39,971 bases of DNA from Fidelibacterota bacterium (GCA_004124475.1 SCKK01000031.1:1-39971); one strand, 5' to 3'; positions 1-39,971 are shown, counted from the stretch's first letter. The notes: generated from the letters alone by a model not told the origin. A program made the numbers and translations.

Positions 1-12
1 GAAAGGAATGTA

Positions 13-50
13 TGACCAATCAACGCAGATTGCGTAAATTGTATTGGTCA
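13..50. repeat. 8-bp inverted repeat at the window edge
   Basis: TGACCAAT (13-20) is matched by ATTGGTCA (43-50), a perfect 8-bp inverted repeat with a 22-nt loop. It lies just upstream of a surface-protein reading frame that starts without a signal peptide. It could be a weak hairpin or the edge of a rearrangement that removed the gene's 5' part. Nothing else in 1-72 looks coding. Confidence 0.3.
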
Positions 51-72
51 AGTAAAAATCAAATAACCGAAA

Positions 73-2083
73 GTGGCTTGTAGCGAATTAAATTCTGTTT
101 CGCGACATCGATTAAAAATTTCGCCGACCTATCCTGTCGATGGTGACACCATTGATGGAATTAGCGTAGCGATACAAGGGTCATCAACTGATGGAACGGG
201 AAGTGGTGTGGATTCGGTTTTCATTACTACAGATGATGGTCAAAATTGGTCCTTATCAGAAAAAGTAGATGAAAGTTATGATAATTGGACTTTTCTGTGG
301 GAAAATTTAAACTATGGAGACTATGTGATCAGAAGCAGGGCAAAGGATGTCGAAGAAAATCTGGAAATGCCGGGAGATAGCATTAGAATTCATGTAAAGA
401 ATTCATTGCCGTTTATTGTTAATCCTTTACTTGATTTTGTTCTTATTGAAGATGGTCCAGATACCTCCCTCTTGCCACTGGATAGTGTTTTTTCAGATTT
501 AAACATGGGTGACACACTAATCTATAATGCCGTGGTAGACCCTGAAAATAGCTTAGTTGTCACTATTGACAATTTAACGAATATTCCCATTATTCATCTT
601 GTTTCAAACTGGAATGGTAGTGCATCAGTAGTTTTTTCAGCTACTGACGATCCTGGAGCAACTATTAGTGATACCATTTCTGTAACCGTTTTATCGGTAA
701 ACGATATACCAGTTATTTCAGATATTCCGGACATGTCCTTTCCTGAAGACGACTCGCTGTCTTTTGATTTGGACGATTATGTGGACGATGTGGATGACCA
801 CGATTCTACTTTAACTTGGGATGTATTTCTTATGGAAGGCGAGGGATTTCTATTGACAGCAAGTCATCATAATCGTAGGCTTGAAAAATCATATAGAGTA
901 GAAAACAAATACTTGTCAAAGAGTTTTGATCAAGTGAAGTTCTCAAAGAATACCGTTAATGATGAGTTAGTGATGAATGCCTTCCGTTCCAGCCGTGTTA
1001 ACTCGATTGGTGGAATGATAAAAAATGAGGAAGACAGTATCACGGTGGTTATTGATCCAGCTACCCGTATTGTTACATTTACGGCTACTGAAAACTACTT
1101 CGTGGAGAATGTTCACTTTGTATTTACTGTGACCGATGATAGTGGGGCTACTGATGCTGACACCATGAACATTACTGTAAATCCGATCAATGACCCACCG
1201 GTTCTTTTTCAAATTCCTGATATCATTTTTACTGAAGACGAGTCTTTGGTTTTCTACTATTCTGGTTGGTTCGAATACGTTGAAGATGTGGATGATCCAG
1301 ACTCTACCTTGAACTGGGGTATCATTGAAAACGATCAGACCGATTTTACATTCTATCCCTCATATATTGTTATTACTTCTTTACAGAACTGGTATGGGGC
1401 AGACATCGTTTCTGTTGTTGCGATGGATCCAGGAGGACTGTCCGATACGACTGAAATTGTAATTACTGTTACCTCTGTCAATGATCTTCCAGTTATTTCT
1501 AACTTCCCCGATTCTGTTATTTTCCGTGCGGACTCATCGGTCATATTGGACTTGAATGAATATGTATCTGATGTAGATGGTCCAGATTCGACCCTGCAGT
1601 GGTCGGTGTCTGGAAACGATTCGGTTATCGTATCCATAAATGACACCACTAATGTGGCTCTGTTATCATCGCCATTAAGCTGGTCTGGATATGAGACTCT
1701 GATCTTTAACTGTCACAGATGATAGTTCAGCTACCGATACTGATACCCTGTTGGTTCACGTGTCCCCTTACCTTGGAGTTATAGAAGATGATAAGCAAAT
1801 TCCAGAGGTTTATTCTCTCTCTCAAAACTACCCCAACCCATTTAATCCTTACTCAACAATCAGCTTTGGACTTCCTGAACAAGCCTACATAAGGCTCACC
1901 ATATATGATATCCTCGGTAGAAAAGTGAGAACCCTTATGGATAAAAGACTGGAGCCTGGGTACCACGAAATTGTATGGAATGGTAAGGACAACCACGGAA
2001 ATAATGTAAGTTCCGGCATGTATCTCTATGCCATCCAGGCTGGTCATTTTATCAGTGTGAGAAAGATGGTGTTGTTGCGGTGA
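73..2083 (+). pseudogene. Cadherin-like repeat surface protein with C-terminal sorting tail, frameshifted
   Basis: The first frame (73-1722, GTG start) contains at least three related Ig/cadherin-like modules. Each is marked by a VNDxPVIS-type boundary and a DVDDxDSTLxW motif, as in bacterial Ca-binding adhesins. It stops early at 1720-1722. The next frame (ending 2083) continues the same module with TVTDDSSATDTDTL and then the sorting tail: YSLSQNYPNPFNP, YDILGRKVRTL, WNGKDNHGN and SGMYLYAIQAG, ending MVLLR. Such tails direct proteins to export or surface attachment by a T9SS-like route in FCB bacteria. Removing one A at about 1708-1709 joins the two frames without a gap, so this is a single-base frameshift or a sequence error. 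The N-terminus lacks a signal peptide and has an in-frame TAA at 64-66, so the 5' part is probably missing too. An insert of about 65 residues around 840-1030 is not cadherin-like. Confidence 0.75.
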
Positions 2084-2286
2084 TTACCTGCCCGACGGTC
2101 AGGCGGGGAAGAAAGGCTTCTCCCTACTCCGCCATCGGGGTGGAAGATTAAGTATCATAAGGATTACACCGGTCAAGGTGGCTCCGTCGAATATATATTC
2201 TAAGGTGATGTCTGATAAGCTGTGTGGTTTTGTCTATTTGAGACTGGGACAAATGGTTATTGAAAGAGTACAGCTAGAAATTAGCA

Positions 2287-2315
2287 TTGCAAAATCTAAG
2301 ATTATCGTTTAATAT
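2287..2315 (+). promoter_or_regulatory. Sigma70-like promoter of the antitoxin gene
   Basis: TTGCAA (2287-2292) and TAATAT (2310-2315) are separated by exactly 17 bp. The predicted transcript start near 2322 leaves a leader of about 37 nt before the antitoxin ATG. A second perfect TATAAT lies at 2324-2329 but has no convincing -35 box. Confidence 0.5.
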
Positions 2316-2358
2316 TCTGACAGTATAATGACATTTGAAATCAAACTCGGTGACTATT

Positions 2359-2625
2359 ATGAAAACAGTTTTATTTACTGATGCACGAAATCATCTTAAT
2401 AAGTTAATTAAGGAGACAATGGACCAGCGTGAGCCAATTTTAATTATTGGGACTAAAGGTCGTAAAGATTCTGTTTTGATTAGTAAAGAAGAATATGATA
2501 ATCTTATCGAAAATCTTCATATACTGAATAATCCAGAATGGATAGAAAGTATAAGGAAAGGTATTAAAGACCTGGATTCTGGTAATGCTGAAAAACTTAC
2601 ATCCGGTCAAGCTATAGATATGTAA
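2359..2625 (+). CDS. Antitoxin, Phd/YefM family
   Basis: An 88-residue protein with the Phd/YefM fold pattern. FTDARNHLNKLI is the N-terminal helix that follows the first strand, then come EPILIIGTKGRKDSVLISKEEYDNL, the second half of the DNA-binding domain, and an acidic C-terminal tail (NPEWIESIRKGIKDLDSG) that in this family wraps the toxin. The ATG at 2359 fits the family start (MKTVxFTDAR) better than the TTG at 2335. Family members repress their own operon and neutralise a RelE/YoeB toxin. The matching toxin is at 2926, but 300 bp away instead of overlapping, which is unusual. The function is inferred from sequence pattern. Confidence 0.82.
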   Translation: MKTVLFTDARNHLNKLIKETMDQREPILIIGTKGRKDSVLISKEEYDNLIENLHILNNPEWIESIRKGIKDLDSGNAEKLTSGQAIDM

Positions 2626-2925
2626 TTTGAACGTATTTATTCAGGCTTAGGCGAAGACTGAGGCTGAGGTCTAGATCAATAGCAATCAAAACAGGACGAT
2701 AAATATCTATACGTTTCAATACATTACAAATATCCCAATGTGGTAAATTGATTTGCGAGAGTATATCCAATTACCATCCGGAAAATTCGGGTCAAACGGA
2801 TGAATGATTTGAGTATATTTCAAGCAAATCGTGATCAACCAATTCTATTAAGGCAGCATCTTAGCCTTTGCCTTAGCCTTCGCCTTTTATTGAGCATGAG
2901 TAGTCGATACGCTGAATAGTTACAT
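2626..2925. repeat. Gap inside the TA pair bounded by inverted hexamer arrays
   Basis: No plausible gene is seen. Near the left side (2645-2672) is a run of AGGCNN-type hexamers (AGGCTTAGGCGAAGACTGAGG). Near the right side (2865-2888) is the complementary GCCTTN array (GCCTTTGCCTTAGCCTTCGC). The two arrays face each other about 200 bp apart, as in a small inverted-repeat insertion. The minus strand between them reads as a coding-like stretch with two stops (for example PHWDICNVLKRIDIYRPVL), too short to call a gene. Confidence 0.45.
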
Positions 2926-3213
2926 TTGAACAATACCTTTGAAATTATATGGTCTAGCGAAGCCATTAAACAATTAAAGAAAATTAAAAAGCAAAAGAAC
3001 AGAGAAAAGACCAAAAAATATCTTATGAGAATTTCCGAACTTTTAGAAGATATTCAAGAAAATCCATTTACAGGCAAGGGTAAACCGGAACATTTGCGCT
3101 ACGTGGCTCCATCCTGCTGGTCTCGCAGAATTACACAAAGGGACCGGTTAGTGTATCGAATAGTTAAAGATGAAATTCAGGTCGTTTCTATCCTGGGCCA
3201 TTATAGTAGATGA
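2926..3213 (+). CDS. mRNA interferase toxin, YoeB/RelE family
   Basis: A 95-residue protein matching YoeB: an N-terminal IIWSSEAIKQLKKI helix, then NPFTGKGKPEHL, CWSRRITQRDRLVYR, and GHYSR at the C-terminus. The Glu of KPEHL, the Arg of RDRLVYR and the terminal His align with E. coli YoeB Glu46, Arg65 and His83, the catalytic set for ribosome-dependent mRNA cleavage, so the enzyme looks intact. It starts at TTG; no in-frame ATG precedes the conserved strand. The partner antitoxin ends 300 bp upstream, so co-transcription would have to cross the inserted stretch. An own promoter or loss of coupling is possible. The N-terminal helix is longer and more Lys-rich than in E. coli YoeB. Confidence 0.85.
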   Translation: MNNTFEIIWSSEAIKQLKKIKKQKNREKTKKYLMRISELLEDIQENPFTGKGKPEHLRYVAPSCWSRRITQRDRLVYRIVKDEIQVVSILGHYSR

Positions 3214-3241
3214 CTGAAATTTCTTCCGTCTTTTAGATACC

Positions 3242-3319
3242 GTAAGTTCCGTTTAATATCATTATTTCACCAAAGCTGGCGATTTTATCACTGTCAAAAA
3301 GATGGTGTTGTTGCGGTGA
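3242..3319 (+). pseudogene. Remnant of a sorting-tail gene 3' end (copy B)
   Basis: Twenty-six codons align without gaps to the last 26 codons of the surface-protein gene (2006-2083); I count about 61 of 78 identical bases. The reading VSSV*YHYFTKAGDFITVKKM ends VLLR-stop. The stop in the fifth codon shows it is no longer coding. The final 22 bases are identical to copy A. Confidence 0.7.
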
Positions 3320-3474
3320 GTTCTTAACTGTATTGAACAAGAACAATGTTTCATTCTGCAAATATCATAACCAAAATATAGCCGTTGCTAAGTTCTCATC
3401 TGCATCTGAACTATTTGGATAGTTTTTCGATATTACGTATTATTCCCCTTAAGATTCAGACAAAAGGGGTTGAA

Positions 3475-3615
3475 ATGGCCACAATTACTCAGAAGGATTT
3501 CATAAAAGGTTTTAGGAAAATTCTTGAGCCCTCAAAGGAAGAACTGTTCGATTTTATGCAGTTCTTGATATTAAAAAATCAAATTCTGGAAAACAATATT
3601 GGGTATATCACATGA
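3475..3615 (+). CDS. Short protein upstream of the PIN toxin, possible antitoxin fragment
   Basis: A 46-residue frame (MATITQKDFIKGFRKILEP...) with a good ribosome-binding site (AAAGGGG, 3462-3468) seven bases before the ATG. A longer frame begins at 3385, but only the ATG at 3475 has such a site. I do not recognise the family. Its size, charge and place directly before a PIN-domain gene suggest an antitoxin or the N-terminal part of one. The frame ends abruptly at GYIT, 56 bp before the PIN start, so it may be truncated. Confidence 0.5.
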   Translation: MATITQKDFIKGFRKILEPSKEELFDFMQFLILKNQILENNIGYIT

Positions 3616-3671
3616 TAGATTTACGAATTCATTCTGAATATGAAATTTGGTTTTGAGTTTGAGTAATCATA

Positions 3672-4127
3672 TTGAAAAAGAAACTAAGGATATATATTGA
3701 TACTTCAGTAATCGGGGGTTGTTATGATGATGAATTCAACATATGGTCTAACCAATTGATACAAGAATTCAAAATTGGCTTGCATTCTCCTGTCATATCT
3801 GAAATAACTCAAGTAGAGATAATCAAGGCACCTAACGAAGTCAAGAGTATTTTGCTTAAGTTAATGGATTATGATTGCGAACTAATATCAGAAACAGAAG
3901 AATCCATAGAATTGGCACAAAAGTATATCGAAGCAGGAATACTTTCCGAGAACTTTGAGTATGATGCCAGACATATTGCTGTAGCAACAATAAGCAATGT
4001 TGATATGCTTGTGAGCTGGAACTTTAGACACATAGTGCATTTTGATAAGATAAGACAATTTAATAGTGTCAACATGCGAGAAGGATACAAGGCGATAGAA
4101 ATTCTATTCACCAAGAGAGGTTATTAG
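3672..4127 (+). CDS. PIN-domain ribonuclease, VapC-like toxin
   Basis: A 151-residue PIN-domain protein. LRIYIDTSVIGG carries the first metal-binding Asp. SEITQVEI supplies the mid-domain Glu. EYDARHIAVA and NVDMLVSWNFRHI carry the later acidic residues and the SWN motif typical of one PIN subgroup. PIN toxins cleave tRNA or mRNA using Mg2+. It begins at TTG (3672), since no ATG lies before the first strand. A 65-residue gene starts 2 bp after its stop, so the two are surely co-transcribed; one of the small neighbours is presumably the antitoxin. Confidence 0.8.
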   Translation: MKKKLRIYIDTSVIGGCYDDEFNIWSNQLIQEFKIGLHSPVISEITQVEIIKAPNEVKSILLKLMDYDCELISETEESIELAQKYIEAGILSENFEYDARHIAVATISNVDMLVSWNFRHIVHFDKIRQFNSVNMREGYKAIEILFTKRGY

Positions 4128-4129
4128 TT

Positions 4130-4327
4130 ATGAACTTTAAAGTACTTGAATGGCTTCGTAGAGTTAGGGATGAAACCTACGTAGAAACTAAGCAAATGAG
4201 TCCAAAAGAAAAGATTGAATACACAAAAAAAATGGCTAAGGAATTTTCGAAAAAGAAACAGATGAAAATTGGTTCCAATTTGACAGTAGTTTTTGCAGCC
4301 ATTTTTGAGAGTTTATCTAATCTTTAA
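4130..4327 (+). CDS. Small charged protein paired with the PIN toxin
   Basis: A 65-residue protein (MNFKVLEWLRRVRDETYVET...) whose ATG lies 2 bp after the PIN stop. It is rich in Lys and Glu and predicted helical, with the pattern W-LRxVRDxxYxETKxMSPKEKIEY. Short proteins with this RDxxxxET-M pattern often sit beside PIN genes and are candidate antitoxins. I cannot name a family with certainty. The more hydrophobic C-terminal end (VVFAAIFESLSNL) could contact the toxin. Confidence 0.65.
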   Translation: MNFKVLEWLRRVRDETYVETKQMSPKEKIEYTKKMAKEFSKKKQMKIGSNLTVVFAAIFESLSNL

Positions 4328-4379
4328 TGAACCCTTTTTCTATTTAAACAGCCAAGTCGAAGTCAATGTACATTCCTAA

Positions 4380-4445
4380 ATATATTTCTATCCCATCATA
4401 ACCGGGGATTTTGATAAAACTAGTAAGATCGTGTTGTTGCGGTGA
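4380..4445 (+). pseudogene. Remnant of a sorting-tail gene 3' end (copy C)
   Basis: Twenty-two codons read IYFYPIITGDFDKTSKIVLL then R-stop, aligning to MYLYAIQAGHFISVRKMVLL then R-stop of the surface protein. The last 21 bases differ from copies A and B at one base (ATC for ATG). It lies 53 bp after the PIN operon and is preceded by in-frame stops, so it is a relic. Confidence 0.65.
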
Positions 4446-4667
4446 ATTAGTTTAATCCCATATCACCGATATTCCGACTACCTCGATCGTACCTGCCCGA
4501 CTATGTCGTTTAGGTGGGTAGGAATTTTCATTTTATTTGTGCCCAGCATCCTGTGGATATGCATGAATGCATGTACATTCAACCATACAATCATGCAGTC
4601 CATTCCGAAGCTTCGGGATGATTTCCAATGCAAGAGAAAAAGTCCCGACATAGTCGAATAGGTTCTT
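4446..4667. repeat. Gap with small palindromes before miaA
   Basis: It holds CCCGACTATGTCG (near 4497), the palindrome TTCCGAAGCTTCGGGA (4603-4618) and TCCCGACATAGTCG (near 4635). These belong to the palindrome families seen elsewhere in the window. GCATGAATGCATG (4561-4573) is another small inverted repeat. No gene is seen. Confidence 0.55.
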
Positions 4668-5636
4668 GTGGTTTCCTTAAATAACTCAGCCAATCGAAAT
4701 TCTCAATTAGTACTTATCATTGTTGGTCCTACTTCCGTTGGTAAATCTTCAATTGCAGTAGAAGTGGCAAAAATATTGAGTGGGGAGGTGATTAGTCTCG
4801 ATTCCCGCCAAATATATAGTTATATGGGTATTGGTACTGCCCAACCTAATAAAAATGAAATGCAGGGAATATCTCATCATTTATATGGTATTCGCAATCC
4901 AAACATACCGGTGTCTGCAGGGGAATACGCGAAGTTGGTTGAGGAAAAGATTGATGACATATTTTTAAAAGGTAAACTCCCTATCGTTATCGGAGGCAGT
5001 GGTCTCTATTTACGGGCGCTAAAGCAAGGATTATTTGAAGGAAGCACAACAGATAAAAATGTTCGTAACAGATTAAAAGAAGAACTTGAAGTAAAAGGGT
5101 CAACTGAACTTTTAAAAAGACTTCAGAAGATTGATCCAGAGTATGCAAGAATTGTCCATCCCCATAATCATAAACGGTTAATCCGGGCATTGGAGATTTA
5201 TGAAATCACTGGGCTTCCTCCTACGGAGCACTTCCGGAGGCAGGAAGTTAAGAAAAGGAAGTATGACTATTTTATTGTATATCTCAAGGCATATTTGGAT
5301 TATTTGGCAAAACGAATTGAAACCAGAACGACTCAAATGCTACAAAATGGATGGGTCGAAGAGGTTCAACAATTACGCTCAATGGGTATTAATAGAAAAG
5401 ATCACTCCATGGATTCCATAGGATATCGGGAGATTATGAACTATTCTGACGAAATAATAGATTTCGAAGAAATGATAAATCTCATAAATCTCCATTCCAG
5501 ACAGCTTGCCAAAAAACAGATGAAGTGGTTTAATCACGAGTCGAGTGATTTAATTTTGAATGTAACAAAAGAGTCTACCGTTAAGGCTTTATCCAATGTA
5601 ATTGTTAAAGTTCTCTCAAAAAGTTTTGATCATTGA
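4668..5636 (+). CDS. miaA: tRNA dimethylallyltransferase
   Basis: MiaA transfers a dimethylallyl group from DMAPP to N6 of A37 in tRNAs reading UNN codons. The protein is 322 residues, within the family's usual size. It shows the P-loop GPTSVGKSS, the SLDSRQIYSYMGIGTAQP substrate motif, GGSGLYLRAL, and HNHKRLIRALEIYEITG in the prenyl-acceptor region. The C-terminal helices end with LAKKQMKWF, the family's RxYAKRQxTWFR region. No ATG precedes the first strand; GTG at 4668 is the likely start. It precedes the pyr attenuator and may share no transcript with pyrR. Confidence 0.95.
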   Translation: MVSLNNSANRNSQLVLIIVGPTSVGKSSIAVEVAKILSGEVISLDSRQIYSYMGIGTAQPNKNEMQGISHHLYGIRNPNIPVSAGEYAKLVEEKIDDIFLKGKLPIVIGGSGLYLRALKQGLFEGSTTDKNVRNRLKEELEVKGSTELLKRLQKIDPEYARIVHPHNHKRLIRALEIYEITGLPPTEHFRRQEVKKRKYDYFIVYLKAYLDYLAKRIETRTTQMLQNGWVEEVQQLRSMGINRKDHSMDSIGYREIMNYSDEIIDFEEMINLINLHSRQLAKKQMKWFNHESSDLILNVTKESTVKALSNVIVKVLSKSFDH

Positions 5637-5665
5637 TAGCTAACTTATAAATTCCGCATTAAAAA

Positions 5666-5750
5666 TAGCCCTTTAAATCATCCCTGTGAGGAGGTAAGGC
5701 AAATAACTAGTACAAATAAAAAGTCCTCCTTTCCCAGGGGGATTTTGTTT
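5666..5750 (+). promoter_or_regulatory. PyrR-type attenuator in the pyr operon leader
   Basis: The leader contains TCC-CTGTGA-GGA (5682-5692), fitting the PyrR-binding hairpin consensus (UCC, CNGNGA-type loop, GG). It is enclosed by a lower stem GCCCTT (5668-5673) with AAGGC (5696-5700). Downstream, TCCTCC (5724-5729) can pair with GGGGGA (5737-5742) ahead of TTTTGTTT, a terminator. The same CCTCC (5725-5729) can instead pair with GGAGG (5690-5694), an antiterminator. In this arrangement PyrR with UMP would hold the binding hairpin and favour termination. The terminator arm GGGGGA is also the only purine-rich site before pyrR, so translation could be controlled as well. The pairing was read by eye. 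Confidence 0.72.
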
Positions 5751-5758
5751 ATCAGCAT

Positions 5759-6304
5759 ATGACCAAAGAAATAATCACATGTTTGCTGGATAAAAACCGG
5801 ATTGCCCGGTCATTAGTCCGTATTGCCCATGAAATTATTGAGCATTATCCTCAATCGGAGAATTTAGTTCTTATCGGCATCAGGACTCGTGGAGAGTTTA
5901 TAGCGTACCGTCTAAAAGAACATCTGAAGAATATTACCAATGTTGATATTCCTGTCGGTTTACTTGATGTGACATTTTACCGGGATGACTTCAGGGAACG
6001 GCTCATTCAGCCACAGGTGAAATCAACGGAAATTCCGTTCTCTATAGATGGGTTAACAATAATCCTTGCTGATGATGTACTTTATACAGGCAGAACGATC
6101 AGAGCAGCATTAGATGAGATATTGGATTTCGGCCGTCCTGCGAGTGTCTCCGTAGCAGTATTGATCGACCGGGGACACAGAGAGATGCCTATTCGGGCAG
6201 ATTTCGTCGGAAAAAATATCCCAACAGCAGAGAATGAACATGTCCATGTCCGGTTGAAGGAAGTGGATGATGAAGATGCCGTTTATCTTGTGAGATACAG
6301 TTAG
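5759..6304 (+). CDS. pyrR: Pyrimidine operon attenuator / uracil phosphoribosyltransferase PyrR
   Basis: A 181-residue protein with the type I phosphoribosyltransferase fold. The PRPP loop is LADDVLYTGRTIRAALD, GIRTRGEF is the upstream loop, and LDVTFYRDDF is the PyrR hood segment. PyrR binds pyr leader RNA in response to UMP and has weak uracil phosphoribosyltransferase activity. The leader directly upstream carries a matching RNA motif and terminator. Its stop (6302-6304) is followed at once by the pyrB start, so pyrR, pyrB and pyrC form one operon. Confidence 0.95.
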   Translation: MTKEIITCLLDKNRIARSLVRIAHEIIEHYPQSENLVLIGIRTRGEFIAYRLKEHLKNITNVDIPVGLLDVTFYRDDFRERLIQPQVKSTEIPFSIDGLTIILADDVLYTGRTIRAALDEILDFGRPASVSVAVLIDRGHREMPIRADFVGKNIPTAENEHVHVRLKEVDDEDAVYLVRYS

Positions 6305-6307
6305 GTG

Positions 6308-7249
6308 ATGGGCTTTCTACGTCATAAACATCTCCTCGGACTTGAGAACGTGCCCATTGAAGATATTCAGACGATTCTCGATACTGCTTTTACTTTCCGA
6401 GAAGTTTTGGATCGACCCATTAAAAAAGTTCCCACTTTACAGGGAAAAACTGTTGTAAATCTGTTTTTTGAACCTTCCACACGGACACGCATTTCCTTTG
6501 AATTGGCTGAGAAGCGCCTTTCTGCTGATACCGTAAATTTTTCTGCAAGTGTAAGTAGTCTCACAAAAGGTGAGAGTTTTAAAGATACGGTTCAAAATAT
6601 AGAAGCCATGAAAATAGATGGAATCGTGATGCGGCATCCCGTCCCAGGAGCTCCGATTCATCTTACGAAATATGTTGATTCGGTTATTATTAATGCAGGA
6701 GATGGAATTCATGAGCATCCTACCCAGGCACTCCTTGATATGATGAGTCTGAAAGAAAAATTTGGTGAGTTAAAAGGATTGAAAATTGGCATTATTGGTG
6801 ATATTACTCACAGCCGAGTTGCCAGATCGAATATTATTGGTCTCAAAAAGGTGGGAGCTGAAGTCACATTGTGTGGTCCACCAACACTTATGCCATTGGG
6901 TATTGAAGAGTTGGGTGCGCAAATAAATTATAATTTGGATGAGGTATTAAATTGGGCTGATGCAGTAAATGTCCTCCGGATTCAAAGAGAACGGCAGGGG
7001 GTGAATTACTTCCCCTCTGTACGGGAATACAGGGCGTTGTTCGGCGTTACAAAAGAACGGGTTGAGAAATTGGATAAACCATTGACTATCATGCACCCGG
7101 GGCCTATGAATAGAGGAGTAGAAATTGATAGTGATGTGGCTGACAGTGAAAATGCAATTATACTTGATCAGGTTTTAAATGGTGTAGCCGTTCGGATGGC
7201 AATATTATACCTGCTGCTTGGGGATAAACCCTCGGAGGATAAAGACTAA
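6308..7249 (+). CDS. pyrB: Aspartate carbamoyltransferase catalytic subunit
   Basis: It catalyses carbamoyl phosphate plus aspartate to carbamoyl-aspartate, the committed step of pyrimidine synthesis. It is 313 residues. Signatures: FFEPSTRTRISFE (carbamoyl-phosphate loop), SSLTKGESFKDTV (the mobile loop with Ser and Lys from the neighbouring subunit), MRHPVPGAP, HPTQALLDM, and MHPGPMNRGVEI. The ATG at 6308 lies 3 bases after the pyrR stop; a GTG at 6305 is the alternative. No pyrI regulatory subunit is nearby, so this is probably a trimeric enzyme controlled at transcription by PyrR. Confidence 0.97.
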   Translation: MGFLRHKHLLGLENVPIEDIQTILDTAFTFREVLDRPIKKVPTLQGKTVVNLFFEPSTRTRISFELAEKRLSADTVNFSASVSSLTKGESFKDTVQNIEAMKIDGIVMRHPVPGAPIHLTKYVDSVIINAGDGIHEHPTQALLDMMSLKEKFGELKGLKIGIIGDITHSRVARSNIIGLKKVGAEVTLCGPPTLMPLGIEELGAQINYNLDEVLNWADAVNVLRIQRERQGVNYFPSVREYRALFGVTKERVEKLDKPLTIMHPGPMNRGVEIDSDVADSENAIILDQVLNGVAVRMAILYLLLGDKPSEDKD

Positions 7250-7250
7250 G

Positions 7251-8579
7251 TTGAAAAAGCTACTGTCAAAGCGTTTACCACATTTATTCCACATCAAAAA
7301 TGGAAATATCATCGATCCATTCAAGGGAAAAGAATTTGTGGGTGATATTCTAATCAAGAATGGGAAAATAGTTGAGGTTGGTGAAAAGATTGAGGTTACG
7401 GATGAAGTCGCCGTTTGTGATGTGCAGGGATTGGTTGTGACACATGGATTTTGCGATATTCACGCTCATTTTCGAGAACCTGGACGAGAAGACAAGGAGA
7501 CATTGACAACAGGGTCACAAGCAGCACTGGCAGGTGGATTTACAACTGTGTGTGTTATGCCAAATACTGATCCTCCATTAGACAGCCCAGAATCAATCAG
7601 ATTTATTTGCGAGAAAGCAACAGATCTTCCAATAAATATCCTACCCATTGGAACCATTACGAAGGGTATGAAAGGAAGAGAACTTTCTGAAATGAATGCT
7701 ATGTATGAAGAGGGGGCAGTCGCCTTCTCAGACGATGGACTGCCTCTTGTAGACAGTGGTGTTCTCAGGAGGGCATTAGAATATTCCTATCGAATTGGCG
7801 TTCCCATTATTAATCATGCAGAAGATCCTACATTAAAACTTACCGGACAAATGCACGAAGGAAGGTGGTCAACCAAATTAGGACTTATCGGTATTCCATA
7901 TGTGAGTGAATCCATCATGGTAAATCGTGATCTTCAGATTACTGGATTTGTGGGAGGAAGATTGCACGTACCTCATGTGAGTTCAGAAAAAAGTGTTGAA
8001 TGTATTCGAATTGCAAAAGATGAAAAGTGGCTAGTGACTGCCGAGGTAACGCCACATCACCTTTATTTCACCGATTCTGATTTGGGGGGTTACAATACTT
8101 ATTTTAAAGTAGCGCCTCCTATTCGGACTGAGGAGGATCGTCAAGCATTAATAAATGGGTTGAAAGATGGCGTAATAGATTGTATCGCTACCGATCATGC
8201 ACCTCATACGGTTGAGGAAAAAGAATTGCCATTTGATTGGGCTCCTAATGGAATGATCGGATTGGAAACTGCATTTGGTGCATCCTGGTATGTATTATTT
8301 GAGAATAAAATCCCTTTGCGGAAAGTGATTGAACTGTTTACGGTAAATCCTCGAAGAATATTAGGATTTGAGCTTGATTTATTTAGATACGGGGTTGAAG
8401 CAGAATTGGTTATTCTTGATGTGGAGAAGAAATGGGTTTTTAATGAAGATCATATCTATTCTAAATCGAGGAATTCAGCGTTTATTGGAAAAGAATTATT
8501 GGGATATCCTGTTGGTGTTATTTCCACTAATCGATTTTATTCCGGTGATGAAACTTTCTTCAGTAAATATATGTCATAA
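7251..8579 (+). CDS. pyrC: Dihydroorotase
   Basis: A zinc amidohydrolase interconverting carbamoyl-aspartate and dihydroorotate. DIHAHFREPGREDKET carries the first two metal His residues; NHAED, VTPHHLYF and ATDHAPHT supply the remaining ligands and the catalytic Asp. It is a type I-like enzyme of about 442 residues. I place the start at TTG 7251, one base after the pyrB stop, because GGAGG (7235-7239) sits 11 bases upstream. The frame is open further back to TTG 7218, inside pyrB. It is the last gene of the pyr operon; carA/carB, pyrD, pyrE and pyrF are not in this window. Confidence 0.95.
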   Translation: MKKLLSKRLPHLFHIKNGNIIDPFKGKEFVGDILIKNGKIVEVGEKIEVTDEVAVCDVQGLVVTHGFCDIHAHFREPGREDKETLTTGSQAALAGGFTTVCVMPNTDPPLDSPESIRFICEKATDLPINILPIGTITKGMKGRELSEMNAMYEEGAVAFSDDGLPLVDSGVLRRALEYSYRIGVPIINHAEDPTLKLTGQMHEGRWSTKLGLIGIPYVSESIMVNRDLQITGFVGGRLHVPHVSSEKSVECIRIAKDEKWLVTAEVTPHHLYFTDSDLGGYNTYFKVAPPIRTEEDRQALINGLKDGVIDCIATDHAPHTVEEKELPFDWAPNGMIGLETAFGASWYVLFENKIPLRKVIELFTVNPRRILGFELDLFRYGVEAELVILDVEKKWVFNEDHIYSKSRNSAFIGKELLGYPVGVISTNRFYSGDETFFSKYMS

Positions 8580-8603
8580 GAAGCATTATTAGAACATAGC
8601 TAT

Positions 8604-8634
8604 GTCCCCCCGACCCCCACTTAGCCGGGGGGAC
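8604..8634. terminator. GC-rich inverted repeat after pyrC
   Basis: GTCCCCCCG (8604-8612) pairs with CGGGGGGAC (8626-8634), a 9-bp perfect stem 25 bp after the pyrC stop. The trailing run is short (GAATTT), so it may act as a pause or a dispersed hairpin rather than a strong intrinsic terminator. Further right, CCTGCCTGTC and GACAGGG (8651-8700) form another imperfect inverted repeat. The rest of the gap to rplM is AT-rich with no gene. Confidence 0.5.
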
Positions 8635-8821
8635 GAATTTAAAGAGTCAAGCCTGCCTGTCGCCTGCCCGCTGAGATTGATCAGGCGGTGCAGACAGGGA
8701 GTATTGTATGTTCACTTCCTATTTAATGTATTAGGATTTTATCAAACAAACATTTGTAAAATAACTTGTCTTAATTAAACATCATAGGTAAAATCACATG
8801 CTGTAATTGAATGGGAATATT

Positions 8822-9250
8822 ATGAAAACATACTCGATAAAAGAGGCAGAAATCAACAAAGAATGGTATGTGGCTGATGCTGCTAACCAAACTTTAGGAA
8901 GGTTTGCCAGTAAAATAGCACAGATACTGAAAGGTAAACATAAACCCGAATACACTCCTCATATGGATATGGGTGATTTTGTTGTAGTCGTGAATGCAGA
9001 AAAAATTAGAGTTTCCGGTGATAAGGAGATGAAGAAAATTTATTTTAGTCATTCCGGTTATCCTGGTGGTACTAAGTTTTTAAAGTTACATACTGTGAGA
9101 GAGAGTCAGCCGGAAAAAATAATAAACCTCGCAGTGAAAGGTATGTTGCCAAAGAATCGATTAGGACGCGCCATGCTTCGTCATTTGAAGGTGTACAAGG
9201 GATCGGATCATCCTCATGTAGCTCAGAAACCAAAGGAATTGGAGTTTTAA
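8822..9250 (+). CDS. rplM: 50S ribosomal protein L13
   Basis: An early-assembly protein of the large subunit. Motifs: [46 protein letters not shown] and [20 protein letters not shown]. It is 142 residues, the usual length. The ATG at 8822 starts MKTYS as in other L13 proteins; a TTG at 8807 would add five residues. It heads the operon rplM-rpsI-rpsB-tsf-pyrH-frr. In many bacteria L13 represses its own operon through the leader; no obvious operator structure is visible here. Confidence 0.97.
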
Positions 9251-9254
9251 GATA

Positions 9255-9650
9255 ATGTCGGTAAAAACAAATATTGTCACGGTAGGACGTAGAAAAACAT
9301 CCGTTGCACGGGTCAGATTAATTCCGGGTAATGGAAAAATCACTGTAAATAAAAAGGATTTTAAAAATTATTTTGGTAGAATTTCACAAAGAAAGGAAGT
9401 ACTGAAGCCGATAGAATTGGTTGAAGAAGCAAATAAACATGATATTATTGTAAATGTACGAGGTGGTGGATTCTCCGGTCAAGCTGGAGCAATTCGACAT
9501 GGGATTGCCAGAGCATTTGTCTTATTAAATCCTGAAAATAAACCTATTCTGAAAAAAGAAGGCTTTTTAACCCGTGATGCAAGAATGAAAGAAAGGAAAA
9601 AGTATGGACAAAAGGGTGCACGAGGCGCTTTCCAATGGACGAAACGTTAA
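9255..9650 (+). CDS. rpsI: 30S ribosomal protein S9
   Basis: 131 residues. [12 protein letters not shown] is the N-terminal signature, [18 protein letters not shown] the conserved core, and [19 protein letters not shown] the basic tail. It ends WTKR; in S9 the tail reaches the P-site tRNA anticodon, and its final Lys-Arg is conserved here. It starts 4 bases after rplM and stops one base before the rpsB ATG, so translation is likely coupled. Confidence 0.97.
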
Positions 9651-9651
9651 T

Positions 9652-10485
9652 ATGTATAAAATAAACGTTACATTTGAGGATCTTTTAAGTACGGGCGCTC
9701 ATTTTGGTCATCTGACCAGGAAGTGGCACCCACAATTTAAACCCTATATTTTGATGTCTAAAAGAGGAATCCATATTATTAATCTTGAGGAGACCTTAAA
9801 AAACCTTCAAAAAGCGATTGACTTTGTCACGGATATTTGTGAGAATGGTGGAGAAATTCTTTTCGTCGGCACAAAGAAGAACGCAAAAAATATAGTTCAG
9901 CAAGAAGCAGATAAATGTGGAATGTTTTATGTGGTTGAAAGGTGGTTAGGTGGAACGCTTACCAATTTTTCAACGATTAGAAAAAGTATTAAAAGGTTAC
10001 AAGCATTAGAGAAAGAATCGAGTTCATTATACGAAAATGCCACTAAAAAAGAGATTTTAAGTCTTGAAAGGGAGATGATTCGGCTTCAGGATCTACATCG
10101 TGGTATTAAAGATATGAAACGATTGCCTGACGCTTTGGTTGTGGTGGATGCCAGACATGAATATATTGCTCTCTGCGAAGCTCGAAAATTGAATGTTCCT
10201 ATCGTCGCAATTGTCGATACTAATACCAATCCTGAAATAGTGGATTATCCCATACCTGCAAATGATGATTCAATCCGGGCTATAAAGTTAATCCTGGGAG
10301 AAATAGCCCGGTCAATTTGTGAGTCCAAATCTATTTCCTATAGAGAAGATGTTGATTTGGTTGTAGCTGATGAATCTGATGTAGTTTCAACAGAGGAATC
10401 TGAAGAAATTGAAACAGATATAGAATTGACAGAAGATGAGACTCAGATTGAGGATGAAGTTAAAAATCTGCAGACAAAGAATTAG
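9652..10485 (+). CDS. rpsB: 30S ribosomal protein S2
   Basis: 277 residues: FEDLLSTGAHFGHLTRKWHP, FVGTKKNAKNIVQQEA, ERWLGGTLTNFSTI, LPDALVVVDARHEYIA and IVDTNTNPEIVDYPIPANDDS are the S2 signatures. The C-terminal 45 residues are very acidic (VADESDVVSTEESEEIETD...), a tail longer than in E. coli S2. The frame is open back to 9604 inside rpsI, but MYKINVTFEDLL from 9652 fits the family. tsf follows, as in most bacteria. Confidence 0.97.
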   Translation: MYKINVTFEDLLSTGAHFGHLTRKWHPQFKPYILMSKRGIHIINLEETLKNLQKAIDFVTDICENGGEILFVGTKKNAKNIVQQEADKCGMFYVVERWLGGTLTNFSTIRKSIKRLQALEKESSSLYENATKKEILSLEREMIRLQDLHRGIKDMKRLPDALVVVDARHEYIALCEARKLNVPIVAIVDTNTNPEIVDYPIPANDDSIRAIKLILGEIARSICESKSISYREDVDLVVADESDVVSTEESEEIETDIELTEDETQIEDEVKNLQTKN

Positions 10486-10519
10486 TGGAAGCGGTCGAAA
10501 ATGAGAGAGAGGAAGATCA

Positions 10520-11137
10520 ATGAATATTGATGCAAAAAGTGTAAAGAATTTAAGAGAGAGAATCGGTGCTGGGATAATGGACTGCAAAGAAGCACTAACA
10601 GTAGCAAACGGAAATATTGATATTGCAATAGAAGTGTTGAGAAAAAAAGGCATTGCGAAGGCTGAGAAAAAGGCAGGTAGGAAAGCTAACCAGGGAATTG
10701 TGTTGTCCTATATTCATCCAGGTAGCCGAATTGGCGTATTATTGGAAGTGAATTGTGAAACGGATTTCGTAGCAAAAACTGAAACATTTATCCGATTTGT
10801 AAAAAACCTTGCAATGCAAATTGCAGCAACAAATCCTCTAACCATAGAAAGGGGTGACCTAGATCCTATACTGATCGAAAAGGAAAAAGAAATTTATAAA
10901 GCTCAGGTGGAATCCTTGGGGAAACCTCAAAATATTTTTAATAAAATTGTTGATGGGAAAATAGAAAAATATTACCAGGAAGTCTGTCTATTAGAGCAGA
11001 ATTTTATCAAGGATAATGATAAAACCATTCAAGACCTTTTAACTTCAACCATTTCTTCTTTGGGGGAAAATGTAACTATCTCCAGGTTTTCTCGCTATGA
11101 AGTGGGTGAGTTTATTTCTTCAAACGGGGAAGCCTAA
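10520..11137 (+). CDS. tsf: Elongation factor Ts
   Basis: The guanine nucleotide exchange factor for EF-Tu. VKNLRERIGAGIMDCKEAL is the UBA-like N-terminal domain. NCETDFVAKTETF contains the TDFV motif that inserts next to the EF-Tu nucleotide site. It has 205 residues, the short one-core form rather than the longer E. coli type. A ribosome-binding site (GAGAGGAAG) precedes the ATG. Confidence 0.96.
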   Translation: MNIDAKSVKNLRERIGAGIMDCKEALTVANGNIDIAIEVLRKKGIAKAEKKAGRKANQGIVLSYIHPGSRIGVLLEVNCETDFVAKTETFIRFVKNLAMQIAATNPLTIERGDLDPILIEKEKEIYKAQVESLGKPQNIFNKIVDGKIEKYYQEVCLLEQNFIKDNDKTIQDLLTSTISSLGENVTISRFSRYEVGEFISSNGEA

Positions 11138-11151
11138 TCCTTAACTAACAT

Positions 11152-11868
11152 ATGCCCAAACCTGTTTTCAGGAGAATTTTACTCAAAATTAGTGGCGAAA
11201 TTCTCTCAGGAAACCAGGGATACGGTGTTGATCCTGTAAAAGCGATTGAATTGGCTAAAGAGGTGAAGAATGCCCAAGAGGAAGGTGTAGAGATAGGAAT
11301 TGTTGTCGGAGGCGGCAACATTATCAGAGGTGAGATGGCAGAACATCGTGGGATGGATAGGGTATCTGCCGACTATCTTGGAATGCTCGCTACAATTATA
11401 AATGCCATTGTCCTTCAGGATGCCTTGGAGAAAGAAGGGTGTGAAACGAGAACCCTATCCGCCATCGGAATTTCTCAATTGGCTGAACCTTATATCAGGA
11501 GAAGAGCAATACGCCATTTGGAAAAGGGACGAGTAATTATTATTGCGGGAGGAACAGGAAATCCCTATTTTAGTACTGATACTGCCGCTGTATTGAGAGC
11601 GACTGAAACGGAGGCGGATGTTGTTTTAAAAGGAACAAAAGTTGATGGTGTTTATGATAAGGATCCCAAAAAATATGATGATGCCCAAAGATTTGACACA
11701 TTGTCATTTCAAAAAGTTATCGAGGATGGATTGAGGGTCATGGATTTAACCGCTGTGACATTATGCAAAGAGAATAATCTTCCTATAATTGTATTTGATA
11801 TTAATCAAACTGGGAATTTAGGAAGAATTCTTACGGGAGAGAAAATAGGCACAATTATTAGAGGATAA
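11152..11868 (+). CDS. pyrH: UMP kinase
   Basis: It phosphorylates UMP to UDP. It is an amino-acid-kinase-fold protein of 238 residues: LLKISGEILSG, GIVVGGGNIIRG, RVSADYLGMLATIINA, GGTGNPYFSTDTAAVLRA and LKGTKVDGVYDKDP are present. The start is the ATG at 11152 without a clear Shine-Dalgarno. It links the ribosomal operon to the pyrimidine route that begins with pyrB, 5 kb upstream. Confidence 0.97.
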   Translation: MPKPVFRRILLKISGEILSGNQGYGVDPVKAIELAKEVKNAQEEGVEIGIVVGGGNIIRGEMAEHRGMDRVSADYLGMLATIINAIVLQDALEKEGCETRTLSAIGISQLAEPYIRRRAIRHLEKGRVIIIAGGTGNPYFSTDTAAVLRATETEADVVLKGTKVDGVYDKDPKKYDDAQRFDTLSFQKVIEDGLRVMDLTAVTLCKENNLPIIVFDINQTGNLGRILTGEKIGTIIRG

Positions 11869-11872
11869 GGCA

Positions 11873-12430
11873 ATGCTTAAAAGCTATTATTCAGATGTTA
11901 AGCATAGAATGAATTCTGCAATTGAACACACTCGTCATGAACTTGCTCAAATCCGAACAGGGCGGGCTTCCTCAGCATTGTTAGATAGTGTCAAAGTACC
12001 GTATTACGGTGCTCCAACACCCCTGAAATCACTTGCAAATATAACTGTTCCTGAGGCAAGGCTTATTGTTGTACAACCATTTGATAAAAATTTACTGTTT
12101 GATATAGACAGAGCCATACAGGCAGCAGATTTAGGATTAAATCCAACGAATGACGGTACTCTTATCCGTGTACCCATTCCGGCATTGAATGAAGAAAGAC
12201 GGATGGAATTGGTGCGATTAGTGCACAATCTTGTTGAGGAAGGGCGGATAGCCATTAGGAATGTTCGTAAGGATTCGAATAACCATATTCGAGATTTGGA
12301 ACGATCTCATGAGATTTCTGAGAATGAAAGTAAGTGGGCGCATGAAGAGATTCAAAAATTTACGGATGGTCATATTGATAAGCTTAATGAACTACAGAAT
12401 AAAAAAGAAAAGGAAATAAAGAAAGACTGA
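11873..12430 (+). CDS. frr: Ribosome recycling factor
   Basis: With EF-G it splits post-termination ribosomes. It is 185 residues, the standard length. RTGRASSALLDSVKVPYYG, TPLKSLANITVPEARLIVVQPFD and RVPIPALNEERR belong to domains I and II. VRKDSNNHIRDLE and the Lys-rich C-terminal helix complete the three-helix bundle. It starts 4 bases after pyrH and is the last gene before a strong terminator. Confidence 0.97.
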   Translation: MLKSYYSDVKHRMNSAIEHTRHELAQIRTGRASSALLDSVKVPYYGAPTPLKSLANITVPEARLIVVQPFDKNLLFDIDRAIQAADLGLNPTNDGTLIRVPIPALNEERRMELVRLVHNLVEEGRIAIRNVRKDSNNHIRDLERSHEISENESKWAHEEIQKFTDGHIDKLNELQNKKEKEIKKD

Positions 12431-12473
12431 GTCGTTATTGATCATTGATATCTAACGTTAGTTCTAAAAATTA

Positions 12474-12507
12474 AAATCCCAGGATTTATTATCACTGGGA
12501 TTTTTTT
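12474..12507. terminator. Bidirectional terminator between frr and nrdJ
   Basis: AAATCCCAG (12474-12482) pairs with CTGGGATTT, followed by a run of seven T. On the minus strand the stem is followed by an A/T-rich stretch (TTTTAATTT), so it can serve both converging genes. Confidence 0.88.
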
Positions 12508-12527
12508 GACATTACTTGAGTTGGTTT

Positions 12528-15005
12528 TTATTCACATTTTGAGAATCCACAACTAAGGCATGTCACACAACCATTTTCATGTTGAATAGTACTGCCACAA
12601 TCGGGACAGGTTGTCATTGTTTTTGGGTTATAATCGACGGCAATTTCTGTGCTATTATCATCAGCGAGGGTAAATCTGAGTTCTGTTGATACTTTGGGTT
12701 GTGATAATTCACCTGAAAATTTTGAGCTGTTTTTCAAATAATCTTCAATAGCCTTTCCGATAGCATCAGGGGTTGAAAGAATCAATCGTCCGTTTTCCCA
12801 TGTCGGATTTGGACCTGAGATTCCTTTGAGTTGTTTAATGACGTCTTGAGGATTAATCCCTGAACGTAATGCCAGTGAAATCAATCTGCTGATTGCTTCT
12901 GACTGTGCAGCTGCATGACCTCCCGCTTTGCCTATTGTTGTGAATACCTCGCACAAACCGTGCTCATCCTCGTTAATCGTAATATAGAGAGAACCTTCGC
13001 CAGTTCTAATTCTTTTGGTGATGCCTTTGGTTTGTGACGGACGAATTCTTGGTTTTAATTCTGTTCGACGTTTAGTTTCGTTAATAAGTGTTATTGATTT
13101 TCCGGAGATGATATTAAAATTTTCAAGTGAATCAGATTTTCCTTTATTATTTTCTATGGACTTTTGATCTTCCGTAAGAAGAATTCCCTCTCGTGAACCT
13201 TCGCGGTAGACTGTAATTCCTTTTAGTCCGGTTTTGTAGGATGTCAAATATATGTCTCCTACCGTTTCTTTAGATACATCAGCAGGCAGATTAACAGTGG
13301 AACTTATGGAAGTATCTATATATTTTTGAATTACACCTTGCATTTTCACCCTAAAATACGGATCAATATTGTGTGCGGTTACAATATAGGAAGGAAGGTT
13401 TTTATCATTATCAAACATTTTCTTTATGATAGGATGATATACTTTATATTCTCTGAATGATTTGCCAAAGTTTTTGTTGTCTTTTACACGGCGATAATAG
13501 GATGTCTGAAAGATTGGTTCAATTCCTGACGTAACTCTGGAAACGATTGCACCACTACCGGTAGGGGGAATAGTCATGAGGGTAGAGTTCCGTATACCAT
13601 CCTTTTTAATTTTGTCTTTGATTTTCACAGGTAACGATTTGATAAATTTACTTTTTGAATATCCTTTCCAATCAAAGTTAGGAAAAGATCCCTTCTCTTT
13701 TGCCAATTCAATCGAAGTTTCATAAGAAGTGTCCCGCATTATTTTGACGATCCGATTGGCTTCGTCTAAGGCTTTCTTACTATCATATGAAATTTTTTCT
13801 TTTACAAACATATCTCCAAGCCCTAATAAACCAATGCCAATTCTTCTATCGTTTTTGGCATTTTCTTTCTGATTGGGTAGAGCATGACGATCCATATTGT
13901 AGGTGATAACATTATCCATAAAACGTGCAGCAATTTCCACGGTTTCTTTGAAAGCATCATCCATAAATTTTCCGTCCTCATCCACAAACCGCTCAAGGTT
14001 AATAGAACCAAGGTTACAACATCCACCATCAGGGAGAGGCTGCTCTCCACATGGATTGGTCGATATGAGTGGACTGCAATATTCAGCATTGTGATAGTCC
14101 CTCATCGTATCCCAGAAAATTATTCCCGGTTCAGCACTTTCGTAGGCAGCTTCGATAATTGTATCCCAAAGATTTTTTGCTTTTACAGTTCGATAGATTT
14201 TTTCATTCCACTTTAGATCGAAATCTGAGTCATCTATTACCGCATTCATGAATTCATGAGTAAGCAATACGGAGATATTTGAATACTTCACCATATCCAC
14301 ATTATTGCGTTTCATGTTGATAAATGTTTCAATATCCGGGTGGTCTACCCGAATAGTTTGCATATTGGCTCCTCTGCGGCCATGCTGGGCGATGGTGTTG
14401 GTATTTTCGCTGAACAGATTCATAAAACCGGTTGGTCCACACGATTCACCACCTGTACTATCGATGGTAGAACCCGAAGGTCTTAAAATTGACAGATCGT
14501 GTCCACAGCCGCCACCAAATTTATAAGTCAATGCTTCTTCGATGATAGTATCATAGATGGCTTTGATGGAGTCTTTTCGAATAGCCATCACATAGCAGTT
14601 ATTCAAGGTTGTTGTAATATCATCTCTGCCTGCTCCATGCATAATCCGACCACCGGGCACAAAACGAAAATCTTCTAAAATAGAAAAAAACTTTTGATAC
14701 CATGTATCCACATCCTCTTCAACGGATGCAATGGCTTTCGCAATTCTTTTCCACATATCATAAGGACTTTTTTCCCATGGTGCGAGGTATTTGTTTTTTA
14801 GGACATCTTTACCAAGTTCATCATCCTGATAATAATTTTCGATTGAAAATTTTTCCGGTGTTGTTTCGCCCAAAACTTCAGGCAAATCACTGGTGGATAT
14901 AGCCTGTTTTTTATCAGGGATGATATCAATGGGTGGAAGAATTTTGTTTGATTTATCGGTGTATTCACTTGGTATATTAAATTCAAATTCAAGAAGTTCA
15001 GCCAT
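12528..15005 (-). CDS. nrdJ: Adenosylcobalamin-dependent ribonucleotide reductase (class II)
   Basis: An 825-residue reductase that makes dNTP precursors without oxygen-dependent radical chemistry. FVPGGRIMHGAG, the NNCYV cysteine region, TYKFGGGCGHDLSILRP, STNPCGEQPLPDGGCCNLG (the radical cysteine with its Asn and Glu partners) and MTIPPTGSGAIVSRVTSG are class II signatures. The C-terminus carries a zinc-ribbon-like CPDCGST...CLSCGFSKCE, which holds the shuttling cysteines typical of NrdJ. GGAG lies 6 bases before the ATG on the minus strand. No separate NrdR or class I/III reductase is in the window, and no B12 riboswitch is recognisable upstream. Confidence 0.96.
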   Translation of the reverse strand: MAELLEFEFNIPSEYTDKSNKILPPIDIIPDKKQAISTSDLPEVLGETTPEKFSIENYYQDDELGKDVLKNKYLAPWEKSPYDMWKRIAKAIASVEEDVDTWYQKFFSILEDFRFVPGGRIMHGAGRDDITTTLNNCYVMAIRKDSIKAIYDTIIEEALTYKFGGGCGHDLSILRPSGSTIDSTGGESCGPTGFMNLFSENTNTIAQHGRRGANMQTIRVDHPDIETFINMKRNNVDMVKYSNISVLLTHEFMNAVIDDSDFDLKWNEKIYRTVKAKNLWDTIIEAAYESAEPGIIFWDTMRDYHNAEYCSPLISTNPCGEQPLPDGGCCNLGSINLERFVDEDGKFMDDAFKETVEIAARFMDNVITYNMDRHALPNQKENAKNDRRIGIGLLGLGDMFVKEKISYDSKKALDEANRIVKIMRDTSYETSIELAKEKGSFPNFDWKGYSKSKFIKSLPVKIKDKIKKDGIRNSTLMTIPPTGSGAIVSRVTSGIEPIFQTSYYRRVKDNKNFGKSFREYKVYHPIIKKMFDNDKNLPSYIVTAHNIDPYFRVKMQGVIQKYIDTSISSTVNLPADVSKETVGDIYLTSYKTGLKGITVYREGSREGILLTEDQKSIENNKGKSDSLENFNIISGKSITLINETKRRTELKPRIRPSQTKGITKRIRTGEGSLYITINEDEHGLCEVFTTIGKAGGHAAAQSEAISRLISLALRSGINPQDVIKQLKGISGPNPTWENGRLILSTPDAIGKAIEDYLKNSSKFSGELSQPKVSTELRFTLADDNSTEIAVDYNPKTMTTCPDCGSTIQHENGCVTCLSCGFSKCE

Positions 15006-15137
15006 AACTGTCTCCTACCCGTTTTAAAAATTTCGGTTGTAATGTCAAGCAGTTGTTGGTAAGTGTGCTTAAATCCCGCGAAAGGAGTGGATGAAATATA
15101 GATTCTGGGTAAAATGTTGTCAAGTTCAATTCTGGTT

Positions 15138-15169
15138 ATTATTAAAATTTTTTCTACAATTTTAATAAT
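15138..15169. promoter_or_regulatory. 12-bp AT-rich palindrome in the nrdJ leader
   Basis: ATTATTAAAATT (15138-15149) is perfectly matched by AATTTTAATAAT (15158-15169) with an 8-bp spacer, about 130 bp upstream of nrdJ and 70 bp before tRNA-Gly. It could be an operator for a dimeric repressor or a hairpin. It does not match the NrdR box consensus as I know it. Confidence 0.4.
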
Positions 15170-15188
15170 GAGGTCCAACATCTTATCT

Positions 15189-15216
15189 TTGACCCCCAGT
15201 AAAATATATATAAATT
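15189..15216 (+). promoter_or_regulatory. Possible promoter of tRNA-Gly and der
   Basis: TTGACC (15189-15194) is followed after 16 bp by TAAATT (15211-15216), or after 14 bp by TATAAA. The tRNA begins 22 bp later, a reasonable leader distance. Confidence 0.4.
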
Positions 15217-15237
15217 CTAAATATGCATAGAAACCAT

Positions 15238-15308
15238 GCGCCCGTGATGTAATGGTAACATTCTAGCTTCCCAAGCTCGCCATACGGGTCCGATTCCCGC
15301 CGGGCGCT
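15238..15308 (+). tRNA. tRNA-Gly(CCC), with stem defects
   Basis: Acceptor GCGCCCG/CGGGCGC, D-arm ATGT-AATGGTA-ACAT, anticodon loop TTCCCAA giving anticodon CCC. CCA is not encoded. There is a T-C mismatch in the anticodon stem (CTAGC/GCTCG) and an A-C mismatch closing the T stem (ACGGG/CCCGC). The T loop reads TCCGATT, so position 55, normally U, is C. GGG codons can be read by tRNA-Gly(UCC), so this copy could be decaying or specialised. Confidence 0.88.
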
Positions 15309-15376
15309 CAACTTTTTACGAATATTTCAACAATATTTTCATGTAACTTAATCGACCCATATTTTGGACATACATC

Positions 15377-16690
15377 ATGCCTAAACCCATTGTTGCCATT
15401 ATTGGCAGACCCAATACAGGAAAATCGACACTCTTCAATCGGCTCCTCCAGAGAAGAGAAGCCATCATAGACAAACAGGCAGGGATAACTCGTGATCGGA
15501 TATATGGTGATGTTGAATGGACTGATCGTTCATTCACGGTCATCGACACAGGGGGCTACCTTCCGGGAGAAGGGGATGAAATTGAAACAGCTGTCCGCCG
15601 TCAGGCTGAACTGGCAATTGAAGAAGCGAACCTATTATTGTTTATCGTTGATGGGCGTGAGGGTATTACCCCCATAGATTCCACATTGGCAGACATCATT
15701 CGCCAGTCGGGTAAACAAATGATACTTGTGGTAAATAAAATTGATAATAACAAACAGGAATCGATAGTGGGTGAGTTTTTTTCCATGGGGTTTGATCAGA
15801 TGATTTCGGTCTCTGCCTTGTCCGGAAGAAAAATCGGTGACATGCTTGATATAATCGTGGAGGAATTGGGTGATAAATCGATTCAACCTCGAGAAGAATT
15901 AGAAGGGATCAGATTTTCCATTGTCGGAATGCCAAACGTAGGAAAATCATCCATCACCAATGCACTAATTGGCAAGGAAAAATCAATCGTCACAGAAATC
16001 CCCGGTACTACGAGAGATGCTGTCGATACAGTTGTGAAATTTTATGGTAAAACGTTCGTTCTTATCGATACAGCAGGTCTACGAAGAAAATCCAAATTGA
16101 AAGATAGTATTGAGTTTTATAGCAGTCTCAGAACATTTAAAGCTATTGAAAGAGCTCATGTGGTTGGCGTTGTTATTGATGCTGTGAAAGGATTTGGGAA
16201 ACAGGACCAACATATCATTTCCGATGTTATTAAGAAAGGCAAAGGATTAATAATATTGGTTAATAAATGGGACCTGATTGATACAACAACCCACACACAA
16301 GAGGAGTTGAAAAAGACTATTAAACGATTATTTACAGCTTTGGAACACTATCCCATTCTTTTTATCTCGGCAAAAACAAAGAAAAGGATTTCAAAACTTC
16401 TTCCTGAGTGTCAAGAAGTTTATGATCGTTGGAATCAAAAAATACAGACTCGAAGACTTAATGTGGTTCTTCAAGAAATGGTAAAACAGGTTCAACCTCC
16501 CGCAGTGAGGGGGAAGAAAATTAAAATTAAATTTGTCACACAGGTTAGCCAAGCTCCCCCACGATTTCGGTTTTTCTCTAATTATCCTGAATTAATCCCT
16601 GTATCCTATCGAAATTTTATGGAAAATCAGTTACGTTTAGTATTCGATCTGGATGGTGTGCCGATCAAGTTTTCTTTTAGACAATCGTAG
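15377..16690 (+). CDS. der: Ribosome-assembly GTPase Der (EngA)
   Basis: A double-GTPase protein of 437 residues acting in 50S subunit maturation. The first G domain has GRPNTGKST, DTGGY and NKID. The second has GMPNVGKSS, DTAGLRRKSK and NKWD. The C-terminal KH-like domain includes PPAVRGKKIKIKFVTQ and FSNYPELIPVSYRNFMEN. The ATG at 15377 fits the family start MPKPIVAIIGRPN. YigZ follows 19 bp downstream. Confidence 0.97.
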   Translation: MPKPIVAIIGRPNTGKSTLFNRLLQRREAIIDKQAGITRDRIYGDVEWTDRSFTVIDTGGYLPGEGDEIETAVRRQAELAIEEANLLLFIVDGREGITPIDSTLADIIRQSGKQMILVVNKIDNNKQESIVGEFFSMGFDQMISVSALSGRKIGDMLDIIVEELGDKSIQPREELEGIRFSIVGMPNVGKSSITNALIGKEKSIVTEIPGTTRDAVDTVVKFYGKTFVLIDTAGLRRKSKLKDSIEFYSSLRTFKAIERAHVVGVVIDAVKGFGKQDQHIISDVIKKGKGLIILVNKWDLIDTTTHTQEELKKTIKRLFTALEHYPILFISAKTKKRISKLLPECQEVYDRWNQKIQTRRLNVVLQEMVKQVQPPAVRGKKIKIKFVTQVSQAPPRFRFFSNYPELIPVSYRNFMENQLRLVFDLDGVPIKFSFRQS

Positions 16691-16709
16691 AATAAGTCTG
16701 AGATAGGCT

Positions 16710-17336
16710 TTGTTGAAAACACCTGCCAAACTATCCGAGTCTATCTACAAAGAAAAGGGATCAAAATTTCTCGGATTCCTGATTCCAATTGCTTCGGAAA
16801 AGGATTTTCGTTCGGAATTGAAGGTTTTAACCAGAAAATATCATGACACCACCCACATCTGCTATGCCTATCGATTATTGCCTATTTCCGGTGATGGAAA
16901 TATCTGTGAAAGAAAATCTGATGGTGGAGAACCATCAGGTACGGCGGGTGATCCTATTCTGAGACAATTACAAGAGAATCAAGTTGTAAATGGAGCTCTT
17001 GTGGTTATCAGATATTTTGGTGGTACGAAGTTAGGAAAGGGGGGACTTTCCAGGGCGTTTAGGACATGTGCTTCTAAGGTTATCAACAGCAGTGAATTGG
17101 TTATGGTAGTTCACACAGTCTCCTTGATGATCGAATGTAATCAAAATTTGCTTGGACAGTTGGAAAATTTGATCTACAATTCTGGAGGGAGGATTGTTTC
17201 CCGGAAGTTTGATAAGGTGTTGGAAAAGGTAGGTTGTAAAATAGAAATTTCTAAGGATAAATACGAAAAGATTAGGAAAGCTTTCAAAACCAAATTTTCC
17301 GAAGGAATTTATTTTTTATTTAGTAATTCCGTTTGA
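16710..17336 (+). CDS. YigZ/IMPACT family protein (UPF0029)
   Basis: A 208-residue protein with the IMPACT N-terminal domain: KGSKFLGFLIPI, THICYAYRL, DGGEPSGTAGDPIL and VIRYFGGTKLGKGGL are the hallmark motifs. A second domain (DUF1949-like) fills the C-terminal third. Its cellular role is uncertain; related eukaryotic IMPACT proteins regulate the kinase Gcn2, but bacteria lack that pathway. Two tandem TTG codons (16710, 16713) are the only start candidates ahead of the conserved region. Confidence 0.9.
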   Translation: MLKTPAKLSESIYKEKGSKFLGFLIPIASEKDFRSELKVLTRKYHDTTHICYAYRLLPISGDGNICERKSDGGEPSGTAGDPILRQLQENQVVNGALVVIRYFGGTKLGKGGLSRAFRTCASKVINSSELVMVVHTVSLMIECNQNLLGQLENLIYNSGGRIVSRKFDKVLEKVGCKIEISKDKYEKIRKAFKTKFSEGIYFLFSNSV

Positions 17337-17369
17337 ATTTTCTTCGAATTGTAGCTAAATTATGATAAT

Positions 17370-17443
<74 letters not shown>

Positions 17444-17454
17444 CTGACGATAGA

Positions 17455-17485
17455 CCCTGATTTCTCGACGAGAGATCGGGGTTTT
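17455..17485 (+). terminator. Terminator of tRNA-fMet
   Basis: CCCTGATTTCTC (17455-17466) pairs with GAGAGATCGGGG (17470-17481) over 12 bp, including two G-U pairs, with a 3-nt loop followed by TTTT. Confidence 0.8.
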
Positions 17486-17562
17486 GTGCATTGTAGAAGT
17501 GTGTAGTATTGTGCATTACTGTGTCGTTATTTTGGTTACGTTTTGGTTACGTTTTCCAGTTT

Positions 17563-17786
17563 GCTAATTGGGAAGACTGAATTTCTTCGTGTAATCGGGT
17601 AGCCGATTAACAAACAGTGAAGCCAGATCAAAGTTAGGATGTGTGTAAATCTTGGTAGTCTCACTTGATGTGTGTGTTAGTAAGATTTGCCTATCTTCAA
17701 TCTAAAGACCCAGACCCCTTAAGAAATTGTTGAATGATACCCAGAAACTGTGAAGCTTAGCTTTTGGTTTTTTATTTGCTCCTTAT
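17563..17786 (-). pseudogene. Tyrosine recombinase C-terminal remnant
   Basis: The minus strand reads KAKLHSFWVSFNNFLRGLGL, one stop, then IEDRQILLTHTSSETTKIYT followed by HPNFDLASLFVNRLPDY and a stop at 17563. This is the end of a phage-type integrase: the LLxHxSxETTxxYTH box contains the catalytic Tyr. The HxxR box is damaged (LHSFWVSF where LHDFRHTF is expected), and the frame shifts near 17765. Upstream residues (TFRYYKEQIKNQK) in another frame may be more of the same gene. It lies 120 bp after tRNA-fMet and points back towards it, as expected for a tRNA-integrated element that has decayed. Confidence 0.7.
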
Positions 17787-18402
17787 AATACCTGAAGGTA
17801 TTTTCTTGGTTTTCCAAGATTGTTATTGAGTCTTTTCTCAGAATACATAGAGTTTTGGGAATATGGACGCATCTTTAAGTCCTCAACTTGGTAGTTCATT
17901 TAGTAGAATATTTGCTTTTGGAAACTTATGAATCCATTAGGATTTATGGATTGCGATCAATCTAAAAATAATCTGTGTACTTTATGATGAGACGGTTACA
18001 CCATTATTAGACTGGGAAAAGAAAAATCGGCTCATCGCCGATAAAAGAGTTATCACATCAAAGGAAGTAATAGAGCAATCTGGATGGATATAAAAATAAC
18101 TACACAAGGTGTTGCTGAAATGAAAGGGTAATTCAATCTTTCTGCGATGTAAAATGTCCTCTCTTTGCAAAAAGGTGATGGAATAGAATATTACTGATTT
18201 TCATACATTTTTGCAGAAATAAAAAGCGTGAAAAACAGTTTGTATTAGTTCAATTATACTCTTAACTTTGAAGCAGTAGTCTTATGTAATGTAGTGGATT
18301 TAGGAATCTTAGCAATTTATATATTGTAAATAGTGTTAACCTTCATACCCCCTTCAGAACTTTAGACATAATTTAGGAATAAAATAATAGGAGTAATACA
18401 AA
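17787..18402. other. Degenerate stretch between integrase remnant and csp
   Basis: No intact gene is seen. A plus-strand open stretch near 17949-18092 reads coding-like (ICVLYDETVTPLLDWEKKNR, then LIADKRVITSKEVIEQSGW) but has no start and no family that I recognise. The last 150 bp before csp are AT-rich and probably form a long leader, usual for cold-shock genes. The ribosome-binding site AGGAG lies about 8 bases before the csp ATG. Confidence 0.4.
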
Positions 18403-18612
18403 ATGTCTCAGCGTGAAACTGGTACAGTTAAGTGGTTTAATGATAAAAAAGGATTTGGATTCATAAATCGTGAAGAAGGAACCGATCTTTTTGTTCATCA
18501 AACCTCAATAGAAGGAGATGGCTTTCGCACTCTGAAAGAAAATGACAAGGTTGAGTTTGAGGTTGTCTCTACTCAAAAAGGTCAAGCAGCTGCAAAAGTA
18601 ACGGTTGTTTAA
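18403..18612 (+). CDS. Cold-shock protein, CspA family
   Basis: A 69-residue OB-fold RNA-binding protein with both RNP motifs: KGFGFI (RNP1) and DLFVHQ (RNP2). [16 protein letters not shown] is the classic N-terminus. It acts as an RNA chaperone that melts structure or assists transcription antitermination. It stands alone with its own terminator, after a long untranslated leader. Confidence 0.96.
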
Positions 18613-18680
18613 CACCAATCCATTTCGTAAGGGTTTTGTTTAATTACGATAAATAGTCAGTTAAATAAAGCTCAGCTTAC

Positions 18681-18711
18681 AAAAAGGGCAGCCAATTGGT
18701 TGCCCTTTTTA
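18681..18711 (+). terminator. Terminator of the cold-shock gene
   Basis: AAAAAGGGCAGCC pairs with GGTTGCCCTTTTT around an AATT loop. It is a strong stem with a T-run, about 70 bp after the csp stop. Confidence 0.9.
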
Positions 18712-18947
18712 TTATTCTCATCTGTCCAAAATAATTGATAAAGAAACACAGAATAGTCTCTATGTTGGTCCCATTTATCTCCAGACTATATTGGATTGAT
18801 CCTACATGAATAATGGTCAACGACGGAGTATTGTTTAGTCACAACTTTACTGTGTCCATTTCAAAACGTTTTTGGCAAAAATGAAAAAGTATTGATGTGC
18901 CTTTTTGATTATTTCATTTATTGATAAAATCAGTTAAATTTTCTGAC

Positions 18948-19589
18948 GTGAAATCATATAATGTACCTCGGAGTATATGCTACAAAGTAGTAATCTGTGT
19001 CATTATGCTTAATGCGGGTTTGTACCCGATTAGTCTAACTTCAGCGCCTTTATTCGGAATATCTGAAAAATCCTATGGACTTACTTTAGGTACTGCAGAC
19101 CGTGGTTTTTCTATTGGTGGATTTTATGAATTGCAGGTGAGCAGAAAATTTCAAGCCAATTTTCAGATATCCTTATTTGATGTAGCCGGCGAATCGGAAT
19201 TTCCTGTATATGATTACTACACAGGCATCACCTATAAAGTTGGGGCAAAAAATCTTCTTTTGGTACCCCTTTTTATTGGAGTAAAGTATCACCCATTCGT
19301 CGATCAAATCGCCAACAATTTCAGTCCTCTTATTATGGCAGGATTGGGTCCCATTATTATTTTAGATACACCGGAGGTGGGGAATTTTTTTGAAAGATGG
19401 AATAATGTAAGTACGTCAGTTTCTTTTGGCGGATTTTTGTATGGAGGTGTGGAAATTTACCTTTCGTCTAATTCCACCGCAGCAGTTACCATGGGTTATA
19501 ACATTTTCGAAATGGGTAAAACTGTCGATGGTGAAACTAATTACAATGGTCTGATATTTAAATTCATGTTTGGAAAAAGGTTGAAATAG
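18948..19589 (+). CDS. Probable outer-membrane beta-barrel protein
   Basis: I do not recognise a named family. The N-terminus from GTG 18948 has a basic start and a hydrophobic stretch (VVICVIMLNAGLYPISL, then SAPLFG), consistent with a signal peptide. The rest alternates polar and aromatic residues in short strands with glycine turns (SYGLTLGTADRGFSIGGFYE, LVPLFIGVKYHPF, TAAVTMGYNIFEM) and ends in an amphipathic strand (NGLIFKFMFGKR). This is the pattern of an 8-stranded porin-like barrel. An earlier TTG at 18921 is possible. rsmE starts 2 bases after its stop. Confidence 0.6.
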   Translation: MKSYNVPRSICYKVVICVIMLNAGLYPISLTSAPLFGISEKSYGLTLGTADRGFSIGGFYELQVSRKFQANFQISLFDVAGESEFPVYDYYTGITYKVGAKNLLLVPLFIGVKYHPFVDQIANNFSPLIMAGLGPIIILDTPEVGNFFERWNNVSTSVSFGGFLYGGVEIYLSSNSTAAVTMGYNIFEMGKTVDGETNYNGLIFKFMFGKRLK

Positions 19590-19591
19590 TC

Positions 19592-20326
19592 TTGACCGGT
19601 CGGCGCCATTTCCTTATTGCTCCCAAAGCCATTGTAGGCAATCGATTCAAATTAAATGGAAGTGAGGGGCATCATTTAAGCAGGGTAACAAGAATCAAAA
19701 CCGGGGAAACGGTTTACCTTCTGGATATGCTGGGGTGTGCGTACATCGGTAAAATTGAAGGGATTCAAAAACATCACGTGGAAGGTGCCATCCTTCAGAC
19801 CGTTCCCAACTATGGCAAATCAAAAGTCAATATTCACTTGGGGGTTGGGATTTTAAAAGGTTCTAAAATGGACACGGTGGTGGAAAAGGGGACAGAGTTA
19901 GGTGTGCACTCATTTACGCCTCTCCGTATGCGATATAATGTAAAGCAGACAATTAATCTTGAGAGGTTAAAGCGCATTTCAAAAAGTACAATCAAACAGT
20001 GTGGCAGAGGATTATTGCCCGTGATCAGTTCCCCTGTGGATTTTCAATCCTGGTGTGATTCGGTTGATGTGCAAAAAGCGGCAGTTGCAGTCAGTGGAGA
20101 GGATAACATACCGATTTATCATTGGTTGAGGGAACAGATACTAGGTGTCACTGACCTCTGGCTTGCTGTGGGACCAGAAGTTGGATTCCATTCTGAGGAG
20201 ATAATAGCGATCAAAAAACATGGGATTCCTCTTGTTTCACTGGGTCCAAGAAGATTGAGATCAGAGACGGCGGTCATGGCATTACTGGCGATATGTGATA
20301 ATTTCTTTGAAGGGACAAGGAGCTAA
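19592..20326 (+). CDS. rsmE: 16S rRNA m3U1498 methyltransferase
   Basis: A SPOUT-fold methyltransferase of 244 residues that methylates N3 of U1498 in the decoding centre. The N-terminal PUA-like part has GSEGHHLSRVTRIKTGE. The knot region has KGSKMDTVVEKGTELGV, AVGPEVGFHSEE and LGPRRLRSETAVMALLA, with the SAM-binding loop. It starts at TTG 19592, and its stop overlaps the HIT gene ATG (TAATG), so the two are translationally coupled. Confidence 0.94.
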   Translation: MTGRRHFLIAPKAIVGNRFKLNGSEGHHLSRVTRIKTGETVYLLDMLGCAYIGKIEGIQKHHVEGAILQTVPNYGKSKVNIHLGVGILKGSKMDTVVEKGTELGVHSFTPLRMRYNVKQTINLERLKRISKSTIKQCGRGLLPVISSPVDFQSWCDSVDVQKAAVAVSGEDNIPIYHWLREQILGVTDLWLAVGPEVGFHSEEIIAIKKHGIPLVSLGPRRLRSETAVMALLAICDNFFEGTRS

Positions 20327-20670
20327 TGTCTGACTGCATTTTCTGCAAGATCATTTCCGGAGAAATTCCAAGTGATATCGTATATGAATCCGATTCAGTT
20401 GTGGCTTTTAACGATCTCAATCCTCAGGCTCCCTTTCACGTTTTAATTGTTCCAAAGAAACATATTCCAACCTTAAATGACATGACTGAAGAAGACAGGG
20501 AACTGATTGGCGGGGTTTTGCTCACGGCGAGTCATTTGGCAAAAGAAAATGGGTTTTCTGAAGTAGGGTATCGCACACTTTTTAACTGCAACCGGGGCGC
20601 TGGTCAGACGGTTTTTCATGTCCATCTCCATTTGCTGGGAGGTCGATCCTTTACATGGCCACCAGGGTGA
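20326..20670 (+). CDS. HIT family purine nucleoside phosphoramidase (HinT-like)
   Basis: A 114-residue histidine-triad protein. CIFCKIISGEIPSDIVYESD is the N-terminus with its CxxC. HVLIVPKKHI is the central strand. The catalytic HVHLHLLGGR ends the domain with the His triad. Such proteins hydrolyse AMP-lysine and adenosine phosphoramidates. It overlaps rsmE by one base. Confidence 0.95.
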   Translation: MSDCIFCKIISGEIPSDIVYESDSVVAFNDLNPQAPFHVLIVPKKHIPTLNDMTEEDRELIGGVLLTASHLAKENGFSEVGYRTLFNCNRGAGQTVFHVHLHLLGGRSFTWPPG

Positions 20671-21006
20671 ATAAACTTACCATAGTGATAATATTTGTGG
20701 TTTTCCATAGAATCCCTCTTCGGATAATGGCAAAATAATGAAAAATGATCAACGAGTAATCGTTATCCATAATGCGTGAAACAGCTTGTCCACCAGCTGG
20801 CCGATGATGCGTCCCGAAGCTTCGGGATGGGGAGGAGTAATGGGAAAATCTTGTTCACTTTATAGCTTCCACTCCCGGTTCCCACGATACGCTCTCCCGA
20901 CTGTGTCGGGACTACGGGGCAAGCCTGCTCAGAGTTATTTTCAGGTGAAATTGATTAAATACCATCAAATATAAATTGTCATACAAGGTATAAGGGTTAG
21001 GGATGA
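20671..21006. repeat. Gap with dispersed palindromes before smc
   Basis: It contains the perfect palindrome TCCCGAAGCTTCGGGA (20812-20827) and TCCCGAC-TGT-GTCGGGA (20895-20911). Both recur in variant form in other gaps of this window. CAGCTTGTCCACCAGCTGG just upstream adds another inverted pair. No gene is seen; short frames here follow the repeats and look spurious. Confidence 0.6.
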
Positions 21007-24000
21007 ATGTATATATCTGAATTGAAACTTCACGGTTTTAAGTCCTTTGCAAAAAAGGAAATCCTGAAGTTCGGTGAAGGGATCACCGCACTTGTCGGTC
21101 CAAATGGTTGCGGGAAAACCAATATTGTGGACGCTGTCAGGTGGGTTTTGGGAGAGCAGAAATACAGCCTGCTTCGGTCTTCCAAGATGGAAGATATTAT
21201 CTTCAATGGGTCGACTTCCCACAAACCAATCAATGTGTGTGAAGTTAGTCTCACTGTGCACAATAAGGGAAAGTTACCCATCGATTATACCGAAGTTGAG
21301 ATTACCCGGAGAATCTATAGAAATGGCGAAAGTTCCTATATGATCAACCGATCTTCATGCCGTCTCAAAGATATTCAGGACCTCTTTATGGATACCGGGA
21401 TGGGAGCTGATGCCTATTCTGTGATAGAATTAAAAATGATTGAGGATATATTGAGCGAAACGGCAGATGACCGCCGACGGATGTTTGAGGAAGCTGCCGG
21501 TATTAACAGATATAAAAAACAGAGAAAAACAGCCATAAGAAAGTTTGAAGCTACTCGTGCAGATTTGAATAGGGTCCATGACATCATTACTGAAGTTGAA
21601 ACAAAAGTTCACGGATTGCGGCTGCAGTTAAAACGATTTGATCGGCATGCTGTAATGTCTGAACAGATTAAACAGAGAGAACTTGAACTGGCATATATCC
21701 AAAAGCAAAGAATCGAAAAGAAGTTAGGTCCCTTAAGTGAACAAATCACAACTCTTCATCACCAGAGATCCCAAAATAAAGACCAGGAAAAAGGGCAGGA
21801 AGATGCTCTGGAACAACTGCAAAAATCTTACCGGGAACAACAGGAAGAGTTAACCAAACTTAAAATCCATATCGATGAGTTGTTGGGACATCGCCAGGAT
21901 TGTAATAACAAATTACTTATAATGAATGAACAGATAAGATCTTCTGAAAGGACGATTGAAAGATTCGAATTGGAAAAAGATGAGTGTGAAAAGCAGATAG
22001 AGTCTTATCGGTTTCAGATCAAAGAATATCAAGTTGAATTGAAATCTTTTGACCCCAGGATAAAAAGTAAAATTTCAGAATATACTTCTCGTAGGCAGGA
22101 TTTTGAGAAGATTGATAATACATTTAAAGAGACTGAGGAAAGGCTTGAATATCTAACAGGAAGACAATTTGAACATCTCCAAAAATTAAATAGTGCAAGA
22201 TCATTATTGGATAGAACAAAACACCTTTACGATGAAAAGATGACCAGGATTGGTGTGCTAAGAGTAAAAATAACAGAGCTCGAACAGGGTCTGAAAGAAG
22301 ACAAATTAAAACAAAAAGACTTGGAGAAAATAAGAAGCAATCATGAAAAAACTATCTCCAAATCCCGAAGCCTGCTCGATGAACTGGACAAGAATATCAA
22401 TGACTTGAGGTCACAAAAACATAATCTTTCCCTCGATTTTCATCGAATTGCCAACCAAGTAGAAAGCCTTGAGTCAAAACTTCAGTTTTATAATGAAATC
22501 GTAGAGACAAACGAAGGGTATCCATCGGGTGTCCGTCATATACTTACCCAATTAAACAATTATCCGGGTATCGAGGGTACCGTGGCAGACCTTATTATGG
22601 TTGATGACAAATATCGTTCAGCAATTGAGGCGGGATTGGGGACATTATCTCAATGCCTAGTTTGTAAATCCCGGAAAGTGGCATTGAGTACGATGAAGAA
22701 ATTGTCCAAAGAAAACATGGGTAGTGTTTCGTTTATTCCAATGGATAGTATCAACTTTCAGAAAATTGAAATTAAAAAAGTTGCGAAAAAAGGTGACGGT
22801 ATTCTCCAGGCAATTGACCTGGTGAAAACGAAAAAATCTATGGAACCTCTTATTCAATTTTTACTCAAAGACCTGGTTATCGTGGAAGATATGGAATCGG
22901 CGGAACTTCTTTGGCAATCGAAAGAATTTACTGGGAATATTGCTGACCTAAGCGGTCGGTTTTACTCAAATACAGGGATTATTACTTCTATTAATGGTCA
23001 GAGTGGAATCAGTATCCTGGGAAGATTGGAGAAAATTCAGGAATTGGATAGTGCGATAGAGAAATTGGTCAAAAAAGGAAATGACATAAAGAATAAAACA
23101 GCGGAAGTGGAGAAACTTCTCAGAACAAGTGAAGAAAAACATGCAGAAAGTTCCCAAAACTTAGGCAATCATATCGACTTATTTGCCGAAGTTGAAAAGA
23201 AAATCACTCAAAATGAGTTTTCTATTTCTCGAATAGTAGAATTATTGCAATCGGTTACTCACGAATCGGTAGCAGTAAAACAGGATTTGCTGAATGTGCA
23301 GGGCAGTTTGGATCAATTAACGCCAAAACTTACAGATTTGGAGGAGCAGCAGGAAACTTACAGCAATAAAATTATTGAGGCTAAGAAGAACAGGGACATT
23401 GTGAAAGACCAGAGGGATAAGGAAAATGAAATGATCCAAGATATGAGGTTTGAATTAATTAATCTGGAAAATGATCGGGATAACCTCCAATATAAAATTG
23501 AAAGAATGGAAGAAAATATTAATGAGCTGAATAAGCGAGGAGGTGATTTATCGGAGAAAAAGACAATTTTACAAAGTGAAATAATAATATTAGAAAAAGA
23601 TATTAAAGTTCTTAAAAAGGAATTGGGAAAACATACTGCTCGATACAAAAAAGAACTGGCAATCTTGGACTTGAAAGATCAAGCATTCTCAGAAGTGTAT
23701 CAACAGATTGATTCCCAACAGAGAGAAATTAGAGAGGAACAGCGGAAAAGAGAAAGATTAACGGAGGACTTAAAACGTTGTGAATTGCAATCTGCAGATT
23801 TGGTCAGGCAGATAGAATTTGTCCAACATCGATTACAGGAAAAATACGACCTCGATATCCCTCGAAGTATGGATATGCAACTTTCGGAGGATAAACTTTT
23901 ATTGCAAATAGATCGAATTGAACGGAGTATTGAGAGGATAGGTCCAATTAACATGGCGGTAAAAGGGGAATATGAAGAAGAAAGCCAACGACTTGATTTT

Positions 24001-24531
24001 CTCCAAAAACAGCGTGATGATCTTCTTGAATCTGAGAAGAGTCTGATGGAGACCATTCACCATATCGATAGGAAAGCCAGAAAACAGTTTACGGATACGT
24101 TTAAAAAAATACGCCGGAATTTCCAAAACACTTTTAAACTCTTTTTTGAAGGAGGAGAAGGAGATCTTGAGTTACAAGGGGATGATGACCCGTTAGAATC
24201 AAATATATCTATCTCTGCCCGACCTCCTGGAAAACGGACACACAATCTGAGACTGCTTTCTGCTGGGGAGAAAGCGTTGACCGCAATTGCATTGTTGTTT
24301 GCGATTTACCAAGTCAAGCCGAGTCCCTTCTGTATTCTTGATGAAGTAGACGCCCCTCTCGACGACAACAATATTAATAAGTTTACTCGAGTGCTCAATA
24401 AATTTTCAGAGGATACTCAGTTTATAATTGTTACTCACAATAAACTCACCATGGAGGCTGCGGATTATCTATACGGAGTGACGATGGAAAAGTCTGGTGT
24501 TTCCAAGATTGTTTCAGTGAAATTTGAGTAA
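21007..24531 (+). CDS. smc: Chromosome segregation protein SMC
   Basis: The ATPase of the bacterial condensin, 1174 residues. The Walker A motif is GPNGCGKTN at residues 31-39. A first long coiled coil (about 170-500) leads to a hinge domain (about 505-660, with EGYPSGVRHIL and EAGLGTLSQCLVCKS), then a second coil (about 670-1020). The C-terminal head has the signature LLSAGEKALTAIALLFAIYQ and Walker B FCILDEVDAPLDD. ScpA and ScpB partners are not nearby. The start is ATG 21007. An IS110-family element lies just 34 bp past its stop but does not disrupt it. Confidence 0.97.
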   Translation: MYISELKLHGFKSFAKKEILKFGEGITALVGPNGCGKTNIVDAVRWVLGEQKYSLLRSSKMEDIIFNGSTSHKPINVCEVSLTVHNKGKLPIDYTEVEITRRIYRNGESSYMINRSSCRLKDIQDLFMDTGMGADAYSVIELKMIEDILSETADDRRRMFEEAAGINRYKKQRKTAIRKFEATRADLNRVHDIITEVETKVHGLRLQLKRFDRHAVMSEQIKQRELELAYIQKQRIEKKLGPLSEQITTLHHQRSQNKDQEKGQEDALEQLQKSYREQQEELTKLKIHIDELLGHRQDCNNKLLIMNEQIRSSERTIERFELEKDECEKQIESYRFQIKEYQVELKSFDPRIKSKISEYTSRRQDFEKIDNTFKETEERLEYLTGRQFEHLQKLNSARSLLDRTKHLYDEKMTRIGVLRVKITELEQGLKEDKLKQKDLEKIRSNHEKTISKSRSLLDELDKNINDLRSQKHNLSLDFHRIANQVESLESKLQFYNEIVETNEGYPSGVRHILTQLNNYPGIEGTVADLIMVDDKYRSAIEAGLGTLSQCLVCKSRKVALSTMKKLSKENMGSVSFIPMDSINFQKIEIKKVAKKGDGILQAIDLVKTKKSMEPLIQFLLKDLVIVEDMESAELLWQSKEFTGNIADLSGRFYSNTGIITSINGQSGISILGRLEKIQELDSAIEKLVKKGNDIKNKTAEVEKLLRTSEEKHAESSQNLGNHIDLFAEVEKKITQNEFSISRIVELLQSVTHESVAVKQDLLNVQGSLDQLTPKLTDLEEQQETYSNKIIEAKKNRDIVKDQRDKENEMIQDMRFELINLENDRDNLQYKIERMEENINELNKRGGDLSEKKTILQSEIIILEKDIKVLKKELGKHTARYKKELAILDLKDQAFSEVYQQIDSQQREIREEQRKRERLTEDLKRCELQSADLVRQIEFVQHRLQEKYDLDIPRSMDMQLSEDKLLLQIDRIERSIERIGPINMAVKGEYEEESQRLDFLQKQRDDLLESEKSLMETIHHIDRKARKQFTDTFKKIRRNFQNTFKLFFEGGEGDLELQGDDDPLESNISISARPPGKRTHNLRLLSAGEKALTAIALLFAIYQVKPSPFCILDEVDAPLDDNNINKFTRVLNKFSEDTQFIIVTHNKLTMEAADYLYGVTMEKSGVSKIVSVKFE

Positions 24532-24564
24532 TTCCTTATTTGGTTTCTCTATAACGATATCTAT

Positions 24565-24647
24565 GTTCCCCTTTGCTGGGAAGAGTAATTTATGATGAAA
24601 AACCTGATGGGGTATCAGGTTTAAACCTTGAACCAACAAAGGGGAAC
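24565..24647 (+). promoter_or_regulatory. Inverted repeat covering the transposase ribosome-binding site
   Basis: GTTCCCCTTTGCTGG (24565-24579) is complementary to CCAACAAAGGGGAAC (24633-24647) at 14 of 15 positions. The right arm contains the Shine-Dalgarno AAAGGGGA, and the ATG follows at 24649. An inner hairpin ACCTGAT/ATCAGGT sits between the arms. RNA read in from smc would fold and hide the start, a known way for insertion sequences to avoid activation by outside transcription. Confidence 0.65.
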
Positions 24648-24648
24648 T

Positions 24649-25986
24649 ATGATGAATAAACATAAACATTCGTTAATTGAAAAGCGTCAATTTATACAGG
24701 GTAAAATAATCATAGGGATTGATCCTGCCAAGGATAAACACCAGGTTAGAATCATTGATGCCAATAGCATTCCAGTAGGCAAGAGTTTTTCATTCCGGAA
24801 CGATTACAACGGTTTTAACAAGCTACTATGGCGTAAACTTGATCAATACCTGGACCGGGAAGTGGATTACCGGAAGGAAGTTGTGTTCGCTGTTGAGTCA
24901 GCCTGTGATCTGTGGCAACCTCTGGTTCACTACCTATACACTAATGGCTATTTAGTTGTCAGAGTAAGTCCGTTATCGACCTATCATGCCCGGGTATTAA
25001 ATGTGAATGATTTTTCCAAAACCGATCCGAAAGATGCCTTGATCATTGCCACCAATGCTTCCAATGGCTCTTTTGTTCTACATAATGAAGATGATCCGTG
25101 TATCCGGTCATTAAGAACCTTAAGCATTACTTCTGATAAACTGCGTAAGGATATGGTAAAGAATAAAAACCGGATTGTATCATTTATTAAGCGATATTTC
25201 CCGGAGTTTATCAAGGTTCTGAATCCAGAGACACTAACCGCCCGGTACCTGCTGAAGCGATACTTCCTTCCTCAGCATTTTCTTAATCTGGATGTTGAAT
25301 TAGAAGCTGGAGCCATCATACGCATATCATAAAGCCAGCATGGGAAAGAAACCCTTATGCTTCTTCAACAAACGGCAGAGAGAACGATTGGTGTCAGTTG
25401 TACTGATGAAACCGAAGAAAAGAGTTTACACCTGAGTCTTAACTGTTGGCTGAATCAATTGGATCTGATTGAAGAACAATCCAAACAGATCAGCCATGAA
25501 TTAATCCGGTTGGCAAAGCAGTATTCTGCTTTTGCGTGTGTTAAGAGTCTCGAGGGTGTGTCAGACCAGATGGCAGCTCTTTTTATCGCAGAGACCAGGG
25601 CTTTAAAGGATGTAACACACTATAAACAAATCCAAAAGATGGCTGGGACCAATCTGCGTCTTAATACGTCGGGGCGCTACCGGGGACGTAACCGGATCAG
25701 TCATTTAGGTAACAGCTGCTTACGATGGTTATTATTCATGATGGCCAAGGAAACTGCGAAGTACGTTCCTGAGGTAAGGGTAAAATATTTAAAGCGGCAA
25801 TTGAAGAGACGTAATTACCTGAAAAACACCATTGCTTGTACATCCAAGGTATTACAATTGATTATGTCATTAACCAGAGAAGAACGCTTATACAAACCTC
25901 ATCTCAATCCTGAGCTTGAAATTACCTGTCAACGTTTAGATCAGGAATATGAAAACTTGAAGCGTGGCAGGTTGGTAGCCACCTGA
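24649..25986 (+). pseudogene. IS110-family transposase with in-frame stop
   Basis: The N-terminal RuvC-like DEDD domain is intact: IIGIDPAKDKHQVRIID (Asp), VFAVESACDLWQPL (Glu) and FSKTDPKDALIIA (Asp, Asp). The C-terminal Tnp domain has SLEGVSDQMAALFIAETR and RYRGRNRISHLGNSCLRWL with the candidate catalytic Ser. The two halves lie in the same frame and are separated only by TAA at 25330-25332 (codon 228), between IIRIS and SQHGKETLMLLQQ. A single base change from a Lys, Gln or Glu codon would explain this. Without readthrough no full protein is made. The ATG at 24649, preceded by AAAGGGGA, is the start. Confidence 0.85.
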
Positions 25987-26360
25987 GAACCGGCACTGCT
26001 CTTTTACAAATTAAGAAACCCTGGTGTAGTTCTAAGGTTTTGCCGGAACGTCGATCTTGAGCATTATTGAAGATCCCGGTTTAATGGGATGCTTCGTCCC
26101 CGCCTGCGTACTGACTTCGGTGGGCAGGTAACCGATTTTTCGGCGCTCCGGCCTCTTTGAGAACGGATCATCTCATGGAGACCCCTATGGGGGAATATTA
26201 GTCGTATCAGCAATCGACGCAAGTAAGAATAGCTTGAGAGGTCACATTCCGGCAATCCGGAATAAGTGAGATATTTTCCTGCAAAACTAGAATGAACTTA
26301 GATGGGAGAAGTACGCCCAAATCAGACTAAAAAACATTAATAATGAACCCGAATTAGGCT
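25987..26360 (+). ncRNA. Candidate bridge RNA region of the IS110 element
   Basis: This gene-free stretch right after the transposase is rich in hairpins: CCGGCA/TGCCGG (25990 and 26041), ATCTT/AAGAT (26054 and 26070), a GGGATGCTTCGTCCC hairpin near 26087, CCGATTTTTCGG, CCCCTATGGGG, and ATTCCGG/CCGGAAT (26246-26263). IS110-family elements encode a structured guide (bridge) RNA in a non-coding end, and in IS1111-type elements it lies downstream of the transposase. Exact RNA ends and guide loops cannot be read by eye. Confidence 0.4.
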
Positions 26361-26478
26361 TTTTTTAAGGGATTTATCATGAATATATCCAAAACCATTA
26401 ATTTTTTCCTTGCTTTCATAGCAAGTAGAATAAACTCACCGTCGGTTTGCCGTCCGGTGGGGGTTAGGCTTTTATTAT
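26361..26478. other. Short gap with two hairpins right of the IS
   Basis: CTTGCTTTCATAGCAAG (26409-26425) and an imperfect CACCGTCGG/CCGTCCGGTG pair (26437-26459) can form hairpins ahead of the 3' end of the minus-strand gene. Neither has a T-run on that strand. The IS right end probably lies here or slightly left. Confidence 0.3.
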
Positions 26479-28098
26479 TCATTGCAATAACTGAGTTAGT
26501 GACATTCTTATTCCTGATGACAACAATAATTCTTTTTCACCCTCAAAATCATATGTTGCTGATTTTACTATTTTACCAGTTTCTATATCAACTATCCTAA
26601 GTTCAATAATATTTAGGTTCCCAAAACGACCGACAGATCCAGTAAGCATAAATTGCATTCCAAGTAGTTTTCCTACCTCAACTAAACATTCGCTTGATAC
26701 ACAACCGCTTTGCTGAAAACCTTGTTCCTTTAAAATTTCATCCATTTGTGCTCTTTCCAACACAATGAACGTATTTCTCTTGATTAATTCTGATGTTAAT
26801 CTGTTTGTTATTATTCTTGCTTCTGATTGACTAATCCCATTGCCTTCAAAATCCACTACCGCTATTGTCTTTTGTGTCTCATCAATCTGAGTATTCAGCG
26901 CAAAAGTACCGTCCAATTGTTCCTTTGCAAGCTTATATTCTATTAGATTGTTTTTACCAGTGGATACAGCTTGGGAAAAGTATTGAGTGGCTATTGTATT
27001 ATTTCCTTCATAAAAAAACTTCAAACCTATAAAATAATTTGCAATACAAAGTGCTTCAAACCTTTTGGATTGATCATTGATTGAGGAAGTAGCTTCTATA
27101 ACTTCCATAGAAAACAATTGTTCTGTAAACAGTTTCGATACCAGTTTCCAAACATCTTCAACCTTATTTTCATTTGCAATAAAATATGTATAGTTTTGGT
27201 TGAATTTTTCCAGAGCGTTTGTATATGAATACAAATTTGCTTGAGATATCAATAGATAAAGTCCATTCTTGTGATTTAATTTGGTTTTATTAGCAAGAAA
27301 AATTTGTTCTGCTTCTTTATAGAGCTTTTGTTTAAAATATTCCATTGCCAATAAGTTACCGATTTCTGTTAAACTTTCTTTATCACTTAGAAAAAGTTCC
27401 TCTGCTTGTTGATATTGCTTTTGATTAATATATTCAATCGCTAATAAGAATTTATTTGATGCATTGTTTGGAGATAGTTCAACAAGAATTTTCAGCTTTT
27501 CGGTTGTACTCAAGTCTAAAAAATTTATTCCTTCTATCTTTTTACGTATGCTTTCATTAGATATTCCAATAATTGCATTTTGTACTATTGTTAAAACTAA
27601 TTCCTCATCAATAAGTAAAATATTCAAAAGTTTTTCTACATCACCTTTTTCGGAATAGCCTCTAATCATTTCTTTTAACAAGGCTTGTCCTCTATTATCA
27701 AATCCACGATTTATTTCTATATAGATTTTAAAATATCTTAAAATCGTTTCTACTGGTAGCTCTGCTTTGTAGGCTACTCTTGCAGTTATTAACGCTATCA
27801 TATTACCATATGCGTTATCTTTCAAATCAACTTGTGAAATTGTTCTTTTACCCAGCTTATAAGCTTTATGATATTCCTTTGCGTTTTCAAGTCCATAAAT
27901 ATCTGCTAAAACCTGTTGTAAGTGGCGTTCTTTACTTGTCTTAAATAATTGTGATTCTGGTAACAAGGGGAAATAAATACCACTTTTTTTTGAGGTTGAG
28001 TACGGAGAGATATATGAAGTAAAAACCAAGTTTGAAGTAAATATTAGAATGGTTGGGAATTTTATTTTGCTTAGGAAGAAATTATCAAACATTATCAT
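26479..28098 (-). CDS. TPR protein with C-terminal CsgG-like domain
   Basis: About 539 residues. The N-terminus (FPTILIFTSNLVFTSYISPY) is hydrophobic and looks like a signal peptide. The middle is a helical solenoid with TPR-like repeats (KFLLAIEYINQKQYQQAEEL, NLLAMEYFKQKLYKEAEQIF). The last 140 residues match the CsgG/LpoB-like fold: TIAVVDFEGNGISQSEARII, LIKRNTFIVLERAQMDEILK, GCVSSECLVEVGKLLGMQFM and LTGSVGRFGN. Such proteins are periplasmic or lipoprotein sensors and assembly factors of the envelope; the precise role is unknown. The start is ambiguous: ATG 28098 or GTG 28107. Confidence 0.72.
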   Translation of the reverse strand: MIMFDNFFLSKIKFPTILIFTSNLVFTSYISPYSTSKKSGIYFPLLPESQLFKTSKERHLQQVLADIYGLENAKEYHKAYKLGKRTISQVDLKDNAYGNMIALITARVAYKAELPVETILRYFKIYIEINRGFDNRGQALLKEMIRGYSEKGDVEKLLNILLIDEELVLTIVQNAIIGISNESIRKKIEGINFLDLSTTEKLKILVELSPNNASNKFLLAIEYINQKQYQQAEELFLSDKESLTEIGNLLAMEYFKQKLYKEAEQIFLANKTKLNHKNGLYLLISQANLYSYTNALEKFNQNYTYFIANENKVEDVWKLVSKLFTEQLFSMEVIEATSSINDQSKRFEALCIANYFIGLKFFYEGNNTIATQYFSQAVSTGKNNLIEYKLAKEQLDGTFALNTQIDETQKTIAVVDFEGNGISQSEARIITNRLTSELIKRNTFIVLERAQMDEILKEQGFQQSGCVSSECLVEVGKLLGMQFMLTGSVGRFGNLNIIELRIVDIETGKIVKSATYDFEGEKELLLSSGIRMSLTQLLQ

Positions 28099-28107
28099 AC
28101 AATTCAC

Positions 28108-28478
28108 CCAAAATTAAGATTGTTTCATTTCAAATACTATTTCATCAAAAATAAAATCTCTACAACAGCCTAACATCATCAATAGACGTAAAAATATCTA
28201 CTATATCAGCCTTATAGCTGGAAATAAATTCTGTATATATAAAAAATATGTGCGTATGAGTAGAAATTTTAATTAATATTTCCCCTTTTTATTTGTATTC
28301 GTTTGTTACAATGTAGTTTACTGAGTTAGTTATAGGAAAGCAATTCAAAAACAAGCTTGAGTTTCTTTCTATATCCCGATGATCTTGCGACAAAGTAATA
28401 AATATTTGTTTTTGACAGGTGTGTCATTTTTTAAATTCTGTAATTGCATATTTCATTTATAGGTCTTAACTATAGAGG
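28108..28478. other. AT-rich divergent gap
   Basis: It lies between the minus-strand TPR-CsgG gene and the plus-strand PEP-binding protein gene, so it should hold both promoters. I see no RNA gene, strong terminator or repeat; long T- and A-rich runs prevent a confident promoter call. Confidence 0.3.
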
Positions 28479-31463
28479 ATGAAAGATAAATCCACATCTT
28501 CTGAAATCCGTCAGTGGAATTACCACGACCTGATGCTTCACAGGATCCATGAGATTTTATTGGTTGCAAGTCCATATGATGCTTATATCCTTGAAGAAGA
28601 CGGCCGACTCACTGAACAGATATTGACCGAGTATCTTGGAATGAACTTGAGTTATGCTCCACGAGTTTGGCGAGCATCAACAGCCGCAAGAGCCATGGAA
28701 ATGCTGTCGAAAAGACGATATGGTCTGGTAATAACAATGCTTAGAATATCGGACATGGATCCGTTCTCCTTTGGAAGCCAGGTAAAAGAGAAGTATCCTC
28801 GGATTCCTATAATTCTTCTTGTGTATGATTCATCCGAACTTAGCTACATAAAAGAGGAAATCCATAAAAGTGATATTGATAAAATATTTGTATGGGGAGG
28901 GAATGCTGGAGTGTTTCCTGCCATTATCAAATATATCGAGGATATGAAAAATGTGAAGAGAGACGTTAAAAAAGGGGACGTACGAGCGATCATCGTTGTG
29001 GAAGATAATCCAGCCTACTATTCCAGGATACTGCCTCGTATATACTCACAAATTGTGCAGCAAACAAGAGCATTGATTGATAAAAGTCTTAATGATGCTC
29101 ATAGATTACTAAGACTCAGAGCACGGCCAAAGATCCTCCTTGCCAGTAGTTATGAAGAAGCTGAAAAATATTTTAAAAAATATCATAATAATCTATTAGG
29201 GATTATTTCAGATATACGGTTTCCTCGAAAAGGGGAGTTAGATGCAAATGCAGGATTCAAACTCGCTGAATGGGTGCGTTCGATCGATCCATCTGTACCT
29301 ATTCTATTACAATCGACAAAGGATAATTTAGAAGAAAAAGCTAACAAACTGAACGTTTCTTTTCTCAGTAAAAAATCCAAAACATTATTGCAGGGGCTCA
29401 GTGAATTTATCCTGAATAATTTTGGATTTGGAGACTTTGAATTTCGACTTCCAAACAGAAAAGTAGTAGCAAAAGCATCAGACTTGCGGGAATTACAGAT
29501 GAGGTTAAAAACGGTTCCTGAAAAATCCATTTTTTACCATGCGAGTAAAAACCACTTTTCCAATTGGCTTGCCGCCAGAGGTGAATTCTGGATGGCTTCA
29601 AAAGTAAGACGTGTAAAAACTTCCGATTTCGAGAATATTGAAGAACTTCGTGATTATTTAATAAAAGCAGTAGATACGACTCGACAGGTTCGTACAGCTG
29701 GTCGAATTGTTAAATATACAGGTGGTCCAATATTATCTTCAGCAACGTTGATCCGGGTACGTAATGGCTCCCTTGGGGGGAAGGCTCGTGGGTTGGCATT
29801 TGCAAACTCCATGATAGGTAGCTCGGGACTGAAAGAGAAATTTCCAGAAATAATCATTCGTATTCCAAGGGTTGTGGCGATCGGAACAGTTGAATTTGAT
29901 GATTTTATGAAAAATAATGATCTGTGGAAATATGCTCTGGAAGAAAATGATTTTAGGAAAATCAGACACAGATTTGTCCAGGGAAATCTTAGCAAAGAGC
30001 TGAAATATTTTCTTAAGGCATTTTTAAAAGATGTAAACTATCCCATTGCTATTCGTTCATCCGGTTTGTTAGAAGATATGCAATATCAATCGTTAGCGGG
30101 CATGTATGCTACTTACATGCTTCCCAATTCTTCCGGCTCGGTTAAAGGACGCATAGAATCTTTGGAGCAAGCTATTAAACTGATTTTTGCATCGATGTTT
30201 TCACAAGAAGTCAAAGCGACTATTGAATCATCTACTCACCGTCTGGAAGAGGAAAAAATGGCTGTTATCATTCAGGAATTAGTAGGACAACGGTTCAATG
30301 ATAGATTTTATCCAACTTTCAGCGGTGTGGCAAAAAATCTTAATTATTATCCTGTTTCTTATATGAACCGTGCAGAAGGTGTTGTCTATGTTGCTTTAGG
30401 TTTGGGGCGTACTATTGCGGAAGGAGGAAAAGTTCTTAGGATTTCACCCAAGTATCCTGATATCCTGTCACAATTTTATTCCATTGAGGCTATGCTCGAA
30501 AGTTCGCAGAACGAGTTTTATGCACTTGATATGACAAAAGAACAAAATCTTCTAAAAGAGGGTGAAGAAAATAATCTCAAAATTTATTCACTTGCAGACG
30601 CAGAAACTGATGGTGTATTATGTCATGTGGGAAGTGTGGTGACACCAGAAGGAATTGTTCGAGATTCACTAAGTTATTCCGGAGTTAGAATTGTTACCTT
30701 CGCCAGGATACTAAAAATGAAGATATTTCCACTCGCTGAACTTGTTCAAGAACTTTTGGTAATCGGGAACAGAGAGCTGGGATGCCCAGTGGAGTTGGAG
30801 TTTGCATGTATTTTGAATTCAAATAAACCAGAAAAGTCTGAATTCTCTCTTCTTCAAATCCGTCCAATGGCGAGCGAGAATTACAATCGAGACTACCGGA
30901 TTGAAGAAGTAAAAAATGATGAATTAATCTGTAAGAGCAGTATAGCGCTTGGTAATGGGATTCTGAACGAAATACAGAATATTATTTGCATTAAATTAGA
31001 TTCATTTGATATTAGTAAGTCAAAAGAAATAGCCAACCAGATAGGGGAGTTGAATTCGACTTTTTCTAAAAAACAAAAATATCTCCTAATAGGTCCCGGG
31101 CGGTGGGGTACCGCAGATCCGTGGCTGGGAATCCCTGTAAAATGGAGGCAAATTTCGAAAGTAAAAGTTATCGTGGAGATAGGAACAAAAGACCTTAAAC
31201 CTGACCCATCGTTTGGTAGTCATTTCTTCCAGAATGTGACAAGCTTCCGAGTAGGGTACCTCACTGTAGGCTACAGAAGCAGAAATGATTTCGTGGATTG
31301 GAATTGGTTAAATGCTCAAAAAGTGAGCCACGAAACAAAATATATTAAGTTGATAAAATTAGATAAACCGATCAGTGTATGGATCGATGGACAAACCGGA
31401 CAGTCAATCATTATTAAACCTGAATTTGTTGATTCAGTCACGCACAAAAGTGAGGTATCTTAA
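28479..31463 (+). CDS. PEP/pyruvate-binding protein with two N-terminal receiver domains
   Basis: A 994-residue protein. Residues about 18-150 look like a degenerate receiver domain. Residues about 165-310 are a second one, with acidic VVEDNPAYY (near 172) and the phospho-acceptor-like SDIRFPRKG (near 243). A PPDK_N-type ATP-binding region follows: GSLGGKARGLAFANS (near 430), AIRSSGLLEDMQYQSLAGMY (near 523), and LLQIRPM (near 791), which closes the domain in PEP synthases. The usual next domain, with the phosphohistidine TxxGGxxSHAAI motif, is absent. The last 200 residues have GPGRWGTADPWLGIPVKW and are shared by a family seen in FCB bacteria. Likely a signal-controlled ATP-grasp-type enzyme of unknown substrate, not a PEP synthase. 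Confidence 0.75.
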   Translation: MKDKSTSSEIRQWNYHDLMLHRIHEILLVASPYDAYILEEDGRLTEQILTEYLGMNLSYAPRVWRASTAARAMEMLSKRRYGLVITMLRISDMDPFSFGSQVKEKYPRIPIILLVYDSSELSYIKEEIHKSDIDKIFVWGGNAGVFPAIIKYIEDMKNVKRDVKKGDVRAIIVVEDNPAYYSRILPRIYSQIVQQTRALIDKSLNDAHRLLRLRARPKILLASSYEEAEKYFKKYHNNLLGIISDIRFPRKGELDANAGFKLAEWVRSIDPSVPILLQSTKDNLEEKANKLNVSFLSKKSKTLLQGLSEFILNNFGFGDFEFRLPNRKVVAKASDLRELQMRLKTVPEKSIFYHASKNHFSNWLAARGEFWMASKVRRVKTSDFENIEELRDYLIKAVDTTRQVRTAGRIVKYTGGPILSSATLIRVRNGSLGGKARGLAFANSMIGSSGLKEKFPEIIIRIPRVVAIGTVEFDDFMKNNDLWKYALEENDFRKIRHRFVQGNLSKELKYFLKAFLKDVNYPIAIRSSGLLEDMQYQSLAGMYATYMLPNSSGSVKGRIESLEQAIKLIFASMFSQEVKATIESSTHRLEEEKMAVIIQELVGQRFNDRFYPTFSGVAKNLNYYPVSYMNRAEGVVYVALGLGRTIAEGGKVLRISPKYPDILSQFYSIEAMLESSQNEFYALDMTKEQNLLKEGEENNLKIYSLADAETDGVLCHVGSVVTPEGIVRDSLSYSGVRIVTFARILKMKIFPLAELVQELLVIGNRELGCPVELEFACILNSNKPEKSEFSLLQIRPMASENYNRDYRIEEVKNDELICKSSIALGNGILNEIQNIICIKLDSFDISKSKEIANQIGELNSTFSKKQKYLLIGPGRWGTADPWLGIPVKWRQISKVKVIVEIGTKDLKPDPSFGSHFFQNVTSFRVGYLTVGYRSRNDFVDWNWLNAQKVSHETKYIKLIKLDKPISVWIDGQTGQSIIIKPEFVDSVTHKSEVS

Positions 31464-31780
31464 CTAGCTTCTGTCTATAAATTTACAAGTTTTAATATCA
31501 ATAGCCCAGCCCTTTCCCGACCCCGACTCGTCAGGGGGAGGATTTAAATACGCCAAAATTCCAGCAGGGTACTTCCACAGGTTCCTTTGGATAAAATTCC
31601 GTGAATGGCATCAGGGTATTTTTAGTATCTGTAACCTTGCTCCTCCAGCTGGCGAAACGGGGATAAGGAGAAAGAAATCCCAACATTATGGACAGACACT
31701 GATTAATAAGCACAGGAAAATTGTTGACTGGTTGGGATGGCTGAATAGTTCCAATTACATTTCAATTTAAGGATATTTCT
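31464..31780. other. Gap with a bulged GC hairpin between PEP-binding gene and gdhA
   Basis: CCCCGAC-TC-GTCAGGGG (31521-31538) forms a bulged hairpin after the PEP-binding gene, similar in type to the one after pyrC. The rest has an open minus-strand frame (31531-31713) reading MPFTEFYPKEPVEVPCWNFG, which starts inside no promoter context and which I cannot assign. I do not call it a gene. Confidence 0.35.
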
Positions 31781-33589
<1,809 letters not shown>

Positions 33590-33781
33590 ATGGAAATGTG
33601 GAAGATAAAAAGTGAACTGGTAGGACTGACTACAGCCTATGAGTATTATTTTAATCGGTTAAGACCAAACTATTACCAGAAATACAGAACACCGTACCAA
33701 CGCATGAAACATGCGGAAATTCAATCCATGCCTGCCGGCAAGCAAGCAAAACCGCTGAAAACGCCTGCCTCTGGACGGTGA
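33590..33781 (+). pseudogene. Possible integrase-core (transposase) C-terminal fragment
   Basis: A 63-codon frame. ELVGLTTAYEYYFNRLRPNY, then YQKYRTPYQRM, resembles the end of rve-type transposases, where a short helix is followed by NxxRPHxxLxYxTPxE. The upstream catalytic DDE part is absent, and the frame runs into a GCCTGCC-type repeat near 33728, so it is best seen as a relic. The low similarity leaves doubt. Confidence 0.4.
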
Positions 33782-33927
33782 CAATTCTGGATGATCCAAA
33801 GTTCAAAACAGTTAACTTCCAAATACCTCAAAGTGGAAACCATGTCTGTAAAGACGTCAGTTTTGCTGGAATTTCTACTTGTATACTGTAACTTTATTTG
33901 TTAATATCAAGTATAACTTTAAATATT

Positions 33928-34290
33928 ATGAGTGGTACAGAAAGAGAAATCAGAAAACTTTATTACTCCATCAGTGAAGTAAGTGAGATTGCTGATCTGA
34001 AGCAGTATGTTCTTCGTTATTGGGAAACGGAATTTCCCTCGTTAAAACCAAAAAAGAATAAAGCAGGAAATAGAATTTATCGACAGAGTGATGTTGATAT
34101 GGTGTTTAAGATTAAAGATTTGTTATATGATCAAAAGTTTACCATAGAGGGAGCACGTCAACAATTAAGAAATGATAAAATCCAAATTCCTAAAAAAGGA
34201 ATCAGTGATTCTAAGAATCAGTTGAAAAATCTGTTTCATTCCATAAAAGAAGAACTTCGAGGGATTTTAAACACAATTTCGCAGGAATAA
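33928..34290 (+). CDS. MerR-family transcription regulator
   Basis: A 120-residue protein. YYSISEVSEIADLKQYVLRY then WETEFPSLKP is the MerR winged helix-turn-helix, of the subgroup with the ETEFP signature. GNRIYRQSDVDMVFKIKDLL completes the DNA-binding part. A short coiled-coil helix (KFTIEGARQQLRNDKIQIPK) follows, and there is no effector domain. The ATG at 33928 is preferred over the TTG at 33898. Targets are unknown; it stands alone before tRNA-Pro. Confidence 0.88.
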   Translation: MSGTEREIRKLYYSISEVSEIADLKQYVLRYWETEFPSLKPKKNKAGNRIYRQSDVDMVFKIKDLLYDQKFTIEGARQQLRNDKIQIPKKGISDSKNQLKNLFHSIKEELRGILNTISQE

Positions 34291-34343
34291 ATAATTAAGT
34301 TCATAATCCATTTATTCAGTAATGAAAAAAATTGGTAGTATCA

Positions 34344-34360
34344 TCCCGATGGAATCGGGA
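34344..34360. repeat. Small palindrome TCCCGAT-GGA-ATCGGGA
   Basis: A 7-bp perfect stem with a 3-nt loop between the MerR gene and tRNA-Pro. It is another member of the TCCCGA/TCGGGA hairpin family found at 4603, 20812, 20895 and 33404. Confidence 0.6.
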
Positions 34361-34393
34361 GTAGCGCACTTGAATGTAGTTCATTAATTATAT

Positions 34394-34467
34394 CGGAGCG
34401 TGGCGTAGCCCGGTAGCGCACCTGAATGGGGTTCAGGGGGTCGCGAGTTCAAATCTCGCCGCTCCGA
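34394..34467 (+). tRNA. tRNA-Pro(GGG)
   Basis: Acceptor CGGAGCG/CGCTCCG, D-arm GCGTAGCCCGGTAGCGC, anticodon arm CCTGA-ATGGGGT-TCAGG with anticodon GGG, T-arm GCGAG-TTCAAAT-CTCGC, discriminator A. CCA is not encoded. All stems pair well. Confidence 0.95.
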
Positions 34468-34485
34468 CTAATAGTTAATCAACTA

Positions 34486-34536
34486 TAAATAAAGGGGTTA
34501 GGATTGAAATTCAATTCAGTCCTGCCCCCTATTTAT
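34486..34536 (+). terminator. Hairpin terminator after tRNA-Pro
   Basis: AAATAAAGGGG..AGGA pairs with TCCT.CCCC.TATTTAT in a long stem, with an inner TTGAA/TTCAA hairpin. A small TAGTT/AACTA hairpin precedes it. Confidence 0.6.
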
Positions 34537-35336
34537 ATCCTTTCATATCCCAAATTTGACCGTATTAAACCGCACAGAGCGGGATACAGACGGGATACGG
34601 AATAAAACGACGTAAAATAAGCTACCCTTTTTTATTTCATCAAGTCCCTATGTTCGATGTAGGAAAGAAAACGGGTCCACGTGTCAATTAGGGGGTATAT
34701 TTACAGAATTAGAGGCGTACTCAGGATAAAGGGGTGAGGTTCTTAACATGATAACTGAGTTTAATTTTCAGATATTACTATAATCGGAGGGTAAAATTAG
34801 GGTACTTAATGAATTAGGAATTTTATCATATTTTTCTAACAGTAATAGTATTATGGATGAGTACCCCGGACAGGACCCGAACCTGCGACCTACGGATTAG
34901 AAATCCATTGTGTTCTCGTCGATAATAGGGGTCGGTACAGCATTGATTTACGGCATTATTTTAATACTGTACTTTCACTGGTATGGCTAAAATAAAGATT
35001 AAGAAATCTTACAAGCGCCGATTGTATCATTTTGTCTATGTCCAAATGTTATTACATTTTGGCACCGGATCTGAATATGGCATTGTATGGGTTCAGAGTC
35101 TCTCGTACAGAATTGTCTTATAAGTTAAGGTGATAATTTTGGGTAAATTCGTGGATAAAGAAAGGAGCAATCATGAACCTATACAAAACGATTGTTTCAG
35201 CGGAAGTATGATTTGGTGTATCATTATGTATATGATTTACATAATTGAAGAATTATATATGAATAGTTACTTTATTTGGAAACATTAATAGATCTATCTT
35301 GGCAAGAACGAATTAAATAAAGAAAGGAATGGCTAT
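34537..35336. other. Gene-poor stretch upstream of the large orphan gene
   Basis: Apart from the tRNA-Arg fragment (34861-34908), no gene can be supported. Two short starts, near 34983 (MAKIKIKKSYKRRLYHFVYV) and near 35173 (MNLYKTIVSAEV), have ribosome-binding-like sequences (AAAGGAGC before the second). Their DNA resembles each other around TGTATCATT-TGT-TATG, suggesting a decayed duplication. AAAGGA at about 35323 serves the large gene. Confidence 0.4.
34861..34908 (-). tRNA. 3' half of tRNA-Arg(TCT), attachment-site-like
   Basis: The minus strand has the anticodon arm ATGGA-TTTCTAA-TCCGT (anticodon TCT), variable AGGTC, T-arm GCAGG-TTCGGGT-CCTGT and acceptor half CCGGGGT plus A. The 5' half is not a tRNA: it has no D-arm GG, and only ACCCC (near 34929) could pair with the acceptor. 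A 3' half-tRNA is what tyrosine integrases leave at the far end of an inserted element. It may also be a broken tRNA gene. Confidence 0.65.
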
Positions 35337-38300
35337 ATGCAAGGAATGATAATTACTGAGAATCAATTAGATAATTGGGTGCGCGGAAATGCTGAGAAAG
35401 CCCAGGGAGTGATTGTTGAACTTATTTATAGATTAGTTGCAACATCATCTCCAAAACCAAAAGACCGACGTTTTTCGCTTGCTGATAGTGTTGGTCAACC
35501 TGGACCTGATGGATTTTTGCATACTGATGTTCATTATAATCCATATATCCCTGAAGGAAAATCATATTGGGAGATTGGAACCGGGATTAAACCCCAAGAA
35601 AAAGCAACAAAAGACTATACGGAATTGACTCAAGGAACACCATCTGATGAACGTCAAGAGTCAACGTTTATCTTTGTGACTCCAATTTCAGGAAGAAGAG
35701 GCTGGCCATATACATGGAAAGAAGAAGCCCAAATAAAATGGTTGGAAAATCACAGAAAGCTAAACGATTGGAGTGATGTTCGTATTATTGATTGCACGAA
35801 GTTAATTGCCTGGATAGGCGAATTTCCAACCGTTGAGAAATGGCTTTTGAAAATAATGGGGCTTCCATCTCAAGATTTCGAAACTCCTGAACAACGTTGG
35901 TTGGACTTGAAGTCAATTGGAGAGCCACCTCCACTAATTCCAGAAATATTTACTACATGTCGTGATGAGGCATGTAAAAAGCTCAAAGAAGTACTTGATG
36001 GAGATACAAATCGGCTAAAGATAGATACTAAGTATCCTGATCAAATGGCTGATTTTGTTTCAGCTTATGTTGAATCGTTAGTTTCTGATACAAAGATGGA
36101 AATATTTGGACGAAGTTTAATTTTATCAAATTTAGACGCATGGAAGGCAATTGTAACATTTAAAGGACGTCATATATTAATAGCTGACTTTCTTTTCAAT
36201 GATGCTGATTCGGCAGGTATTAGGCTACTTGAAAGAGCCAAAAAAGCTGGACATGCCGTTGTTTATAGTGGGATGCCAGGAGGTATACCTGAATTGAACA
36301 GAGTTACTATTCCAAATCCAAATAGATCGAATATTAGAGATCTTTTGACAAAGGCTGGTTATTCCGAGGAGCGATCGCGTAATCTTGCACAAAAAAGTGA
36401 TGGCAACCTTAGTGTTTTACTAAGATGCATCCAAAACCTTTCATTGACACCTGAATGGGCTTCTGGGACTGAATCTGCGGAAATTATAATAGCAGAATTA
36501 CTTGGAGGGTGGGATGAAAGCTATCCTGCAGATATAGAAAGTGTAGAGAAATTATCAAAAAAAGCATACGGGGAGTGGATAGGTAATATAAGGGCAATTG
36601 CCTCTCGTCCTGGCACTCCCCTGAATCACTATGGCGGTAAATGGAGAATGGCTGCGCGATTTGAGGGGTGGTATTCACTTGGTACCCGAGTTTTTGATGA
36701 ACATTTAGATTTAATAAAAGAGATCTGTATCAATGTATTAAGTGAACGTGATCCACAATTTGATTTGCCTCCTGATGAGAGATATATGGCCAGTATTCAT
36801 AATAAAGTGCTAAAACATTCCTCTCTGCTTCGAAAAGGCCTTGTAGAAGCTTTGGCTCTAATGGGTAGCAGACCAGATGCGATCACATCATGTACGATTG
36901 GAAAGTCTGAAGCGATAGCAAACTTGATTGTTCGGGAGATATTGAGTACAAAAGACTGGATTCAATGGGCGAGTCTTAATGATCTTTTACCATTGTTAGC
37001 TGAGGCTTCCCCCGAAGAATTTCTGAATGCAGTTGAATCAGCAATGATTGCTAATCCTTGTCCGTTCATTAATATTTTTAAGCAAGAAACTGCTGGTATC
37101 ACCGGACGAAATTATCTAACTGGTCTACTATGGGCATTAGAAACATTAGCTTGGGATCCAAGCTATCTCACTCGTGTTATTGTTCTACTCGGAGAGATTG
37201 GTACAATTGATCCGGGTGGAGGATGGGGTAACAGAGCAGAAAATTCTCTTAGCACAATACTATTACCCTGGATGCCACAAACTTGTGCTCCCATACCAAA
37301 TAGAGTGACTGCTATTAAAACATTATTGACAGAAGTTCCCGATATTGGGTGGAAAACACTTTTATCACTACTACCACAATCCCAGTCTGTATCGTCAGGC
37401 TCGCGAAAACCTGTGTGGAGAAAATTGATTCCTGAAAATCATAAAAGTGGAGTAACACGTGGTGAATATTGGGAGCAAGTTTCGATTTATTCAGAGATTG
37501 CCATCAATAAAGCAAAGGAAGATTTCTCAAAAATTGTAGAGTTATTAGAAAAATTAGCGCATTTACCACCACCAAGACGAACTCAACTTCTTGATTATCT
37601 TCGTTCAAACGAAGTTGCCGATCTTCCACAGGATGATAAGCTGGTAATTTGGATGAAACTAATGGATATTATTACAGAACATCGAAAGTATGCTGATGCA
37701 GATTGGGCTTTACCACAATCAGAGGTCGATATCATTGCCAAGTTAGCAGATGCTTTAACACCAGATACACCGAATTACAAGCATCGAAGATTATTTAGTG
37801 AGCGTGATTTTGATCTATATTCCGAAAAAGGCAATTATCAGGAACAGCGCGAAGAATTATATAGCCGACGGAAAATTGCGATTAGTGATGTTTTCTTAAT
37901 TGGTGGTCTTGAAGCTGTGTTAGAATTCATAAAAAATATAGAATCACAATGGCATGCAGGCACCGCTTTTGGAGCAACTGCAACGTCTGAAACTGAAAGA
38001 ATGATTCTTCCAGAGTTAATTAATACAATAGAGGATACAGTAAAAAGATTTATTGAAGGGTTTATTTGGGGGAGATTTCAAAAAAATGAATGGCAATGGT
38101 TTGATAGCCTTGAAACCTCTGATTGGGAACCAAAACAAAAAGGTATGATTTTATCCAATCTTCCATTCACTCCTGCTACTTGGGAGCGTGTATCGAAAAT
38201 GTTACCAGAGGATGAATCACCATACTGGTCGATGACACGTGTGAATCCATATGATACAGAAATGGGACTGGATGTAGCAATAAATAGTTTGCTTAACCAT

Positions 38301-39149
38301 GATCGACCATACTCTGCAATTAAATGTATTACAAAGTTAATTCATGGAAAATTACCATTAAATACACAACAAGCTATACGAGCATTACAAGCGGCACTAA
38401 ATACACAAGAAAATCCCCTTTATGCTGATGGGCATGATGTTATTGAGATCATTAAAGTCTTGCAGGATAATCCGGATCCTATATCCAACAATCTCACTCA
38501 GATTGAATGGTCATATCTTCGACTTCTTGATGGACTTTCAGGAGCAAGACCAATATTATTGGAAAAGCAGATCTCGGAAGATCCAAATCTGTTTTGTGAA
38601 ATCATTCAAGCTGTATACGTGTCGAAAAAGGAAAAAATGTCTAAAAAGGACTTAACTAAACAACAAAAGAATATCGCTGAGAATGCCTATCATTTATTAA
38701 GAAATTGGCAGATACTACCAGGTAGCAAAGAGGATGGGACTATTGACGGTCAGAAATTGAATCACTGGTTTAAAGAAGTAAAAAAAACTTGCATAAAAAC
38801 TGGGCATTGGGAAATTGCACAAATTCACATTGGTAAAGTTCTTATTCATGCTCCACTTGATTCAGATGGTTTTTGGATCAATCATGCAGTGGCGAAGGTG
38901 TTGAATTTTAAAGAGGCTGAGGACTTACGAGATGGCTTTACTACTGAATTATTTAATTCAAGGGGGGTCTATTTTGGTTCTGGTGCTAAAGAAGAAAGTA
39001 AGTTAGCAAACAAATACTTGAAACAAGCTAATGATGCCGATTCTCAAGGATACGTTCGTTTAGCTACTGCATTAAGAAAACTATCAAGGACATATGAGAG
39101 AGATGCCGAAAGACATTCGTCAAGAGATCCTTTCGATGAGTTATATTAA
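35337..39149 (+). CDS. Large orphan protein with PD-(D/E)XK-like N-terminus, putative defence gene
   Basis: 1270 residues; the family is not recognised with certainty. The N-terminal part (about 1-175) has PGPDG (Asp 58), SYWEIGTG (Glu 79), QEKATKDY (Lys 89), TFIFVTP, WSDVRIIDCTKLIAWI and FPTVEKWL, the order seen in restriction-like nucleases fused to STAND-type proteins. Next comes a domain (about 205-370) with the layout of a STAND ATPase: RSLILSNLDAWKAIV, GRHILIADFL, GHAVVYSGMPGG, then a helical LLTKAGYSEERSRNLAQKSD segment. No GxxxxGK[ST] P-loop is present. The remaining 900 residues are a helical repeat-like sensor region. The start is ATG 35337 after AAAGGA. It is a lone gene beside a tRNA fragment and IS debris. 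Role inferred: abortive-infection style sensing and DNA cleavage. Confidence 0.6.
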   Translation: MQGMIITENQLDNWVRGNAEKAQGVIVELIYRLVATSSPKPKDRRFSLADSVGQPGPDGFLHTDVHYNPYIPEGKSYWEIGTGIKPQEKATKDYTELTQGTPSDERQESTFIFVTPISGRRGWPYTWKEEAQIKWLENHRKLNDWSDVRIIDCTKLIAWIGEFPTVEKWLLKIMGLPSQDFETPEQRWLDLKSIGEPPPLIPEIFTTCRDEACKKLKEVLDGDTNRLKIDTKYPDQMADFVSAYVESLVSDTKMEIFGRSLILSNLDAWKAIVTFKGRHILIADFLFNDADSAGIRLLERAKKAGHAVVYSGMPGGIPELNRVTIPNPNRSNIRDLLTKAGYSEERSRNLAQKSDGNLSVLLRCIQNLSLTPEWASGTESAEIIIAELLGGWDESYPADIESVEKLSKKAYGEWIGNIRAIASRPGTPLNHYGGKWRMAARFEGWYSLGTRVFDEHLDLIKEICINVLSERDPQFDLPPDERYMASIHNKVLKHSSLLRKGLVEALALMGSRPDAITSCTIGKSEAIANLIVREILSTKDWIQWASLNDLLPLLAEASPEEFLNAVESAMIANPCPFINIFKQETAGITGRNYLTGLLWALETLAWDPSYLTRVIVLLGEIGTIDPGGGWGNRAENSLSTILLPWMPQTCAPIPNRVTAIKTLLTEVPDIGWKTLLSLLPQSQSVSSGSRKPVWRKLIPENHKSGVTRGEYWEQVSIYSEIAINKAKEDFSKIVELLEKLAHLPPPRRTQLLDYLRSNEVADLPQDDKLVIWMKLMDIITEHRKYADADWALPQSEVDIIAKLADALTPDTPNYKHRRLFSERDFDLYSEKGNYQEQREELYSRRKIAISDVFLIGGLEAVLEFIKNIESQWHAGTAFGATATSETERMILPELINTIEDTVKRFIEGFIWGRFQKNEWQWFDSLETSDWEPKQKGMILSNLPFTPATWERVSKMLPEDESPYWSMTRVNPYDTEMGLDVAINSLLNHDRPYSAIKCITKLIHGKLPLNTQQAIRALQAALNTQENPLYADGHDVIEIIKVLQDNPDPISNNLTQIEWSYLRLLDGLSGARPILLEKQISEDPNLFCEIIQAVYVSKKEKMSKKDLTKQQKNIAENAYHLLRNWQILPGSKEDGTIDGQKLNHWFKEVKKTCIKTGHWEIAQIHIGKVLIHAPLDSDGFWINHAVAKVLNFKEAEDLRDGFTTELFNSRGVYFGSGAKEESKLANKYLKQANDADSQGYVRLATALRKLSRTYERDAERHSSRDPFDELY

Positions 39150-39390
39150 TGATATCGAACTAAATTATGCACTGTCCAAACTATGGGGTCCATTTCTGGA
39201 TTTCATAAAAACTCTTGAATAAAATAAACCACATCTACATAAAATGTAAGTATAAACACAATACAAAATTGTAAATGATACGATTAGTGAGTAATTTTTG
39301 TTGAATTAGAATAAGGTTGTAAATTTCGATGAAAAGCTACGAAAAATTTATTAGAGAGAAACTGGTTGGTTCCATATCACTCGTAGATTG
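39150..39390. other. AT-rich gap
   Basis: AT-rich DNA between the orphan gene and the broken transferase gene. I see no terminator with a T-run, no RNA gene and no repeat. Confidence 0.3.
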
Positions 39391-39855
39391 ATGACAGAGA
39401 TTAGGCAAAAAGCTGAATTCACGAAGGAAACAAATCTTCAAGGAGAATTTGTTCGCCAGCAGAGCATATTTCGTCAAGGGGTGACGGCAGATGGTAGCTC
39501 TGATTTCCAAGCACAGTCTGACAGGTATCATTTGTATATTTCATTAGCTTGTCCTTGGGCTCACCGAGCAAATATATTTCGTAAATTAAAAAAACTCGAG
39601 AATGTCATTTCCCTATCCATTGTTGATCCTATCAGGGATAATCAAGGCTGGAGGTTTACTGATAACCCTGGATGTATACCGGATTTCCCCAACGGTTTTA
39701 AATTTCTAGAAGAAGCTTATGAAATGACTGACCCATCTTTTAATGGAAGAGTAACAGTCCCGGTGCTTTGGGATAAAGAAAAAAAAATGATCGTCAATAA
39801 TGAATCTTCTGACATTATTCGCATGCTGGATTCAAGTAGTAAGTGCAACATTTGA
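39391..39855 (+). pseudogene. Glutathionyl-hydroquinone reductase-like gene, cut by an IS30 element
   Basis: About 154 residues equal the N-terminal half of the omega-class GST-like reductases (YqjG/PcpF type, normally over 300 residues). GEFVRQQSIFRQGVTADGSS, then YHLYISLACPWAHRANIFRK contains the catalytic Cys. PVLWDKEKKMIVNNESSDII is the glutathione-binding ESS motif. The frame then ends SSSKCNI at 39855 exactly where an IS30-family transposase end begins on the other strand. The C-terminal helical domain is missing, so the product is probably inactive. The ATG at 39391 is preferred over the TTG at 39388. Confidence 0.8.
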
Positions 39856-39971
39856 AAGTTCCCCGAAAAATACCTGATTGGGGGTTTTGAACCCAAGACA
39901 TTTTCTCGGACGGTTATTTAGCTTTTTAATAACTCTGATTATTTCATCATCTGTGATGGTTCTAAAGTCTC
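39832..39971 (-). CDS. IS30-family transposase, C-terminal part (runs off the window)
   Basis: The minus strand reads DFRTITDDEIIRVIKKLNNR, PRKCLGFKTPNQVFFGE, LSNVALTT, then stops at 39832. NNRPRKxLGFKTPxxVF is the ending of IS30-family DDE transposases (integrase core). The upstream part lies beyond the right edge. Its last codons overlap the 3' end of the reductase fragment, which places the insertion junction near 39836-39840. Confidence 0.8.
   Translation of the reverse strand, partial: DFRTITDDEIIRVIKKLNNRPRKCLGFKTPNQVFFGELSNVALTT

Follow-up and report, generated by a model that had tools for sequence, protein, structure and literature searches.

The locus and its surroundings

The window (the whole stretch of DNA analysed here, 39,971 nucleotides from a Fidelibacterota bacterium, GCA_004124475.1 SCKK01000031.1:1-39971) carries a large gene whose layout and surroundings are given in Table 1. 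Judged by its relatives, this ORF is an intact and conserved gene, because these are full-length proteins of near-identical length with 40-57% identity, and its reading as a chance ORF is ruled out by the same homologues. Searches of Pfam, PADLOC and NCBIfam with the 1270-residue protein gave no above-threshold match, to a known non-defence family or otherwise, and sub-threshold matches such as that to rubrerythrin at residues 1217-1260 were judged to be chance. Sequence searches of the PDB with both family profiles also gave no match.

An earlier reading of the sequence alone had placed the gene in a genomic island, which is borne out by the partial tRNA-Arg(TCT), the IS-like repeat and the broken GST gene. 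The repeat is multicopy and is what interrupts the GST gene downstream of the large ORF. GC content gives no island signal, as the ORF and the window both stand at 38.2%. The non-coding stretch at 34476-34814, which adjoins the tRNA-Pro gene, has copies of 73-82% identity on contigs C1, C21, C24 and C72, one of them near a tRNA-Ala gene, and may be a mobile or repeat element associated with tRNA genes.

Table 1. Features of the window at and around the gene for the 1270-residue protein
Feature	Position	Strand	Remarks
tRNA-Pro(GGG), intact	34394..34468	+	upstream edge of variable region
Partial tRNA-Arg(TCT)	34856..34910	-	likely attachment-site remnant; 91% identical to intact gene on contig C9
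Shine-Dalgarno-like sequence AAAGGA	35323..35328	+	8 nt 5′ of the ATG; read from sequence
Whole gene, 1270 aa (nuclease, pseudo-STAND, winged helix, alpha-solenoid)	35337..39149	+	ATG start
Predicted PD-(D/E)XK-type nuclease, residues 1-180	35337..35876	+	model and conservation; catalysis predicted
Codon of nuclease residue D58	35508-35510	+	conservation
Codon of nuclease residue E79	35571-35573	+	conservation
Codon of nuclease residue K89	35601-35603	+	conservation
AAA+/STAND fold without P-loop, residues ~184-366	35886..36434	+	model, Foldseek, alignment
Winged-helix domain, residues ~380-451	36474..36689	+	secondary structure in model
HEAT/ARM-like alpha-solenoid, residues ~455-1262	36699..39122	+	model; proposed sensor
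Truncated GST-domain gene	39388..39855	+	3′ end interrupted
IS-like repeat end	39825..39971		contig stops here; repeat also at many of the genome's other contig ends

No defence gene was recognised in the immediate flank of the window copy, where the contig ends 0.8 kb downstream. The earlier description of the gene as encoded alone, with no partner, holds for this copy but not for the family, as other members lie inside R-M operons. One of these is the genome's own paralogue of the gene, which shares 43% identity with it across residues 373-1257, bears a second kind of nuclease head (nuclease 2) and sits between HsdM-HsdS and RhuM-HsdR within a type I R-M operon. In this operon (contig C16; L145:3132-14330) the RhuM-family gene corresponds to PADLOC PDC-S05, and HsdR is encoded by two overlapping ORFs (775 and 344 aa), a split perhaps due to a frameshift.

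Predicted nuclease domain

Residues 1-430 were modelled with AlphaFold from an alignment of 47 relatives (pLDDT 89). In the model, residues 1-180 have the element order helix-helix-strand-strand-strand-helix-strand-helix-strand, in which the PD-(D/E)XK core order (alpha-beta-beta-beta-alpha-beta) is present, strands 2 and 3 bearing the acidic residues. The residues D58, G59 and E79 are each found in 47/47 of the aligned relatives and K89 in 46/47; PD-(D/E)XK-like motifs had been noticed at the N-terminus from the sequence, and Asp58, Glu79 and Lys89, then named as the key residues, are exactly the conserved ones. The canonical (D/E)xK lysine is absent, position 81 being glycine in 45 of the 47 relatives, and K89 is placed in the helix that follows this position and is probably the migrated catalytic lysine. 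As the canonical position is a glycine (G81), the predicted nuclease activity therefore rests on the displaced K89. On the model, residues 1-180 are predicted to form a nuclease fold of the PD-(D/E)XK type which would cleave DNA, in line with the fold expected of this region. No SIR2 match was found in the window protein with Pfam, the topology of the model being of the nuclease type instead.

The pseudo-STAND domain

The nuclease is followed in the model by an alpha/beta domain of the AAA+ type and then by three helices (residues ~184-366). The best PDB match to residues 1-430 with Foldseek is Avs4 (8dgf_A; E-value 1.4e-6, probability 1.00), though the global superposition of Avs4 is loose (TM 0.31), and further matches are to RFC, spastin and other AAA+ proteins. 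A search of a viral structure library likewise returned generic AAA+ and RFC matches.

The Walker A motif GxxxxGK[ST] is found in this region in 0/47 of the aligned family members, where the position of its loop reads T-K-Y-P-D-Q or similar, and in the window protein LKIDTKYPDQMADF aligns where PD-lambda-4A has VRITGLSGVGKTR. The Walker B region is partly acidic, with D284 present in 31/47 relatives, and R209 and F240 are invariant among all 47. A STAND-like layout without Walker A, as proposed from the sequence, is thus what the model and alignment give. The P-loop is indeed absent, and this is a state common to the whole family, not a loss peculiar to one protein, and a recent loss in the window protein alone was rejected on account of this family-wide absence.

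Winged helix and alpha-solenoid

For residues 370-1270, AlphaFold was run with an alignment of 63 relatives (pLDDT 90). The winged helix at residues ~380-451 is the start of the part which is common to differently headed relatives. Behind it, residues ~455-1262 are entirely helical and HEAT/ARM-like (~800 residues, pLDDT 90), which agrees with the long helical, sensor-like region recognised earlier; this solenoid is the putative sensor. Foldseek searches with the solenoid gave only generic HEAT/ARM proteins (CAND1, importins), with no hint of a specific ligand.

Comparison with known defence systems

PD-lambda-4 was identified in a functional selection for anti-phage systems of E. coli (Vassallo et al., 2022, PMC9519451), and a P-loop NTPase is given for it in PMC10952713. 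For comparison, a set was made up of three matches to the PADLOC PD-Lambda-4_A profile and a homologue from R. gallicum. Alignment of the family with this set by hhalign gave Prob 97.7 and an E-value of 2.1e-12 over 966 collinear columns with a score of 117, while reversed and block-shuffled decoys scored no higher than 34 (E-values of at least 0.017). The signal is mostly C-terminal, residues 1-430 alone being weak (Prob 7-56). The PADLOC PD-Lambda-4_A profile itself does not match the window protein and gives weak partial matches in L003, L006 and L008 only (L numbers denote loci of relatives). On the hhalign comparison, the window protein is a distant full-length homologue of PD-lambda-4A. 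The latter (PADLOC PDLC03991) is of similar size (~1280 aa) with a collinear order of nuclease, STAND, winged helix and helical region, and its N-terminal effector is swapped too. However, all four PD-lambda-4A-like proteins have a Walker A motif (GLSGVGKT/GASGLGKS), which hhalign places opposite the P-loop-less segment of the family, and the PD-lambda-4A nuclease has a D...QxK motif instead of D...E with a displaced K. It may be added that the PD-lambda-4A-like proteins of L122 and L123 have an alpha/beta-hydrolase-like head in place of the nuclease.

With Avs4 of the AVAST systems the family shares, by models and fold search, the order of a nuclease effector, a STAND-type domain and a long helical C-terminus in one protein. 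It differs from Avs4 in having no P-loop, in a HEAT-like C-terminus with no specific match to Avs4, and in that no match was detectable by PDB sequence search. DSR2 is a SIR2-HTH-HEAT receptor which has no NTPase domain and is triggered by a phage tail tube protein (PMC11263360). Its layout, in which an HTH-type domain connects the effector with a HEAT-repeat sensor, is that of the STAND-less members of the family, but its effector is SIR2, no sequence relationship was found, and the window protein retains a pseudo-STAND domain. Inactive STAND domains as such are already known from BREX: BrxB and BrxF, together with MoxR-vWA systems, have STAND domains without Walker motifs, for which a role as sensor or switch has been proposed (PMC12839542). 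As in the family, a STAND/AAA+ fold has there lost its Walker motifs within a defence system. However, BrxB/BrxF is a small separate subunit or a fusion inside BREX, whereas in the family the domain lies within a nuclease-solenoid receptor, which in most cases is independent of BREX.

Family size, spread and effector swapping

The protein had been described as an orphan, which it is not: besides the paralogue in the same genome, species-level genomes yielded at least 577 relatives in a profile scan. A scan of genome contigs with the single window protein had found no relatives, a profile of eight relatives being needed. Nine relatives are in viral contigs, and 22 plasmids carry the family, of which 11 are conjugative. 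The literature search, which covered mostly open-access papers, found no mention of the checked protein accessions. The family is without a name in Pfam, PADLOC, NCBIfam or the literature covered.

The loci analysed come from 22 named phyla, archaea included, whose labels are for the most part intermixed on the tree (45 changes, against a shuffled mean of 52). This suggests much horizontal transfer of the family, with binning errors of MAGs and paralogy also contributing. Nearest to the window protein are rows from Bacillota, Deltaproteobacteria and Methanosarcinales, and the two copies from Neomarinimicrobiota (Fidelibacterota) fall elsewhere on the tree; the host is placed in this phylum because L009, from the same class as the host, appears identical to L057. 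The gene is sporadic, being present in one of 61 genomes related to the host and in six of 245 genomes of the phylum, a distribution which rules out its reading as a core gene.

The constant part of the family is formed by the winged helix and solenoid, in which the two main types match over 893 profile columns at 42% identity. Among 97 rows, 54 have the window protein's head of nuclease 1 and pseudo-STAND, preceded in some members, plasmid copies included, by an extra N-terminal XRE HTH, and 35 have the second PD-(D/E)XK-like head without a STAND domain. Invariant residues of the latter are D62, D63, Q82 and K84, motifs from which it is predicted to be a nuclease. Other heads are a protein kinase (L079), a nucleoside phosphorylase (PNP_UDP_1; L087) and DUF4145 (L074), while L029 has a calcineurin-like phosphoesterase (Metallophos) on the pseudo-STAND domain. 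Head changes on the tree number at least eight, a rough figure obtained with FastTree. The STAND domain is absent in about a third of the sampled members, in which the winged helix and solenoid are retained.

Defence and mobile context of relatives

Defence-gene enrichment around homologues had been put forward as a check, and the surroundings of relatives are defence-like: HsdS makes up 9/150 immediate neighbours, with several HsdR and methylase genes also present, against none in the families listed for 140 control genes. The control set is small, and the 80 loci compared with it are those of the closest relatives. Genes of type I R-M or PglX occur at 12/86 family loci and at 0/17 control loci. 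The L074 locus has a BREX-like cluster, and plasmid copies adjoin AbiE, SIR2, abortive-infection, RES-Xre and Shedu-domain genes. In E. coli, a full-length copy is present in 7/5426 genomes, and at the loci read these copies lie at the edge of prophage remnants. Homologues that were core genes with no island context would have a different look from this sporadic gene, whose relatives lie among R-M or BREX genes, on plasmids and in prophages.

The family gene of R. gallicum and R. leguminosarum has a PD-lambda-4A-like gene 53-63 bp downstream, and in R. gallicum the P-loop of this neighbour is intact. These plasmid pairs (L004:7716-15676 and L127:8548-16575), with a P-loop-less gene ahead of a PD-lambda-4A-like gene, may be pairs of a dead and an active receptor. 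Such a partner was not found at the other fetched loci, and an obligatory active-STAND partner was rejected, as among these loci it is present on Rhizobium plasmids only.

Proposed function and alternatives

STAND/NLR immune receptors are found from bacteria to plants and animals, and their gating is thought to need nucleotide binding and oligomerisation. We consider it quite probable that the window protein is a single-protein innate-immune receptor directed against phage or mobile DNA, related to PD-lambda-4A and Avs, which has no P-loop and would operate independently of ATP. In the proposed mechanism, the winged helix and alpha-solenoid would recognise an invader protein, and binding would rearrange or oligomerise the receptor via a scaffold of winged helix and pseudo-STAND domain that has no P-loop for holding ATP. 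The PD-(D/E)XK domain would thereby be released to cut DNA, stopping the infection and probably killing or arresting the cell. Such a receptor may descend from, or share a common ancestor with, nuclease-STAND receptors of the PD-lambda-4A/Avs type with a working P-loop, the nucleotide switch having presumably gone in the family, with the STAND domain absent in many members and effectors exchanged. Except for the orphan status, the sequence-only reading is upheld, with a P-loop-bearing homologue now recognised among known defence proteins, from which, with the gene contexts, we infer the defence role.

The same immune role with the nucleotide switch kept, either through a non-canonical site in the pseudo-STAND domain or through ATP that an active STAND partner provides in trans, appears unlikely. 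The invariance of R209 and F240 would fit a retained function of the domain, and the Rhizobium gene pairs with their intact P-loop in R. gallicum would fit a partner, but the partner is absent at the other fetched loci. The main argument that the switch is not required is that, in a third of the sample, the same winged helix and solenoid occur without any STAND domain. A selfish or addiction function for mobile elements, such as a toxin-like nuclease or one used in plasmid and prophage competition rather than in anti-phage defence of the host, is improbable; it would accord with frequent carriage by conjugative plasmids and prophages and with the XRE HTH at the N-terminus of plasmid copies, which is typical of self-regulated toxins, but sits poorly with members inserted into type I R-M and BREX operons on chromosomes and with homology to a system proven against lambda. 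The two readings also overlap, as the exclusion of rival elements is itself defence. Some repair proteins combine a nuclease, an AAA+-like domain and a HEAT-like scaffold, yet a housekeeping nuclease of DNA repair or processing with a large scaffold is disfavoured and very improbable given the rarity of the gene in related genomes and in the phylum, the swapping of effectors and the carriage by plasmids and prophages.

Beyond the single protein, the family may be an NLR-like receptor class with one winged-helix and solenoid sensor, at least six kinds of effector and no nucleotide switch, the STAND domain being a dead scaffold or absent and gating having passed from ATP-gated to ATP-free; we hold this wider claim to be evenly poised between right and wrong. 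A receptor layout on which effectors are still swapped, with no P-loop or no STAND domain at all, would show that the sensor arm can gate an effector by itself. The family also contributes several hundred or more candidate defence genes, which go unrecognised by PADLOC (2023), Pfam and NCBIfam. The wide spread, effector swapping and lost switch give the family an interest above the usual. Natural comparison sets exist in PD-lambda-4A with its P-loop, pseudo-STAND members and STAND-less members, of which a pseudo-STAND and a STAND-less member coexist in the genome of the window.

Split and two-gene members

At L007 and L100 a separate small HetE-N gene (PF20701; L007:5570-5890 and L100:7564-7884) lies just upstream of a headless sensor gene, and at both loci the two proteins have HSGxGxN-type motifs, hinting at an adaptor pair. 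Three further members have a gene divided at one common point within the winged helix (L079:10028-10041, L080:4230-4233 and L088:9976-9990), with overlapping stop and start codons. A programmed frameshift was considered here and rejected, as the frame offset differs between the loci, and the arrangement instead looks like gene fission with translational coupling.
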